64,000 nucleotides of DNA. Source: Marinobacter bohaiensis (GTDB taxonomy: Bacteria; Pseudomonadota; Gammaproteobacteria; Pseudomonadales; Oleiphilaceae). The translations under genes and the position numbers were made by a program. Each line of letters opens with the position of its first letter. Positions within the stretch are counted from its first letter, which is position 1. Under the pieces are notes generated by a model. The model made no database searches, was not told the origin of the DNA, and saw nothing but the letters and a program-made list of their open reading frames with translations. The DNA is taken from the NCBI RefSeq assembly GCF_003258515.1, contig NZ_QGEH01000002.1, positions 186,001 through 250,000 of the forward strand. Direction: 5' to 3'. Positions 1-64,000 of this stretch are shown here, piece after piece.

Positions 1-324
1 GGTGTGATCCACAGCTTCACGTCCGGCCCCGGCCTGGCGCAGTACGCCCTGGATCAGGGCTGGTGCCTGGGCTTCAACGGCATCTCCACCTTCAACAAGG
101 CGGAGAACGTGCGCGACATCATCCGCATGACACCCATCGAACAGCTGCTGCTGGAAACGGATTCGCCGTTCCTGACGCCGGTGCCCTACCGCGGCCGCGA
201 GAACGCCCCCTTCTACATCCCGTTCGTGGCGGAAAAAGTGGCCGAGGTGAAAGACCTGCCCCTCGACACGGTGCTGGAAACCACCTACGCCAACAGCCTG
301 CGCACCTTCTTCCCCGCCGGCTGA
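1..324 (+). CDS. TatD family metal-dependent hydrolase, C-terminal part (5' end outside window)
   Basis: The reading frame is open from base 1 and ends with TGA at 322-324, so this is the last ~107 residues of a gene that begins upstream. The fragment opens with GVIHSFTSG, the strand and loop of TatD-type TIM-barrel hydrolases, where the His is a metal ligand. It continues through LLLETDSPFL, whose Asp is another conserved metal ligand, and PYRGRENAP, the usual arginine-rich loop. TatD proteins are cytoplasmic Mg-dependent 3'-5' exonucleases or deoxyribonucleases linked to DNA repair and RNA quality control. Which paralogue this is (TatD, YcfH or YjjV type) cannot be told from the C-terminus alone. 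The GTG at base 4 is an internal valine and not a likely start. Confidence 0.85.
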   Translation, partial: GVIHSFTSGPGLAQYALDQGWCLGFNGISTFNKAENVRDIIRMTPIEQLLLETDSPFLTPVPYRGRENAPFYIPFVAEKVAEVKDLPLDTVLETTYANSLRTFFPAG

Positions 325-472
325 CGCCGGCCCCGCATCCCGGCTGGCCAAACGGCTCGCCGCCGGCACATGAACGGATTTTTAGTCGTCCCCTTCGCCA
401 ACTCGACTAGACTCGGGGTACGTAACCGTTCCATCGCCAAAGTCAGATGACGACCATCGGTATGCCAAAGCC

Positions 473-1681
473 ATGATCAAGCGGATACCCGTTTCAGCCC
501 TGCGGGTCGGCATGTTCATCTCCGACCTGAACAACGATTGGATACCCCACAACAACAACCGCCGCCGGGGCGTGATTCGCCGTGAGGAACTGATCGCCCG
601 GATTGCCGGTCTGGGTGTGGACTACGTCTATATCGACACCGACAAGGGGCTGGACGCCCCCGACGCGGAACCTGCCCAGAACGTGGATCGCGCCAATGAG
701 CGTCTGTTGCAGGAGGTGGGCGCACTGGCCCCCTACACCCAGGCCCGGACCGCCCTGGAGGAGGAGATGGTAGCGGCCCGCCGCGTCCACAGTGAGGCGG
801 AAGGTCTGGTGGGCAACCTGATGCAGGACGTCAAACTGGGCAAGGCCATCGACCTGGCGCCGGTGCAGGAGCTGGCCGAAGCCCTGCAGGGCTCGGTGTT
901 CCGCAACCCCAACGCCATGGCCTGCCTGGGCCGCATCCGCGAGAAGGACAACTACCTGCTGGAGCATTCGGTCAACCTGAGCGTGTTGATGTCCATTTTT
1001 GGCAAGGCCATGCAGCTGTCCCCGCAGGTGATGACCGAAACCGTGGTGGGCGCCCTGCTGCACGACATCGGCAAGATCCTCATTCCCGACAACATCCTGC
1101 ATAAACCCGGCCGCCTCAATCCCGGCGAGTTCGAGATCATGAAACAGCACGCGGTGCATTCACACACGCTGCTGGCCAGCATCGAAGGCATTGGCGAGTT
1201 GACCCTGCTCACCGCGGCGCAGCACCACGAGCGGGTGGACGGTGGCGGTTATCCGGCAGGGCTCAAAGGGGAGGAAATCTCGATCTACGGCCGAATGGTT
1301 GCCATTGCCGACGTCTACGACGCCATCACCGCCAACCGCGTCTACCACGAGGGCCTAACGCCGACACAGGGGCTCAAGAAACTCATGGAGTGGAGCGGCA
1401 GTCACCTGGATCCGGAGCTGGTGCGGCAGTTCATCCGCTGTATCGGGATCTATCCGGTGGGGTCAACGGTACTGCTGGAAAGCGGTCGCCTGGGCGTGGT
1501 GGTGGAAACCAACGCGGACGACCAGCGCCTGCCGGTCGTCCGCCTGTTCTATCACACCAAATTTCGCATGCCGGTCACCCTGGAGACCCTGGATCTGGCC
1601 GCCCCCGGCAACCAGGACCGGATCGTGCAGGCGGTGGACCCGGCGGCCTACAAGCTCGACATACGGCGGGTGCTGGCCTGA
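473..1681 (+). CDS. HD-GYP domain cyclic-di-GMP phosphodiesterase with N-terminal DUF3391
   Basis: A 402-residue cytoplasmic protein. Residues ~1-130 match the DUF3391 region that often precedes HD-GYP domains (VSALRVGMFISDL near the start). Residues ~150-330 form the HD-GYP domain. The metal-binding HD pair is His197-Asp198 in LLHDIGK, and the signature HHERVDGGGYP lies at ~251-261. Such enzymes hydrolyse c-di-GMP to GMP and usually lower biofilm formation and raise motility. All key residues appear present, so it is probably active. It is a single gene, convergent with choV, whose stop lies three bases beyond its own. No strong Shine-Dalgarno sequence is visible before the ATG. A GGDEF protein with the opposite activity lies 14 kb away. 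Confidence 0.9.
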   Translation: MIKRIPVSALRVGMFISDLNNDWIPHNNNRRRGVIRREELIARIAGLGVDYVYIDTDKGLDAPDAEPAQNVDRANERLLQEVGALAPYTQARTALEEEMVAARRVHSEAEGLVGNLMQDVKLGKAIDLAPVQELAEALQGSVFRNPNAMACLGRIREKDNYLLEHSVNLSVLMSIFGKAMQLSPQVMTETVVGALLHDIGKILIPDNILHKPGRLNPGEFEIMKQHAVHSHTLLASIEGIGELTLLTAAQHHERVDGGGYPAGLKGEEISIYGRMVAIADVYDAITANRVYHEGLTPTQGLKKLMEWSGSHLDPELVRQFIRCIGIYPVGSTVLLESGRLGVVVETNADDQRLPVVRLFYHTKFRMPVTLETLDLAAPGNQDRIVQAVDPAAYKLDIRRVLA

Positions 1682-1684
1682 ACC

Positions 1685-2866
1685 TCAGCTGTCGTCCAGG
1701 TGCTTGCCCAGCATGGCGTGATACAGCTCGCGGTCGCCGATGGCGCCGATGATGGCACCGCCGTCTTCAACCAGCAGGCTGTGGCCGGTGAAGTAACGGA
1801 TTTCCACGGCGTCGCGCAGGGGCGTGCCAGGGGCGATGCAGGTGGGCTTCTGCTCCAGGCTGTCGATGGCCTGGCCCTCCTGCCAACTCTGGGTCTGGAA
1901 GGTCTGCCCCTGACTGGTGACCACCGCCTCCATGGCGCTTTCCGGCGAATGCAGCCAGGTGTCGTAGCGCTTGTTGAGGCAGCGGTTGCCCTCGGCGTCC
2001 GCCGGCACTTCCTCGATCGGCAGCATCAGCGACTGGGCCGCCAGCACGTTGAGCGGGTTGGTGCTGGCCACGAAGCTCTTGACGTAATCGTTGGCCGGCT
2101 CCAGTACGATCTGCTCGGGCTTGCCGTGCTGGACGATCTGGCCGTCCTTCATGATGGCGATGTGGGAGCCCAGCTTGAGCGCCTCGTCCAGGTCGTGACT
2201 GACGAAGACGATGGTCTTCTGCAGCTCTTCCTGCAGACTCAGCAGCTCATCCTGCAACTGGTGGCGGATCAGCGGATCCAGCGCCGAGAAGGGTTCGTCC
2301 ATCAGCAGCACTTCGGATTCGGTCGCCAGGGCGCGGGCCAGGCCGACGCGCTGGCGCATGCCGCCGGACAGCTCGTCCGGGCGCCGGTTGGCCCAGCCGT
2401 CCAGCCCCACCAGTTCCAACTGACGCTTCACTTTCTCGCGGCGCTCGGCCTTGCCCAGGCCCTGCATTTCCAGGCCGAAGCCGACGTTCTCTTCCACGGT
2501 CAGCCAGGGCATCAGGGCGAAGCTCTGGAACACCATGGACACGCGCCGGGTGCGGATGTCCCGCTGGACCGCCTCGCTGGCCTGGGTGAAGTCCACCGAC
2601 TGACCGTCGTGCTGGATGCGAATGGCGCCGCTGGTGACGGTGTTGAGACCGTTGATGCAGCGCAGCAGGCTCGATTTGCCGGAGCCGGACAGGCCCATCA
2701 GCACGCAGATCTCGCCTTTCTTGATGGACAGGTTGGCGTTCTGCACGCCCACCACCAGATCGGTCCTGGAGCGGATCTCTTCCCGCCCCAGGCCCTGTTC
2801 CAAAAGCGGCAGCGCCCGTTGCGGCTGCTTGCCGAAGACCACATTGACGTTTTCCAGTTCAATCAT
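1685..2866 (-). CDS. choV: Choline/glycine betaine ABC transporter ATP-binding protein
   Basis: A 393-residue ProV-type ATPase. It has Walker A (GLSGSGKS), the Q-loop (FQSFALMPWLTVEENV), the ABC signature LSGGMRQRVGLARAL and Walker B (VLLMDEPFSALD). The C-terminal ~90 residues resemble the CBS-like tail of the ProV/OpuAA family, which senses ionic strength or nucleotides. It energises the ChoW permease to import choline. The open frame runs much further upstream, but that part is a shadow of choW. The true ATG at 2864-2866 overlaps the choW stop in an ATGA junction, indicating translational coupling. It is the last gene of the bet-cho operon and its stop is three bases from the convergent HD-GYP gene. 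Confidence 0.92.
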   Translation of the reverse strand: MIELENVNVVFGKQPQRALPLLEQGLGREEIRSRTDLVVGVQNANLSIKKGEICVLMGLSGSGKSSLLRCINGLNTVTSGAIRIQHDGQSVDFTQASEAVQRDIRTRRVSMVFQSFALMPWLTVEENVGFGLEMQGLGKAERREKVKRQLELVGLDGWANRRPDELSGGMRQRVGLARALATESEVLLMDEPFSALDPLIRHQLQDELLSLQEELQKTIVFVSHDLDEALKLGSHIAIMKDGQIVQHGKPEQIVLEPANDYVKSFVASTNPLNVLAAQSLMLPIEEVPADAEGNRCLNKRYDTWLHSPESAMEAVVTSQGQTFQTQSWQEGQAIDSLEQKPTCIAPGTPLRDAVEIRYFTGHSLLVEDGGAIIGAIGDRELYHAMLGKHLDDS

Positions 2867-3747
2867 GCGGCAGCCTCCCCGGGATTTTTCTGACGGAAGA
2901 AGCGATCCATCCAGATCGCCAGCAGGACGATGGCCAGGCCGGCCTCGAAGCCCTTGCCGATATCGACGGTGTTCAGGGCGCGAACCACCGGTACACCAAG
3001 GCCGTCGGCGCCGACCAGTGCGGCGATCACCACCATCGACAGGGACAGCATGATGCACTGGGTGATGCCCGCGCCGATGGAGCTCATGGCCGCCGGCAGC
3101 TCGATCTTGAACAACAGCTGGCGGTTGGTGCAGCCGAACGCCTTGCCGGCTTCCACCAGCTCGGTGGGCACCTGGGAGATGCCCAGGTAAGTCAGCCGCA
3201 CCGGCGCGGCGATGGCGAAGATGACGGTGGAAATCACGCCCGGCACCACACCCAGGCCGAACAGGGTCAGCGTGGGGATCAGGTAGACGAAGGGCGGAAT
3301 GGTCTGCATCAGGTCGAGGATTGGCTGCAGGCCTTTGTACAGCCATTGGTGATGCGCTGCGTAGATCCCCAGCGGTATCCCGATGACCACACACAGGATG
3401 GTGGCGTACAGCACCAGGGACAGGGTGGCCATGGTGTCTTCCCAGTAACCCAGGTTCCAGATCAGCAGGAAACTGATGACGGTGAAGGCGGTCAGCCCCC
3501 AGCGGCGATGACGCAGGTGCGCGGCCACGGTGAACAGGGCCACCAGCACGCCCGGCGGAACCCACAGCAGCGCGTCGGTCAGCCCGTGGATCAGGCCGCC
3601 CAGGTTCTCGGAAACCGCGTCGAAGAAACCGGCGCCGTTGTCGATCAGGAAGTCGACAACGTCTTCCATGAAGTCGCCGAAGGGCAATTGATGCTCGGTT
3701 ATCCAGCTCATGGTGTCGTGTCTTTTCAGATTCAAAGGCGTTCCCAC
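2863..3747 (-). CDS. choW: Choline/glycine betaine ABC transporter permease
   Basis: A 294-residue ProW-family inner-membrane permease. The N-terminus (~1-50) is soluble or amphipathic and begins with the pattern usual for this family (QLPFGDFMEDVVDFL). Multiple hydrophobic segments follow. The binding-protein-dependent transport (EAA-like) loop lies around ELVEAGKAFGCTNRQLLF. It forms the channel for choline or betaine delivered by ChoX and is powered by ChoV. The gene overlaps choV by four bases and lies 37 bases downstream of choX. Together these form a complete three-part osmoprotectant importer directly behind the choline oxidation genes. Confidence 0.92.
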   Translation of the reverse strand: MGTPLNLKRHDTMSWITEHQLPFGDFMEDVVDFLIDNGAGFFDAVSENLGGLIHGLTDALLWVPPGVLVALFTVAAHLRHRRWGLTAFTVISFLLIWNLGYWEDTMATLSLVLYATILCVVIGIPLGIYAAHHQWLYKGLQPILDLMQTIPPFVYLIPTLTLFGLGVVPGVISTVIFAIAAPVRLTYLGISQVPTELVEAGKAFGCTNRQLLFKIELPAAMSSIGAGITQCIMLSLSMVVIAALVGADGLGVPVVRALNTVDIGKGFEAGLAIVLLAIWMDRFFRQKNPGEAAA

Positions 3748-3784
3748 AGCCGGCCCTCAGGACCGGCCGTGAGAGGCGAAAGGC

Positions 3785-4714
3785 TTACTTGAGGCTCGCC
3801 TTGACCGCCGGCAGGGCCGGCTGGCCGTCGAGGGTGGTGACGCCGTCGAGCCACTTGTCGAGAACCTCGGGGTTCTGGGACAGCCACTGGTGGGCCGCAT
3901 CACGCGGGTCTTCGCCGTCGTTCAGGATCAGGCCCATGACCTCGTTCTCCATGGTCAGGGAGAACTCGAGGTTGTTCAGCAGCTTGCCCATGTTCGGGCA
4001 CTCAGTGGTGTAACCGGCGCGGACGTTGGTGTGCACGGTGGCGCCGCCGTAGTTGGGACCGAAGAAGTCGTCACCGCCGTCCAGGTACTTGAGGTCGTGG
4101 TTGGCGTTCATGGGATGCGGTTCCCAGGCCAGGAACACAATCCAGTTGTCGCGACGCACGGCGCGGCCCACCTGGGACAGCATGCCGGCTTCGCTGGATT
4201 CGACCACGCGGAAGTCTTCCAGGCCGAAGGCGTTCTGGTCGATCATGTCCTGGATCAGGCGGTTGCCGTCGTTACCCGGCTCGATGCCGTAGATGCGGTT
4301 GTCGAACTCATCGGCGTGCTTGGCGATGTCGGCGAAGCTGTGGACGCCGGCGTCATAGACGAACTTGGGCACGGCCAGGGTGTACTTGGCGCCGGTGAGG
4401 TTGGCGCGCAGGGTTTCCACATCGCCGCTTTCCAGGTACGGGCGGATGTCCGCTTCCATGGTGGGCATCCAGTTGCCCAGGAAGACGTCGATGTCTTCGT
4501 TCTTCATGGAACGGTAAGTGACCGGCACGGACAGGACCTTGGCTTCCGGCGAGTAGCCCATGCCTTCGAGGACTTCGGAGGTCAGCGCCGTGGTGGCGGT
4601 GATGTCGGTCCAGCCCACGTCCGCAAAGCGCACGGTCTTGCATTCCTGGTTGGGCGCGGCCACGGCGGCGCTGCCAACCAGCAAACCGGTAAGAGCCAAA
4701 AAGAACTTCTTCAT
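3785..4714 (-). CDS. choX: Choline ABC transporter periplasmic substrate-binding protein
   Basis: About 309 residues with a clear signal peptide (KKFFLALTGLLVGSAAVAA, cleavage after AVAA). The mature part matches OpuAC/ChoX binding proteins, with tryptophans in VGWTDITAT, LGNWMPTM and FLAWEPHPMN that probably build the aromatic cage for the quaternary ammonium group. It binds choline in the periplasm and hands it to ChoW. Two consecutive ATG codons exist. AAGGAG lies only 3 bases before the first (4717) but 6 before the second (4714), so I use the second. The long open frame upstream is a shadow of betA. The gene follows betA by 116 bases, consistent with one operon. Confidence 0.92.
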   Translation of the reverse strand: MKKFFLALTGLLVGSAAVAAPNQECKTVRFADVGWTDITATTALTSEVLEGMGYSPEAKVLSVPVTYRSMKNEDIDVFLGNWMPTMEADIRPYLESGDVETLRANLTGAKYTLAVPKFVYDAGVHSFADIAKHADEFDNRIYGIEPGNDGNRLIQDMIDQNAFGLEDFRVVESSEAGMLSQVGRAVRRDNWIVFLAWEPHPMNANHDLKYLDGGDDFFGPNYGGATVHTNVRAGYTTECPNMGKLLNNLEFSLTMENEVMGLILNDGEDPRDAAHQWLSQNPEVLDKWLDGVTTLDGQPALPAVKASLK

Positions 4715-4830
4715 CATAATCTCCTTTCTCCAGCGTGGGCCATCCGGCGGGTTGCCGGCAGCCCCTTGGTTTTGAAAGTGCTTTGGATGTTGCGTCACAT
4801 CGTCGTTGTCGTTATGGCGCTTTCCAGCGC

Positions 4831-6498
4831 TTATCGCTGCTTGTTCTGCCAGTCCGGATGTTCCCAGACATCCACCGGCATCGGGTTCAGCGGGTCCCGA
4901 CCGCGGATATGGTCCGCGCATTTTTCCGCCAGCATGATGGTCGGCGCGTTCAGGTTGCCGCTCACCACGCTGGGCATGATCGAGGCATCCACCACCCGCA
5001 GGTTCTGGACGCCGTAGACACGCGCCTGCTCGTCGACCACCGCCATGGGGTCGTCGGCGCTGCCCATCTTGCAGGTGCAGGACGGGTGGTAGGCGCTGTC
5101 GGAGTACTGGCGCACGAAGGCGTCGATGTCGGCGTCGGAGGTCATGTCCGCGCCGGGACGCAGTTCCTTGCCGCGGAACCGGTCGAACGCCTTCTGCTGG
5201 AACAGCTCGCGGGTCAGCTTGACGCTCTCCCGCATTTCCCAGCGGTCCCGCTCGGTACTGAGCAGGTTGGGCTGGATGATCGGGTGATCGCCCGGCTTGT
5301 CGGATTTCAGGGTCAGGTAGCCGCGGCTGGTGGGCCGCATCGGGCCGACGTGAACCTGGAAGCCGTGACACTCGGCGTCCTTGCGGCCGTGATCCAGCAC
5401 CTGGGACGGCAGGAAGTGGAACTGGATGTCCGGATGCTGCACGCCCGCCTCGGTGCGAATGAAACCGCCCGCTTCCAGATGCGCCGTGCGGCACGCGCCC
5501 CAGTCGTGGTTGAGGAACCACTTCACGCCGGCGACGGTCTTGCCCGGCTGGGTGGTGTACTTGTACAACGTCACCGGTTCCTTACACTCGTGCTGGACGT
5601 ACAGTTCCAGGTGGTCCTGCAAATTCTGACCCACCCCGGGGCGATCCGCCTTCACCTTGATGCCGTGCTTCTGCAGCTCCGCTTCCGGGCCGATGCCCGA
5701 CAGCATCAGCAACTGCGGCGAATTGATGGCCCCACTGCTGACGATCACTTCCTTGCGCGCCGCCACCCGGACGGTCTTGCCGTCCTGCACGTATTCCACG
5801 CCCACGGCGGTGTCGCCGTCGAACAGGATACGGTGGGTCATGGCACCGGTCTCAGTGGTCAGGTTGGCGCGCGACAGCACCGGGCGCAGGTACGCCTGGG
5901 CGGCGCTCCAGCGTTTGCCCTGCTTGATGGTCATGTCCATCATGCCCACGCCTTCCTGCTGGTAACCGTTCATGTCTTCGGTAAAAGGATAGCCCGCCTG
6001 CTGACCGGCCTCGATAAAGGCATCGAACAGCGGGTTGGGCTCGTCGCCGGTGTGGACGTTGAGCGGGCCGTTACCGCCGCGATAGTCGTCGGCGCCCTTC
6101 TCGCGGGATTCGGCCTTGCGGAAGTACGGCAGCACGTCCTGGTAACGCCAGCCCGTCGCGCCTTCCTCGTGCCAGCGGTCGTAGTCATAGGCGTGACCGC
6201 GGATATAGACCATGGCGTTGAGCGCGGACCCACCGCCCCAGACCTTGCCGCGCGGCCAGTACAGGCGGCGGTTGTCCATGTGTTCCTGGGGTTCGGTGTG
6301 GTAGTACCAGTTGTACTTGTCGTCCATCAGGTTGTACATCAGGGCCGCCGGCATGTGGATCTTCCAGGTGTCGTCCCGGCGTCCGGCTTCCAGCACCAGC
6401 ACCTGATCCCGGCCGTCCTCGGTCAGGCGATTGGCCAGGACACAACCGGCGGAACCGGTGCCCACCACCACGTAGTCGAATTCGCGATCAAACTTCAA
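4831..6498 (-). CDS. betA: Choline dehydrogenase (GMC oxidoreductase)
   Basis: Oxidises choline to betaine aldehyde, and can carry it on to glycine betaine, passing electrons to the membrane respiratory chain. The N-terminal FAD-binding motif GTGSAG is at ~13-18, followed by the GMC signature around GGGSALNAMVYIRGH. The C-terminal GMC region contains YHPSCTCKMG, with the catalytic His, and the closing segment VVDASIMPSVVSGN. The open frame extends to 6570, but a TTG at 6496-6498 is preceded by AGGGGG with a 5-base spacer. Starting there gives 555 residues, the usual BetA length. An ATG at 6522 is the alternative. It is third in the minus-strand betI-betB-betA-choXWV order. Confidence 0.95.
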   Translation of the reverse strand: MKFDREFDYVVVGTGSAGCVLANRLTEDGRDQVLVLEAGRRDDTWKIHMPAALMYNLMDDKYNWYYHTEPQEHMDNRRLYWPRGKVWGGGSALNAMVYIRGHAYDYDRWHEEGATGWRYQDVLPYFRKAESREKGADDYRGGNGPLNVHTGDEPNPLFDAFIEAGQQAGYPFTEDMNGYQQEGVGMMDMTIKQGKRWSAAQAYLRPVLSRANLTTETGAMTHRILFDGDTAVGVEYVQDGKTVRVAARKEVIVSSGAINSPQLLMLSGIGPEAELQKHGIKVKADRPGVGQNLQDHLELYVQHECKEPVTLYKYTTQPGKTVAGVKWFLNHDWGACRTAHLEAGGFIRTEAGVQHPDIQFHFLPSQVLDHGRKDAECHGFQVHVGPMRPTSRGYLTLKSDKPGDHPIIQPNLLSTERDRWEMRESVKLTRELFQQKAFDRFRGKELRPGADMTSDADIDAFVRQYSDSAYHPSCTCKMGSADDPMAVVDEQARVYGVQNLRVVDASIMPSVVSGNLNAPTIMLAEKCADHIRGRDPLNPMPVDVWEHPDWQNKQR

Positions 6499-6635
6499 AA
6501 CTTCCCCCTGATTCTGGCCCATCGGGACGCGCTGTACCTGTCCCGACAAGGCTGACCTCCCCCCGGCCACTCTCCCTGACGGAAGAGAGGTCTGGAGCGA
6601 GGATGCAGGCCAACGACCTGCCCTGATTTTCCCGA

Positions 6636-6658
6636 AGCGTTCGGTGATGCCGAACGCT
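6636..6658. other. Hairpin in the betB-betA intergenic gap
   Basis: A perfect 9-bp inverted repeat (AGCGTTCGG / CCGAACGCT) with a 5-base loop lies between the betB stop and the betA start. Neither strand shows a T-run after it, so it is not a classical intrinsic terminator. It could be a transcript-stabilising or processing hairpin that adjusts betA relative to betB, but this is inference. The surrounding 224-bp gap (6499-6722) contains no convincing gene. Confidence 0.5.
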
Positions 6659-6722
6659 CAACGGCGACGATGCGTGACCGTCGCGGACCGCCCTGGGCGC
6701 GCCCTTGCTGGACCCAGGCCGA

Positions 6723-8182
<1,460 letters not shown>

Positions 8183-8186
<4 letters not shown>

Positions 8187-8782
8187 GATTGTGCTCCGTT
8201 GTTCGCCTGGATCGCCTGATCGATGTAGGTCTTGCAAAGCGCGACCGCTTCGTCGGTCTCGATGCGGCCTTCACTCATGGCCGCGCGCAGCCAGAAACCG
8301 TCGATCAGGGCGGCAATGGTTTGTGCCGTACCCAATGCCCGCCCGGCGGGCATCAGGGATTTCAGGTAATACATCAGGTTGGACAACAGGCGACGTTCGT
8401 TGACTCGCTGCAGGCGCATCAGCTCGGCGCTGTGCATGGCCTGGGTCCAGAACGCCAGCCAGGTCTTGGAGGACTGGGGATCGATCTGGACACTGGAGAA
8501 GTTGGCATCGACGATCGCCATCAACCGTTCACGCGGCGTATCCGGCCGCTCTGCCATCAGCCGCTGGACGTCGTCTCCCAGGGTCGCCAGCAGATGACGC
8601 ATGGCCGCTTCCAGCAGGCCCTGCTTGCCACCGAAGTAATGACTCACGATCCCCACGGACATGCCTGACGCCTTGGCAATCTTGCCCACGGTCGTGCCCT
8701 GGAAACCGTTTTCTTCGATGACTTTCAGCGTAGCGTCAATCAACTGCTGACGCCGGATTGATTCCACATCCAGCCTTGCCAT
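8183..8782 (-). CDS. betI: TetR-family repressor of choline/betaine genes
   Basis: A 199-residue TetR-family regulator. The N-terminal helix-turn-helix ([18 protein letters not shown] to [18 protein letters not shown]) is characteristic of BetI, as is [12 protein letters not shown] further on. BetI represses bet genes and is released by choline. The upstream ATG at 8830 lies inside the operator repeats. The ATG at 8780-8782 has GAGGA just upstream and gives the family's normal start ([19 protein letters not shown]). It overlaps betB by four bases. The tandem palindromes immediately upstream are probably its own binding sites, giving autoregulation of the whole operon. Confidence 0.93.
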
Positions 8783-8802
8783 TGCATCCTCGCTCGTCGG
8801 TT

Positions 8803-8838
8803 TTGAACACCCATTCAATGTGTTGAACAACCATTCAA
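8803..8838. promoter_or_regulatory. Two tandem BetI-type operators
   Basis: Two copies of the palindrome TTGAA-N6-TTCAA lie at 8803-8818 and 8823-8838, differing only in the spacer (CACCCA and CAACCA). Their starts are exactly 20 bp apart, about two helical turns, so two repressor dimers would sit on the same face. They lie between the likely promoter and the betI start. The half-site resembles the TTGAA/TTCAA core of known BetI sites. The assignment to BetI rests on position and palindrome form. Confidence 0.75.
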
Positions 8839-8845
8839 TACGGAC

Positions 8846-8874
8846 AGGTTAATCATTTGACATCTAAATATCAA
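8846..8874 (-). promoter_or_regulatory. Candidate sigma-70 promoter of the bet-cho operon
   Basis: Read on the minus strand, TTGATA (8869-8874) is followed after 17 bp by TAACCT (8846-8851). The -35 box is good and the -10 box is weak. The predicted start would fall near 8839, at the edge of the tandem operators, which fits repression by BetI. The rest of the 363-bp gap (8783-9145) shows no gene, only the dyads at 8954-8999. Confidence 0.4.
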
Positions 8875-8953
8875 ACCGATGTCTGGAGTACCAAGTCCCC
8901 GCCACGCTTGGCCAACGACGCGGATCGCCGATTAAAATCAGCCAGATCAGTGA

Positions 8954-8999
8954 TATAGGGAAACTACTTAGGCCCCTATAAGTCGATTAGAGGTCTAAT
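8954..8999. promoter_or_regulatory. Cluster of dyad-symmetric elements upstream of betI
   Basis: Three nested or adjacent symmetries occur within 46 bp. TATAGGG at 8954-8960 pairs with CCCTATA at 8974-8980. ACTTA at 8966-8970 pairs with TAAGT at 8979-8983. ATTAGA-GG-TCTAAT at 8986-8999 is a near-perfect 14-bp palindrome. The segment is AT-richer than its surroundings. It sits about 220 bp upstream of betI and 150 bp downstream of lysO, so it could be regulator-binding DNA for the bet promoter. The regulator is unknown. Confidence 0.4.
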
Positions 9000-9145
9000 G
9001 AAAAGCGCGATAAGAACGCCGCCAGCGGCCTCAGAGTCAGACGTAGACAGCGACACAGTGGCAAGGACGGCAAGCCCGACCGGACCCGCCGGAATGCCCG
9101 GATCGGAACGGCAGAAAAGCAGGGGAAGAACGGGGATGGGCCGGC

Positions 9146-10054
9146 TCAGCCGGCCAGGAACAATCCCATCAGGATCGGGGATACAAACGACAGGATAAAG
9201 CCGGAGGCAATGGCCACCGGCACGCAGGCCAGGCCACCGCTGCGGCGGATGATGGGCAGCGTGAAGTCCATGGCGGTGGCGCCGCCGTAGCCAATGGCCA
9301 CCGCCGGACGCCGGCCGATCACCAGGGGAATCAGCACCAGGGCAATGATTTCCCGGAACACGTCGTTGAGGAACGCCACCCCGCCCCAGGCCGGCCCGAG
9401 GGCGTCGCCCACCACGATGCCGGACAACGAGTACCAACCGAACCCCGAGGTCAGCGCCAGTACATCGAGCAGCGGCAGATCGTAGAACGGCGCTATCGCA
9501 AGCCCTGCCAGCAGCGAGGTGATTGCCAGGGTGACGGCTATCCCGACGCCCTGGCGGTTCATCAGCAGGCGCCGCAGGGACAGGCCGGCGTTACGAAGCT
9601 GCAGGCCGATCAGCAACAGCAACAGCATCAGCGCGGCGCTGGCCAGATCCTCGATCCAGCCCAGCGCGGGCAGGACCGCGTAGCCCAACAGCATGCCCGC
9701 CACGACTGACAGCAGTGGCTTCAGCGCCCCCAGGAACAGGCGACGATAGCTGAGCGGACCTTCCCCGCTCTCTTCAGGCTCCAGCACCATCGGCTGCCAA
9801 CGCTGCCAGAGCCACAGCCCGGCCAGATTGGCGACGGCCAGGGCCCCGACCAGCAGCGAGACCTGCCCGCCCATGCGGGCCAGATGTCCGGCCAGCCCTT
9901 CGAGCTGGCCCAGACTGACGCCCAACAGGCCGAGAATCAGGTAGACCAGTCCCTCGACGCCATGATTGATTCCCGCCAGCAGGCGCGGGTTGTTGATGTG
10001 GAAGGCGAAACCGACAAACAGCGGTACGAGAATCAGCAGGGCACCGGCGAGCAT
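9146..10054 (-). CDS. lysO: LysO-family (YbjE/DUF340) lysine exporter
   Basis: A 302-residue, very hydrophobic inner-membrane protein with about eight transmembrane segments, matching the length and character of E. coli LysO (YbjE), which exports L-lysine and the antimetabolite thialysine. Recognisable family segments include LTSGFGWYSLSGI, FLNDVFREIIAL and YGGATAMDFTLPII. The ATG at 10052-10054 has AAGGA four bases upstream. A GGCCGGC...GCCGGCC inverted repeat straddles the stop codon, but no T-run follows. It is encoded alone, 140 bp from the DUF2288 gene on the same strand. Substrate is inferred from family resemblance only. Confidence 0.85.
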   Translation of the reverse strand: MLAGALLILVPLFVGFAFHINNPRLLAGINHGVEGLVYLILGLLGVSLGQLEGLAGHLARMGGQVSLLVGALAVANLAGLWLWQRWQPMVLEPEESGEGPLSYRRLFLGALKPLLSVVAGMLLGYAVLPALGWIEDLASAALMLLLLLIGLQLRNAGLSLRRLLMNRQGVGIAVTLAITSLLAGLAIAPFYDLPLLDVLALTSGFGWYSLSGIVVGDALGPAWGGVAFLNDVFREIIALVLIPLVIGRRPAVAIGYGGATAMDFTLPIIRRSGGLACVPVAIASGFILSFVSPILMGLFLAG

Positions 10055-10155
10055 GGAAATCCTTGGTCAAACGGGGTGGACGGGACGCGGGGGCATCCAG
10101 TGAAGCAGTATCGCGGAAAGCGGATCTTACCAGAGCAGGAATCGGGGCGGGAATC

Positions 10156-10186
10156 GGGCCCGGCGTAAAATTCGGCGCCGGGGCCC
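10156..10186 (-). terminator. GC-rich hairpin after the DUF2288 gene
   Basis: GGGCCCGGCG (10156-10165) and CGCCGGGGCCC (10176-10186) form a strong stem with one bulged base, just downstream of the DUF2288 stop on the minus strand. A poly-T tail is lacking, so termination by it is only a possibility. It separates this gene from lysO. Confidence 0.35.
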
Positions 10187-10194
10187 GTCACGGC

Positions 10195-10509
10195 TCAGTT
10201 GCGCGTGTTGCGGTCCTGGACCAGCACCCAGGGGGCGATGACCACGGCCCAGACGGAGGCATCGGCGTCGTACCAGGACTGGGCCCGTTCCATCGGCACC
10301 TCGCCCACCAGGCCCTCAGCCATCCAGCCCTCAAAACGGGCCTTGTTGTCCGCCGTCAGGGCTTCGCCCACCGCCAGCAGGTCTAGTTGCTCGCTGACAA
10401 ACACCACCTGGCCTCGGGCAAAGTAGGTTTGCAGCTCGTGCCAGCGGATCGTTGCGGTCTCCAGGTTGAGCCTGGCACGGGTGTCATCGGTGGACGGGTC
10501 GACGGACAT
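10195..10509 (-). CDS. DUF2288 domain protein
   Basis: A small cytoplasmic protein of 104 residues that fits the DUF2288 family in length and sequence. Recognisable segments are RARLNLETATIRWHELQTYFA, spanning most of the first helix pair, then GQVVFVSEQLDLLAVG, and a C-terminal AVVIAPWVLVQ. The family is common in gammaproteobacteria and has no established function. The ATG has AGGAG five bases upstream. It lies 26 bases downstream of the secreted-protein gene on the same strand, so the two may be co-transcribed. Confidence 0.8.
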   Translation of the reverse strand: MSVDPSTDDTRARLNLETATIRWHELQTYFARGQVVFVSEQLDLLAVGEALTADNKARFEGWMAEGLVGEVPMERAQSWYDADASVWAVVIAPWVLVQDRNTRN

Positions 10510-10535
10510 CGTGTCTCCTGTGCGGTGGTCGTGCT

Positions 10536-11093
10536 TCAGTTGGCCGGCGCCGGCTGACGCTGTTGCTGCTGCGCCTGCATAAATTCCATGATCTTCTGCT
10601 GGTTGCGCTCGAGGACCTCACGGTCATTCTCAGACACTTTCTCGGCGATGTCGCCGAACTGGGCCTGCATTTTCTGGCGCGCTTCTTCCGGTACGTTGGG
10701 GTTGTTCATCATGGCTTCCTGGGTCGAGGCCAGGAAGCCCATCATGACCCGGGCCTGGACTTCCAGCAGCTCTTCAACCGAGTCGAAACCGTGTTGCTTG
10801 GCAACCCGTCGCACGTCGGAATCGGCGTCGACCTTCTCCAGGGCGTCAGCCATCTCGCCGGCCATTTTCTCGGGATCGAAATCGGAGGCCTTCGGATCCA
10901 GGCGAGGTGGACGCTCTTCCGGCGGCAGCGACGCCAGACGCTGGCCCACCTGCTCCATCACCGGTTGCAGGTCTTCCATCGCGCTGAGCAGGTTGTCCAG
11001 CCGTTCGTCGGTCAGGGGCGCGTCCGCGTGTGCCGCCAGTGTGCTCAATGCCAGCAGGGCGCCTGCCAGCCAAAGTCCGATTGTTTGCCTCAT
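10536..11093 (-). CDS. Small secreted or periplasmic helical protein of unknown function
   Basis: A 185-residue protein with a typical signal peptide (LWLAGALLALSTLAAHADA, cleavage after AHA/ADA). The mature part is rich in Glu, Gln, Met and Ala, predicted almost entirely helical, and contains MENEV-like charged heptads without a clear catalytic motif. The tail is Gln/Pro-rich. I do not recognise a named family with confidence. Its ATG follows an AAAGGAGAACAGG ribosome site. Its neighbours (DUF2288, LysO) give no clear hint. A periplasmic chaperone-like or structural role is possible. Confidence 0.75.
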   Translation of the reverse strand: MRQTIGLWLAGALLALSTLAAHADAPLTDERLDNLLSAMEDLQPVMEQVGQRLASLPPEERPPRLDPKASDFDPEKMAGEMADALEKVDADSDVRRVAKQHGFDSVEELLEVQARVMMGFLASTQEAMMNNPNVPEEARQKMQAQFGDIAEKVSENDREVLERNQQKIMEFMQAQQQQRQPAPAN

Positions 11094-11254
11094 CCTGTTC
11101 TCCTTTACCGGGGCCGGCTACGGCGGACGCGACCGGCGGGGAATTGTGTTCGTTTCCGCAGGCGCGGGCAACCCGCCCCGGCCGGAAACGTCTGGTCAGC
11201 GTGGCACGATTTACCAGGGGCGACAAGCGGATTGACGGCCCCGCCGCCCGGCGA

Positions 11255-11635
11255 TCAGGCGCTTTGCCAGATGGTACGCACCGAGTCGGCCAGGGTCATG
11301 GGGTCGAACGGCTTGGGGATGGTGCCCGCGGCGCCCAGCGCCAGGTAGCCGTCCAGCTCCGCCGGTTGCACCTTGGCGGTCATGAAAACCACCGGCACGT
11401 CCTCAAGCGCCGGACGCTGGCGCAACGCGCGCAGGGTTTCCGGGCCGTCCATGCCGGGCATCATCACGTCGAGCAGGATCAGTTGCGGCGAGAAGTCTTC
11501 AGCTTCCGCCAAGGCCTGTTCGCCGGAGGCGCAGAGTTTTACCGTGAAGCCGCCCACCGCTTCCAGGGCCAGTTCGGCCACCGCCCGGATGTCCGGCTCG
11601 TCTTCCACATAGAGCACACGTTGCAAATCAGCCAT
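11255..11635 (-). CDS. Single-domain response regulator (CheY-like receiver)
   Basis: A 126-residue stand-alone receiver. It has the acidic pair in VLYVEDEPD, the phospho-acceptor Asp in LILLDVMMPGMDG, the Thr in VVFMTAK and the Lys in IPKPFDP, so it should accept phosphate. It has no output domain and probably acts by protein contact or as a phosphate sink. The open frame extends to 11845, but the ATG at 11633-11635 overlaps the end of the kinase gene by eight bases and gives a normal receiver start (MADLQRVLYVEDE). It is last in a four-gene signalling operon and is the obvious partner of the upstream kinase. Confidence 0.9.
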   Translation of the reverse strand: MADLQRVLYVEDEPDIRAVAELALEAVGGFTVKLCASGEQALAEAEDFSPQLILLDVMMPGMDGPETLRALRQRPALEDVPVVFMTAKVQPAELDGYLALGAAGTIPKPFDPMTLADSVRTIWQSA

Positions 11636-14237
11636 GGGATCGTTCCCCTTCGCCGGCATCCAGTCCCGGCAGTTCAAAATGGAAAGTCGCGCCCCGACCC
11701 GGTTCGGACTCGAAGTCGATCCGGCCCTCCATGCGCTCCACCAGTTCCCGACAGATGGCCAGCCCCAGACCGGTGCCGCCCTTGCTGCGGGTGTCGGACG
11801 AGTCCGCCTGGGCGAAGGCGCTGAAAATCCGCGAGCGGAATTCATCGGGTATCCCCGGGCCCTGATCGCTTACGGCGACGCGCAGCCTGTCGCCGAGGGC
11901 ATCCACCCGGACCTCGACCCGCCCCCGGGCGGGCGAAAACTTGGCGGCATTGGACAGCAGGTTTGCCATCACCTGCCCGAAACGCATCTCGTCGGTCAGC
12001 AGGGTAACGCCCGGTGCCCGATTGTCCAGAACGATCTGGACATCGAACCGGTTGGCATAGGCCTGATTTTCCTGCACCACCGCCTGCAACAGCTCGTCCA
12101 CCGACACGGACGCCATGCGGAACGTCATCTTGCCCGCCACCAGCTTTTCCATGTCCAGCAGGTCGTTGATCAACGCCACCAGACGCTCGCTGTTGCGATA
12201 CGCCAGCGCTATCATTTCCGCGCCCTTGCGCGGCAGCTCCCCGACCACGCCCTGGTCGATCAGTTTCAGGGACCCCGACAGCGCCGTCAGTGGCGTGCGC
12301 AGCTCGTGACTGACGGTGGAGATGAATTCACGTTGCAGCCGCGCCAGCCGTTTGCGCTCGGTGATGTCCTCGACGATGCGCCAGATGACGCGCCCGCCCC
12401 CCTGGTCCTCGACCAGCACACTGTGGGTCATCACCGGGTAAGCATGGCCGTCGCGATGCAACAGTTCTTTTTCGTAGGGGCCGAAATGACCTTCCGACAG
12501 CAGCGCCCGGTACTCTTCGGCGTCCCGGTCGGTGTAACGGTCCGGGGTGATGTCGCGCATGGCGGTACGCTGCAATTCGCTGCGCGAGTGGCCCGATGAC
12601 GACAGCACGGCGTCGTTCACGTCGAGGAAGCGGTCGCTGTCGAAATCGATCAGGGCGATGCCCACTGGTGACAGCTCGAACAGCGCCCGCAGCCGGGATT
12701 CGCTGTTGCGCAGGGTGTCCTCGGCCTCGCGTTTCGCCGCCTCGCCGCGCTCGGCTTCAATCAACTGACCGATCGTCCGCAGCAGCGGCTTGAGCTGCCC
12801 GGCGATTTCCCAGGTGAAGCCGCTGGACTTGTTCGCCAGGCCCACCACACCCATCAGCCGATCCCCATGATGGATCGGCAGCCCCAGATAGCCGTTCGCC
12901 CCTCCCTGCCCGGACTGCTGACCGTCATTGGCCGGTTCGCCCGCGAGGACCGCGGCCTCCGTTCTGATCACGTCGTCGATCAGCGCCTCCAGGCCCGGAA
13001 ACCCGTACGTGTTGGCGTGCAACGCCGGCGCGCGACCCGGCGATGCCCGGCCCGTTTGCGTGCTGGCGTACGTCTTCATGCAAGGCTGGCCGGCTGCGTC
13101 GCGCAGGACCTCGCCAATAAAACCCTGAGGGCAGCCGGTGAGATCCAGCAAATCCGCCAGCAGGCCGTCGAACACGCTGGCACGATCCTGGTCGCTGATG
13201 TAGGCCCCTTGCGCCCGAGCCATGGCCATTTCCATTCGGCGCAGCCAATCCAGGGACTGATCCGCGTACCAGCGGTCCAGCACACGCTCCACCCAGCCGG
13301 TCAGCAGCACCAGGAAATCCCGGTCCCAGCGGCTGAACCCGTTGGGCTTGCGCGGTTCGGGCGAGGAAAAATTGAGGGTGCCGTAGGGCTTGCCCGCCAC
13401 CGTCAACGGCATGCCGATGTAGCTTTCCAGTTGGAAGTCCCGGTAGCAGGGATGGCTGGCATACTCGGACTCGGCCATATGATCAATGACCATAATGCCA
13501 TCCGCGGCCAGGGTGATCTCGCAGTACGTGTGGCGGAAGTCGAAGGTCTGGCCGTCTTCCAGCGTTTCCGGTGGCGACACCTGCGTGGCAACCCGGTAGA
13601 GGTTCCGCTCGATCTGGCTGATGATCCCGAACGGCAGGCGCAGGTAGTCGGCGCCCAGACGCAGGCCGGCGTTGAGGGTCTGCCAGGGGGTGCCTGCGTT
13701 ATCCGTCTGCAGACGCGCCAGGGCTTCCAGGGCCTGGTGGTATCGGTCGCGCTCGCTGGCGGCGATCTCCCGTTCCACGCAATCGGCCAGATCGCGCAGC
13801 TTGCGCCCGTCCTCCGGCGAAAACGTCCGGGGCCTGGGGTCGATGATGCACAAGGTGCCCAGCCGGTAGCCGTCCGGCGAATGCAGGGGCGCGCCAGCAT
13901 AAAAGCGAATATTGGGGGGCCCCACGACCAGCGGGTTATCGGCGAAGCGTCGATCCTCAAGCGCGTTCTCGACCACCAACGTGCGGCTTTCGAGGATGGC
14001 GTGACCGCAAAACGACACCGAGCGGGGCGTTTCGTCGGCATCCAGTCCCTGGCACGACTTGAACCATTGGCGGTCACGGTCCACCAGCGTTACCAGCGCG
14101 ATCTCGACGTCGAACAGATCGCGGGCCAGTCTCGTCAGGCGGTCGAAACGCTCTTCCGGGGCACTGCCGACCAGACGCGTCGCGTCCACGGCCTGTTGAC
14201 GTTCACGTTCGTTGCTCGGTTTTTCAGGTGCTTCCAT
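11628..14237 (-). CDS. Multi-GAF/PAS sensor histidine kinase, soluble
   Basis: About 869 residues with no transmembrane segment. Three GAF-like modules fill residues ~20-185, ~190-350 and ~360-510 (the first with RSVSFCGHAIL and GTLCIIDPRPR). A PAS domain spans ~525-650 with its PAC end at VIWRIVEDITERKR. A HisKA domain follows, with phospho-acceptor His644 in STVSHELRTPL. An HATPase_c domain closes the protein, with N (NLLSNAAKF), G1 (DQGPGIP) and G2 (GGTGLGLAI) boxes. It probably senses an intracellular ligand or redox signal and phosphorylates the adjacent receivers. The frame also has a GTG at 14261; I use the ATG at 14237. It overlaps both neighbouring genes, showing coupled translation. 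Confidence 0.88.
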   Translation of the reverse strand: MEAPEKPSNERERQQAVDATRLVGSAPEERFDRLTRLARDLFDVEIALVTLVDRDRQWFKSCQGLDADETPRSVSFCGHAILESRTLVVENALEDRRFADNPLVVGPPNIRFYAGAPLHSPDGYRLGTLCIIDPRPRTFSPEDGRKLRDLADCVEREIAASERDRYHQALEALARLQTDNAGTPWQTLNAGLRLGADYLRLPFGIISQIERNLYRVATQVSPPETLEDGQTFDFRHTYCEITLAADGIMVIDHMAESEYASHPCYRDFQLESYIGMPLTVAGKPYGTLNFSSPEPRKPNGFSRWDRDFLVLLTGWVERVLDRWYADQSLDWLRRMEMAMARAQGAYISDQDRASVFDGLLADLLDLTGCPQGFIGEVLRDAAGQPCMKTYASTQTGRASPGRAPALHANTYGFPGLEALIDDVIRTEAAVLAGEPANDGQQSGQGGANGYLGLPIHHGDRLMGVVGLANKSSGFTWEIAGQLKPLLRTIGQLIEAERGEAAKREAEDTLRNSESRLRALFELSPVGIALIDFDSDRFLDVNDAVLSSSGHSRSELQRTAMRDITPDRYTDRDAEEYRALLSEGHFGPYEKELLHRDGHAYPVMTHSVLVEDQGGGRVIWRIVEDITERKRLARLQREFISTVSHELRTPLTALSGSLKLIDQGVVGELPRKGAEMIALAYRNSERLVALINDLLDMEKLVAGKMTFRMASVSVDELLQAVVQENQAYANRFDVQIVLDNRAPGVTLLTDEMRFGQVMANLLSNAAKFSPARGRVEVRVDALGDRLRVAVSDQGPGIPDEFRSRIFSAFAQADSSDTRSKGGTGLGLAICRELVERMEGRIDFESEPGRGATFHFELPGLDAGEGERSHG

Positions 14238-15411
14238 CGCCAGGTCTTCCCTGTCCGCCACCCGTCTCGTCGGGTTCGTCCTGTTTCTGAACCGGCTCCA
14301 GCCCGATACGTCGCATCAGGCTCAGGTATTCCTTTGTCTCGGGCCCCTCGCTGGTCAGCAGGGAGGCGGCCCGCATCAGCAGTCGACTCTGGTGCGAGCT
14401 GCCGTGCGGCAGACTGTGGATGGCCCCCACCAGTTCACGCAGTTCCAGCGGCAGACGCCACTGCACCTTGAGCCGGTTACCCAGCGACTGCGCCCACTGC
14501 CGGCTTAACGCGTCGATGTCCTCGTCGGCCAGGGTGCCGCCCTGGTCGAGATACTGCTGGAGCACGCTGAAAACGGCCAACTCGCCCACGCGCCCCAGCA
14601 GACCGGCGGTGTAGCAGGCCACCCGATCGTAATCCAGCAGGCGCGCCATGCGACTGGCCTCACGGGCCAGGGCATCGCTGAGTGCGTTTATATCGCGCGC
14701 CCGAGCCTGCAGCCTCGGATCACGGAGGTCGTGGGCGTGATTGAGCGCCACGCTCAGCCCCAGATTGAGCGCCATTTTCACGCCCAGTATGTGGATGGCG
14801 TCCCGAAGCGACGCCACCGGCTCGCCGCTGCGCCGATAGGCACTGCCGTTGGCCACATCCAGCAGGCGCGTGACCAGGGACTTGTCGTCACGCCAACGCT
14901 CGGCCAGTTGCGACACGGAGATCGGGTCCTCGCGCTGGATCATGGCGAGTACCTCCCCCGGGTCCAGGCTGGTGGGCAGCAGGACCTGTCCACCCAGCGC
15001 TTCCTCGAGCGCCGCTTCTGGGCCTTCCAGGTTGAGGGCTGCCCCCTCCTCGACCGGTAACAGCTTCTTCAGGCGCTCGTGCACCAGATCCGCCTGGAAA
15101 GGCTTGGTGATGAATCCGTTGATCTGGTACTTCGCTGCGGTCAGCACCGACTGGCGATCGGCGCGGCCGCTGATCATCACCACCGGCACCTCGGCGTCAG
15201 CCTCGCGCACATAGCGCACGAAATCCAGGCCGGAGCCTTCCGGCAGATTCCAGTCACACAGCAACAGGGCAAAGCGATCCGGCGCCCAGGCCTTCTCGGC
15301 GGCGTGCAGATCATGGACCAGAGTCGCGCGCGCCTGGGGGTAGAGCCCCAGCACCACCGTTTCCAGCAGTTCCGCCATCAGCGGATCGTCTTCGAGCACA
15401 AGGATGTTCAT
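14224..15411 (-). CDS. Response regulator with HDOD output domain
   Basis: 395 residues. The receiver (~1-120) carries the acidic LEDDP, the acceptor Asp53 in LLLCDWNLPEG and the Lys in FITKPFQ. The rest (~140-345) is an HDOD domain (SLRDAIHILGVKMALNLGLSVAL and later ACYTAGLLGRVGELA), a catalytically dead relative of HD hydrolases used in signalling. The C-terminus is Gly/Gln/Asp-rich and likely disordered. The start ATG at 15409-15411 shares one base with the stop of the upstream diguanylate cyclase (TGATG). The open frame before it is a shadow. It probably relays phosphorylation from the adjacent kinase into c-di-GMP or motility control. Confidence 0.88.
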   Translation of the reverse strand: MNILVLEDDPLMAELLETVVLGLYPQARATLVHDLHAAEKAWAPDRFALLLCDWNLPEGSGLDFVRYVREADAEVPVVMISGRADRQSVLTAAKYQINGFITKPFQADLVHERLKKLLPVEEGAALNLEGPEAALEEALGGQVLLPTSLDPGEVLAMIQREDPISVSQLAERWRDDKSLVTRLLDVANGSAYRRSGEPVASLRDAIHILGVKMALNLGLSVALNHAHDLRDPRLQARARDINALSDALAREASRMARLLDYDRVACYTAGLLGRVGELAVFSVLQQYLDQGGTLADEDIDALSRQWAQSLGNRLKVQWRLPLELRELVGAIHSLPHGSSHQSRLLMRAASLLTSEGPETKEYLSLMRRIGLEPVQKQDEPDETGGGQGRPGDGST

Positions 15412-17135
15412 CACATCTCCGGGGAAAACAGGCTGACGCCATCTTTGCCCTGTCGTTTGCGACGATCCAGTGCCCGGTCGGCGGCTGCGATCGCTGCATC
15501 GGCGGACTGGAATCCTTCCAGTGCCGCCAACCCGACGCTCAACGAACAACGGAAGGTCTGCGCTCCGGCGTGAAACGCCAGTTCCGCGAATTGGCGACAG
15601 ACGTCCTGTAACACCAGTTCGGCCTGTTCGCCGGTGCAATCCGGCAGCAGCACCATGAATTCTTCACCACCGTAGCGACCCACCAGATCGGTGCGGCGCA
15701 GGCGCTGACGCAACAGGTTGGCCAGGGTGCGCAGTACGGTATCCCCCACCGGGTGACCGAAGTCACGATTGACTTGGCGGAAATCGTCCAGATCAATGAT
15801 CGCCATCACCGTATGACGCCCGTGACGCCGGGCCTGGGCGTGCTCGCGGTGCACTTCCTGACGGATGCGCGACGCCACCAGCACGCCGCTAAGGCTATCC
15901 CGGGTGATCAGACGCGCAAACTGGCGAGCCCGGTGGCAGCGGGAACGCACGCACGCGATCAGGGTACGGTCGGTGAGCGGCCCGGCCAGCACATCCTCGG
16001 TGGCCAGTTCGCGGCTTTCCTCGTCGGTCAGGGGCGCCGGCGTTCGGAACAGGATGGACAGGTTCTCCCACTCGGCCTGCAGGCGGATCATCCGCGCCAG
16101 GCTGGCGCCGTCAAAGTCCCCCAGTCGGGTTTCCATCAACACCAGGTCGGGGCGAAAAGCAGGCAGCTGTGCCAGCAGCTCACGCGGCTCGACCACCAGA
16201 CGCACGTCGAAACCGGCGGACGCCAGCACCGTCTGGGTGTGGACCACGCGCTGGCGGTCGTCGTCGACGATCAACACCCGCCCGCGTCGAGAGGCCTGGT
16301 ACTCGGCAATCTGAGCCTCGATCCGCTCCACCAACTGCGACACGTCCACCGGCCGCAGCAGGAAACCGCCGGCCCGGGCTGAAGCCAGGGCGTAGCGCAC
16401 CTCGAAGCTGTCTTCGCTCCCCAGGTAGATGGTGTGATGGAACGCCGGTGAGCGGTCCACGCCCTGCGTCTGCAGCGCCTCGCGCATGGCGACGTCAGCC
16501 ACCACGGCCACCGGTGCCTCCCCATCCAGATTGGCCAGGATGGCGCGGATTTCTTCCGCCGAGGGCAGCCAGTGAACCCGGTAGCCCAACGCCTCCAGTT
16601 GCGCCGACAGTTCGCCGGCGCGGGCCACGTCCGGGTCCACCAGCACCACCCGGGTGGGGTTGACCTGGGGGATGACGGACAGTCCGGCATCGTCCTCCAG
16701 AGGCGCGACCGAGTCGTTGCCGGCCGGCTCTTCCGAAGGCAGGAAAGGTTCGCGCCGACCGCCTTCCGCGGTGGGCTCCGGCTCGGCCTGATGCAACAGG
16801 TGATGCAGCTCGCGCAGGCGGGCGAAGAAATCGTCGTTAAGGATGCGTTCCAGGTGACGGGACAGCTCCGGCCCGAATCCACCGTCGCTGGCCACCGGCT
16901 CCAGCGCCAGTTCGAGGCGTCGCGCCTCGGCGCCCAGGCCCTGCAGGCCGAAGCTGCCGGCCCCGCCAGCGATGCGATGCAGTATCTGATAGGCCTCGCG
17001 GGCGCGCTGGATGCCAGCGGCGTCCAGTTGGCGTGGTTCCAGCAGGCGCTGGAGCTCATCCAGCTCGCCGCTGACACGATCGGTAAAGCGGGATTTCAGT
17101 GCCAGAAGCCGTCCCTGAACATGATGTGCACTCAA
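15411..17135 (-). CDS. Hpt-REC-REC-GGDEF diguanylate cyclase
   Basis: About 574 residues. The N-terminal ~110 residues form an Hpt-like helical bundle with the acceptor His in ILHRIAGGAGSFG. Receiver 1 (~155-270) keeps an Asp in AVVADVAMRE. Receiver 2 (~280-395) is degenerate: the acceptor Asp is Glu (LVLMETRLGD) and the conserved Lys is replaced in DVLAGPLTD. The GGDEF domain (~410-574) has an active-site GGEEF and an intact inhibitory RxxD (RRTD) five residues before it, so it should make c-di-GMP with feedback control. The frame opens at a TTG at 17177. I prefer the TTG at 17135 (GGGTGA upstream, about 60 bp from the candidate promoter). The start is uncertain. Confidence 0.85.
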   Translation of the reverse strand: MSAHHVQGRLLALKSRFTDRVSGELDELQRLLEPRQLDAAGIQRAREAYQILHRIAGGAGSFGLQGLGAEARRLELALEPVASDGGFGPELSRHLERILNDDFFARLRELHHLLHQAEPEPTAEGGRREPFLPSEEPAGNDSVAPLEDDAGLSVIPQVNPTRVVLVDPDVARAGELSAQLEALGYRVHWLPSAEEIRAILANLDGEAPVAVVADVAMREALQTQGVDRSPAFHHTIYLGSEDSFEVRYALASARAGGFLLRPVDVSQLVERIEAQIAEYQASRRGRVLIVDDDRQRVVHTQTVLASAGFDVRLVVEPRELLAQLPAFRPDLVLMETRLGDFDGASLARMIRLQAEWENLSILFRTPAPLTDEESRELATEDVLAGPLTDRTLIACVRSRCHRARQFARLITRDSLSGVLVASRIRQEVHREHAQARRHGRHTVMAIIDLDDFRQVNRDFGHPVGDTVLRTLANLLRQRLRRTDLVGRYGGEEFMVLLPDCTGEQAELVLQDVCRQFAELAFHAGAQTFRCSLSVGLAALEGFQSADAAIAAADRALDRRKRQGKDGVSLFSPEM

Positions 17136-17200
17136 TCGGTCACCCAAACAGTCAATTCTGACTCCAAATGCCCACAACGTCGGCTGCGGGGTGTCCTGTC

Positions 17201-17228
17201 ACTATAGACGGGTGCGATCCATAAACAA
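17201..17228 (-). promoter_or_regulatory. Candidate sigma-70 promoter of the signalling operon
   Basis: On the minus strand TTGTTT (17223-17228) is followed after 16 bp by TATAGT (17201-17206). It lies upstream of the diguanylate cyclase gene and would start transcription near 17194. It is the best promoter match in the 210-bp gap between this operon and acnA. Confidence 0.45.
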
Positions 17229-17253
17229 ACTGTCCGAAAGCTGTATAGAGACG

Positions 17254-17278
17254 CCGATGTCGACCCTGTCGACGTCGG
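17254..17278. repeat. Perfect-looking 11-bp inverted repeat
   Basis: CCGATGTCGAC (17254-17264) and GTCGACGTCGG (17268-17278) form an 11-bp stem with one G-T wobble and a three-base loop. It lies between the acnA terminator and the promoter of the signalling operon. No T-run follows on either strand. It may be an operator or a second stop signal for acnA transcripts. Confidence 0.5.
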
Positions 17279-17300
17279 GTACGGAGGGGGCCGGGAGGGG

Positions 17301-17334
17301 AAAACCCGGGCCCGCCGGCGTCGGCAGGCCCGGG
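17301..17334 (-). terminator. Intrinsic terminator of acnA
   Basis: On the minus strand an 8-bp outer stem (CCCGGGCC / GGCCCGGG) continues after one mismatch into GCCG/CGGC around a GCGT loop at 17305-17334. It is followed by TTTT (17301-17304). It begins 11 bp after the acnA stop codon. Confidence 0.75.
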
Positions 17335-17345
17335 GCTGGAACCGC

Positions 17346-20114
<2,769 letters not shown>

Positions 20115-20321
20115 GGAACGCCTCCTTTCCTTATCGGTATCGAAGTGTCAAAGGGCGTAAATCAGGAGCTTGTGGCTTTGGTTCTCTCTCGATTGCGCAT
20201 CATCAGGTTGCGCCATAGCGCTCTGTATGAACAGTGTATACCTACTATTGCGTTGATTTGGGTAACTTCAACGGCCGCCTCATGAATGTCGGGCATAAGC
20301 ATGGTGAATGGTCAGGATCCC

Positions 20322-22238
20322 TCACCGATCCAGCCTGAAGGCTTTCATCTGACGCGCCAGATCGTCGGCCATGGCGCGCAGTTCCTCCACTTCGCGGCTG
20401 GCCGCGCTCATATCCTCGCTGGAGCGGGCGCTCAGCTCGGAGATGTTCTGGACGTTGCGGCTGATGTCCTCGGTCACCGAACTCTGCTCTTCCGTGGCGG
20501 CCGCCACCTGATGACTCATGCCGACGATGCGATCGACGCTCTCGCCGATTTCATCCAGCGATTCGCCCATGCTGCGGGTCGCGGTCACGGTCGCCTCGGT
20601 CGCCTGTTCCCCCGCCTGCATCGCCTGCACCGAACGGGCGGATCCCTGTTGCAGGCGCTCGATGATGGCGCGAATTTCCTCGGTCGAGGACTGTGTTTTC
20701 TGCGCCAGGCTGCGCACCTCATCCGCCACCACCGAGAAACCGCGACCGTGCTCGCCGGCGCGGGCAGCCTCAATAGCCGCGTTCAGCGCCAGCAGGTTGG
20801 TCTGGTCGGAAATGGCGTTGATCACGTCAATCACGCGGCCGATGTCCTCAACCTCTTTCGCCAACTGCTGGATGGCAGCGGCCGACTCGCGGATATCGTC
20901 GGCCATGGTACTGACCTGGCGGATCGATTCGGACATGGTGGTGCGGATATTACCGGCGTGATGGCCCACCTGCTCCAGCTGGTTGGCGGTTTCCGTCGCG
21001 CTCTGTGCGATCTCCTGTACGGTGGTTTCCATCTGGTACACCGCCGTCGCCACGGATTCGGTCAGCTGGCTCTGCTCACCGGCGCGGGACGTGTTGGCCG
21101 CCATGACCTCGGAAATCTGCTCGACGAACCGCTGCAGCCGCTGCGCCGTTTCCAGCAGCCCGCGGATCATCTCCCGCTGGGAACCGACAAAGCCATTGAA
21201 CCCGGAGGCCAGCTCGCCCAGCTCGTCCCTGCTGTCGACGCTCAACTCCTGGGTCAGGTCGCCGCCGCCCTTGCCGATCTCGGTCAGTGCGCCGGTGATG
21301 CGTTTGAGCGGCCGGGTCATGCGCGTGGCCACCAGCGCCACGATCCCCAGGAACAGCGCGGCCACCAACAGCCCCACCACCAGCGACACGGTGTTGGCGC
21401 GGTTGGCCGCCGCGTAGATCTCGTCGGTCGGCACCGCGGCCACGACCCGCCAGTCGGTCAGAGTCAGCGGCAGGCTCGCGGCCAGGTAGTCCGTGCCGTC
21501 ACGGCTGAACTCGCTGACGGTGTATCCCTGTCCGGACTGCAGGGTCTGCGCCGCCTGCGGCGATGTGACGGACGCCAGGGACTGGCCGGTCTTGTCCAGG
21601 TCGGGGTGAATGTTGACCTGTCCGTCCGCGGACACCAGGTACACGATGCCGGTCTCGGCAAACCGGAAGTCACGGATACGATCGGCCATCTGATCGAGGC
21701 CCAGACCTATCCCGGTCACTGCCACCGCCCGGCCCCGGTCTTCCATGCGCACGTTGATGAACAGCATCGGCCGGCCGGTGGTCTTGTCCACATCCAGCGC
21801 CAGGGCCCGGTCCCGGCCGCTGTCCAGGAAACCATAGAACCAGTCGTCCTGGCCGGGCTGGATCACCCGGGCGACGCCATCCTGGGTGTAGTATTTTTCG
21901 GTGGCGACCGAGACGAAGTGCGCCGACACCGCATTCTGGCGCTGCCGCACGCTTTCCAGGAAGCGCCTGACCGGCCCCAGCTCACCGGTCGGCTCGCCGT
22001 TGGCCATCCAGTCCTTCAGGTAACTGTTGTCGGCGATCATTTCCGACGCCGTCAGCGGCGACTGCAGGTCGCGCTCCACCGAGCGGGCGATCGATTCGAC
22101 GCTGGCCGGCAGCGCCGTGTCCAGCAGGTAGCGATCAAGCAGCCCGCGCATCTGGACGATGTTGAGAACGATCAGGACGCAGGTGCTCACCAGCAGCGCC
22201 GCGCCCATACCGACAATCAGCTTCAGACGAATGCCCAT
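20322..22238 (-). CDS. Methyl-accepting chemotaxis protein with periplasmic dCache-type sensor
   Basis: 638 residues. Transmembrane segment 1 (~8-28) and segment 2 (~285-308) bracket a periplasmic ~255-residue dCache-like ligand domain ([18 protein letters not shown], and the typical [14 protein letters not shown]). A HAMP domain (~310-365) follows, then a long helical signalling domain. The conserved hairpin tip is [24 protein letters not shown], spread over ~475-498. It should sense a small molecule and control the CheA kinase. No che genes lie nearby, so it is an orphan receptor. No CheR-tethering pentapeptide is seen at the C-terminus (QMKAFRLDR). Confidence 0.93.
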
Positions 22239-22335
22239 GGATCGGGACTCCCGGAATACCGTTTCGAGCTGGTTTCAGGTCAGGGTGGTGTTCGAGTCAG
22301 TCTAGAGGCTGTTGCGCCTTGCCGCGACCCGGACC

Positions 22336-22356
22336 CTCCGGGGCCACACCCCGGAG
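22336..22356. other. Strong GC hairpin between cytochrome c and chemoreceptor genes
   Basis: CTCCGGGG and CCCCGGAG form a perfect 8-bp stem with a five-base loop, downstream of the cytochrome gene on the minus strand. No T-run follows. It may mark the 3' end of the copper operon transcript. The rest of the gap 22239-22423 shows nothing clear. Confidence 0.35.
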
Positions 22357-22423
22357 CTCAGCGCAGCCGTTCCCCTTGGGCTGGCCTCGCAGGCGATCCG
22401 GTCGTCGTGGCGGACGGCCCGCC

Positions 22424-23188
22424 TCAATGGGTGTGGCCATCCGAATAATGGTCATCCTCCCCGGCGGCCGGGGCGGCGTCGTCGTGATGACCATCGCTGT
22501 TGTCGTGAACGTCGCCGCCGGAAGGCGCTTGCTGAGCATCAGTATCGTGGTGGCCTTCGACGTTGTCGTGGTGGGTACCCATATCGGCCCCGGACGCTTC
22601 GGCATGATGGTCGTCGCCGGAGCCGCTCATCATGGCGCCCATGTTGCCGTGATCGTGGTCGTGACCGTCATCGGCCGGGGCATCCCCGGACACTTGCAGC
22701 AGCGCCGCGTACTGCGGCTCGGACAGGCTCGGCAAGTGCCGGACGAACGCGGTCAGCTCCCACAGGTCGGCGTCGTCGTGGGTCTCGCCCCAGGCCGGCA
22801 TACCGGTCATGCGGATGCCGTTCTTGATGATCCAGAACTGCTCCTCCGGTGTCCAATCACCCGCCTGCGTCAGGTCCGGCGGGGTCGGATTGAGGCCGGT
22901 CCGGATCAGCGAGCTGTCTTGACCCGGTTTCAGGTGGCAGGCGGCACAGAGTTGGTCGTAGGCCCGCGCGCCCTGACGGATCATGGCCTCGTCGGACAGG
23001 TCAGCGGGCACCTCAATGTCCACGGCGCGGCTGGCCACTGACTGGCGCATGGTGGTGTGCAGTGCCCACTGCCCGATCGGGCCATGGGCCTCGGTGGCGG
23101 TCACGTTGTAGACGCCGCTGTAGACAAACGCGAGGCCGCTCAGGACCATCACGAGCAGCGTGGCGACAACCCCATACAGGAAACGCAT
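22424..23188 (-). CDS. Membrane-anchored c-type cytochrome with His-rich tail
   Basis: 254 residues. An N-terminal membrane helix (~5-25) is an anchor or uncleaved signal. A single haem-binding motif CAACH occupies 81-85, with Met130 (MTGMPAW) the likely distal ligand, and a standard class I cytochrome fold runs to ~165. Residues ~175-254 form an unusual low-complexity tail with about 15 histidines plus many Asp and Met residues, suited to binding copper or another metal in the periplasm. It follows copB on the same strand after 70 bp, so it is probably a third gene of the copper operon and may couple copper handling to electron transfer. Confidence 0.88.
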   Translation of the reverse strand: MRFLYGVVATLLVMVLSGLAFVYSGVYNVTATEAHGPIGQWALHTTMRQSVASRAVDIEVPADLSDEAMIRQGARAYDQLCAACHLKPGQDSSLIRTGLNPTPPDLTQAGDWTPEEQFWIIKNGIRMTGMPAWGETHDDADLWELTAFVRHLPSLSEPQYAALLQVSGDAPADDGHDHDHGNMGAMMSGSGDDHHAEASGADMGTHHDNVEGHHDTDAQQAPSGGDVHDNSDGHHDDAAPAAGEDDHYSDGHTH

Positions 23189-23258
23189 GATGCACCTCGA
23201 TCATTGTTGGTTGTGACGTTGTCCGGGCCTCAAGGCCCCGACGGCGATAGCAGGACCG

Positions 23259-23993
23259 CTAGAACATCCACCGAACACCCGCAACCGCGTACCACTCTTC
23301 CGTGCTTTCCGCATCCTCCCGGGCCAGGTCGCGGGTATCACCGTACGCCTTTTCGTGAACGACACCGACGTAGGGCGACAGCGTCCGGTCGATCAGGTCA
23401 TAGCTCAGCCGCAACCCCAGCTCGGTGCTGGACAGGCCGCGCCCGATGCCGATGGCCCGGTCCTCACTGAAAGCATAGGTCGCATCCAGCCCCATGTTGA
23501 CGATCCAGCGATTGGTCAGCAGCCATTCGTACTCGACGTCCAGCTCGGTCATGGCTTGGCCGCCCTCGCCGAAGTAGAGGCTGGCGTCGATCTCGAACCA
23601 GTAGGGCGCCAGGCCGGCAATCCCCAGCACGCCGTAGGTCCGGTCGGGCCCTTCCGGCGTGTCGACACGCACCCCGGCCTTGGCGTCGAAGAAGTCCGAG
23701 ATCGGGGTTTGCAGGACCAACTGGTTCTCCAGGGTCTCGTAGGCTCTTTCGTCGATGCCGTATTCGCCCTTGCCCAGCCAGCGCAGCTTGAGTTCGTCGG
23801 TGCCGTAGAAGGCATCACCGTCCCAACTGGCCACTTCTTCATCGCTGTCGCTGTAGCGGTACTCGAACTCCTCGAACTGAATGCCCCAGAAATAGCGCGC
23901 GGTGTGTGGATCGGGTTCCGCGGCCACGACCGGCGACATCCCCCCCGTCAGCGACATCCAAACGCTCCCGACGAACACGGCTGACCACTTCAT
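23259..23993 (-). CDS. copB: Copper resistance outer-membrane protein B
   Basis: 244 residues with a signal peptide ending at VVAAEP. The mature protein consists of amphipathic beta-strands with many aromatic residues and ends in Phe (AGVRWMF), the mark of an outer-membrane barrel. The sequence fits the CopB/PcoB family (FWGIQFEEFEYRYSD near the N-terminus, ELDVEYEWLLTNRW and STELGLRLSYDL later). The Met/His-rich N-terminal domain seen in some CopB proteins is absent, so this is a short form. The start overlaps the copA stop in an ATGA junction. It works with CopA in periplasmic copper detoxification. Confidence 0.92.
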   Translation of the reverse strand: MKWSAVFVGSVWMSLTGGMSPVVAAEPDPHTARYFWGIQFEEFEYRYSDSDEEVASWDGDAFYGTDELKLRWLGKGEYGIDERAYETLENQLVLQTPISDFFDAKAGVRVDTPEGPDRTYGVLGIAGLAPYWFEIDASLYFGEGGQAMTELDVEYEWLLTNRWIVNMGLDATYAFSEDRAIGIGRGLSSTELGLRLSYDLIDRTLSPYVGVVHEKAYGDTRDLAREDAESTEEWYAVAGVRWMF

Positions 23994-25930
23994 GCATCAC
24001 CTCCCTGAACCGGGGTTGTGCCAACGGCGGTGTCCGGACCGCCTTCGACAACAACCTTGCGGAACATGCCGGACGCCGCGTGATAAGACAGATGACAATG
24101 GAAAGCCCACTGTCCCGGCGCGTCCACTTCGGTTTCCATGTAGACAGTGGTGCCCGGCTGGACGCTGACCACATGCTTGATCGGGTTCCACTGCCCCGCC
24201 CCCACGTCGAGGATCGACCACATCCCGTGCAGGTGCATGGGGTGGGTCATCATGGTTTCGTTGACGAACTTGAAGCGGACACGCTCGCCGTATTGCAGGC
24301 GAATCGGATCGGCGTCCTCGAACTTCACCCCGTTGATGCTCCAGCTGTAGCGCTCCATATTGCCGGTCAGGCGCAACTCGATCTCACGGGTCGGCGCACG
24401 CTCGGGGTAGAGCGGCTGGGCGGCACGCAGATCGGCATAGGACAGGAAGCGTCCGCCGTTGGCGGCCTCGGGCGTCAGACCGCTGCCCCTGGCATAGAAG
24501 GGGTTATGCTCACGGCCCTGCGGCGCCGTGCCGGCGTGAGACATGGCCGCGTCGTCTGTCCTGGCCGCCATGGCCCGATGCCGCCCCACGGCGTGCCCCG
24601 CCGGAACAGCGTCGTGTTCGCTCATGTCAGCCGTCGCCATCGGGGCCATCTGATCGTGCCCCATGGCCTCGTGGCTCGCGGCACCGTGGTTCATCTCCCC
24701 ATGCGCCATGGCGCCATGGTCCATCGCCCCGTCATCGGATGCCTGGTCCGCATGATCCATGGCCATGTTGCCGTGACTCATCTCGCCGTGCGCCATCTCA
24801 CTGTGATCCATAGCCGCAGCGCCATGGCCCATATCATCGTGATTCATATCACCGTGGCCCATGTCGCCATGATCCATTCCCGGCATGCCACTCATATCCG
24901 CCATGGTCAGGTAGGACGGCGGGCGTCTGTCGGGGACCGGGGCGGTTTGCCCGGCCCGCGTTGCCAGGGTCCCCCGGGCATAGCCGGAACGGCCCATCGA
25001 CTCGGCAAAGATGGTATAGGCGCGGTCGTCACGCGGTTCCACAATCACGTCGTAGGTTTCCGCCACACCAATGCGGAACTCGTCCACCGGTACCGGGCGA
25101 ACCCGGTTGCCGTCGGCCTCGACCACGGTCAGGGTCAGGCCGGGAATGCGGACATCGAAATAGGTCATCGCCGACGAGTTGATGAAGCGCAGCCGCACCC
25201 GCTCGCCGGGCCTGAACAGACCGGTCCAGTTCTGTGCTGGCCCGTGACCGTTGATCAGGCCGGTGAAGCCCTGCACGTCCTCGACGTCGGCCTTCATCAT
25301 GCGCATGTCGCCCCACATCATCCGGTCTTTCATCGTTGCCCAGAAGCCCCTGTCCCGGGCCTCAGAGACGAAATCCCCCACGGTCAGCTGCTGGCGGTTG
25401 TAGTAATCCGGCATCATCTTGAGGTTGCGCATGATGCGATCGCCGTCGTGCGGATGCTTGTCGGTCAGCTGCACCACGTACTCCCGGTCAAAGGCCACGG
25501 GGTCCGCATCGCGAGGCTCGATCACGATGGCGCCGTAAGCCCCGTTCGGCTCCTGGAAACCGGAATGGCTGTGGAACCAGTAGGTACCGCTCTGGACGAT
25601 CGGGAACTGGTAGGTGAAGGTTTCTCCCGGGCGGATCCCCGGATAGCTGACGCCCGGCACGCCGTCCTGGGTGAACGGCAGGATCAGACCGTGCCAGTGC
25701 ACGGAGGTCATCTCGTCCAGGTTGTTGGTCACATTGATGGTGACGTTCTCGCCCTCCTTGAAGCGCAGGACCGGGCCCGGCGAAGCGCCGTTATAGCCGA
25801 TACCCTCCTTGACGAAATCGCCGGTGTCGATGGTGACCCGGTCGACGGTCAGGTTGTACTCCGCCGCCAGGCCATACGCTGGCAGCACGAGGGTCGACAG
25901 GCCGGCCAAGAGGCGTCTGAAAACGGTCAT
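23990..25930 (-). CDS. copA: Copper resistance multicopper oxidase A
   Basis: 646 residues. The signal (FRRLLAG start, cleavage near GLAAE) contains a twin arginine and may use Tat. All four multicopper-oxidase copper motifs are present: HWHG (78-81), WFHSHSG (118-124), HPMHLHG (563-569) and HCHLSYHAASGM (611-622). Between ~343 and 464 lies a long insert dense in Met and His (repeats such as MDHGDMGHGDMNHDDMGH), expected to bind many Cu(I) ions. CopA oxidises Cu(I) to the less toxic Cu(II) in the periplasm. The ATG at 25928-25930 has GAGGA seven bases upstream; the longer frame is not needed. It is first in copA-copB-cytochrome c, divergent from copRS. Confidence 0.95.
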   Translation of the reverse strand: MTVFRRLLAGLSTLVLPAYGLAAEYNLTVDRVTIDTGDFVKEGIGYNGASPGPVLRFKEGENVTINVTNNLDEMTSVHWHGLILPFTQDGVPGVSYPGIRPGETFTYQFPIVQSGTYWFHSHSGFQEPNGAYGAIVIEPRDADPVAFDREYVVQLTDKHPHDGDRIMRNLKMMPDYYNRQQLTVGDFVSEARDRGFWATMKDRMMWGDMRMMKADVEDVQGFTGLINGHGPAQNWTGLFRPGERVRLRFINSSAMTYFDVRIPGLTLTVVEADGNRVRPVPVDEFRIGVAETYDVIVEPRDDRAYTIFAESMGRSGYARGTLATRAGQTAPVPDRRPPSYLTMADMSGMPGMDHGDMGHGDMNHDDMGHGAAAMDHSEMAHGEMSHGNMAMDHADQASDDGAMDHGAMAHGEMNHGAASHEAMGHDQMAPMATADMSEHDAVPAGHAVGRHRAMAARTDDAAMSHAGTAPQGREHNPFYARGSGLTPEAANGGRFLSYADLRAAQPLYPERAPTREIELRLTGNMERYSWSINGVKFEDADPIRLQYGERVRFKFVNETMMTHPMHLHGMWSILDVGAGQWNPIKHVVSVQPGTTVYMETEVDAPGQWAFHCHLSYHAASGMFRKVVVEGGPDTAVGTTPVQGGDA

Positions 25931-26009
25931 TCGTGTATCCTCGATAGGGGAGCTCCAGCAGAACCTGTGCCCTGGAGCGTTGAGCATGCCCCCACTATGC
26001 CGGGGCAAC

Positions 26010-26026
26010 CTGAATTCCTGCTGAAT
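26010..26026 (+). promoter_or_regulatory. PmrA/CopR-like direct-repeat box, plus orientation
   Basis: CTGAAT-TCCTG-CTGAAT: two perfect 6-bp copies with an 11-bp period, the form bound by OmpR/PmrA-type regulator dimers. It points toward copR, 78 bp before its start. Confidence 0.65.
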
Positions 26027-26043
26027 GCCCGCCCGGAAAGACG

Positions 26044-26060
26044 TTTCAGCGTTGATTCAG
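26044..26060 (-). promoter_or_regulatory. PmrA/CopR-like direct-repeat box, minus orientation
   Basis: On the minus strand CTGAAT-CAACG-CTGAAA, the same 11-bp-period repeat as at 26010-26026 but reversed, pointing toward copA. The pair probably lets CopR control both divergent units. Confidence 0.6.
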
Positions 26061-26103
26061 GCGAAGCGCCCACACTGGCCGGTTTAAATGGGGAGGAACT
26101 CGA

Positions 26104-26769
26104 ATGCGGCTGCTGCTGGTCGAAGACGACGACATGCTGGTGGACAACCTGCAATCGCACCTGGCTCGCGCCGGGTTTGCCGTTGACCGCGTCAGCACCG
26201 TGGCCCAGGCGCGAGCCCTCGGAGTTCAGGAGGATTACCGCATCGCCGTGCTGGATATGGGGCTACCGGATGGTGATGGCCTGCAGGCGCTGCGTCACTG
26301 GCGCCAGAACGATGGTGGCATGCCGGTGTTGATCCTGACCGCCCGTAGCGACTGGCAGGACAAGGTCAACGGCCTCAAGGCCGGCGCCGACGACTACCTC
26401 GCCAAACCGTTTCACACGGAAGAGTTGATTGCCCGTCTGCAGGCCCTGCTGCGGCGTTCGGAGGGGCGGGGCGATCCCACCCTGAAAGTGGGCGGCTACA
26501 TTCTCGACGAGGACCGGCAACGCGTGCAGACCCCGGACGGGGCCTGGCACCCCCTGACCGGTACCGAATTTCGGCTGCTGCGCTGCCTGATGAGCCGGCC
26601 CGGCCGTCTGCTGTCCAAGGATGACCTGCTGGAGCAGCTCTACAGCCTCGACGACGAAGCCGCCCACAACACCATCGAAGCCTACGTGCGACGCCTGCGC
26701 CGGATCCTCGGCCGCGAGGCCATCGTCACCCAGCGCGGCCAGGGTTACAGCTTCCATGTCCCTGGCTGA
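26104..26769 (+). CDS. copR: OmpR/PmrA-family response regulator of the copper locus
   Basis: 221 residues. The receiver has VEDDD, acceptor Asp51 (AVLDMGLPDGDG) and the Lys in LAKPFH. The C-terminal winged helix (~125-220) shows LTGTEFRLLRCLMSRPG and the recognition-helix region NTIEAYVRRLRRIL. It is closest in style to PmrA/QseB-type regulators. It lies divergent to copA and upstream of a kinase it overlaps by 14 bases. The two CTGAAT direct repeats in the shared promoter are its likely targets. Copper as the signal is inferred from position. Confidence 0.9.
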   Translation: MRLLLVEDDDMLVDNLQSHLARAGFAVDRVSTVAQARALGVQEDYRIAVLDMGLPDGDGLQALRHWRQNDGGMPVLILTARSDWQDKVNGLKAGADDYLAKPFHTEELIARLQALLRRSEGRGDPTLKVGGYILDEDRQRVQTPDGAWHPLTGTEFRLLRCLMSRPGRLLSKDDLLEQLYSLDDEAAHNTIEAYVRRLRRILGREAIVTQRGQGYSFHVPG

Positions 26770-28102
26770 CCGGCGCTCGCTGCACACCATTCTGCTGCTG
26801 TGGCTGCTGCCATTGATGGCGGCTTTCATGCTCGTGGCCTGGTTCATCCATGGCGTGCTGCTGGACCGCATGACCCGAGATGTGGTGCATGAACGGCTGC
26901 ACCAGGAGGCGCGATTCCTCGAGAAACAGATCCGCCAGCACTACCCCGACGTGAATCCCGCGCTCAACGCCAGCCCCTACTTCGAAGACGTGTTCCGTCA
27001 CGCCTACGGTATCCGGACGCCGGCCCATCGCTGGATGGCGCCGGCGGAACTCCAGTCGGTCTTGGGGCCGGCTCTCGACAGCGCCCGACCGGCGCTGCTC
27101 AACATCGAGATTCCGGCCACCGATGGCGACGGTGGCAGTCGCTACATCGTGCTGCGCCAGGTGTTCGAGATCGGCGGTGACGCCGTAGTGACCGTGGTGG
27201 CCGAAGACCTGGCCCAGCTGAGCCAGAGCCAGCGCGAGCTGCACATCTGGACGGCGTTTGTCGCCCTGGGCCTGCTGGCCGTGCTGATCGGTCTGGTGCT
27301 GCTGGCGGTGCACCTGGCGCTCAAGCCCATCCGCCAACTGCGGCTATCCCTGGAGCAGTTGCAGCAGGGGCGGCGCAAGCGGCTGACCCTGGCGACGCCG
27401 CCGGAATTCGACCCCCTGCTCTATCAGATCAACCACCTGCTCGACACGCTCGACAACCGCCTGCAACGCTCGCGGGACGCGCTGGGCAACCTGTCCCACA
27501 GCATCAAGACGCCGATTGCGGTCATCCAGCAGGCCCTGGAAGACACCGAGCGGCCGCTGGACGCGCGCTACCGGGCCCAATTGGCGGAGCGGTTGTCACA
27601 GATCGACCGCCAACTGGAGGCGGAAATGCGCCGCAGCCAGTTCGCCGGTCCCCAGGCCGGGCAGCAGGCCCATCCGATCGCCCAGGCGCGGGAACTGCTG
27701 TGGATGATGGGCCGCCTTTACCGGTCCATTGATTTTGAGCTGCATTCCGAGCTGGCGGAGGATTTTCGCTGGCCCATCGACGAACAGGACCTCAGCGAGA
27801 TCCTTGGCAACCTGCTGGACAACGCCGGCAAGTGGGCTCGGCGTCGGGTCGACCTGACGATTCACACAGACCAGGGCGCGCTGACCCTGCGCGTCAGCGA
27901 CGACGGTCCCGGCGTGGCGGATACCGAACGGGCCACCCTCGGCACCCGCGGTCTGCGCCTCGACGAACAGGTGCCGGGGCACGGACTCGGGCTGGCGATC
28001 CTGCGCGACCTGGTCGACCGCTATCACGGCGCAGTCATCTTCCACCGCAGCCCCCGGGGCGGCCTGCAAGCCGACGTGGTGCTGCCGCCCGCGACCGAGT
28101 GA
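26756..28102 (+). CDS. copS: Sensor histidine kinase of the copper locus
   Basis: 448 residues. Two membrane helices (~10-32 and ~165-188) flank a periplasmic sensor of ~130 residues. A short HAMP-like linker follows, then phospho-acceptor His248 in NLSHSIKTPIAVI, and an ATPase domain with N box (LGNLLDNAGKWA), G1 (DDGPGVAD) and G2 (GHGLGLAI). The SHSIKTP form is typical of the PhoQ/QseC branch. The true ATG is at 26756, where translation begins 14 bases before the copR stop; the longer frame is an overlap artefact. The periplasmic domain has several His residues but no obvious Met-rich copper site. It should phosphorylate CopR. Confidence 0.9.
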   Translation: MSLADRRSLHTILLLWLLPLMAAFMLVAWFIHGVLLDRMTRDVVHERLHQEARFLEKQIRQHYPDVNPALNASPYFEDVFRHAYGIRTPAHRWMAPAELQSVLGPALDSARPALLNIEIPATDGDGGSRYIVLRQVFEIGGDAVVTVVAEDLAQLSQSQRELHIWTAFVALGLLAVLIGLVLLAVHLALKPIRQLRLSLEQLQQGRRKRLTLATPPEFDPLLYQINHLLDTLDNRLQRSRDALGNLSHSIKTPIAVIQQALEDTERPLDARYRAQLAERLSQIDRQLEAEMRRSQFAGPQAGQQAHPIAQARELLWMMGRLYRSIDFELHSELAEDFRWPIDEQDLSEILGNLLDNAGKWARRRVDLTIHTDQGALTLRVSDDGPGVADTERATLGTRGLRLDEQVPGHGLGLAILRDLVDRYHGAVIFHRSPRGGLQADVVLPPATE

Positions 28103-28114
28103 CGCAGCGCCGGC

Positions 28115-29941
28115 TCAGTGCTGGCGATCCCCGTAGAGCTGCGCGTAGAGCCCCTGGCGGGCGATCAGATCGTCGTGATGGCCTTCCTCGATGATGTGGC
28201 CGTCTTCGAACACGTAGGCCCGGTCCGCCTGCTTCACGGCGCTCAGACGGTGGGCGATGATCAGGGTGGTGCGCTGTTCCAGGAAGGCTTCGAGGGCCTG
28301 GTGCAGCTGGTACTCGGTCTCCGCGTCCAGCGCCGAGGTGGCCTCATCGAGGATGACCACCGACGGGTCGGACAGCACCATGCGCGCGATCGCCAGACGC
28401 TGGCGCTGGCCGCCGGACAGGCGGATACCCTGGCGCCCGACCAGCGTCTCCAGGCCGGATTCCATGGCCTGGACGGTGCCGTCGAGCTGGGCGATGCGCA
28501 GGGCCTCCCAGAGTTCGGCATCGCTGTGCTCGCGGCCCAGGGTCAGGTTCTCCCGCACCGTGGCGTTGAACAGGGCGGGATGCTGCAACACCGTGGCCAC
28601 ATGCTCGCGCAGGCAGTCCAGGCCGATGCGCTGCACCGGCACGTCGTCGATCAGGATCTCGCCCCGAGTCGGCGTGTACATGCCCAGCAGGACCTGCACC
28701 AGGGTGGACTTGCCGCCGCCGCTGGCGCCGACGATGGCCACCTTCTCGCCCGGCGCCACGTGCAGGTTGATGCCCTGCAGTACCGCTTCCTCGCCGTACT
28801 GGAAGTGGACGTCGCGCAGGGTCAGGCTGACCGTATGGCGGTCCCGGAACGGATCCTCCAGGGCGGGATACTTCGGCTCCTCCTGCAACTGCAGCAGCCG
28901 GTTGATCCGCGCCAGTGCGGCGTTGGCGGCGTAGAAGGCGTACTGCATGTTGAGCATCTCCTGCACCGGCGTGAGCATGAACCAGAGGTAGCCGAACACG
29001 GCGAACATCATGCCAATGCTCAGGTCGGTGAACAGCACCGCCACCATGGCGGCGGCGCGGAAGGCGTCGACGCCGAACTGGAACAGGCTGAAGCTGGCGC
29101 GGGAGGCGGCGTCGCTGCGCCAGGCGAACTGGGCGGCGTGGTCGCGCACGCCGCGGGCACGATCCACCAGGTGGGCCAGGTAATGCTTCTCGCGGTTGGC
29201 GGCGCGCAGTTGGTGGATGGCATCGAGGGTTTCGGTCAGGTCACCCTGGAACGATTCGTAGGCGCGGTTCTCCCGGCGCTTCAGTTCCTTGACCCGCTTG
29301 CCGATGAGCATGGTGCAGAAAATCACCAGCGGGTTGAACAGCAGGATCAGCAGGCCCAGCTCCCACTGCACCCAGAGCAGCACGCCGGCGGTGCCCAGGA
29401 CCGTCAGGCTGGCCACCAGGAAACGGCTGATCGTGGTCCCCAGAAACTGGTCGATGGTGTCCAGGTCAGTAATGAAGTGGCTGGTCACCGCGCCGGCGCC
29501 GAGGGTCTCGTACTCGGCCATGGCGATGCGTCCGAGCCGCCCCAGCAACCGTTCGCGGATGCGGAACACCACGTCCTTGGAGATGATCGAGAACTCCCGC
29601 GACTGGGCCACGTTGAAGGCCAAAGCCAGGGCGCGCATCAGCAATGCCACCAGCACCATCACGCCGATGTAGACCACCGGCTGGTGCCAGCCCGCCGGCA
29701 GGAACGCATCCATCACCGGCAATACCGGCCCCGGTTTGTCGAGCAGTACCTCGTCCACCAGCACCGGCAGCAACAGCGGCAGCGGCACGCTCACCAGGGT
29801 GGCCAGCAGGGCGATGAAGTTGGCGCGCACCAGCCGCGAGCGATGCGCCAGGGCGTACGCCGCGATCTGGCGCCAGGTGTACAGCGGCGGCCGGTAGCCC
29901 GACGCGTCGACCGGTTTCAGTGCTGGGTTGTCCGGATTCAA
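28115..29941 (-). CDS. ABC exporter, fused permease and ATPase (type IV/B family)
   Basis: About 608 residues. The first ~330 form a six-helix exporter membrane domain. The rest is an ATPase domain with Walker A (GASGGGKST), Q-loop (VLQHPALFNATV), signature LSGGQRQRLAIAR and Walker B (VVILDEATSALD), ending in the H-loop IIAHRL. It would work as a homodimer exporting a lipid, peptide or drug; the substrate is unknown. The frame opens at 30016, but a TTG at 29939-29941 has GGAGG four bases upstream and gives the usual length. It is convergent with copS (12 bp between stops) and is not obviously part of the copper system. Confidence 0.88.
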   Translation of the reverse strand: MNPDNPALKPVDASGYRPPLYTWRQIAAYALAHRSRLVRANFIALLATLVSVPLPLLLPVLVDEVLLDKPGPVLPVMDAFLPAGWHQPVVYIGVMVLVALLMRALALAFNVAQSREFSIISKDVVFRIRERLLGRLGRIAMAEYETLGAGAVTSHFITDLDTIDQFLGTTISRFLVASLTVLGTAGVLLWVQWELGLLILLFNPLVIFCTMLIGKRVKELKRRENRAYESFQGDLTETLDAIHQLRAANREKHYLAHLVDRARGVRDHAAQFAWRSDAASRASFSLFQFGVDAFRAAAMVAVLFTDLSIGMMFAVFGYLWFMLTPVQEMLNMQYAFYAANAALARINRLLQLQEEPKYPALEDPFRDRHTVSLTLRDVHFQYGEEAVLQGINLHVAPGEKVAIVGASGGGKSTLVQVLLGMYTPTRGEILIDDVPVQRIGLDCLREHVATVLQHPALFNATVRENLTLGREHSDAELWEALRIAQLDGTVQAMESGLETLVGRQGIRLSGGQRQRLAIARMVLSDPSVVILDEATSALDAETEYQLHQALEAFLEQRTTLIIAHRLSAVKQADRAYVFEDGHIIEEGHHDDLIARQGLYAQLYGDRQH

Positions 29942-30138
29942 ACGACCTCCAGGAAGCTGGCTGGAACACACGCGGCGCCCGTTAACGGGAACGCCGCCCC
30001 CTATTCTACCCGACAACGGTCTGCCACCCGGATTGGGTATTTACGAAACTCCAACAGGCGGGGCTCACCCGGCACTGGCCGCCCGAAACCGGGTCTGCCA
30101 TCATAGCCGGCCCGGAAGGCGTTCAATCACAGGGTCCC

Positions 30139-31581
30139 GTGAAACACTACTGCCATTACCACCCCAACACCGCCGCCAAGTGGCTGTGCACCCATTGCCA
30201 GACTGAATACTGCGTGGCCTGCATGCCCGATGCCGACACCCACCGGCGTCACGGTCACTGCCCGCACTGCGGCCAGACCCTGCGCTACTTGGGCGCCGGC
30301 ACGGAAGTGGAGCCGTTCTGGAACCGGATTCCCCAATTCTTCCGCTACCCGTTCCACAGCGATCCATTGCTGGTGATCGGCATCTGTACCTTCGTGCCGC
30401 TGATGCTGCAGGCCAACCTGATCGGGCTGATCGTGTCGCTGGTGTTGCTGCTGGCGCTGTTCAAGTACACCTACGCGGTGATCAACCACACCACTGAAGG
30501 CCACATGACGCCGCCGCCCCTGGCCACCGCCTTTACCGGCTCGGGGTTCGGTATCGTCATCCTGCAGTGGCTGGTGTTCATCCTGATGGGCGGACTGGTC
30601 TATTCCGCCGGCATGGTCGGCGGGCCGATCCTGGCGCTGGCGGCCATGGCCTTCGTCGTGCTGGTCCTGCCGGCCAGCGTGATGATCCTGGCGATGGAAC
30701 GGGAGGTGGGCCCGGCGGTCAATCCGATCAATCTGGTGTCGCTGATCTCGCGCATCGGCTGGCCCTATTTCGTGCTCTACCTGCACCTGATCCTGATGAT
30801 GCTGGCCAGCTCCGCGGTGCAGGAGTTCGCCTTCAGCAACTTCGCGCCAATGCTGGCCCAGCCGCTGTCCGGTTTTATCAGCAGTACCTTCATGCTCATT
30901 TTCTTCCACATGATGGGCTATCTGCTGTTCCAGTATCAGGAGGAACTGGGCTTCGCCAGCGACTTCCAGGACGAGACTCCCGCCCCGGCCCAGGACCGCT
31001 CCCGGCGTCTGGAAGCGGACATCGACATGCATGTGAAGGACGGGCAGTACGATCGCGCCCTGGCGGTTCTGAAATCGGCGGTGAAGTCCAACCCACCCCA
31101 CCCGCAGCGGGTGGAGCAGCTGTATCGCCTGCTCACGGCGACGAACAACGCCGAGGAACTGATGCGGCATCACCGCATCCTGTTGCTCTGGCTGGGCGAC
31201 CGCCACGAGGGCACGGCGATCGCCGGCCTGCTGAAAACCCTGACCGGGCGCGATCCGGCGTTCCGCCTGGACGATCCCGAGCTGATCGTGCATTGCGCCC
31301 GGGCCTTACACTCGCAGGGCGAAAACCGCGAGGTACTGAAGCTGATGCAGGATTTCCACAAGCGTTTTCCCGACAGCGAGCACATCGCCACCGGTTATCT
31401 CACCGTGGCCCAGTCCCTGGCCCAGTTGGGCCTGTGGGAAAAGGCCACCGCCTTCCTCAACTTCATCAAGCAGCGCTGCGCCCAGCACCCCCTGCATGGG
31501 AAAATCGACGCCTACCTGGAACAGGCACGCAACCAGCAGCCGCTGCGCGGACCGGCCGCCTCGTTCGATGTGGGTGAATAA
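30139..31581 (+). CDS. Zinc-finger, multi-membrane, TPR-like protein of unknown function
   Basis: 480 residues starting at GTG with AGGG just upstream. Residues 1-50 hold a B-box-like zinc finger rich in Cys and His pairs (CHYHPNTAAKWLCTHCQ, YCVACMPD, HCPHCGQ). Residues ~75-275 contain about five to six membrane helices. Residues ~290-470 are soluble helical repeats of TPR type (DGQYDRALAVLKSAVK, LGLWEKATAFLNFIKQ). I do not recognise a named family for the full protein. It is convergent with a rhomboid protease whose C-terminus also carries TPR-like repeats, only 14 bp between stops. A role as a membrane scaffold is possible. Confidence 0.8.
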   Translation: MKHYCHYHPNTAAKWLCTHCQTEYCVACMPDADTHRRHGHCPHCGQTLRYLGAGTEVEPFWNRIPQFFRYPFHSDPLLVIGICTFVPLMLQANLIGLIVSLVLLLALFKYTYAVINHTTEGHMTPPPLATAFTGSGFGIVILQWLVFILMGGLVYSAGMVGGPILALAAMAFVVLVLPASVMILAMEREVGPAVNPINLVSLISRIGWPYFVLYLHLILMMLASSAVQEFAFSNFAPMLAQPLSGFISSTFMLIFFHMMGYLLFQYQEELGFASDFQDETPAPAQDRSRRLEADIDMHVKDGQYDRALAVLKSAVKSNPPHPQRVEQLYRLLTATNNAEELMRHHRILLLWLGDRHEGTAIAGLLKTLTGRDPAFRLDDPELIVHCARALHSQGENREVLKLMQDFHKRFPDSEHIATGYLTVAQSLAQLGLWEKATAFLNFIKQRCAQHPLHGKIDAYLEQARNQQPLRGPAASFDVGE

Positions 31582-31595
31582 GGCGCGTTAGTCGT

Positions 31596-33053
31596 TCAGG
31601 CGCCGCCGGCCGCCGACATCATCTGCCGGTAATGGCGCGCCTTGGGCGCCATATTGCGCTTGTCGAACTCGTCCGCCAGCAGGCGGCACGCCTCCAGGGT
31701 CAGGTCCTGGTCACCGGTGGCCCGCAGCCGCTCGAACACCCGCTCGGCGGTCTTGGTGTCGCCGCTGCGCAGGCCCGCAAACAGCGCCCGGTTGTGATCC
31801 CGCGCCGACAGGGGATGGTGCGGCTGCCCCTTGCTCTGGTACTCCTGCCAGATCTCCAGCATCTGTTCCGGCTGATGCCGCGCCTGGGCCGACGCCATCA
31901 GTTCCCGCGCGCGCTCCCGATACGTTTCCTGATCCGGCCGCAGCTTGGCCAGGTGATAGAGGTGTTCGAGCAGCACCGGGCGCTCCGGATAGCGGGTGTA
32001 CAGGGCCTCGAACTGCAATCGCGCCTGCTCGAACTCGAACCGGCCCAGCAACGTCATGGCCTGGGCGTAGGCGCTGCGGAAGCGGGCTTCCTGCTCCTCA
32101 TCCTCGGGCTCGAAGAAGGTCTCCCTGGGCTGCAGCCAGCTGCGGCCCAGCAGCCACACCAGCCCCGCACCCACCAGCAGGCCGCCGGCGTGCGCCAGGT
32201 AGGCGACGCCGGTGGCGCCGGCGAAGAAGTAGTCGTAGATTTCCTTGCCGATACACACCGGCAGCAGCACCAGCGCCGGCGCCCGGAAGTACCCGAAATA
32301 GAATCCCAGCGAGTAGAAGAAGCGGATGCGCTGGCGCCCGAACAGCGCCATGTACATGCCCATCAGGCCGGCGATGGACCCGGACGCGCCCACCAGGCTC
32401 GTGTGCAGGCCCCACTCGAACCCGGCCCAGATGGCACCGGACACGGCGCCGCAGGCGAGGTAGGTCAGCAGGAACTTGAGGCCTCCGAGCGCCTTCTCGA
32501 CGGTGATCCCGAGCACGAACAGCACCACCATATTGCCGATCAGGTGGCCCCAGCCGCCGTGCAGGAACTGGTAAGTGATTAAATCCGCCAGCGACAGCTC
32601 GGCCGGAACCACTCCCGCCGCGCGGCCCGACAGGCGATCCAGGTATTCGGTCTCGATGGGCGGGCGATGCGTCAGCCAGTAGGCCCGCTGCTCGCTGTTC
32701 CAGATCACGTCGCGGTTGTCCTGCAGGTAGGCGTAGAAATCCGGGTCGCCCATGGCCAGCGCGGCCTGTAACGGCCGATTGTCATTGGCCATGGCCTGAC
32801 GCAGGAGGTCCAGGCGGTCCTGCCGGCCGCTGTTGCCGTCCAGGTTGATCTGGCGCTGCAGGTAGGTCTCGTAGGCCGGGGCTTCCAGGCGATCCAGGTC
32901 CGCCGTCAGGTAGGCCTGGGTGGCCTGCGCCCCCAGACGGTCATCGTTGCCCTGGTAGAACAGGAAAACCAGCAGGCAGGCCAGCATGATGGCCAGCGTC
33001 ATCCAGGGTGGCCGACGCCAGTCGACCGAGCGTTCGAGGGGAAGAATCAGCAT
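31596..33053 (-). CDS. Rhomboid-family intramembrane serine protease with TPR-like C-terminal domain
   Basis: 485 residues. After a first membrane helix (~18-34) comes a soluble ~120-residue insert. The rhomboid core (~155-305) follows, with HGGWGHLIGNM (165-175), the catalytic GASG motif with Ser224 and the partner His288 in YLAHAGGLLVG. The last ~170 residues are soluble helical hairpins resembling TPR repeats (FEFEQARLQFEALYTRYPE). Rhomboids cut transmembrane helices of substrate proteins within the inner membrane. Both catalytic residues are present, so it should be active. The large insert between helix 1 and the core and the long repeat tail are unusual compared with GlpG. Confidence 0.9.
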   Translation of the reverse strand: MLILPLERSVDWRRPPWMTLAIMLACLLVFLFYQGNDDRLGAQATQAYLTADLDRLEAPAYETYLQRQINLDGNSGRQDRLDLLRQAMANDNRPLQAALAMGDPDFYAYLQDNRDVIWNSEQRAYWLTHRPPIETEYLDRLSGRAAGVVPAELSLADLITYQFLHGGWGHLIGNMVVLFVLGITVEKALGGLKFLLTYLACGAVSGAIWAGFEWGLHTSLVGASGSIAGLMGMYMALFGRQRIRFFYSLGFYFGYFRAPALVLLPVCIGKEIYDYFFAGATGVAYLAHAGGLLVGAGLVWLLGRSWLQPRETFFEPEDEEQEARFRSAYAQAMTLLGRFEFEQARLQFEALYTRYPERPVLLEHLYHLAKLRPDQETYRERARELMASAQARHQPEQMLEIWQEYQSKGQPHHPLSARDHNRALFAGLRSGDTKTAERVFERLRATGDQDLTLEACRLLADEFDKRNMAPKARHYRQMMSAAGGA

Positions 33054-33269
33054 TCGACGTCCATGATTGCGGGGCGTTCTCCATTGCGCAGGCCGACCTG
33101 ATCGGGCCGGCTGCCATTTTTCATCACATTTAATCCCATCTCCGGCGTTTTTTCACCACCGCCCTGCCCGATTCCCGCGCTGAAATAGACCCTGACAGAC
33201 GAGGCGAGCGTGGCCGGCCAGTGCCAGGCCCCCGTCCCAACGCGACTGAGCAGGAGCAGGAGAAAAAAG

Positions 33270-34013
33270 ATGAAGCACACACTGTCACACAACGGTAACC
33301 TAAGGCGCATTCAATCGGGTGCGTCCCGGCCGGTCCTGGCCGGCTTGCTGGCGGCCGGCCTGATCACCGGCTGCGCTAGCAGTGGAACGGCGGAACCGGA
33401 AACCGCCGGGGTCACCGCCGACAACGCGACACCCGCAACGGTGGCCCTTGAGCCCGAAGAACAGGCATCCGACATCGACCATTCGCCAAGTGCAAGCGCC
33501 CGGGCTGACGGTCATAGTGAGCCCCAGCCGGACACCGACGTCGCGGCGACACCTGAGGAGAACGACATGACAGTTCTAGTCCTGGATAACCCCGAGTTGA
33601 TGGCCCGTGCGGCCCAGGTTCAAGCCGCCAGCAAACAGGTGTCCCCGATGCAAGACAGCCCGCGCAAACCGCACCAGATGAAGTTCTATTTCGGCTTTGA
33701 CAAGCATCGCCTGAGCGACGCCGACCAGGCCGTCCTGCGCGAGCACGCCGAATACCTCAAGGCGCATCCGGAAGTGACCCTGCGCATCAACGGCCACACC
33801 GACAGCCATGGCCCCGACGAGTACAACGCCTTCCTGTCACGGCTGCGCGCCACCAGCGCCGCCAAGATCCTCAAGCAGGCCGGTATTGACGGCAACCGCA
33901 TTGAGATCGTCGGCTGGGGCAGCCACAAGCCGCTGACCAACCCGGAAGACAGCGCCGCCAACCGGCGCCTGGAGCTGGAGTACCACAGCGAGCAGATGGC
34001 CCGCGTCCAGTAA
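33270..34013 (+). CDS. OmpA/Pal-family lipoprotein
   Basis: 247 residues. A lipoprotein-type signal (AGLLAAGLITGCASS) puts the lipidated Cys near residue 37. A ~100-residue Pro/Ala/Glu-rich linker follows. The C-terminal ~115 residues form an OmpA-like peptidoglycan-binding domain (FYFGFDKHRLSDAD, INGHTDSHGPDEYN, LSRLRATSAAKIL, and NRRLELEYH with the conserved Arg). It probably anchors the outer membrane to the cell wall. The ATG at 33270 has AGGAG seven bases upstream; the longer frame is not needed. It is divergent from the rhomboid gene. Confidence 0.9.
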   Translation: MKHTLSHNGNLRRIQSGASRPVLAGLLAAGLITGCASSGTAEPETAGVTADNATPATVALEPEEQASDIDHSPSASARADGHSEPQPDTDVAATPEENDMTVLVLDNPELMARAAQVQAASKQVSPMQDSPRKPHQMKFYFGFDKHRLSDADQAVLREHAEYLKAHPEVTLRINGHTDSHGPDEYNAFLSRLRATSAAKILKQAGIDGNRIEIVGWGSHKPLTNPEDSAANRRLELEYHSEQMARVQ

Positions 34014-34118
34014 CCCACCGCGCCCCGATCCGGTGTGTCGCCCGGCACGCCGGATTGATCGTCCTCCCGGAAATTGCGATTCTTGGCCTCCACAGCAACC
34101 TTTGCCAAGGAGACGGCC

Positions 34119-34568
34119 ATGCGCCCTGCGCTTCTCCCCCTCATCCTGACCGCCACCGCCCTTTTCGCCGGCTGCGCCGCCACCCAGGATCCGGCCCCGC
34201 GCCACGCCTATGGCGTGTGGCAGGGCGTGCTGCCCTGCGCCGACTGTCCGGGCATCGACACCCGCCTGACCCTGTACCGGCAACCGGACACCTACCGTCT
34301 GGAGGAAACCTATCAGGAGCGCGACGCCGCACCGGTGGTGCATGAGGGACGCTGGGCCTTGCTGCCGCCGCAAGACCCGATGGACCTGGGCCGTGTGCAG
34401 CTGGAGGGGGCCAATGAACGGCCGTTACGGAGCTTTCGCCGGCTGCCGGACGGCAACCTGGAAATGCTGGGAAGGGACGGCGAGGCCATCCGCTCCCCGT
34501 TGAACTACACCCTGACGCGCAAGCGCCTGTCAGAGGGTGACGCGGACCACGTTGGCGAAGGTGAGTAG
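34119..34568 (+). CDS. NlpE-like (copper-resistance/envelope stress) lipoprotein
   Basis: 149 residues. A lipoprotein signal ends at ALFAGCAAT. The body matches the NlpE N-terminal domain, with GVWQGVLPCADCPGID carrying the CxxC pair and a following beta-rich region. NlpE activates the Cpx envelope stress response on surface contact or faulty lipoprotein trafficking. This protein lacks the C-terminal OB-fold domain of E. coli NlpE, so it is a single-domain form. AAGGAG lies six bases before the ATG. Its last 39 bases overlap the end of the convergent MAPEG gene. Confidence 0.85.
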   Translation: MRPALLPLILTATALFAGCAATQDPAPRHAYGVWQGVLPCADCPGIDTRLTLYRQPDTYRLEETYQERDAAPVVHEGRWALLPPQDPMDLGRVQLEGANERPLRSFRRLPDGNLEMLGRDGEAIRSPLNYTLTRKRLSEGDADHVGEGE

Positions 34569-34931
34569 CGCCATCACCAGGATCGACAGCCAGGTCAACA
34601 GCGTGCCGATCATGCGGCTGATGGCGTAACCGCCCTGGCTGCGGATAAAGCCCCAGGCGTGCAGGAGACGGCCGACAATGAACAGCATGCCGACCGCATA
34701 GACGTAGTGCACATAGACCCCGTTCAGCTCACCGAGCCCCATCAGGATCAGGGTAATCGGTGCGTACTCCACCAGGTTGGCGTGGGCGCGGATGGCCACC
34801 TGGAACGCTTTCTCGCCGTTATCGCCCAGTCCCACCTGATAGCGACGCCGGAACGTGGTGACACGCCAGGCCAGGAACAGCATCAGGATCGCGGTGAATG
34901 CGGCGAAAACGGCGGTAACGGGAACAATCAT
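34530..34931 (-). CDS. MAPEG family membrane protein
   Basis: 133 residues with four membrane helices. The family pattern is clear in the central part (FQVAIRAHANLVEYAPI and GRLLHAWGF). MAPEG proteins include microsomal glutathione transferases and related eicosanoid enzymes. Bacterial members are poorly characterised and may detoxify reactive lipids. The gene overlaps the 3' end of the NlpE-like gene and lies just downstream of the GlsB-type gene on the same strand (16 bp gap). Confidence 0.9.
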   Translation of the reverse strand: MIVPVTAVFAAFTAILMLFLAWRVTTFRRRYQVGLGDNGEKAFQVAIRAHANLVEYAPITLILMGLGELNGVYVHYVYAVGMLFIVGRLLHAWGFIRSQGGYAISRMIGTLLTWLSILVMALLTFANVVRVTL

Positions 34932-34947
34932 GCTGGGAGCAGCTCCT

Positions 34948-35190
34948 CTAGGCTTTCTTGATCAGACTGACAATCCATAACAGGAAGATCGCACCCACCG
35001 TCGCCGTCACCAGCGACCCGATGGTGCCGTGGGACGACAGCCCCAGCAGGCTGAACAGGAAACCACCGATCAGCGAACCGACGATGCCGACACCGATGTT
35101 GGCCAGCACGCCGAATCCACGTCCTTTCATGATCAGGCCCGCCAGCCAGCCGGCCACACCACCGATGATCAGAAACAGAATCAGGTTCAT
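34948..35190 (-). CDS. GlsB/YeaQ/YmgE family stress-response membrane protein
   Basis: 80 residues, extremely hydrophobic and Gly-rich, with three membrane segments. The family signature is visible (GGVAGWLAGLIMKGRGFG, GSLIGGF). Members are small inner-membrane proteins induced by stress or in stationary phase, with no known biochemical role. The ATG at 35188-35190 has GGGGG seven bases upstream; the longer frame is not needed. It may share a transcript with the MAPEG gene. Confidence 0.9.
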   Translation of the reverse strand: MNLILFLIIGGVAGWLAGLIMKGRGFGVLANIGVGIVGSLIGGFLFSLLGLSSHGTIGSLVTATVGAIFLLWIVSLIKKA

Positions 35191-35388
35191 CGCATTACCC
35201 CCTTGGTTGCGAGATCCGGGAAAGAAGGATCCGTATTGCGGCATTGAGCCAGCGGATCAGACCGGCGCGGCAAGCACCGGTTCCATCTCTCATACCGAAG
35301 TATTTTTCCAGTAAAGTCAAGCACTCGGCGCGCGCCGATTCACCCACGCTCGCGTCATCGAGTACCCCGGACGGGGCACTGATGCCCC

Positions 35389-36111
35389 TTAACGAGAGTC
35401 GGCCGGGGCAGCCGCCAGTTCGCGGATCGCTTCGCTCATCTGGGCGTGGCAACGCTTCATAAGCTCCGGGACATCGTCGGCGGTCAGGTGGCGCGTCTCC
35501 ACCGGCGGCAGGATGCGCAGTGGCACCGGCTTGCGACGGCCGAGCACACCGCTCGACTGGGAACGGTAGGCCCCGGCGCAGACCATGGTAATGGGCGCAC
35601 CGGCGGCCACCGCGGCGTGGAAGGCGCCCTTCTTGAAGGATTGCAGGTCGCTGCCGTGACTGCGGGTGCCTTCGGGAAAGATCCAGATGCTCTTGCGTTC
35701 GCGGGTCATGGCCTCGGCGGTGGTGCGGATCACCGCTACCGCGCGGGAGGACCGGGTCCGGTCGATCAGGATGTTGCCGCCCAGCCAGAACACCTGGCCG
35801 AAAAAGGGAATCCAGCGCAGCGACGCCTTGCCCACCGCCACGGTGCGTTTGGGCAGCAGGTCGCCCATCAGGAACAGATCGTCGTTGTGCTGATGATTGG
35901 CGATGATCACCGTGGGCCGGTTCTGGGGCATGTTCTCGTAGCCGTCCAGGGGACGGGTCAGCCCCAGCACACGCCGCCCGGTACGCGCCACCATGGCGCC
36001 CAGGATACGCGTGTTATCGGGGTTGAAGGGGCGGGCCAGGCACAGGAAAAAGCCCAGGAAACAGAGAAACGGCACGGACAGCCAGGCCAGCAGCGCGCGC
36101 ATAAAACGCAT
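35389..36111 (-). CDS. 1-acyl-sn-glycerol-3-phosphate acyltransferase (PlsC family)
   Basis: 240 residues with an N-terminal membrane helix (~5-25). The acyltransferase blocks are intact: NHQHNDDLF (His and Asp catalytic, block I) and FPEGTRSHGS (block III). It transfers an acyl chain to lysophosphatidic acid to make phosphatidic acid at the inner membrane, or a similar lipid. Whether it is the main PlsC or a side paralogue cannot be told. It stands alone. A GGGGCA/TGCCCC hairpin (35373-35388) follows its stop without a T-run. Confidence 0.9.
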   Translation of the reverse strand: MRFMRALLAWLSVPFLCFLGFFLCLARPFNPDNTRILGAMVARTGRRVLGLTRPLDGYENMPQNRPTVIIANHQHNDDLFLMGDLLPKRTVAVGKASLRWIPFFGQVFWLGGNILIDRTRSSRAVAVIRTTAEAMTRERKSIWIFPEGTRSHGSDLQSFKKGAFHAAVAAGAPITMVCAGAYRSQSSGVLGRRKPVPLRILPPVETRHLTADDVPELMKRCHAQMSEAIRELAAAPADSR

Positions 36112-36230
36112 CAGGAGTCGCTCCCATACAGATTAAAAAACGCACAGCCGTGCGCCAAAAGCCGCATAGGATAACGATCCGGCCTGTCGAAGGGAACTCC
36201 TGCCGGGCCCGGGACAGGGCCGCAACGAGA

Positions 36231-36521
36231 CTAGGCCAGCATACGGGCCATCTCGCGGCAGCGCTGGCAATGGGCCGCGGTGCAGGTCTCGTAGTCGTGC
36301 AGCACCAGACCGTAGGTATAATTCACATCCGCACCCCGGCGCTGGGCGTCCTTGTCCTGGATATAGGAATACGCCGCCACCTGGGCCTGCTCGAAGGACT
36401 CGAAAGGCCCCAGGGAGCGCTTCTCACGCGTGGCGAAGTACCAACGTCGCCCCACCGCAAAAAACCGACTCGACCGGGGCGGCAGAGGCCCCCGTTCTCC
36501 CTGTCGTTTCTGCAGGAACAT
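36231..36521 (-). CDS. DUF6316-like small protein
   Basis: 96 residues, cytoplasmic, no signal. The core RFFAVGRRWYFATREKRSLG and GPFESFEQAQ matches the short DUF6316-type domain found in gammaproteobacteria, in which an aromatic-rich strand pair precedes a small helix. The C-terminus has three Cys and several His (DYETCTAAHCQRCREMA) that could bind a metal; I do not know this from other members. Function unknown. It lies alone between plsC and the sortase operon. Confidence 0.7.
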   Translation of the reverse strand: MFLQKRQGERGPLPPRSSRFFAVGRRWYFATREKRSLGPFESFEQAQVAAYSYIQDKDAQRRGADVNYTYGLVLHDYETCTAAHCQRCREMARMLA

Positions 36522-36627
36522 GACACACTCTCCCTTTTATGTACCCATCAAATTTGAGCCCGAATCGGACGATTGTCAAACAAGGTTAAAGTACGGTCAT
36601 ACACCGCGTTTGGACCGCCCTCCGCCT

Positions 36628-37236
36628 CTAGCCGGGAAAGGCTGCCAGCGTCCCGGCCGCGGCGGTTTTCCCGACCTCATCCAGCCCCCGGGCTTCGATC
36701 ACGTAACGCATGGGCCCGTGGGGATCGAGGGCATCGAACGGGTAGCAGGTCACCAGGATCAGGCGGTCGTCAGCCCCCGGCTCCACGGCCAGGCGCGCGT
36801 GGCGGCTGTCCACCACCCGTTCGCTCACCACTTCGTAGCGGCGCCAGGTCCCGTCCAGGCCCTGCACCTCTACCGGGTCGCCGGTGCGTATCTCCTGCAA
36901 CACGCTGAAATGGGTGTCCCGGTGCCCGGCCAGGATAACCGTACCGCGATCTCCCGGCGGCGCCGAGCGGGTCACGTGGCCGGGCCCGAACGCCAGGCTC
37001 TCGCCGTGGGTACCGGACAGGATCACCAGCGGCTCGCCGGCGCCCGGCAAGCGCAGGCGGCCCACCGGCCAGGTATCGGCCCAGGGCCAGGGCCGGGTGA
37101 CCTGCTGCTCCGCCTGACTCTGGGCCCAGGCCAGGTTGAGCAGCTCCTGTGCCAGTTTGGCCTTGAGCGGGATCCACAGCCCCATCAGCAGGACCACGGC
37201 CGAGGCCAGGGTAAAGGTCATCAGCAGGCGCATCAC
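36628..37236 (-). CDS. Class GN sortase (proteobacterial dedicated sortase)
   Basis: 202 residues with an N-terminal membrane anchor (~5-24) and a periplasmic sortase fold. The catalytic triad is present: His105 (LAGHRDTHF), Cys164 (LVTCYPFDA) and Arg177 (PMRYVIEA). Sortases cut a sorting signal and join the protein to another molecule. Proteobacterial members serve one dedicated substrate. The gene begins at GTG 37236 (GGAGG eight bases before) or ATG 37233, both overlapping the stop of the upstream target-protein gene, so synthesis is coupled. It belongs with the target, response regulator and kinase next to it. Confidence 0.92.
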   Translation of the reverse strand: MMRLLMTFTLASAVVLLMGLWIPLKAKLAQELLNLAWAQSQAEQQVTRPWPWADTWPVGRLRLPGAGEPLVILSGTHGESLAFGPGHVTRSAPPGDRGTVILAGHRDTHFSVLQEIRTGDPVEVQGLDGTWRRYEVVSERVVDSRHARLAVEPGADDRLILVTCYPFDALDPHGPMRYVIEARGLDEVGKTAAAGTLAAFPG

Positions 37237-39341
37237 GATCCCACCCTCCGGCGCGCCAGCAGCACGCCAAAGGCCGGCAACAGCCCCGCCAAGCCGATCA
37301 GGATCAGCAGGTTCGACGCGGTGGCGGTCTGTGGATAACGCAGCATGCCCGGCGTGCTGCCTGCCGGCAGCAGGGTCGGGACGTCTTCGGCGGCCAGGCG
37401 GTCCGCCTGCGTGCGGGCCGGCGTCTGGTCCACGGCGACGAAACTGGTGTAGCGGGTGACCAGACCGTGCTGCAGGGCCAGCGGCGTGACCTGCTCGCGT
37501 ACCTCATCCTCACGGGCGCCGTGGATGCGGGCGTCCATCAGCTGATCGATTTTCTGCCGCGCCCAATAGCGATGCAGACCCTGCCCCGGCGCGGCGGAGG
37601 CCAGCGGCAGGCTACGCTCCCAGGGGGTTCCGTCCGGCAGCTCGCCGCTCAGGGTCAGCTCGCCCTCCGCTTCGGCGTCGCGCGCCACCAGTACCAGCGG
37701 CTCCCCCTGGAACAGGTCGCCCGGGCGCTCCGGCAAGGCCTGCGCCTGGCCCGGCCAGTCGGCCTTGATATGGCCGAGCACCGGTGCTGCCATGCGCTGC
37801 AGCAGGCGATCGAGCTGGCTGGCCACCTCGCCGGCGTTGCCGATGGACGTGTAGGTGCCGCGACCGAATCGGGCCGCTTCGCGCATGAAATGCATGTTGG
37901 GCGCGGTGCCGATGCCCACGGTGAACAGGCGGCTGGCACCCAGCTGGTCGCGGATCTGGCCGAACAGGGCCGACTCGTTGCCCACCGCGCCGTCGGTCAT
38001 GAACAGCACCTGACGCACTTTCGGCCGTTCGTCCGGGACGTCAGCTCCGCCGATGCGCAGGGCCCGGTCCAGCGCCGGCGCCATTTCGGTACCGCCGTTC
38101 GCGGCCAGGTTGGCGGTGTACTGGCGGGCGGCGCGCAGGTTCGACGGCGTTACCGGCCGGGCGTCGCCGAACAGCGCCGAGGTCTGGCTGTTGAACTGGA
38201 TGATATTGAAACGATCGCCGGACTTGAGCGTGTCCAGCCCCGCCAGCAGCGCGCTGCGCGCCTGGCGGATCGATTCCCCCGCCATGGAGCCGGAGGTGTC
38301 CACCACGAACACCAGCTCCCGGGACAGCGACGGGCCGCCACCGAGGCCCGGCACCATCAGTGCCAGCACATAGTCTTCCCCTTCATACTGCTCGCGGAAC
38401 ACCGCCGCCGTCGGCGCCTCTCCCCGCGTGGGCTGCCAGCGAACGACCAGGTCGCGATCCATCAGCACGCGGCCGCCCTGGGGACTGACCTCCACCTGCT
38501 CGCCCCGGCGCACCGTGTCCAGGGCGTGGGTCGGGCTGAGCACCTGGTCGATGGGCAGGCCCGCGTTCAGGGTCAGCGTGACCCGGGCATGATGGCTGCC
38601 CGCCGGCACGTCGCCGGGATTCACGGTGTAGGGGCTGATGGCGCCGGCGTCCGGCACCTGGCGGGTGGGTACCGCCCAGCCACGGCGCCAGTCCAGATCC
38701 TCCGCGTCCGCTTCGGTGGGCTCGCCGGGCATGTAACGGGGCGTCAGGGTGGTGGGCAGGCGCAGCTCGAATTCGCCGTCCCGGTAGGCGACGGCCTGCT
38801 GGTAGCGCAGTTCCACCGTCACCGTCTCGCCGGGCGGGATGTTGGCCACCCGGGTGGTGAACAGGTTGGGACGCTGCTGCTCCACCTGGGCCGCCTGCTT
38901 GCCTTCGCGGCGGGCCTTCTCGTACGTCTTGCGGGCGGCCTCGCGGGTCTGGATCTCGCCCACGATCACGCGCTCGCCGATGTGCAACTGCATGGCGTAC
39001 ACGGTCGCCTGCTCCGGCAGCGGGAACACATAGGTGCCCTCACGCCAGTCGTCGCTGGTGTTGCGGAACGACTGCTTGAGGCGGGTGTCGGCCAACAGGC
39101 CGCTGACCCGCACCCGGTAGTCGGTGTTCAGGTTCAGGGCGGTTTCGATCTGGCCACTGGGTGTCATCAAACGCAGTTCGCCGGTACCGGGCGCTTCGCT
39201 GGCGCGGGCGGCGGCGGACTGGAGCACGAAGAAAAGCGCCACCGCCAGCCACAGGCTGATGCCTTCCAGGCAGCGGATGGTACGTCGACCGGCACGACGG
39301 CTGGCCGTGATGCGGGTCCGGGTTGGGGACAGGGTTGGCAC
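37233..39341 (-). CDS. Marine proteobacterial sortase target protein (VIT + vWA)
   Basis: About 702 residues. A signal peptide (LWLAVALFFVLQSAAARA) is followed by a VIT domain (~55-190) and a von Willebrand A domain (~340-510) with the metal site DTSGS at 348-352. The C-terminus carries a sortase signal: a YPQTATA motif, a hydrophobic helix and a basic end (LLARRRVGS). It is the dedicated substrate of the class GN sortase encoded next to it and is probably displayed in the envelope. The frame opens at 39428, but a GTG at 39339-39341 has AGGAGG nine bases upstream and places the signal peptide correctly. Confidence 0.9.
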   Translation of the reverse strand: MPTLSPTRTRITASRRAGRRTIRCLEGISLWLAVALFFVLQSAAARASEAPGTGELRLMTPSGQIETALNLNTDYRVRVSGLLADTRLKQSFRNTSDDWREGTYVFPLPEQATVYAMQLHIGERVIVGEIQTREAARKTYEKARREGKQAAQVEQQRPNLFTTRVANIPPGETVTVELRYQQAVAYRDGEFELRLPTTLTPRYMPGEPTEADAEDLDWRRGWAVPTRQVPDAGAISPYTVNPGDVPAGSHHARVTLTLNAGLPIDQVLSPTHALDTVRRGEQVEVSPQGGRVLMDRDLVVRWQPTRGEAPTAAVFREQYEGEDYVLALMVPGLGGGPSLSRELVFVVDTSGSMAGESIRQARSALLAGLDTLKSGDRFNIIQFNSQTSALFGDARPVTPSNLRAARQYTANLAANGGTEMAPALDRALRIGGADVPDERPKVRQVLFMTDGAVGNESALFGQIRDQLGASRLFTVGIGTAPNMHFMREAARFGRGTYTSIGNAGEVASQLDRLLQRMAAPVLGHIKADWPGQAQALPERPGDLFQGEPLVLVARDAEAEGELTLSGELPDGTPWERSLPLASAAPGQGLHRYWARQKIDQLMDARIHGAREDEVREQVTPLALQHGLVTRYTSFVAVDQTPARTQADRLAAEDVPTLLPAGSTPGMLRYPQTATASNLLILIGLAGLLPAFGVLLARRRVGS

Positions 39342-39569
39342 AGCGGATTCCCTCCTCGATGGTTTTGCGCCATTGAAGCGCCGGGGAAAGGCAATCCGGT
39401 GGATGAATCCGTGCAGAATGGGACCCAATCGTGATCAATTGTGGCAATGGCGCCGCAAAACCTTGCGGGGCCGGCGGGGCATGTTTAAATAGCCCCAGAC
39501 GCGACGCCGGCCGGATACGGCCGCTGCCAGGACAGCGACTGCCAAAATTACGGAACCAAGAGCCAAGCC

Positions 39570-40271
39570 ATGAAGCGCCACATCGTACTCGTCGAGGACG
39601 AGCCCGCCATCCGCGAGAATTACCGGGACGCCCTGGAGCGTCGCGGCTATCGGGTGTCCGTGTTCGCGGATCGCCCCAGTGCCCTGGAAGGCCTGCAGGG
39701 ACCGCTGCCGGACCTGGCCATCATCGACGTCGGCCTGGGCGAGGAAATCGAGGGCGGATTCGACCTGTGTCAGGCCCTGCGCCAGCGCTCGCCGGTGCTG
39801 CCGATCATTTTCCTCACGGCGCGTGACAGCGACGCCGACTCGGTGGCCGGCCTGCGCCTTGGCGCCGACGACTACGTCACCAAGGACATGAGCCTGGACC
39901 ACCTGTTCGCGCGCATCGCCGCCCTGCTGCGCCGCGCCGATGCCTGGGCCCAGACCAGCCGTCACAGCGACGAGATCCTGCAACGGGGACGCCTGAGCCT
40001 GAACGTGGACCGCATGACCGCCGCCTGGAACGACGGCGCCGTGGAGCTGACCGTCACCGAATTCTGGATGCTGCACTCGCTGGTCCAGCACCCCGGCCAC
40101 GTGCGCAACCGCACCCAGTTGATGGAAGCCGCCAACACGGTGTTGGACGACAACACCGTCACCTCCCACATCAAGCGCATCCGCCGCAAGTTCCAGCAGG
40201 TGGACCGCGAGTTCGACGCCATCCAGACCGCCTATGGCTTCGGCTACCGCTGGAACGCCCATGAAAGCTGA
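39570..40271 (+). CDS. Proteobacterial dedicated sortase system response regulator
   Basis: 233 residues of the OmpR family. The receiver has VEDEPA, acceptor Asp53 (AIIDVGLGEE) and DDYVTKDMS, where the usual KP is KD. The winged helix (~135-230) shows LTVTEFWMLHSLVQHPG and DDNTVTSHIKRIRRKF. The EEIEGG insertion after the Asp and the ENY(R/K)DAL stretch are features of the sortase-linked family. It is divergent from the target/sortase pair across 228 bp and is followed by its kinase, so it very likely regulates that operon. Confidence 0.9.
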   Translation: MKRHIVLVEDEPAIRENYRDALERRGYRVSVFADRPSALEGLQGPLPDLAIIDVGLGEEIEGGFDLCQALRQRSPVLPIIFLTARDSDADSVAGLRLGADDYVTKDMSLDHLFARIAALLRRADAWAQTSRHSDEILQRGRLSLNVDRMTAAWNDGAVELTVTEFWMLHSLVQHPGHVRNRTQLMEAANTVLDDNTVTSHIKRIRRKFQQVDREFDAIQTAYGFGYRWNAHES

Positions 40272-40292
40272 TCCGTTGACGGGAGCCCGCGG

Positions 40293-42326
40293 ATGCCGCG
40301 CCTGACCCTCAAGCGCCAGCTGCTGCTCGCCTGTCTGCTGATCCTGCTGATTCCCTGGGCGGGCCTGCAGTTTGTGCTGGAACTGGACGAGGCGCTGCGC
40401 GACCAGGCCCACGAGCAGTTGGCGCGCCAGGCCCAGCGCCTGGGTCGTTTGCTGCCCGCCCAACCGGCGCTTAGGGCGCTGCCCGGCCCCGGCCAGCGCG
40501 TGCTGTACGCCCAGGCGCTGGACCGCCCGCTTTACCTGGACGGCTACGGCGACGACTGGCCGAGCTGGGACGAGGACACGGATTCCGCCTACGATCATCC
40601 CGTCAGCCCGTCCGATCCGGTGCAATGGCGCGCCGGCACCAACGCCCAGTCCCTGTACCTGCTGGTCCGCGTGCGCCAGGCACCCGGGCGCTACTTCGAC
40701 CCGGGCCGGCCGGACCGGCCCCACGCCCACATCCGCCTGTTCCTGACTCTCGACGGCCAGGCGCTGACCCGGGAGATCCGCACCCCCGCGCCCGGCCCGG
40801 TGGTGGCCGCCGCCGGACCCGGCGAGCCGCGCGGGGCACGCGTCAACGGGGTCTGGCAGGCGACGTCCCAGGGCTACCAGGTGGAGTTGCAGATGCCCCG
40901 TCCCGACCTGGGAACCGCGGTTGGCTTCGAAATCTGGCACCCGCACCCGGACATGGCCGACGGCTACCGGGTCCTCGGCGACATGGGCCACGACGCCCAT
41001 CAGCGACTGCCGCGCCTGCTGTATCCGGACACGCCGCTGCAACAGGCCATCCAGCCGCTGCTGGCCACCGGCCAGCGCGCCCTGCTGCTCGACGACCACG
41101 GCTGGGTCATGGCGGACACCGCCGCGCCGCTGCCGGAAGACGAGACCGATTTCGACGCCCTCGGCCCCTGGCAGATCGTCGAACAGATCGCCCTCAACGG
41201 CCTGCGCGCCCTGCTGCGCCACTTCCAGCCGGACCCGGTACAGCTGCCGGAAGCCGCGCCCCGCTACCGGGCCGCGCAGTGGCCGGACAGCGGTCTGGTG
41301 CGCCACGGCGACAGCGAGTCGGCGCTGGTGCAGACGCTGACACTGGAAACGGCGCGGGGTCGACCGGTGACGCTGGTGCTGGAGCAGTCCCTGAAAGACA
41401 TCCTGGCGCTGTCGGGCGACGCCCTGGGCCGGGTGATTGTGCGCAGCGTGCTGTTCGTCGGACTGCTGGTGCTGATCCTGCTGGGCTACGCCAGCTGGCT
41501 GTCCTGGCGCATCACCCGGCTGCAGCGGGCGGTGGCCGCCACGGTGGACGCCGATGGCCGTCTGCTGCGGCGCATGCCGGACAACCACGCCGGCGATGAA
41601 CTGGGCGAGCTGTCGCGCCAGTTCGGTGTGCTGGTGGACAACCTGCACGGCTACACCGACTACCTGGAAAGCTTCGCAAGGCGCCTGTCCCACGAATTGA
41701 AGACGCCGGTGGCAGTGGTGCGCTCGTCGCTGGAGAACCTGCGCCACGACGTGCCGGCCGCCGCCGACTCCCCGTACATCGCCCGCGCCGGCCAGGCCAC
41801 CGACCGGCTCAGCCAGATCCTGCAGGGCATGAGCGAAGCCGCGCGGCTGGAGAAGAGTTTCGAGCAGGTGGAGCCGGAAGTGTTCGACCTGGCGGATGTC
41901 TGCCACCAGGCCACGGCGGCCTACCAGAGCCTGGATCCGGACCACGTCATCCGCTACGAGGGGCCGCAGTCCGGTTGCCGCGTGACCGGGTCACCGGAGC
42001 TGATCGTACAGTTGCTGGACAAGCTGGTGGACAACGCCCGGGATTTCACGCCGGACGGGGAACTCATCGAAGTGCGGCTGGAGGAGCACGGCCCGGACTG
42101 GCACCTGGAGGTGTTCAACGCCGGCCCGCCGCTGCCGGAGCACCTGACCAGCGAGATCTTCAGCCCCTTCGTGTCCCTGCGCGAGGGCCCCCAGGACGGC
42201 CACCTGGGTCAGGGTCTGCAGATCGTGCGGCTGATCACCGAACACCACCGGGGCCGGGTGCGGGCGCGCAACGTCGAAAACCCGGCAGGCGTGGTGTTCG
42301 ACGTGACCCTGCCGCGCAGCGTCTGA
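40293..42326 (+). CDS. Proteobacterial dedicated sortase system histidine kinase
   Basis: 677 residues. An N-terminal membrane helix (~8-28) and a second (~390-410) frame a very large ~360-residue periplasmic region. It contains a beta-sandwich-like part (LYLDGYGDDWPSWDED), typical of the kinases linked to this sortase. Then come a HAMP segment, the HisKA domain with His467 (RRLSHELKTPVAV), and HATPase boxes (KLVDNARDF, GQGLQIVRLI). It should sense an envelope signal, possibly a carbohydrate or the target protein, and phosphorylate the adjacent regulator. Start ATG at 40293 after GGGAG. Confidence 0.9.
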   Translation: MPRLTLKRQLLLACLLILLIPWAGLQFVLELDEALRDQAHEQLARQAQRLGRLLPAQPALRALPGPGQRVLYAQALDRPLYLDGYGDDWPSWDEDTDSAYDHPVSPSDPVQWRAGTNAQSLYLLVRVRQAPGRYFDPGRPDRPHAHIRLFLTLDGQALTREIRTPAPGPVVAAAGPGEPRGARVNGVWQATSQGYQVELQMPRPDLGTAVGFEIWHPHPDMADGYRVLGDMGHDAHQRLPRLLYPDTPLQQAIQPLLATGQRALLLDDHGWVMADTAAPLPEDETDFDALGPWQIVEQIALNGLRALLRHFQPDPVQLPEAAPRYRAAQWPDSGLVRHGDSESALVQTLTLETARGRPVTLVLEQSLKDILALSGDALGRVIVRSVLFVGLLVLILLGYASWLSWRITRLQRAVAATVDADGRLLRRMPDNHAGDELGELSRQFGVLVDNLHGYTDYLESFARRLSHELKTPVAVVRSSLENLRHDVPAAADSPYIARAGQATDRLSQILQGMSEAARLEKSFEQVEPEVFDLADVCHQATAAYQSLDPDHVIRYEGPQSGCRVTGSPELIVQLLDKLVDNARDFTPDGELIEVRLEEHGPDWHLEVFNAGPPLPEHLTSEIFSPFVSLREGPQDGHLGQGLQIVRLITEHHRGRVRARNVENPAGVVFDVTLPRSV

Positions 42327-42327
42327 G

Positions 42328-42954
42328 TTAGGCGGCGCCGCGACGGAAGCTGGCCAGGACTGCGGCGGCCGCGACGAACAGGCCGCCGAAGACACGGTTC
42401 ATCACCTTCTGCTGGGACGGCCGGCGCATGAAGCGCAGCAGGTGGCTGGCCAGGGTGGCGTAGCCCACCATCACCAGGATATCCACGACGATCAGGGTCG
42501 CGCCCATGATCAGGAACTGCAGCGCGTGGGCCTCGCCCGGCACGACAAACTGGGGGAACAGGGCGATCAGGAACACCGTGGCCTTGGGGTTGGTGATATT
42601 GACCAGCGTCGCCTGCCAGAAACGCTGCCCGGCCGGCGGCACGTTGTCGTCACCAGCGGTGACCGGAATCGCCGGCTCCCGCCACTTCTGAATGCCCAGC
42701 CACACCAGGTAGGCCACGCCTACCCATTTCAGGACCAGGAACGCCCAGGTGGAGGACGCCAGCACGGCGCCCAGCCCCACGCCCACCAGCAGGATCTGGA
42801 TGCCATAGCCCAGTTGCAGCCCCAGGATAGCCGGCAGCGACTGACGCACGCCGAAGCGCACGCCATTGCTCATGGTGTTCACGGCACCGGCGCCGGGGGA
42901 CACGCTGATCAGGACGGAGGCGATGAAGAAGGCAAGCCAGAGGTTGGCGCTCAT
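42328..42954 (-). CDS. LysE/RhtB family amino-acid exporter
   Basis: 208 residues with about six membrane helices. The RhtB signature is present at the N-terminus (SVSPGAGAVNTMSNGVRFG, the PGP-like start of the family), as is the VNITNPKATVFLIALFPQF segment. These proteins export homoserine, threonine, leucine or other amino acids, and the substrate here is unknown. The stop is one base from that of the convergent sortase-system kinase, and nothing links the two functionally. Confidence 0.88.
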   Translation of the reverse strand: MSANLWLAFFIASVLISVSPGAGAVNTMSNGVRFGVRQSLPAILGLQLGYGIQILLVGVGLGAVLASSTWAFLVLKWVGVAYLVWLGIQKWREPAIPVTAGDDNVPPAGQRFWQATLVNITNPKATVFLIALFPQFVVPGEAHALQFLIMGATLIVVDILVMVGYATLASHLLRFMRRPSQQKVMNRVFGGLFVAAAAVLASFRRGAA

Positions 42955-43095
42955 GGGGCAATCCTGCGGAAATGGAACGAACGGTAAACGGCCAGTTTGC
43001 CCGGAGCACGCCGCCCCGGCAAGATCTGTCGCTTTTTGCTAGCCTGTGCCTTCCCACTCGCTGTAACGCCCACGGACTGGGCAGGAGAACGCAGG

Positions 43096-43539
43096 ATGCG
43101 ACGCACACTGATCGCGCTCGTGCTGGGCACGGGCGTCTGTTCACCAGTGGCGGCGGAGATCTACCGCTGCCAGAACGACGCCGGCCAGGTGGTCTTCTCC
43201 GACGCCGCCTGTGCCGACAACGCGCAAACCATTGAGGTGCACCCGGTCACCACCGGCGGCCGGCTCGATACCGGCACCGACGTGGAAACCTGGCAGCCGG
43301 AACCCGCCAGCCAGCGGTCAGGCCGCGATGACGGCTGCGACCAGGGTTATATCCAGTCCACCCGTTTACGCACCCTGCGCGCGCGCCGCCAGGTTTCGAC
43401 CGGCATGAGCGCCGAGCAGGTGCGCTATATCCTCGGCGACCCGGACCGTCGCGACGGCCATTGGTGGATCTACACCCACCGCGGCGAGGAAACCGGACGC
43501 TACCGGATGAAAGACGGCTGTCTGGCCAGTTGGCGCTGA
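43096..43539 (+). CDS. DUF4124-containing secreted protein
   Basis: 147 residues. A short signal peptide (LIALVLGTGVCSPVAA) is followed by a DUF4124 domain (EIYRCQNDAGQVVFSDAACADNA), a small Cys-paired beta structure common in secreted gammaproteobacterial proteins. The C-terminal ~50 residues (GMSAEQVRYILGDPDRR...HWWIYTH) look like a SmpA/BamE-type fold. This combination of modules suggests an envelope role, but the function is not known. The ATG at 43096 has AGGAG eight bases upstream; the longer frame is not needed. Confidence 0.82.
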   Translation: MRRTLIALVLGTGVCSPVAAEIYRCQNDAGQVVFSDAACADNAQTIEVHPVTTGGRLDTGTDVETWQPEPASQRSGRDDGCDQGYIQSTRLRTLRARRQVSTGMSAEQVRYILGDPDRRDGHWWIYTHRGEETGRYRMKDGCLASWR

Positions 43540-43567
43540 CACCCCGACGGTGCCAGCGCCGACGTCA

Positions 43568-44158
43568 TCAGCCGCGACGGAGGCGGCGCACGCCCAGGCC
43601 CAGCAGCCCCAGCCCCAGCAGGGCCACGGAAGCCGGCTCGGGCACTGACGCGGTGGGGTCATCCGGGTTGGAGGCGTCATCCACGCCGTCCAGCCAGACG
43701 CTCCAGTAGGAGCCCTTGCCGGTACCGTTGGCGGGCTGGTCCCAGTCCGCCAGGGTGACCGGCACCTGACCGTCGAAGGCAAAACCCTCGTCCAGGGTGT
43801 CCCCGACGACGAAGTTGTCGTAGGTGGCCACGGTGAAGATATAGTCGCCGGCGGCCAGACTGCTCAGGGTAAACCCGGAGTCGAAACGGGACTGGGTGCC
43901 CGGGTTCACGCCGTCGTTGTCATCGTTCTCGTCGATCAACATGCCATCGCCGGTCCACAGGGCGGTGATGGGGTCGAAGTTGGCGCCGGACAGGAACGAG
44001 TCGGTCCAGACCCGTACGTCGGTGGCGTCCTCCTCCAGGGAGAAACCAATCTGCACCACGTCGTTGTGGTACTCGATATCGCCGGTGAAATTGAAAAGCG
44101 CGGCCTGGCTGCTGGCCGCCATCAGGCATCCTGCAAGGATCGCAATTCCCTGTTTCAT
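43568..44158 (-). CDS. PEP-CTERM sorting domain protein (DVUA0089-like)
   Basis: 196 residues. A signal peptide (AILAGCLMAASSQA) precedes a beta-rich extracellular domain with many Asp residues (DENDDNDGVNPG) and the FTGDIEYHNDVVQIGF start typical of DVUA0089-type proteins. At the C-terminus VPEP (172-175) is followed by a Leu/Gly helix and the basic tail RRLRRG, the complete PEP-CTERM signal cut by exosortase. No exosortase is in this window, so it must lie elsewhere. AAGGAG lies five bases before the ATG. It is probably exported with exopolysaccharide or placed on the surface. Confidence 0.92.
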   Translation of the reverse strand: MKQGIAILAGCLMAASSQAALFNFTGDIEYHNDVVQIGFSLEEDATDVRVWTDSFLSGANFDPITALWTGDGMLIDENDDNDGVNPGTQSRFDSGFTLSSLAAGDYIFTVATYDNFVVGDTLDEGFAFDGQVPVTLADWDQPANGTGKGSYWSVWLDGVDDASNPDDPTASVPEPASVALLGLGLLGLGVRRLRRG

Positions 44159-44364
44159 AAAAGCTCCTTGTTGTCGGGGGTTACGACAGTTTGTTATTCA
44201 CCTCCGTTGTTGGCAGGCTTTCGCCTGTGAGCAAGATGCGCTCCAGTCCCCGGATTAACCGCCTGTTTCAACCATTTCGCACCCAGCCACCGCCCCACCA
44301 GCGCGAAAGTGAACGCGGTATGTAAAATTCATCGACGCACTAACCCATTGAATTAAAATAAAAA

Positions 44365-44380
44365 TGTGACGCCAGTCACA
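44365..44380. promoter_or_regulatory. Perfect CRP/Vfr-type binding site
   Basis: TGTGA-CGCCAG-TCACA matches the CRP consensus in all ten core positions and is preceded by an A-rich tract. It lies in the 354-bp gap (44159-44512) between the divergent PEP-CTERM and DUF3422 genes, 148 bp before the latter. The gap otherwise holds no gene. Which gene it controls is not decided by position. Confidence 0.65.
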
Positions 44381-44512
44381 GCCCGCCCGAGCCCGCCGAA
44401 ACCGGGGACCAGACGCCACCCTGGTCGTACGTCGATGGTCCCCTTGGCCGGCGCCAGCGGTTACCGTATCGTTCCGACAGCACCCTGTTTCATCCGACCC
44501 AAGGACACCGGC

Positions 44513-45820
44513 GTGAACCCCTCACTGGCCACACTCGACCTGCACCCGCTGCGCGGGGATCTCTATAACGAACTGCACTCGCGCCCGTTCCAGGTGCTGC
44601 CCTGTCCGGCACGGGTCACCCAGATTGCGGTGCTGACCACCCCCAACCAGCGCCGGGACCAGTTCCGCCACCTCCAGCACCTGCATCACCTGATGGGCTT
44701 CGAGGCGCCGGTGAAGGAAGTGAGCTGTTACGAGAAAGACTTCGGCACCCTGCGCATTCGTCGCGAGGTGCATATGGAGTTCACCACCTACACCTTCGTC
44801 AACCTGGCGAACGACGCCAGCGACCCGTTCGAGGCCACCGGCATCAGCCCGTTGCCGGAAGGCTGGCTGGAGCAGCTGGCCGGGCAGGTGGTGGCGGCCT
44901 TCCATGTGGACGTGCAGGCGGTGGATCATGGCCCGGACCAGGACCTGCCGTTCGTGCGGCCCTGGTTCGAGGACCTGCGCCTGGTGGGCAGCAGCCCGCA
45001 GGAAGGCGCGGCGCGGATCTGGGGCAGCTTCCGCCTGCACAGCGATGGCTTCGGCCGCTTCATGATCCTCAACCGCAGCCTGTCGGACAGTCAGCTGGGC
45101 CGCCTGACCCAGCGGGTCATGGAGATCGAGATCTACCGGCTGATGGCGCAGCTGGCGTTGCCGCTGGCGCGGGACATTGCGCCGCGGCTGGCGCACATGG
45201 ACGAGGAACTGGTGGACATCACCCGTTCCCTGGCGGACAACCACGCCATCGACGAACCGGCCATCCTGGCGCGGCTGACCACCATGGCGGCGCGCATCGA
45301 ATCCTTCCGTGCCCAGTCCACCTTCCGCTTCTCGGCCACCCGCGCCTATCACCAGCTGGTGCTGGCCCGACTACAGGCCCTGCGGGAGGACGAGCTGAGT
45401 GGCCACCTGACCTTCACCGAGTTCATGACCCGGCGCCTGACGCCGGCGGTGGAAACCTGCGAATCGGTCAGCGAGCGGCTGGAGGACCTGTCCAGACGGG
45501 TGGACCGGGCCTCGGACATGATGCGCACCCGGGTGGAGCTGGCGATCCAGAGCCAGAACCAGGAGCTGCTCAGTTCCATGGACCGGCGCTCGAAAATCCA
45601 GCTGATGATGCAGCACACGGTGGAAGGCCTGTCGGTGGTGGCGATCAGCTATTACCTGGTGGGCCTGCTCAAGCTGGCCCTGGACTCCGCCCACGACTAC
45701 GGCCTGCACTTCGACAAGTCACTGGTGCTGGGCGCGGCGATTCCGCTGGTGCTGCTGGCGGTGTTCCTGAGCGTGCGGCGCATCCACGGGCGCTTCCTGA
45801 AGATGGCGCGCCGGCAGTAA
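44513..45820 (+). CDS. DUF3422 family membrane protein
   Basis: 435 residues. A long soluble N-terminal region (~1-340) begins with HPLRGDLYNELHSRPF, the hallmark of DUF3422, and ends in a coiled-coil stretch (TCESVSERLEDLSRRVDRASDMMRTRVE). Two C-terminal membrane helices (~370-390 and ~400-425) follow. The function of the family is unknown; a membrane-tethered sensor or structural role is conceivable. The start is GTG 44513 with AAGGA seven bases upstream, giving the family's usual length; the longer frame is not needed. A perfect CRP-type site lies upstream. Confidence 0.88.
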   Translation: MNPSLATLDLHPLRGDLYNELHSRPFQVLPCPARVTQIAVLTTPNQRRDQFRHLQHLHHLMGFEAPVKEVSCYEKDFGTLRIRREVHMEFTTYTFVNLANDASDPFEATGISPLPEGWLEQLAGQVVAAFHVDVQAVDHGPDQDLPFVRPWFEDLRLVGSSPQEGAARIWGSFRLHSDGFGRFMILNRSLSDSQLGRLTQRVMEIEIYRLMAQLALPLARDIAPRLAHMDEELVDITRSLADNHAIDEPAILARLTTMAARIESFRAQSTFRFSATRAYHQLVLARLQALREDELSGHLTFTEFMTRRLTPAVETCESVSERLEDLSRRVDRASDMMRTRVELAIQSQNQELLSSMDRRSKIQLMMQHTVEGLSVVAISYYLVGLLKLALDSAHDYGLHFDKSLVLGAAIPLVLLAVFLSVRRIHGRFLKMARRQ

Positions 45821-45844
45821 TCGGGGCTCGCCCGGCGACGGCGC

Positions 45845-47149
45845 TCAGGCCGGATCGACCGCCGCCTCGGCCTGGCCCTTCGTGGAGGGCACCGTCAGCA
45901 TCAGCAGGAAACCCACCAGCAGGAACACCAGGATGGTGGCCATACCCCAGCGCTGGCTGCCGGTCAGACCGGTCACCAGCCCCACCAGCAACGGGCCGGC
46001 GAAGGCGGTCGCCTTGCCGGAGAAGGCGAACAGGCCGAACATCTGGGTCTGCAGGTGCTCCGGCGCGGCGCGGGCCAGGTGGGAGCGGCTGGCCGACTGC
46101 AGCGGGCCGACGAAGATGCCCAGGATCATGCCCCAGACCCAGAAGCCGGTGACGCTCTCCACCAGCAGGATCGCCAGGGCACTGGCCCCCAGCCCCACCA
46201 GCGACAGCAACACGGTGTTGCGCCCGCCGATGGTGTCGTCCACCCAGGCGAAGCCCACCGCCCCCAGGCCGGCGGTGACGTTCAGGGCAATGGCGAACAT
46301 CAGCACCTGGGTCTGGTCCATGCCGAAGGTGCCGGCGGCGTACACACCGCCAAACGTGAACACCGTGGCCAGGCCGTCTGTGTAGAGCATGCGCGCGATC
46401 AGAAAGCGCAGGATATGACGGTAGCGACGCACGTGGGCGATGGAATCGGCGATCTGCGCCAGCCCGGCCCGCACCGCCTGACGCGCGGGCAGGCCGGTGG
46501 GCGGGCGGTCCGGCGTCAGGAAGAAAATCGGCAGGGAAAACACCAGATACCACACCGCCACCAGCAGGAAGCTGGCGCGCACATGCTCCGCCTGGGCCGT
46601 GTCCAGGCCCAGCCAGGCACCTTCCGACTGGATAAAGGCAAACAGCACCACCACCAGACTGAGCACGCCGCCCGCGTAGCCCAGGCCCCAACCCCAGCCG
46701 GACCAGCGCCCCACGTGATCGGGCTCGGCCAGCTCCGGCAACATGGCGTTATAGAAAATGAAGGCGAATTCCGCACCCAGGATGCCCAGCCCCACCCAGA
46801 AGGCCGCCTCCCAGAACTGGTCGGTTTGCGGCGTGATGAACCAGAGCATCCCGGTCGCCGTCACGCACACCAGGGTGAAGGTAATCAGCCAGGGCTTGAG
46901 GCGTCCGGACTGGTCGGCAATGGCACCCAGGATCGGCGCCAGGATGGCGATGGCTATCCCGCTGATACCGACGATCTGGCCCCAGGCTTCCGTTCCGGCG
47001 ACGTCGTCCTGCACCACCGACTGGCTGAAATAACGGGCGAAGACAAAGGTGAGGATGATGGTAAAGAAGGCACTGTTGGCCCAGTCGTAAAAGGCCCAGG
47101 CCCACAGGGCCCGGTTTCGGCCGTGACTCGGCTGACTGACGGCTGGCAT
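45845..47149 (-). CDS. MFS transporter, UMF1 family
   Basis: 434 residues with about twelve membrane helices. The N-terminal WAFYDWANSAFFTIILTFVF is the mark of the UMF1 (Atg22-like) family, as is IADQSGRLKPWL. Members are related to fungal vacuolar amino-acid effluxers. The bacterial substrates are unknown. It is a single gene, convergent with DUF3422, with divergent DUF4332 upstream. Confidence 0.9.
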   Translation of the reverse strand: MPAVSQPSHGRNRALWAWAFYDWANSAFFTIILTFVFARYFSQSVVQDDVAGTEAWGQIVGISGIAIAILAPILGAIADQSGRLKPWLITFTLVCVTATGMLWFITPQTDQFWEAAFWVGLGILGAEFAFIFYNAMLPELAEPDHVGRWSGWGWGLGYAGGVLSLVVVLFAFIQSEGAWLGLDTAQAEHVRASFLLVAVWYLVFSLPIFFLTPDRPPTGLPARQAVRAGLAQIADSIAHVRRYRHILRFLIARMLYTDGLATVFTFGGVYAAGTFGMDQTQVLMFAIALNVTAGLGAVGFAWVDDTIGGRNTVLLSLVGLGASALAILLVESVTGFWVWGMILGIFVGPLQSASRSHLARAAPEHLQTQMFGLFAFSGKATAFAGPLLVGLVTGLTGSQRWGMATILVFLLVGFLLMLTVPSTKGQAEAAVDPA

Positions 47150-47378
47150 CGCAACTCCCTGGCGGTGCGGTCTTGGAGAATAGCCTGTCGGAGACTAGCA
47201 CCACCGCCCGATCGCGACCAGTGACCATCCGGTTAATGCCGGCAGCGGACTGGCCGTTTGCCACCGGTCCGCTAAATTTATTCTTGCGGTGGTAGGCCGG
47301 CTCCGCACGGCTTCGCAAACCCGGTTGTTTCCCGTAATCGGCAGCGTAACGTCTGCCAATGGCATCAGGAGACCTGCC

Positions 47379-47783
47379 ATGACCAAACTGGCCGACATCG
47401 AAGGCATCGGCGCCCACTACGCCGAGAAACTGACCGCCGTGGGCATCGACTCCCAGCAAGGCCTGCTAAAGCAGTGCGGCGACCGCAAAAGCCGCCAGGA
47501 CGCGGCGGCCCGCACCGGCATCAGCGAGAAGCTCATCCTCAAGTGGGTCAATCGCGCGGACCTGGCGCGCATCAAGGGGATCAGCACCCAGTACGCCGAC
47601 CTGCTGGAAGTCGCCGGCGTGGACAGCGTGCCCGAGCTGGGCCAACGTAAGCCGGACAACCTGCTGGCCCGCATGCAGGATGTAAACGACGAGCGCCAGC
47701 TGGTGCGCCAGGTGCCCTCATTGTCGCAGGTGGAGGATTGGGTCACCCAGGCCAAGGTGCTGCCCAAGGCGGTGCATCACTGA
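47379..47783 (+). CDS. DUF4332 helix-hairpin-helix protein
   Basis: 134 residues. Two helix-hairpin-helix-like modules (DIEGIGAHYAEKLTAVGI and RIKGISTQYADLLEVAGV) form a DUF4332 domain, related to DNA-binding or strand-processing folds; function is not established. The C-terminus (PSLSQVEDWVTQAKVLPK) is the usual end of the family. The ATG at 47379 follows AGGAG by seven bases. Its last seven bases overlap the 3' end of the convergent beta-helix gene. Confidence 0.9.
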   Translation: MTKLADIEGIGAHYAEKLTAVGIDSQQGLLKQCGDRKSRQDAAARTGISEKLILKWVNRADLARIKGISTQYADLLEVAGVDSVPELGQRKPDNLLARMQDVNDERQLVRQVPSLSQVEDWVTQAKVLPKAVHH

Positions 47784-48913
47784 CCCGCCGCCGATCCGCG
47801 TGTGTCGCGCCGGCTGATGTGTTCCAGGGTCTCGCTGCCGTCGTAGGCCAGGCAGCGGCCATAGGTGCCCCAGTCGGGCTCCTCGTTGGGGCTGTCGACG
47901 AAGGCGTCCCCCCGTGAGACGTTGGGCGGGTTATCGAAATCCTTGCAGTTGGCCGCCGAATCCACCGCCACCTGGTAGCCGAAGTGGTTGTGCTCGAAGC
48001 GGTTGTCGACGAACTCGTTGCCGCGACTGAAGCTGTCCTCCCAGCACAGCACCGGGTTGCGGTCGCGCACCGAGCAGGTCAGGAACACCCCGGCCAGGTG
48101 GTTGTCGCGGATCAGGTTGCCGGCAAACCGGTTGTTCTCAGCATCCGCCAGATACAGGCCGTGGGAGCCGTTGTTGGCGATCACGTTGTTGCTGATTTCG
48201 CTGCCTTCCAGATACTCCACGGTGATACCGGCGGCGACGTTGTCCTCGATCGTGTTGCCGTGAATCCGGGTGGGCCCGGCGCGGTTGAGGGAAATGCCAT
48301 CCCACTGGGCGCGGCTGACGTGGCTGCCCTCGATGGTGACGTCACGGCTGTGGTACTCGGTGAGCAGGCAGGCACTGCGGCAGTCCTGCACGTTCAGGTT
48401 GCGCAGCAGGATGCCTTCGCCCTGGCGCACCACCAGCGCGCTGTTGCTGAGATAGGGCAGGTCCGGCCGGAATTCGTTGGGCGTCTGGCCACCGCCTTCG
48501 ATGCCCAGTTCTTCCACCGTGACGTTGCGGATCGGTTGTTGCGGCTGCTGGTGATAGGCGTCTCCCAGCACCAGTACCGGACTGGACACCCCCTCGGCCA
48601 TTTGCAGCACCGAGTCGTTGAGGCCGCGACCACGCAGGGTCACGTTATCCCGGGTCAGGGTCACCATATCGGTGAGCTGGAAGGTGCCGTCCGTCAGGCA
48701 CACGGTCTGGTGGGAGCCGTCGTCGGGCAGGCCGTCGAAGGCCGCCTGCAGACTGTCGCCGGCGCGTACCAATCGGTCGCAGTCGCCTTCCGCGTGGGCA
48801 CTGGACGCCAGTACCGCGGTCACCAGCAGGGTCGCCAGCAGCGGCTGGATGGTTCGAAGCCGAAAAGCTCGGACAGGATTTGCACGCACGGGGACTGTTC
48901 TCCTCCACCTCAT
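47777..48913 (-). CDS. Secreted right-handed parallel beta-helix protein
   Basis: 378 residues. A signal peptide (LLATLLVTAVLASSAHA) is followed by many 20-25-residue rungs with the pattern of parallel beta-helices (SRDVTIEGSHVSRAQWDGISL, HGNTIEDNVAAGITVEYLEGSEISNNVI and so on). It also has paired cysteines (CRSACL, CSVRDRNPVLC). Such folds bind or cleave polysaccharides or act as surface proteins. No pectate-lyase catalytic signature is evident, so its activity is open. The ATG at 48913 has a weak ribosome site; a GTG at 48892 (AGGAG ten bases before it) is an equal alternative. Confidence 0.82.
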   Translation of the reverse strand: MRWRRTVPVRANPVRAFRLRTIQPLLATLLVTAVLASSAHAEGDCDRLVRAGDSLQAAFDGLPDDGSHQTVCLTDGTFQLTDMVTLTRDNVTLRGRGLNDSVLQMAEGVSSPVLVLGDAYHQQPQQPIRNVTVEELGIEGGGQTPNEFRPDLPYLSNSALVVRQGEGILLRNLNVQDCRSACLLTEYHSRDVTIEGSHVSRAQWDGISLNRAGPTRIHGNTIEDNVAAGITVEYLEGSEISNNVIANNGSHGLYLADAENNRFAGNLIRDNHLAGVFLTCSVRDRNPVLCWEDSFSRGNEFVDNRFEHNHFGYQVAVDSAANCKDFDNPPNVSRGDAFVDSPNEEPDWGTYGRCLAYDGSETLEHISRRDTRGSAAGQ

Positions 48914-49109
48914 GAATGGCGACAGGACATAAACCGAACACGATCAATTTGATACTGTGTCGGATTTGGTGGCGCTCCGCCATTAAGGAATGCTAAGGGA
49001 ACGCTAGCCCGAACCTATCGCCGGAATAGGCGTAAACACCGGTCGTCACAACGAGGTTCGGCGTCATGGCCGTACCCGCACCACGATGGACGCTGATTAA
49101 GGAATAGAC

Positions 49110-49829
<720 letters not shown>

Positions 49830-49942
49830 TCCGCCCGGCCATGGTGCAATTTCTGAGCAGTTGACCTAGAAACGCCCGCCGCGCCGCTCACCCCAATCCG
49901 CAACAAGCAGCCAACTACCTGATAGATAAGCATTTAAAATAA

Positions 49943-49958
49943 TGGCACGGGCTATGCT
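49943..49958 (+). promoter_or_regulatory. Sigma-54 promoter of nrtABC
   Basis: TGGCACGGGCTATGCT fits the -24/-12 consensus (TGGCACG-N4-TTGCW with one mismatch), with GG at 49944-49945 and GC at 49956-49957 at the required 10-bp spacing. The transcript would begin near 49969. Sigma-54 use fits nitrogen control by NtrC, although no clear NtrC site is visible upstream. Confidence 0.7.
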
Positions 49959-49980
49959 TTATCTCTGGTGACGATTACGC

Positions 49981-50050
49981 GTACTGATTTCGGCTCAGTA
50001 CCTCACAGTTTTGCTACAGATGACAGACGATCTGCAGGCATTGGCGCCTG
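49981..50050 (+). promoter_or_regulatory. nrtA leader with ANTAR-type two-hairpin element
   Basis: The leader between the sigma-54 start and nrtA contains three hairpins. GTACTGA/TCAGTAC (49981-50001) has a seven-base loop. P1 (50017-50034) has stem CAGAT/ATCTG around ACAGAC closed by a G-G mismatch. P2 (50035-50050) has stem CAGGC/GCCTG with the hexaloop ATTGGC. A1 and G4 of a hexaloop, as in P2 (and the P1 loop), are the hallmark of RNAs bound by ANTAR antiterminators such as NasR or NasT. P2 overlaps the 5' arm of the terminator that follows, so the two structures exclude each other. Confidence 0.65.
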
Positions 50051-50082
50051 TCCCCGACAACCGGGGGCGGGCGCTTTTTTTT
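50044..50082 (+). terminator. Intrinsic terminator in the nrtA leader (attenuator)
   Basis: A 13-bp stem (50044-50056 with 50062-50074, three G-T pairs) around an ACAAC loop is followed directly by eight Ts (50075-50082). It ends 32 bases before the nrtA start, with only the ribosome site between. It would stop transcription before the structural genes unless the P2 hairpin forms instead. Confidence 0.85.
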
Positions 50083-50114
50083 GCCCAAAAGAAAAGACGA
50101 CATAGGAGAGACGC

Positions 50115-51482
50115 ATGGCGAGCCGTATCCTGACTGCAACCTTTGCCGCGGCACTGGGACTGGGCTCCAGCCTGGCCGCCCACGGCCAAGAGCTGCCCCC
50201 CCCGGAAAAACCCGACCTGAAGCTGGGCTTCATCAAGCTGACCGACATGGCGCCGCTGGCGGTAGCGTGGGAGAACGGCTACTTCATGGACGAGGGCCTG
50301 TTCGTGGAGCTGGAGGCCCAGGCCAACTGGAAAGTCCTGCTGGACCGGGTCATCACCGGTGAGCTGGACGGTGCCCACATGCTGGCCGGCCAGCCACTGG
50401 GCGCGACCATCGGCTACGGCACCCAGGCCAACATCGTCACCGCCTTCAGCATGGACCTGAACGGCAACGGCATCACCGTTTCCAACGATGTCTGGGAGAA
50501 GATGAAAGCCAACATCCCGGACAACGGCAACGGCCAGCCGCAGCACCCGATCAGCGCCAGCGCCCTGAAACCGGTAGTCGAAGCGCAGCATGAGACCGGT
50601 GAGCCGTTCAAGATGGGCATGGTGTTCCCGGTCTCCACCCACAACTACGAGCTGCGCTACTGGCTGGCCGCCGGCGGCCTGAATCCGGGCTACTACGCGC
50701 CCCATAAAGGCGACACCAGCGGCACCCTGCAGGCGGACGTGCAGTTGTCTGTCACCCCGCCGCCGCAGATGCCCTCCACCCTGGAAGCGGGCACCATCCA
50801 GGGCTACTGCGTGGGCGAACCCTGGAACCAGCAGGCCGTGTTCAAGGGCATCGGCGTGCCGGTGATCACGGACTACGAAATCTGGCCCAACAACCCGGAA
50901 AAGGTGTTCGGCGTCACCGAACAGTGGGCCGAAAAGAACCCCAACACCCACCTGCACCTGTTGCGCGCCCTGATCCGCGCCGCCTACTGGCTGGACGAGA
51001 ACAACAACGCCAACCGCGAGGAAGCGGTGAAGATGCTGGCCCGGCCCAACTACGTGGGCGCCGACGAGGAAGTGATCGCCAATTCCATGACCGGCACCTT
51101 CGAGTATGAAAAAGGCGACGTGCGGGACGTGCCCGACTTCAACGTCTTCTTCCGCTACTACGCCACCTACCCGTATCCGTCCGACGCCATCTGGTACCTG
51201 TCGCAGATGCGCCGCTGGGGCCAGATCGCCGAGCCCAAGCCGGATGACTGGTACATGGACATCGCCAAAAAGGTCTACCGCGCGGATATCTACGAGAAAG
51301 CCGCCCAGTCGCTGATCGCCGACGGCACTCTTCCTGCAAGCGCTTTCCCCGACATGGACGCGGAGAACTTCACCCGCCCCGACCAGGGCGAGCTGATCGA
51401 CGGCGTGGTCTTCGACCCGAAAAAGCCCAACGCCTACATCGACAGCTTCGAGATCGGCCTGAAAGGTAACGAGACCCTGTAA
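50115..51482 (+). CDS. nrtA: Nitrate ABC transporter substrate-binding protein
   Basis: 455 residues with a signal peptide ([18 protein letters not shown], cleavage near HGQE). The mature protein is of the NrtA/CmpA family ([23 protein letters not shown] at the N-terminus; [17 protein letters not shown] later). It captures nitrate, possibly nitrite, in the periplasm for the NrtB/NrtC importer. It is first in a three-gene operon, under a sigma-54 promoter and leader attenuator. The length is in the family's range. A cytoplasmic NasS sensor would look similar, but the signal peptide and the linked permease and ATPase argue for a transporter. Confidence 0.92.
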
Positions 51483-51503
51483 CCGGGTCCCTGGAGAACC
51501 GCT

Positions 51504-52481
51504 ATGAGCACGCTCACCACCTCCAACCCACTGCTGCAGCTGATCCGCCGCCGCTACCCGGACGTGACCGGCCGCGCCCTGCTGCAATCCGTGACCCTGC
51601 CGGTGCTGGGCATTGCCCTGTTCCTGATCGCCTGGCAGCTGGTCGCCCCGCAGATCAACACCTCGCTGGGTAACTTCCCGACCCCGGCCAACGTCTGGGA
51701 ACAGGCGGGACAGCTCTGGCAGGAACACCAGAACGAGCAGGACCGGGCGGACAAATTCATCGAGATGCAGGAGAAGCGCAACGCCCGCATCCTGGCCGAC
51801 AATCCGGACGCGGAAACCAAAATCCGCCCCTATCCCGGCGCGCCCACTTTCTTCGACCAGATCGGCACCAGCCTGGTGACGGTGCTGGCCGGCTTCGCCC
51901 TGGCCACGCTGATCGCCGTGCCACTGGGGGTACTGATCGGGCTGAACCGCTACTTCGCGGCGGCGGCCAACCCGATCATTCAGATCTTCAAGCCGGTCTC
52001 TCCCCTGGCCTGGCTGCCGCTGGTGACCATGGTGGTCTCGGCCACCTACGTCAGCGACGACCCGATGTTCGAGAAGGCGTTCATTACCTCCATGATCACC
52101 GTCACCCTGTGCAGCCTCTGGCCCACGCTGATCAACACCGCCACCGGCGTGGCGCAGGTCAACCCGGACCTGGTCAACGTGTCGCGGGTGCTGCGCCTGC
52201 CGTTCTGGACCCACGCCCGCAAGGTGGTGCTGCCGGCGGCGGTGCCGATGATCTTCACCGGCCTGCGGGTGTCCCTGGGCATCGCCTGGATGGTGCTGAT
52301 CGCCGCCGAGATGCTGGCCCAGAACCCGGGCCTCGGCAAGTTCGTCTGGGACGAGTTCCAGAACGGCAGCAGCGATTCATTGAGCCGCATCATGGTGGCG
52401 GTCCTGGCCATCGGCGTGATCGGCTACGGCCTGGACCGGATCATGCTGTTGATCCAGCGCAAAGTGGCCTGGGACGAGTAA
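51504..52481 (+). CDS. nrtB: Nitrate ABC transporter permease
   Basis: 325 residues of the NrtB/SsuC permease family, with about six membrane helices and the EAA-type loop around VSRVLRLPFWTHARKVVLPAAVP. Between the first helix and the second, residues ~65-110 form a charged insert (HQNEQDRADKFIEMQEKRNARI) that most SsuC-type permeases lack; it lies on the periplasmic or cytoplasmic side depending on topology. It forms the nitrate channel with NrtC. It lies 21 bp after nrtA and 66 bp before nrtC. Confidence 0.92.
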   Translation: MSTLTTSNPLLQLIRRRYPDVTGRALLQSVTLPVLGIALFLIAWQLVAPQINTSLGNFPTPANVWEQAGQLWQEHQNEQDRADKFIEMQEKRNARILADNPDAETKIRPYPGAPTFFDQIGTSLVTVLAGFALATLIAVPLGVLIGLNRYFAAAANPIIQIFKPVSPLAWLPLVTMVVSATYVSDDPMFEKAFITSMITVTLCSLWPTLINTATGVAQVNPDLVNVSRVLRLPFWTHARKVVLPAAVPMIFTGLRVSLGIAWMVLIAAEMLAQNPGLGKFVWDEFQNGSSDSLSRIMVAVLAIGVIGYGLDRIMLLIQRKVAWDE

Positions 52482-52547
52482 GCCGCCGGGGATGAACAGA
52501 ACCGTCGCCCGGTACGAAAAACGCGCACAGGCGCGAGGAGACAGATC

Positions 52548-53465
52548 ATGAGCAAGGCACATCTTGAACTCACCGGCGTCAGCATGAGCTTCGATACCCC
52601 GCAGGGGCCGTTCCAGGCGCTGGACACCGTCAACCTGAAAATCCGCAAGGGCGAGTTCGTCTCGCTGATCGGCCACTCCGGCTGCGGCAAGTCGACGGTA
52701 CTCAACATCGTCGCCGGCCTGCTGCAGGCCAGCCAGGGCGGCTGCGTGCTGGACGGCCACGAGGTCAACACGCCGGGCCCCGAGCGCGCGGTGGTGTTCC
52801 AGCACCACGCCCTGATGCCCTGGCTGACGGTGTACGAGAACGTGGAACTGGCGGTGCGTCAGGTGTTCCGCAAGACCATGAACAAGGCCGAACGCCACGA
52901 CTGGATCGTCCACAACCTGCAACTGGTCAATATGGCCCACGCGGCGGACAAACGCCCCGGCGAGATCTCCGGGGGCATGGCCCAGCGGGTGGGCATCGCC
53001 CGGGCGCTGTCCATGCGCCCCAGCGTGCTGCTGATGGACGAACCCTTCGGCGCCCTCGACGCCCTCACCCGGGCGCACCTGCAGGACGCGCTGATGGAGA
53101 TCCAGCAGGACCTCAACAGCACGGTGATCATGATCACCCACGACGTGGACGAAGCGGTACTGCTTTCGGACCGCATCGTCATGATGACCAACGGCCCGGC
53201 GGCCACCATCGGCGAAGAGCTGGCCATCGACCTGCCGCGCCCGCGCAACCGGGTCACCCTGGCGGACGACCCGGAGTACGTGCACTACCGCCAGGCGGTG
53301 CTGCGCTTCCTCTACGAGAAGCAGCGCTTCCCGGGCAAGGGTGGGGCGACGGAAACACCGACTGCAGACGCTGTAGAGCCCGCCGAAGAGAAGACGGCGG
53401 AGACGAAGGGTGGGGAAACCGCCCGCGCACCGGAAAAAGCCGCCGTCGTCACCGAGCCGAACTGA
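52548..53465 (+). CDS. nrtC: Nitrate ABC transporter ATP-binding protein
   Basis: 305 residues. Walker A (GHSGCGKST), Q-loop (FQHHALMPWLTVYENV), signature ISGGMAQRVGIARAL and Walker B (VLLMDEPFGALDALT) are intact. The ATPase is of the NrtD/TauB type and lacks the NrtA-like C-terminal domain of cyanobacterial NrtC, so the symbol is loose (nrtD would also fit). The last ~40 residues are a Lys/Glu/Ala/Thr-rich tail (ETPTADAVEPAEEKTAETKG) with no known role. It powers nitrate uptake. It is the last gene of the nrt operon; the next unit has its own promoter and terminator leader. Confidence 0.92.
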   Translation: MSKAHLELTGVSMSFDTPQGPFQALDTVNLKIRKGEFVSLIGHSGCGKSTVLNIVAGLLQASQGGCVLDGHEVNTPGPERAVVFQHHALMPWLTVYENVELAVRQVFRKTMNKAERHDWIVHNLQLVNMAHAADKRPGEISGGMAQRVGIARALSMRPSVLLMDEPFGALDALTRAHLQDALMEIQQDLNSTVIMITHDVDEAVLLSDRIVMMTNGPAATIGEELAIDLPRPRNRVTLADDPEYVHYRQAVLRFLYEKQRFPGKGGATETPTADAVEPAEEKTAETKGGETARAPEKAAVVTEPN

Positions 53466-53574
53466 TCGCTTTTAGTGCAGTTTTGACCCCTCACGAACCA
53501 GCGCTGGGCAAAACCATCGGAGCGGATATTTTCCGATAACCTCTAATTATTTGTTTTTGTTAGAAATACCAGCC

Positions 53575-53590
53575 TGGCACGCTTATCGCT
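53575..53590 (+). promoter_or_regulatory. Sigma-54 promoter of the nitrite reductase operon
   Basis: TGGCACGCTTATCGCT has the invariant GG (53576-53577) and GC (53588-53589) with the 10-bp spacing, and shares TGGCACG with the nrtA promoter. The start would fall near 53601. This shows that the FAD-nirB-nirD genes form a separate unit from nrtABC. Confidence 0.7.
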
Positions 53591-53613
53591 TTATAGAAAA
53601 CAGGACGACTTGC

Positions 53614-53665
53614 CCGATCAGGGATTGATCGGACCATCAAACATCGTTGTTGGCACTGACGCCGG
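53614..53665 (+). promoter_or_regulatory. Second ANTAR-type leader element, before the nir operon
   Basis: A 7-bp hairpin CCGATCA/TGATCGG lies at 53614-53632. A second hairpin at 53650-53665 has stem TTGGC/GCCGG with the hexaloop ACTGAC, again A1 and G4. The latter overlaps the 5' arm of the terminator that follows, as in the nrtA leader. The first hairpin, if opened by one pair, has an AGGGAT loop (A1, G4) and may be P1; this is less certain. Confidence 0.6.
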
Positions 53666-53706
53666 ACCATCGCGCCTCGCAAGGGGACGATGCTCCGGCT
53701 TTTTTT
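53661..53706 (+). terminator. Intrinsic terminator in the nir operon leader (attenuator)
   Basis: GCCGGA (53661-53666) pairs with TCCGGC (53694-53699). ATCG and CGAT form an inner stem beyond a small internal loop, and seven Ts (53700-53706) follow. It lies 34 bases before the start of the first gene. Confidence 0.8.
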
Positions 53707-53740
53707 GTTGGGCCGCTGGCCGGCCCGGGGACAGGAACGC

Positions 53741-54955
53741 ATGACCGATCGCAGACTCGTCATCATCGGACACGGCATGGTCGCCCAGCGGCTGCTGGAG
53801 CGACTGATGGCCCGCGACGCGCATCCGTACACGCAGATCGACGTGCTCAGCGCCGAAGCGGTGCCGGCCTACAACCGGGTGCTGCTGTCCTCGGTCCTGG
53901 CCGGCGACGCCAATCTGGACGGCATTACCCTGCAGCCGCTGGACTGGTTCGCCCGCCACAGCATCCACCTGCACGCGGACACCCCGGTCAGCGCCATCGA
54001 CACCGACCGCCAGACCGTCACCAGCCGCGACGGCGACACCTTCGCCTACGACGATCTGGTGCTGGCCACCGGCGCGCGTCCGGCCTCCCTGAAACTGCCG
54101 GGCGAGGAGCTAGACGGCGTGGTCACCTTCCGCGACATCCGCGATACCGAAAAACTGCTGGCCGCCAGTCGCCGGCATCGTCGCGCCGTAGTCATCGGCG
54201 GTGGTTTCCTGGGACTGGAAGCCGCCGACGGCCTGAGCCAGCAGGGCATGGCGGTGACCGTCCTGCATCGCAGCCCGTACCTGCTCAACCGCCAGCTCGA
54301 TCCCACCGCCGGCCAGCTGCTGCAGGACGCCCTGGAACGCCGCGGTATCCACAGCGTCACCGGACAGAATCCCCGCGCGCTGATCGGCGAGCGCCGGGTG
54401 CGCGCCGTGCAACTGGCGGACGAGACCCTGATCAGCACCGACCTGGTGGTGCTGGCCGCCGGCATTCGTCCCAACGCCGAAATCGCCCGGGACGCCGGCA
54501 TCGACTGCGAGCGCGGCATCGTGGTGGATCACTACCTGCGTACCGGCACCGATAACGTCTACGCCCTGGGCGAATGCTGCCAACTGGGCGAGCACACCTT
54601 CGGCCTGGTGGAACCCGGCTACCAGCAGGCGGATGTCCTGGCCGGCGTACTCTGCGGCAGCGACGCCGAACGCTTCGAGCCCGGCGCCGTAGCCACGCGC
54701 CTGAAAATCAGCGGCATCCCCATTTTCTCATGCGGCCAGGCCCAGCCCGGCCCGGACACCGAATCCGTCATCTGGCAGGACCACGACACCGAGCAGTACT
54801 GCCACCTCATGCTCAGGGACAACCGCCTCGCCGGCGCCGTGCTGTTCGGCGATACCCGCGACGGCCCCTGGTTCTTCGACCAACTCCAGCAACAGCGGGA
54901 CCTGTCGGCGCACCGGCAGCAACTCGCCTTCGGCGCCGCCTACTGCGACGCCTGA
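53741..54955 (+). CDS. NAD(P)/FAD-dependent oxidoreductase of nitrate/nitrite assimilation
   Basis: 404 residues. The FAD motif GHGMVAQ at the N-terminus, a second Rossmann NAD(P) site (VVIGGGFLGLEAADGL, ~150-165) and the GECCQLG segment (~285) place it with the FAD/NAD reductase modules of nitrite reductase NirB and assimilatory nitrate reductase NasB. It resembles the N-terminal half of NirB next door but lacks the Fe-S and sirohaem domains. It probably passes electrons from NAD(P)H to an assimilatory nitrate reductase encoded elsewhere. The ATG at 53741 is preceded by AGGA; the longer upstream frame runs through the terminator. 29 bp lie before nirB. Confidence 0.85.
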   Translation: MTDRRLVIIGHGMVAQRLLERLMARDAHPYTQIDVLSAEAVPAYNRVLLSSVLAGDANLDGITLQPLDWFARHSIHLHADTPVSAIDTDRQTVTSRDGDTFAYDDLVLATGARPASLKLPGEELDGVVTFRDIRDTEKLLAASRRHRRAVVIGGGFLGLEAADGLSQQGMAVTVLHRSPYLLNRQLDPTAGQLLQDALERRGIHSVTGQNPRALIGERRVRAVQLADETLISTDLVVLAAGIRPNAEIARDAGIDCERGIVVDHYLRTGTDNVYALGECCQLGEHTFGLVEPGYQQADVLAGVLCGSDAERFEPGAVATRLKISGIPIFSCGQAQPGPDTESVIWQDHDTEQYCHLMLRDNRLAGAVLFGDTRDGPWFFDQLQQQRDLSAHRQQLAFGAAYCDA

Positions 54956-54984
54956 GCGGACAGAACGATAGAGAGAGACAGACC

Positions 54985-57504
54985 ATGGCTAAACAGACAT
55001 TGATCGTGATCGGGAATGGCATGGTGGGCCATCACTTTCTCGAGCAGTTCGCGGACACCCCCGCGGCGGCGGACTACGACGTCCACGTGTTCGGCGAGGA
55101 ACCGCTGATTGCCTACGACCGGGTCCACCTGTCGGAATACTTCGGCGGCTCCAGCCACGCCGACCTGGCCCTGGGCACCGCCGAGGACTACGCCGCCAAG
55201 GGCCTGACGCTGCACCTGGACGAACAGGTCACCGAACTCGACCGGGACAACCGCAAGGTGATCACGCCCAAGGGGGAATACGAATACGACGCCGTGGTGC
55301 TGGCCACCGGCTCCTACCCGTTCGTGCCGCCCATCGACGGCCATGATCAGGCGCACTGTCTGGTCTACCGCACCCTGGCCGACCTGGACGCCATCCGCGC
55401 CAGCGCCGAGGGCAGGAAGACCGGCGTGGTGGTCGGCGGCGGCCTGCTGGGCCTGGAAGCGGCCAACGCCCTCAAGAGCCTGGGCCTGGAAGCCCACGTG
55501 GTGGAATTCGCGCCGCGCCTGATGCCGGTGCAGCTGGACGCCGACGGCGGCGCCCTGCTCAAGCGCAAGATCGAGGAACTGGGCGTGCAGGTGCACACCG
55601 AGAAGGCCACCACCGCCATCGTGCCGGGCGAGGAGGCGCGCCTGCGCATGAACTTCTCCGACGAATCGCACCTGGAGACGGACCTGATCGTGTTCTCCGC
55701 CGGCATCCGCCCGCAGGACACCCTGGCCCGTTCCAGCGGCCTGGAGATCGGCGAGCGCGGCGGCATCGTCATCGACGACCAGTGCACCACCTCCGACCCG
55801 CAGGTGTTCGCCATCGGCGAGTGCGCGCTGTGGGACAACCGCATCTTCGGCCTGGTAGCGCCGGGTTACACCATGGCCCGCACCCTGGCCGCGCGCCTCA
55901 ACCAGGACGCGGAAGCCGGTTTCAGCGGCGCCGACATGAGCACCAAGCTCAAGCTGCTGGGCGTGGACGTCGGCTCCATCGGCGACGCCCACGGCGCCAC
56001 CCCGGGCGCCCGCAACATCCGCTTCAACGACGAGCAGGCCGGCACCTACGGCCGACTGGTGATCAGCGAGGACGGCAAGAAACTGCTGGGCGCGATCCTG
56101 GTGGGCGATAACGGCCCCTACGACACCCTGCTGCAATACGCCCTGAACGGCATTGACCTGCCGGCCAACCCGGAAAGCCTGATCCTACCGGTTTCCGAGG
56201 GCGGCGCGCCGGCCCTGGGTCCCGACGCCCTGCCGGAAACCGCGTCCATCTGCTCCTGCCACAACGTCAGCAAGGGCGATATCTGCGGCGCTATCGACGC
56301 CGGCTGCACCGACCTGGGCGCGGTCAAGGGCGAGACCAAGGCCAGCACCGGCTGCGGTGGCTGCGCGGCGCTGCTCAAGTCGGTGGTGGACAGCGAGCTG
56401 GAAAAACGCGGCGTGGAGGTCAGCAAGGACATCTGCGAGCACTTCCCCTACAGCCGCCAGGAGCTGTTCCATCTGGTCAAGGTCAACGGCATCCGCACCT
56501 TCCGCACGCTGATCGAGCAGCATGGCAAAGGCCACGGCTGCGACATCTGCAAGCCGGCGGTGGCGTCGATCCTGGCCACCTGCTGGAACGAGCACATCAT
56601 GGCGTCGGAGCACGTGCCGCTGCAGGACACCAACGACACCTTCATGGCCAACATGCAGAAGAACGGCACCTACTCCATCGTGCCGCGCATCCCCGGCGGC
56701 GAGATCACCCCGGAGAAGCTGATCGTGCTGGGGGAAGTGGCCAAGGAGTATGACCTCTACACCAAGATCACCGGCGGCCAGCGGGTCGACCTGTTCGGTG
56801 CCACGTTGAGCGAGCTGCCGGAGATCTGGGAAAAGCTGATCGCCGCCGGCTTCGAGACCGGCCACGCCTACGGCAAGTCGGTGCGCACGGTGAAATCCTG
56901 CGTCGGCAGCACTTGGTGCCGCTACGGCGTGCAGGACAGCGTGGGCATGGCGATCCAACTGGAGGAGCGCTACAAGGGCCTGCGCTCGCCGCACAAGCTC
57001 AAGTTCGCCGTGTCCGGCTGCACCCGGGAGTGCGCCGAGGCCCAGAGCAAGGACATCGGCGTGATCGCCACCGAGAACGGCTGGAACCTCTACGTCTGCG
57101 GCAACGGCGGCATGCGCCCGCGCCACGCCGACCTGTTCGCCACCGACCTGTCCGACGAGGCGCTGATCAGCACCATCGACCGGGTCCTGATGTTTTACGT
57201 GCGCACAGCGGATCGCCTGCAGCGCACCAGCGTCTGGCTGGAAAACCTGGAAGGCGGCCTGGACTACCTCAAAGAGGTCATCCTGGAAGACAGCCTGGGG
57301 CTGGGCGAAGAACTCGAAGCCCACATGCAGGACATCATCGGCACCTACCAGTGCGAGTGGAAGAGCGCGGTGGAGGATCCCGAGAAGCGCAAGCGCTTCC
57401 GCGAGTTCGTCAACGCCCCGGACAAGAAAGACCCGGTGCAGCACTGGACCACCGAGCGCGACCAGCGCCGTCCGGCCAACGAAATCAAGGTGGAGATGGT
57501 CTGA
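54985..57504 (+). CDS. nirB: Nitrite reductase (NADH) large subunit
   Basis: 839 residues that reduce nitrite to ammonium in the cytoplasm. The order is an FAD/NAD reductase (~1-400; GNGMVGHHFLEQ, VVVGGGLLGLEAAN), then a BFD-like [2Fe-2S] region with Cys423 and Cys425 (ICSCHN) and GCGGC further on. A sirohaem/[4Fe-4S] domain follows, with ligands Cys639, Cys645, Cys679 and Cys683 (CVGSTWC and SGCTRECAEAQ). All key residues are present and the length is normal. The start at 54985 has only a weak GAGAGAGA upstream. It is expressed with the FAD oxidoreductase and nirD from the sigma-54 leader. Confidence 0.96.
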   Translation: MAKQTLIVIGNGMVGHHFLEQFADTPAAADYDVHVFGEEPLIAYDRVHLSEYFGGSSHADLALGTAEDYAAKGLTLHLDEQVTELDRDNRKVITPKGEYEYDAVVLATGSYPFVPPIDGHDQAHCLVYRTLADLDAIRASAEGRKTGVVVGGGLLGLEAANALKSLGLEAHVVEFAPRLMPVQLDADGGALLKRKIEELGVQVHTEKATTAIVPGEEARLRMNFSDESHLETDLIVFSAGIRPQDTLARSSGLEIGERGGIVIDDQCTTSDPQVFAIGECALWDNRIFGLVAPGYTMARTLAARLNQDAEAGFSGADMSTKLKLLGVDVGSIGDAHGATPGARNIRFNDEQAGTYGRLVISEDGKKLLGAILVGDNGPYDTLLQYALNGIDLPANPESLILPVSEGGAPALGPDALPETASICSCHNVSKGDICGAIDAGCTDLGAVKGETKASTGCGGCAALLKSVVDSELEKRGVEVSKDICEHFPYSRQELFHLVKVNGIRTFRTLIEQHGKGHGCDICKPAVASILATCWNEHIMASEHVPLQDTNDTFMANMQKNGTYSIVPRIPGGEITPEKLIVLGEVAKEYDLYTKITGGQRVDLFGATLSELPEIWEKLIAAGFETGHAYGKSVRTVKSCVGSTWCRYGVQDSVGMAIQLEERYKGLRSPHKLKFAVSGCTRECAEAQSKDIGVIATENGWNLYVCGNGGMRPRHADLFATDLSDEALISTIDRVLMFYVRTADRLQRTSVWLENLEGGLDYLKEVILEDSLGLGEELEAHMQDIIGTYQCEWKSAVEDPEKRKRFREFVNAPDKKDPVQHWTTERDQRRPANEIKVEMV

Positions 57505-57549
57505 TGCCTATCGGCCCCCTACCCCATCAAGCATGCGAGGAAAACCATC

Positions 57550-57915
57550 ATGTCTGAGACACAATGGATGCACGTCGGCGAACGCGGTGACCTGATCCCC
57601 GAATCCGGCATCGCCGTGTGGACCCCGGACGGCCCGGTGGCCGTGTTCTACCTGCCGGGTGCAGAACCGGAACTCTACGCCATCGGCCACTACTGCCCGC
57701 TGGGCCAGGCCAACGTGCTGGCCCGAGGCATCGTCGGCGATCTCAAGGGTGAGCTGGTGGTGGCGTCGCCGCTGTACAAGCAGCATTACAGCCTGACCAG
57801 CGGCCGGTGCCAGGAGGATGAATCGGTGTCCGTGCCCACCTACGGCGTACGGCTGAACGGCGACGCCCTGGAACTGGCCGTACCGGTCACCGCCAAGGAA
57901 GGCTGCGCCGCCTGA
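57550..57915 (+). CDS. nirD: Nitrite reductase (NADH) small subunit
   Basis: 121 residues of Rieske-like fold without the Fe-S ligands, as usual for NirD (WMHVGERGDLIPESGIAVW, YAIGHYCPLGQANVLARG). It supports NirB in nitrite reduction. GAGGA lies eight bases before the ATG, 45 bp downstream of nirB. A strong terminator follows. No catalytic nitrate reductase subunit follows in this window, so the organism's NasA must be encoded elsewhere or be absent. Confidence 0.93.
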   Translation: MSETQWMHVGERGDLIPESGIAVWTPDGPVAVFYLPGAEPELYAIGHYCPLGQANVLARGIVGDLKGELVVASPLYKQHYSLTSGRCQEDESVSVPTYGVRLNGDALELAVPVTAKEGCAA

Positions 57916-57964
57916 GGCGGTTGGCCCTTTCCAGCCTGCCCACCGGCAACCGTGTTCCCCTTCC

Positions 57965-57998
57965 CCGGAACGGGCATCAGGCCCGCTCCGGTTTTTTT
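57965..57998 (+). terminator. Intrinsic terminator of the nir operon
   Basis: CCGGA-A-CGGGC, loop ATCAG, GCCCG-C-TCCGG, followed by seven Ts (57992-57998). It overlaps the last codons of the convergent RND pump gene, so the same DNA serves as coding sequence on the minus strand. Confidence 0.85.
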
Positions 57999-60900
57999 CG
58001 TTGCCAGCCCAGCACAAACACCAGCAATGCCGGCAGGAAGGTCAGCGTGACCACCGCCGCGCCCATCAGACCGAACAGCACGATGGCGCCCACGCCCCGG
58101 TAGAGCTCGGTGCCCTCACCCGGGATGAACACCAGCGGCGACAGGCCGCACAGCGTGGTGAGGGTGGTCATGGCGATCGGCCGCAGCCGCACGGCCACCG
58201 CCTGTCGCACCGCCTCGACCACGTCGACGCCTTTCTGACGCAGGTTCTGGCGCGCCTGGTCCACCACCAGGATGGGGTTGTTCACCACCGTACCCATCAG
58301 GATCAGGAAGCCCAGCATGGTGATCATGTCGAACGACTGGCTCAGCGGCCGCAACCCGATCAGTGGCAGCAGACCGCCCACCAGGTTCATCAGCGCCAGG
58401 CCGACGATGCCGCCGGCGATGCCCAGCGGAATGGTGGTCATGATCAGCAGCGGGTAGCCCCAGTGGGCGAAAATGGCCACCAGCAGCAGGTAGACGATGG
58501 CCACGGCAATGATGAAGTTGCCGGTCAGCGCCTCTCGGGTGGCGTTGAGCTGGTCGCTGGCGCCGGAAATCCCGACGCTCACGGAAGCCGGCAACTGGCC
58601 GGTGTCGCGCAGGTGGCCCAGCAGTTCCGTACGCACCCGTTCCACTCCGCGTTCCAGCGGCACATTCTCGGGCGGGATCACGTTGAGAGTCACCGTGCGA
58701 CGCCCGTCCACCCGCCGCACGATGCTGGTGTCCACCGTTTCCTCAATCCGCGCCAGGCTGCTCAGCGGCAGGGTGGCGCCTTCCGGCGTGTGCACCAGGG
58801 TGGTGGGCAGGGCAGCCAGGGACGGCTCGGCGCTGCCACTGCCGTAGAGGTAGATGTCGATCTTGTCGTCGTCGAGGAAGAAATCGTCCACGTAAGCGCC
58901 CTCGGTGAGCGAGGCCACGGTGAAGCCCACCGCCTGGGTGTCCAGCCCCAGCTCGGCGATGCGGTCCCAGTCCGGGCGCACCTGGATCAGCGGCTGGGCC
59001 AGGCTCAGGGTGGACGGCTGGCTCTGGATGCGCGGGTTGTCGAAAATCGCCCGGGCGCGATCGTAGGCGCGGTTGGCGGCCTGGTAGACCGGCACCAGCT
59101 CGGGGCCGGAAATGTCCAGGTTGATGCTGCGGGTGCCGCCGTCGTTGCTGGAAATGATTGAGCCTTTGGCGGCGAAGGCGCGCATGCCCGGGAAACGCTC
59201 GTAGTAATCGGTGATGGCGGTCATCAGCGCGTCGATCTGGTTGGGATCGATGGACTCGGTGATGATGCGGAGGCGGGTGGGCGTGACCTGCATGTTGAGA
59301 TACGCCATGGGCGGCACCGGCGTCTCGCCCTTCGCGTAGGCCTCGCCGTCGGCGTTCACGTGGGGCAGGAAGTAGGCTTCCACCTGCTCGGCGATGCGGG
59401 TCATTTCCGACAGGTTGTAGCCCGGCGGCGCGTTCATGGCGGCGAAGGTCTTGGGTTCCTCGCCTTCCGGCAGATACTCCGCCGGTGGCGTCAGCATCAG
59501 GATGATCAGCACGCTGGCGACGACCGTGAGCCCGATCGTCGCCAGCCGCCGCGCCGGGCCACCGATCAGTCCGCCCACCAGCGCCAGCACACCGCGCATC
59601 CAGCGCGCCCGGGGCGTGCCGTCGTCGTCCCCCTGGCGGGAGGCGAAATCCAGCCGCGCGCACAGGGTGGGAATCAGGGTCACCGCCACCAGCATGGAGG
59701 CGATGATGGCCGAGGCGATGGCGATCGCCACGTCCGAGTACAGCTGCCCGGCCTCCTCCTCGATGAACACGATGGGCAGGAACACCAGGATGGTGGTCAT
59801 GGTGGACGCCAGCACCGCCGGCCAGACTTCCATGACGCCCTTGAGCGCCGACTCGAAGCGGTCCAGCCCGCGGCGCCGGTGGCGTTCGATGTTCTCCAGC
59901 ACCACGATGCTGTTGTCCACCGTCATGCCGATGGCGAAGGCGATGCCGGCCAGGGAGATCACGTTGATGGTGCGCCCGGCCAGCAGCAGGCCGATGAAGG
60001 CGGCGATGGCGCACAGCGGCACGCCGATCACCCCCACCAGCGTGGCCCGGCCGGAACGCAGGAACAGGTACATCACCAGGGTGGCGAACACCGCGCCGAT
60101 GCCCAGGTTGGTCCAGACGTTGGCCACAGAAGCCTCGACGTAGCGGGCGTCATCGGCGGTCAATTCCAGCACCATGCCCGCCGGGCGCAGCACCTCGTCG
60201 TTGATCGAGGCCACCTGCGTCGTCATGGCGTGCTTGATGTCGATGACGTTGGAACCGCTTTCGCGCCGCACCTGCAGGCCGATCACCTTACGCCCGTCGA
60301 CGAACGAGCGCTCGCGGATGCGGGAGTGGTCCTGCACCACCTGCGCCACTTCCCCCAGGCGCACCACGCTGTCGCCCTGACGCGACACCACCAACTGGCG
60401 CAGGCCATCGATGTCCTCGAAGCGCCCCACCGTGCGCAGCAGGTAGCGGCGCTTGCCGGCTTCCAGCTCGCCGCCGGAGATGTCCCGGTTGCGGGCGGTG
60501 ATGGCGTCGCGCAGGTCCACCAGACTCAGGCCACGCTGGTTGAGGCGCTGTTCGTCGACGATCACCTGCATCTGGCGGTCGGCGCCACCGCCGACGGTCA
60601 CTTCCGACACCCCGGCCACGCTTTCCATGCGCGGGCGCACCCGGTCCTCGATGAAATCCCGCATCAGGTCCATGTCCAGCTGACGCGGGTTGTCCGGCAG
60701 GGTGGAGACGCGGAAGTACATGAAGGCGTTGGACGAGAATGAGGTGGCGACGATGCGCGGTTCGTCCACATTCTGGGGGTAGTCCGGCACCTGACTCAGG
60801 GCGTTGTTCACCTGGATCAGGGTCTCGGTGATGTTGATGCCGAAGGGGAATTCCAGCTCGATTTCCGCCGACCCGCTGGCGGCGGTGGACTCCATGCGGC

Positions 60901-61126
60901 TCAGGTTGGGCACGTTGCGCAGGTAGCGCTCCTGCTCGATCAGGATTTCCTTTTCCACGTCCTGGGGCGTGGCACCGGGCCAGCGCGTTTCCACGGTGAC
61001 GGTGCGCACCTCCAGGTCCGGGATCATCTGTACCGGGATCTGGATGGCAGCGGCAATGCCGAGGATGGCGACGATCAGCGCCACCACCGCCACCAGGGTA
61101 CCGTGGCGAATCACCCCGGCGAACAT
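57977..61126 (-). CDS. RND efflux transporter permease
   Basis: 1049 residues of the resistance-nodulation-division superfamily. It has twelve membrane helices in two repeated halves and large periplasmic loops. The proton-relay helix 4 region reads FAIGMTVDNSIVVLENIERH, and RWPGATPQDVE is the usual N-terminal motif. Divergence from AcrB (LEVRTVTVETRW) suggests a pump of the HAE1/VexH branch; substrates are unknown. The start shares one base with the adaptor stop (TGATG). Its 3' end holds the nir terminator. No outer-membrane channel gene follows, so it probably uses a TolC-type protein encoded elsewhere. Confidence 0.92.
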   Translation of the reverse strand: MFAGVIRHGTLVAVVALIVAILGIAAAIQIPVQMIPDLEVRTVTVETRWPGATPQDVEKEILIEQERYLRNVPNLSRMESTAASGSAEIELEFPFGINITETLIQVNNALSQVPDYPQNVDEPRIVATSFSSNAFMYFRVSTLPDNPRQLDMDLMRDFIEDRVRPRMESVAGVSEVTVGGGADRQMQVIVDEQRLNQRGLSLVDLRDAITARNRDISGGELEAGKRRYLLRTVGRFEDIDGLRQLVVSRQGDSVVRLGEVAQVVQDHSRIRERSFVDGRKVIGLQVRRESGSNVIDIKHAMTTQVASINDEVLRPAGMVLELTADDARYVEASVANVWTNLGIGAVFATLVMYLFLRSGRATLVGVIGVPLCAIAAFIGLLLAGRTINVISLAGIAFAIGMTVDNSIVVLENIERHRRRGLDRFESALKGVMEVWPAVLASTMTTILVFLPIVFIEEEAGQLYSDVAIAIASAIIASMLVAVTLIPTLCARLDFASRQGDDDGTPRARWMRGVLALVGGLIGGPARRLATIGLTVVASVLIILMLTPPAEYLPEGEEPKTFAAMNAPPGYNLSEMTRIAEQVEAYFLPHVNADGEAYAKGETPVPPMAYLNMQVTPTRLRIITESIDPNQIDALMTAITDYYERFPGMRAFAAKGSIISSNDGGTRSINLDISGPELVPVYQAANRAYDRARAIFDNPRIQSQPSTLSLAQPLIQVRPDWDRIAELGLDTQAVGFTVASLTEGAYVDDFFLDDDKIDIYLYGSGSAEPSLAALPTTLVHTPEGATLPLSSLARIEETVDTSIVRRVDGRRTVTLNVIPPENVPLERGVERVRTELLGHLRDTGQLPASVSVGISGASDQLNATREALTGNFIIAVAIVYLLLVAIFAHWGYPLLIMTTIPLGIAGGIVGLALMNLVGGLLPLIGLRPLSQSFDMITMLGFLILMGTVVNNPILVVDQARQNLRQKGVDVVEAVRQAVAVRLRPIAMTTLTTLCGLSPLVFIPGEGTELYRGVGAIVLFGLMGAAVVTLTFLPALLVFVLGWQRKKPERA

Positions 61127-62196
61127 CAGTCGGCCTCCGCCGGGGTGACGCGCATGCCGTCGCTGAGGCCTTCGTTACCCCGCGCCACGACGCGCTCGTC
61201 GCCGGCCAGTCCGTCGCGGATCACCACCCGGTCGGCAAAGCCGGTGCCGATGGCGACCCGCTGCTCGCGTACGCGGAAGGCACCGTCGCCGTCGGGCTCG
61301 GCGATCCAGACCGTGGTACGGCCTTCCGGGTAGCGGTTGATGGCGTCCCGCGGCACGGTGAGTCCCTGTTCGCCGGCGTCCACCCGCAGCAGCGCGCTGA
61401 CCGACATGCCCGGCAACAGCGACAGGTCATCCGGCACGCGCGCCCGCAGCAGGAAGGTGCGCACCTGGGGATCGCTGACCGGCACCACCGTGGCAATCGG
61501 AGCGACGACCGGAGCGCCGGGCACGCCGTTGACAAGCAGCTCGGCGCGGTCGTCGAGTTTGGGGTAGTACTCCTGGGGCACCTGGAAATCCAGACGCAGG
61601 TGATCGATGTCCACCAGCGTCAGCAGGTCATCGCCGGGACTGACCCACTCGCCCAGGTCGCTGCTCCGGGCGCTGATCACCCCGGCGTAGGGAGCGGTCA
61701 GCCGATGGCGATCCACCAGCGCCGCCTGGCGCGCCTGCCCGGCGGTGAGCCGCGCCAGCTCCGCCTCGGCCGTGGCCACTTCGCTCTCCCGGGCGCTCAC
61801 CTCGGTCTGGGCAATGTTGCGCCCGGCCCCCACCGAGCGGGCTTCGCTGAAGCGGCGCCGGGCTTCCTGCAGCCGGGCCCGGGCCGCCTGGGTTTCGGCC
61901 CGGGCGCTTTCCAGGGTATGGCGCTCCAGCTCGTCGTCGAGCTGGATCAGCCGGTCACCCTGCGCCACCCGGTCGCCCACGTCCACGTGCACCGTCTGCA
62001 CCAGGCCCGCCACCGAGGTGGACAGGCTGGAGCGGCTCAGGGCACTGACGGTGCCGTTCAGACGCACTTCGTCGATGATGGGCGCATTTTCCACGGCCGC
62101 CAGCCCCACGCCGGGCGGTTCCTGGGCGCGCGCGGCCGAGCTGGCGAGCAGCAGCAGTGTCGCCAGCGCGAGGGTCATCCTGCTCTTGAGTTGCAC
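61126..62196 (-). CDS. RND efflux periplasmic adaptor (membrane fusion protein)
   Basis: 356 residues. A signal peptide (LALATLLLLASSAARAQ) is followed by the usual lipoyl/hairpin pattern: VDVGDRVAQGDRLIQLD, a coiled-coil hairpin (~95-165, QAARARLQEARRRFSEAR), then TAPYAGVISARSSDLGEWVSPGD and beta-barrel parts. It connects the RND pump with an outer-membrane channel. No lipobox Cys is seen, so it is probably a soluble or signal-anchored form. GTG start with GGGAG five bases upstream. Confidence 0.9.
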   Translation of the reverse strand: MQLKSRMTLALATLLLLASSAARAQEPPGVGLAAVENAPIIDEVRLNGTVSALSRSSLSTSVAGLVQTVHVDVGDRVAQGDRLIQLDDELERHTLESARAETQAARARLQEARRRFSEARSVGAGRNIAQTEVSARESEVATAEAELARLTAGQARQAALVDRHRLTAPYAGVISARSSDLGEWVSPGDDLLTLVDIDHLRLDFQVPQEYYPKLDDRAELLVNGVPGAPVVAPIATVVPVSDPQVRTFLLRARVPDDLSLLPGMSVSALLRVDAGEQGLTVPRDAINRYPEGRTTVWIAEPDGDGAFRVREQRVAIGTGFADRVVIRDGLAGDERVVARGNEGLSDGMRVTPAEAD

Positions 62197-62358
62197 GGTC
62201 TCTCCCTGGCAATCGATGGCCGGTGGGATTCGGTCCAGCCTCTCAGGCCCATACGCCAGGCAGCGCGGGCCGGACTACCGGCGCTTCCGACAAGCGTGGC
62301 AGCAAGCCGCGCGGGCCTACAGAAAAGTTAGACTATGCAAGCAACAGACAGCAACGAT

Positions 62359-62380
62359 GGGAACGGCGGACGCCGTTCCC
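62359..62380 (-). terminator. Perfect GGGAACGGC hairpin after the TM2 gene
   Basis: GGGAACGGC and GCCGTTCCC form a 9-bp perfect stem with a four-base loop just downstream of the TM2 protein stop. The following minus-strand sequence is only moderately T-rich, so this is a weak terminator candidate that would separate it from the RND operon. Confidence 0.4.
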
Positions 62381-62391
62381 GGAAGAATGAA

Positions 62392-62793
62392 TCAGTCGAA
62401 GATGGAGGCGTTCTTGACCGACACCTGGTCGTTCAGCGTCCAGAAATCGTAGAGCACGCCGATCAGGAACAGACCGCCGGTCAGGAGGTAGATGACGCCG
62501 GTGATCCACTTGCCCATGTACATGCGGTGCACTCCGAACACACCCAGGAAGGTGAGCAGGATCCAGGCGATGTTGTAGCTGGTGTCGCCGCCGCGGAAAC
62601 GGAAATCCGCTTCCCGATCCATCGCGGGAATCAGGAACAGGTCGATGATCCAGCCGATGAAGAACAGCCCCAGGGTGAAGAACCAGATGGTCCCGGTGAC
62701 CGGCTTGCCGTAGTAGAAACGGTGGGAGCCCAGAAAGCCGAACAACCAGAGCAGGTATCCGATGGTTTTGCTGTGCGTATCCGTTTGCGCCAT
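62392..62793 (-). CDS. TM2 domain membrane protein with two TM2 units
   Basis: 133 residues. Two TM2-type units in tandem are visible: GYLLWLFGFLGSHRFYYGKP then a hydrophobic span, and ILLTFLGVFGVHRMYMGKW then another. Each has the G-x-H-R-F/M-Y-x-G-K core and paired helices, giving four membrane segments. TM2 proteins are widespread and poorly understood. It lies between the AraC-type gene and the RND operon on the same strand, each separated by about 100-200 bp. Confidence 0.9.
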   Translation of the reverse strand: MAQTDTHSKTIGYLLWLFGFLGSHRFYYGKPVTGTIWFFTLGLFFIGWIIDLFLIPAMDREADFRFRGGDTSYNIAWILLTFLGVFGVHRMYMGKWITGVIYLLTGGLFLIGVLYDFWTLNDQVSVKNASIFD

Positions 62794-62888
62794 GCAATCG
62801 TCTCCAGACCGGGTTAAGTGGCCGCGCTATCCAAACACGATTCCGGACAGGGGGCCAGCCATGTTATCCAACCCTCCGAGACCGTCGT

Positions 62889-63995
62889 TCAGGGCCCGAG
62901 TTCCGGGGCCGGGTCGGGACCGTCCTCGCGGAATTCACTGGCGGACTTGCCCGTCCACTTACGAAAGGCGCGGCTGAAGTTGGAGAGATCAGCATAACCC
63001 AGTTCATAGGCGATTTCGCTAATCGACTGATTCGTGTAGCGCAGTAGCTGGATGGCGCGGTCCTTGAGCACGGCTTCGACGATTTCCCGGTAGGTGGTGT
63101 CACGATCCGCCAGTCGCCGCTTGAGGGTCCGTGACGACACGCAGAAACGCTCGGCCATGGCCTCCAGCGACGGCAGCGGGCCGGGCATCACGTGCAGCAT
63201 GTTGCGGATGGCGATGACGATGTCGCCCTGCTCCCGCAGGGCCTTCTGCAGCTCGAACTCGCACTGGCTGCGGGCCATATCCGAGGCGTCGGCGTCGGCC
63301 AGGCGCATGCGGATATCGAGGAAATCCTTGGGGAAGATCAGCATCTCCGCGTCCGCGCTGTAGTCGAAGCGGATCGGCAGCTGCGGGGCAAATGCGCGGT
63401 AATAGGCCGGCTCGGCACAGGACAGGCGGGCGGACACGCCGGGCAGCTTGCCGTTGCGCAGCTCGAACCCCAGCTCTTCGCCACTGGCGTGATCCACCAG
63501 TTGCTCCGCCAGCAGCACCAGCGTCGCCATCACCGTTTCCGCCAGGAAGTGGTACAGGGACGGCACCTCGAACTCGGCCTTGAGCTGGACCAGGACGTGC
63601 TCGCCGGTGTCCCGCATCACCAGGCTGAGGAACGGCGCCCGCAACTGCAGGTAGCGGCGCACCGAGTCCAGCGCGCCGCCCACCGTGGGACTGGTCAGCG
63701 CGGCGAAACCCAGGGTGCCGTGGATGGTGACCCGCAGCTCCCGCGCCAGGGCGAAGCTCAGCCCCTTGTCGCCGGCCAGCGCCACCGCCCGGTCCGCCAT
63801 GATGACGGCGTCGGTGACGAACACCCGGCTGTCCGCGGCCTGCAGATCGGCGCGGGCGAAGCTCAGACCCTCGTACAGCGGGCGGTCGTCGAAGCCGAGC
63901 CGCCGGACGGTATCGCCCAGCACCCGCAGGTAAACGCCGGGCAGCAGGAACAGGCCCAGCATCTGGCGTTCTTTATCCGCACTTCCCTTGACCAT
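62889..63995 (-). CDS. AraC-family transcriptional regulator with arabinose-binding-like N-terminus
   Basis: 368 residues. Residues ~20-210 match the Arabinose_bd-type domain typical of the OruR/ArgR/MmsR-like group of AraC regulators (LSFALARELRVTIHGTLGFAALTSPTVG spread over ~85-115). The C-terminal ~100 residues carry two helix-turn-helices (MAERFCVSSRTLKRRL and ISEIAYELGYADLSNFSRAF). It probably binds a small metabolite and activates genes not recognisable here. The ATG at 63993-63995 is five bases from the window edge, so upstream signals cannot be seen and an ATG at 63962 is an alternative start. Confidence 0.88.
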   Translation of the reverse strand: MVKGSADKERQMLGLFLLPGVYLRVLGDTVRRLGFDDRPLYEGLSFARADLQAADSRVFVTDAVIMADRAVALAGDKGLSFALARELRVTIHGTLGFAALTSPTVGGALDSVRRYLQLRAPFLSLVMRDTGEHVLVQLKAEFEVPSLYHFLAETVMATLVLLAEQLVDHASGEELGFELRNGKLPGVSARLSCAEPAYYRAFAPQLPIRFDYSADAEMLIFPKDFLDIRMRLADADASDMARSQCEFELQKALREQGDIVIAIRNMLHVMPGPLPSLEAMAERFCVSSRTLKRRLADRDTTYREIVEAVLKDRAIQLLRYTNQSISEIAYELGYADLSNFSRAFRKWTGKSASEFREDGPDPAPELGP

Positions 63996-64000
63996 CCGCT

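Follow-up and report, generated by a model that had tools for sequence, protein, structure and literature searches.

The window, as we call the whole stretch of 64,000 nucleotides analysed here, corresponds to C2:186001-250000 of a 4.76 Mb genome and carries nitrate-assimilation genes in the order nrtABC, a NirB-like FAD oxidoreductase gene, nirB and nirD. Comparison of NrtA sequences placed its closest named relatives in Marinobacter. The gene preceding nrtA encodes what we take to be an endonuclease-V-like protein. Upstream of nrtA lies a presumed leader with a promoter, hairpins and a terminator, and a second leader (53575-53706), missed in the original prediction, precedes the nitrite-reductase genes and extends the regulon within the window. 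The separate FAD oxidoreductase gene, which resembles the N-terminal half of NirB, sits between this nir leader and nirB. Table 1 lists the features; transcription starts in all leaders were placed from the promoter position.

Table 1. Genes and predicted regulatory features of the nrt and nir region, in window positions.
Feature	Position	Strand	Remarks
Degenerate NtrC-like site GCCCGGCCATGGTGC (GCCCG-N5-GGTGC), candidate only	49833..49847	+	2 mismatches to GCACY-N5-RGTGC
-24/-12 (sigma-54) promoter of nrtABC, TGGCACGGGCTATGC, GG-N10-GC	49943..49957	+	motif; equivalent in family leaders
Presumed 5' leader of nrtA	49969..50114	+	start placed 12 nt after -12; fold z -3.2
Upstream hairpin GTACTGA-TTTCGGC-TCAGTAC	49981..50001	+	7-nt loop without A1/G4
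Originally predicted P1, CAGAT-GACAGACG-ATCTG	50017..50034	+	outer stem partly kept
P2 antitermination hairpin (predicted), GCAGGC-ATTGGC-GCCTGT	50034..50051	+	loop ATTGGC 50040-50045 (A1, G4)
Intrinsic terminator, excludes P2	50043..50082	+	stem 50043-50075 (14 pairs), T8 50075-50082
nrtA-type nitrate-binding protein (NMT1_2)	50115..51482	+	profile match
nrtB-type permease, NtrB-like	51504..52481	+	TIGR01183 below cut-off
nrtC/D-type ATPase	52548..53465	+	TIGR01184 above cut-off
-24/-12 site of nir leader, TGGCACGCTTATCGC	53575..53589	+	similar sites in relatives
Conserved nir hairpin CCGATC-AGGGATT-GATCGG	53614..53632	+	P1-like (A1/G4), ANGGA-type; loop 7 nt (relatives 6-9)
P2 hexaloop of nir leader, GGC-ACTGAC-GCC	53652..53663	+	
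Terminator of nir leader	53661..53706	+	T7 53700-53706
FAD oxidoreductase resembling N-terminal half of NirB	53741..54955	+	start codon chosen by us
nirB, nitrite reductase large subunit	54979..57504	+	start codon chosen by us
nirD, nitrite reductase small subunit	57550..57915	+	

Promoter, terminator and predicted regulators of the nrt operon

The original prediction had described the DNA before nrtA as a sigma-54 promoter under NtrC control, followed by twin hairpins, P1 and P2, and by a terminator that cannot form together with P2. The A1/G4 hexaloop of P2 and the terminator with its T8 run right before nrtA were both confirmed, as was their mutual exclusion, bases 50046-50051 being paired in either structure. 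The leader therefore contains the A1/G4 hexaloop on a stem of at least three pairs, overlapping an intrinsic terminator, that is expected of an ANTAR target. Between 49600 and 50300, no other site resembles a terminator (shuffled mean 0.6). Taken as a whole, the leader outperforms its shuffles in folding, and its first 92 nt, comprising P1 and P2 without the 3' arm of the terminator, do not (z = -0.05). In stepwise folding, P2 belonged to the minimum-energy fold from 50050 onward, was compatible with five terminator pairs up to 50070 and was displaced from 50071. Rfam scans of the window returned nothing at gathering score and no ANTAR-type match, and at the nrt leader they gave only weak, chance-like matches.

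The -24/-12 element is present as GG-N10-GC within TGGCAC-N5-TTGC, and RpoN is encoded in the genome. Taken alone, the motif is no rarity: allowing one mismatch gives 24 matches in the window, where chance predicts 33. All 93 family leaders that combine P2 with an ANTAR match, however, have a site with a score of 12 or more out of 14 in the 240 nt before P2 (mean in shuffles 2.4, maximum 6), and because of this conservation the site stands above chance. The sigma-54 part of the proposed control was thus borne out by promoter and RpoN. For NtrC, a single degenerate candidate was found, whose GGTGC half is retained in five of the six leaders of the genus, the sixth alignment row ending short of it; degenerate NtrC-like matches in the window showed no excess over chance.

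A search of the full genome for nasT and nasS returned a single NasT with an adjoining NasS, so that the absence of ANTAR proteins that would argue against the original prediction is not what was found. The only ANTAR match in the genome (C1:9755-9913, E 2.7e-20) belongs to a REC-ANTAR protein of NasT type (PF00072 and PF03861) instead of the NIT domain fused to ANTAR that characterizes NasR. Directly downstream, 14 nt apart, lies the gene for a NasS-type NMT1_2 protein (PF13379), which makes this a NasS-NasT pair. The pair is divergent from nasA, whose product matches assimilatory nitrate reductase models with scores below their cut-offs. In the five other genomes of the genus a nasS-like gene lies at most about 2 kb from nrtA; the window's genome has these two genes on separate contigs. 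More generally, nasA, nasTS, nrt and nir form one cluster in five of the six genus genomes (e.g., L094 8517-13379, compared with 50115-57915 in the window), and in the window's genome nasA-nasTS is on another contig than nrt and nir.

Conservation of P2 and other leaders of the regulon

Relatives of nrtA were found in 111 of the 163 family genomes, and 110 leaders were read (G041 was left out). Of 97 leaders whose genomes have an ANTAR match, 92 showed P2 overlapping a terminator within the last 275 nt, as opposed to 0/12 for genomes that have none (shuffled means 1.9/97 and 0.1/12); the 12 are drawn from 13, the 133-nt leader of G024 having been left out. On whole fetched regions, the counts were 93/97 and 1/13, the latter a weak hit in G169, and the leader separating 93 from 92 is probably that of G146, where the cut of the region was misplaced. 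Of the four misses on whole regions, three (G076, G102 and G151) retain the hairpin as CAGGC-ANNGGC-GCCTG, but their T run is poor. Since the finder demanded A1 and G4, their invariance is built in. The 13 ANTAR-negative genomes represent four genera (g2 with 4, g3 with 7, g12 and g13 with 1 each), and the contrast therefore rests on few independent events. In the leader of G057 (L162), the fourth miss, P2 is without A1 and the ANTAR match is partial, a single case of possible joint decay of switch and regulator.

This association, together with the NasT-NasS pair, agrees with the originally predicted antitermination of nrtABC by an ANTAR protein. Because the genome encodes one ANTAR protein, a NasT beside NasS, and RpoN, there is good support for assigning the -24/-12 promoter, P2 and overlapping T8 terminator before nrtA to a putative nitrate-controlled attenuator.

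The pattern GGCANNGNNGCC-N18-48-T6 occurs at exactly three places in the window's genome, all before nitrate-assimilation genes: before nasA (C1:10631), before nrtA, and at window position 53652 before the FAD oxidoreductase gene and nirBD. A reversed control pattern gave one match. The pattern precedes all three nitrate operons in 6/6 genus genomes, the other five of which also have unrelated matches. The nasA leaders of the genus carry a -24/-12-like site and P2, with P1 in 0/6, and in two of them (G001 and G004) the presumed start is only 20 nt from P2.

The nir leader was found in 22 of the 23 loci searched, comprising all 6 of the genus and 16/17 of Marinobacter; the remaining contig is short (L023: none). 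Its upstream hairpin is paired in 87.9% of alignment cells, with 13 cells showing two-sided changes compared with 4.8 in shuffles, while pairs with two-sided changes (2) were no more frequent than in shuffles. The loop region of this hairpin reads ANGGA in 18 of the 22 aligned leaders, the window's included, and further GGA triplets lie nearby. The loop resembles the consensus of CsrA/RsmA sites no less than it does an ANTAR P1. The genome encodes CsrA, and carbon-storage control of nitrite reductase is possible.

The upstream hairpin P1

P1 was sought up to 70 nt upstream of P2 as an A1/G4 hexaloop on at least 4 pairs, or on 6 with one defect. Among the 81 leaders of the genus of the window's genome (g1, 6 leaders), Marinobacter (g11, 74) and one further genus (g15, 1), it was found in 5 (shuffled mean 2.6), whereas 8 of the 12 other ANTAR-positive family leaders (shuffled 0.8) and 32 of 45 P2-bearing loci outside the family carried one (Fisher's test for 5/81 vs 40/57, 7e-16 with kinship ignored). 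The outside set came from 61 loci searched, 46 of them with P2, L055 and L061 having been left out beforehand. L071 proved to be family genome G177, and its removal changed 33/46 (shuffled 2.0) to 32/45; L074, also a family genome, is without P2, and L041 and L047, two contigs of one metagenome bin, were both counted. As 13 of the 45 outside leaders are also without P1 by the finder, P1 is not universal outside the family either.

Allowing a mismatched closing pair raised the counts to 7/81 (shuffled 3.8) and left 8/12 in the rest of the family (1.2); the P1 originally predicted in the window is then counted. When only the transcribed part was considered, 5/81 exceeded the shuffled mean of 1.2 and was reached by 0/200 shuffles, and a few leaders therefore do keep a P1-like hairpin. 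Such a hairpin is retained in G003 and G167 (with a bulge), most clearly in G167. The finder is able to see P1-like hairpins in these genomes, since A1/G4 loops of 6-9 nt on at least 5 pairs were detected in 16/22 nir leaders (62 nt searched, shuffled 0.8) vs 4/81 nrt leaders (70 nt searched, 1.9). A modified P1-like hairpin is kept at only one of the genome's three leaders, that of nir, which provides an internal contrast for the P1 question.

In an NrtA tree of 93 rows, a branch with 100/100 support sets apart the 47 Marinobacter-type rows, of which 3 have P1, and rows of g11 are identical to or interleaved with named Marinobacter rows. Over the whole tree, the P1 label, assigned by hand and with L071 counted as outside, requires 14 changes, of which starred branches force 11. 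Since they belong to one clade, the 81 leaders are not 81 independent events.

ANTAR matches in this clade are of two kinds: the frame either shows no NIT match there or matches NIT as well. Frames of the second kind are mostly 413-593 aa long, and one of them matches Klebsiella oxytoca NasR (4akk) at 4.5e-51. By labels assigned by hand, 48 of the 81 leaders come from genomes of the NIT kind, with a median start-to-P2 distance of 30 nt, and 33 from genomes of the NasT kind (56 nt). Both regulator kinds occur in G066 and G175, which were labelled NasT; G057 and G095 have partial ANTAR matches only, and G116 and G127 have fragmentary NIT-ANTAR genes. P2 is kept with both kinds of regulator. P2 follows the presumed start within 31 nt in 31 of the 81 leaders. 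For 30 of these short segments, no fold better than -3 kcal/mol was obtained, and genomes labelled NasR account for 30 of the 31 leaders.

The P2 stem is stronger in this clade, with a median of -7.0 kcal/mol compared with -3.7 outside the family and -2.8 in its remainder (Mann-Whitney p 1e-15, uncorrected for kinship). At the second loop position, 74/81 clade leaders have T or C, and 55/57 others have A. Variation of P2 within the clade is small: 85% of cells pair, and pair 5-14 changes from G-C to A-U in 4/71 rows. Of 500 shuffles, 56 reached the observed number of two-sided pairs, 21 that of cells and 300 that of further pair types; covariation within the clade is therefore weak support at best. 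When ANTAR stretches and alignments were viewed by eye for a residue signature of one-hexaloop regulators, none common to NasT and NasR types was seen. Marinobacter NIT-ANTAR proteins (L110 and others) read KAVLLLM...EAHRVLRKLAM, compared with RAKGLIM...EAYRVLQKAAM in the NasT of the window's genome. In these NIT-ANTAR proteins the lysine of AKG is replaced, as is the aromatic residue that in EutV stacks on G4 (numbering by eye), and G4 of P2 is kept.

The role of P1 might be filled by a non-canonical element, be it the hairpin at 49981-50001, unstructured upstream sequence, or a contact of NasT or NasR with the polymerase, and we regard this as unlikely. That hairpin has a true ATCGGC (A1/G4) hexaloop in G003 and the same letters, located before an insertion, in G002, and several NasT-type Marinobacter leaders carry other upstream hairpins. 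In the window, however, its loop lacks A1/G4, it is not kept in G001, G004 and G005, and the 31 leaders with short start-to-P2 segments leave at most 31 nt for any upstream element. As its A1/G4 reading exists only in G003 and G002, the hairpin was rejected as P1 and retained only as part of this alternative. The insertion in the G002 leader (L004), about 146 nt between promoter and P2, leaves P2 and terminator intact.

Less probable still is a classical twin-hairpin leader, as originally predicted, in which P1 at 50017-50034 would work despite a G-G mismatch. The letters are present and five pairs fold, and in the genus alignment each of the four outer pairs persists in at least 4 of the 5 distinct rows; 76% of cells pair, compared with 12-44% for slid versions, and this region may therefore hold a weak hairpin in the genus. 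The loop of this fold is nonetheless 8 nt long, and an A1/G4 hexaloop exists only if the G-G mismatch closes it. The innermost pair is kept in 1/5 rows, and no pair shows a two-sided change. With the mismatched closing pair allowed, the finder detected an A1/G4 hexaloop at this place in 0/5 other genus leaders, so that the second, upstream A1/G4 hexaloop of dual-hexaloop ANTAR targets (Ramesh et al. 2012) has only this form, restricted to the window's genome. The hairpin also abuts P2, a linker of 0 nt as opposed to the 5-12 nt of the eut type, and there is no conserved P1 from which to measure another. Block ACGATCTGCAGGCATTGGCGCCT is invariant across the six genus members, and the 5' half of the hairpin is variable. 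On genus alignment, pair count and mismatch-tolerant finder, and with any P1 in so few of the relatives' leaders, this hairpin was rejected as an ANTAR P1, and the twin-hairpin reading is not supported.

That P2 serves another regulator or none, as a fixed attenuator linked to ANTAR proteins by descent, draws on 11 of the 13 nrtA-bearing ANTAR-negative genomes belonging to two genera (g2 and g3), and is very improbable given that its A1, G4 and C-G closure match the ANTAR consensus (in the available part of PMC7496416), that P2 accompanies NasR and NasT alike, that the pattern precedes all three nitrate operons throughout the genus, and that G172, ANTAR-negative in the otherwise ANTAR-positive g13, is also without P2.

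Proposed mechanism and comparison with known systems

Altogether, these observations suggested that the nrt leader is probably an ANTAR-type transcription attenuator that responds to nitrate and has a single hexaloop, without P1. Its parts, their conservation, the P2-ANTAR link, the near-absence of P1 and the folding order were computed here. In the proposed mechanism, sigma-54 polymerase would start near 49969, and P2 would fold once 50050 is transcribed and coexist with the top five terminator pairs until the polymerase is at about 50071. The lower terminator stem would then displace P2, and transcription would stop in the T8 run. With nitrate or nitrite, NasT would be freed from NasS and bind the P2 hexaloop, blocking this displacement; with P2 occupied, only the upper terminator stem could form, at some distance from the T run, and the polymerase would read into nrtABC. 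No recruitment hairpin would be involved, the lineage having a stronger P2 stem instead. The binding of NasT and the nitrate response are proposed by analogy: NasT would be the binder, released from NasS by nitrate, because this is so in Paracoccus denitrificans (available text of PMC3795266). That one hexaloop suffices for antitermination we infer from the absence of P1.

With somewhat less confidence, we favor the wider reading that the NasT and NasR proteins of Marinobacter and its sister genera keep the terminator at bay by way of a single hexaloop, P1 having been lost and replaced by a stronger, self-sufficient P2, so that P1 would be no general requirement of ANTAR antitermination. The nrt leader looks as if it were a new, one-hexaloop variant of a known mechanism; it is classed as a variant because it seemingly works like an ANTAR leader but lacks the defining dual hexaloop.

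In Enterococcus faecalis, where the dual-hairpin motif was defined and is needed, both hairpins matter for eutP in vivo, and induction depends on P1, on P2 and on a linker close to the natural length of 5-12 nt (consulted sections of PMC3369931). SELEX with NasR likewise selected two hairpins, and the K. oxytoca protein binds P2 alone about 12-fold worse (~12 uM vs ~1 uM; PMC7496416, in excerpt). In the EutV structure, an ANTAR dimer contacts single hexaloops, and the minimal ANTAR site was redefined as one hexaloop; the authors held that both hexaloops are needed when racing a terminator, suggested single-hexaloop sites where there is no race with the polymerase, and called for bioinformatics on such sites (PMC8934654, as far as its accessible text goes). 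The P. denitrificans leader contains the hairpins HI and HII, and mutating the first comes at the expense of growth on nitrate (PMC5424462); in this system, nitrate frees NasT (PMC3795266 and PMC5424462, both in the available portions).

A clade of about 80 genomes with a single hexaloop exactly where the terminator race occurs bears on the question raised by the EutV authors. Two-hairpin searches miss one-hexaloop leaders, and ANTAR regulons may therefore be under-counted. In the open-licence literature, no report was found of one-hexaloop terminator leaders or of Marinobacter ANTAR leaders.

Among the known systems, the nrt leader resembles K. oxytoca nasF with NasR in its connection to nitrate assimilation, in a terminator overlapping a C-G-closed A1/G4 hexaloop and, putatively, in general nitrogen control (excerpts of PMC7496416 and PMC5424462); it differs in having one hexaloop instead of two and a REC-ANTAR NasT with NasS instead of a NIT-ANTAR regulator. 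As in the NasS-NasT system of P. denitrificans, there is a nasT-nasS pair and a nasA leader with hairpins (PMC3795266 and PMC5424462, in part), whereas P1 was not seen at two of the genome's three operons, unlike the HI and HII arrangement described in the available text. Finally, P2 overlaps the terminator as in the E. faecalis eut leaders controlled by EutV (PMC8934654, accessible text), and in contrast to eutP, with its P1, P2 and linker (PMC3369931, consulted sections), the nrt leader of the window has P2 only.
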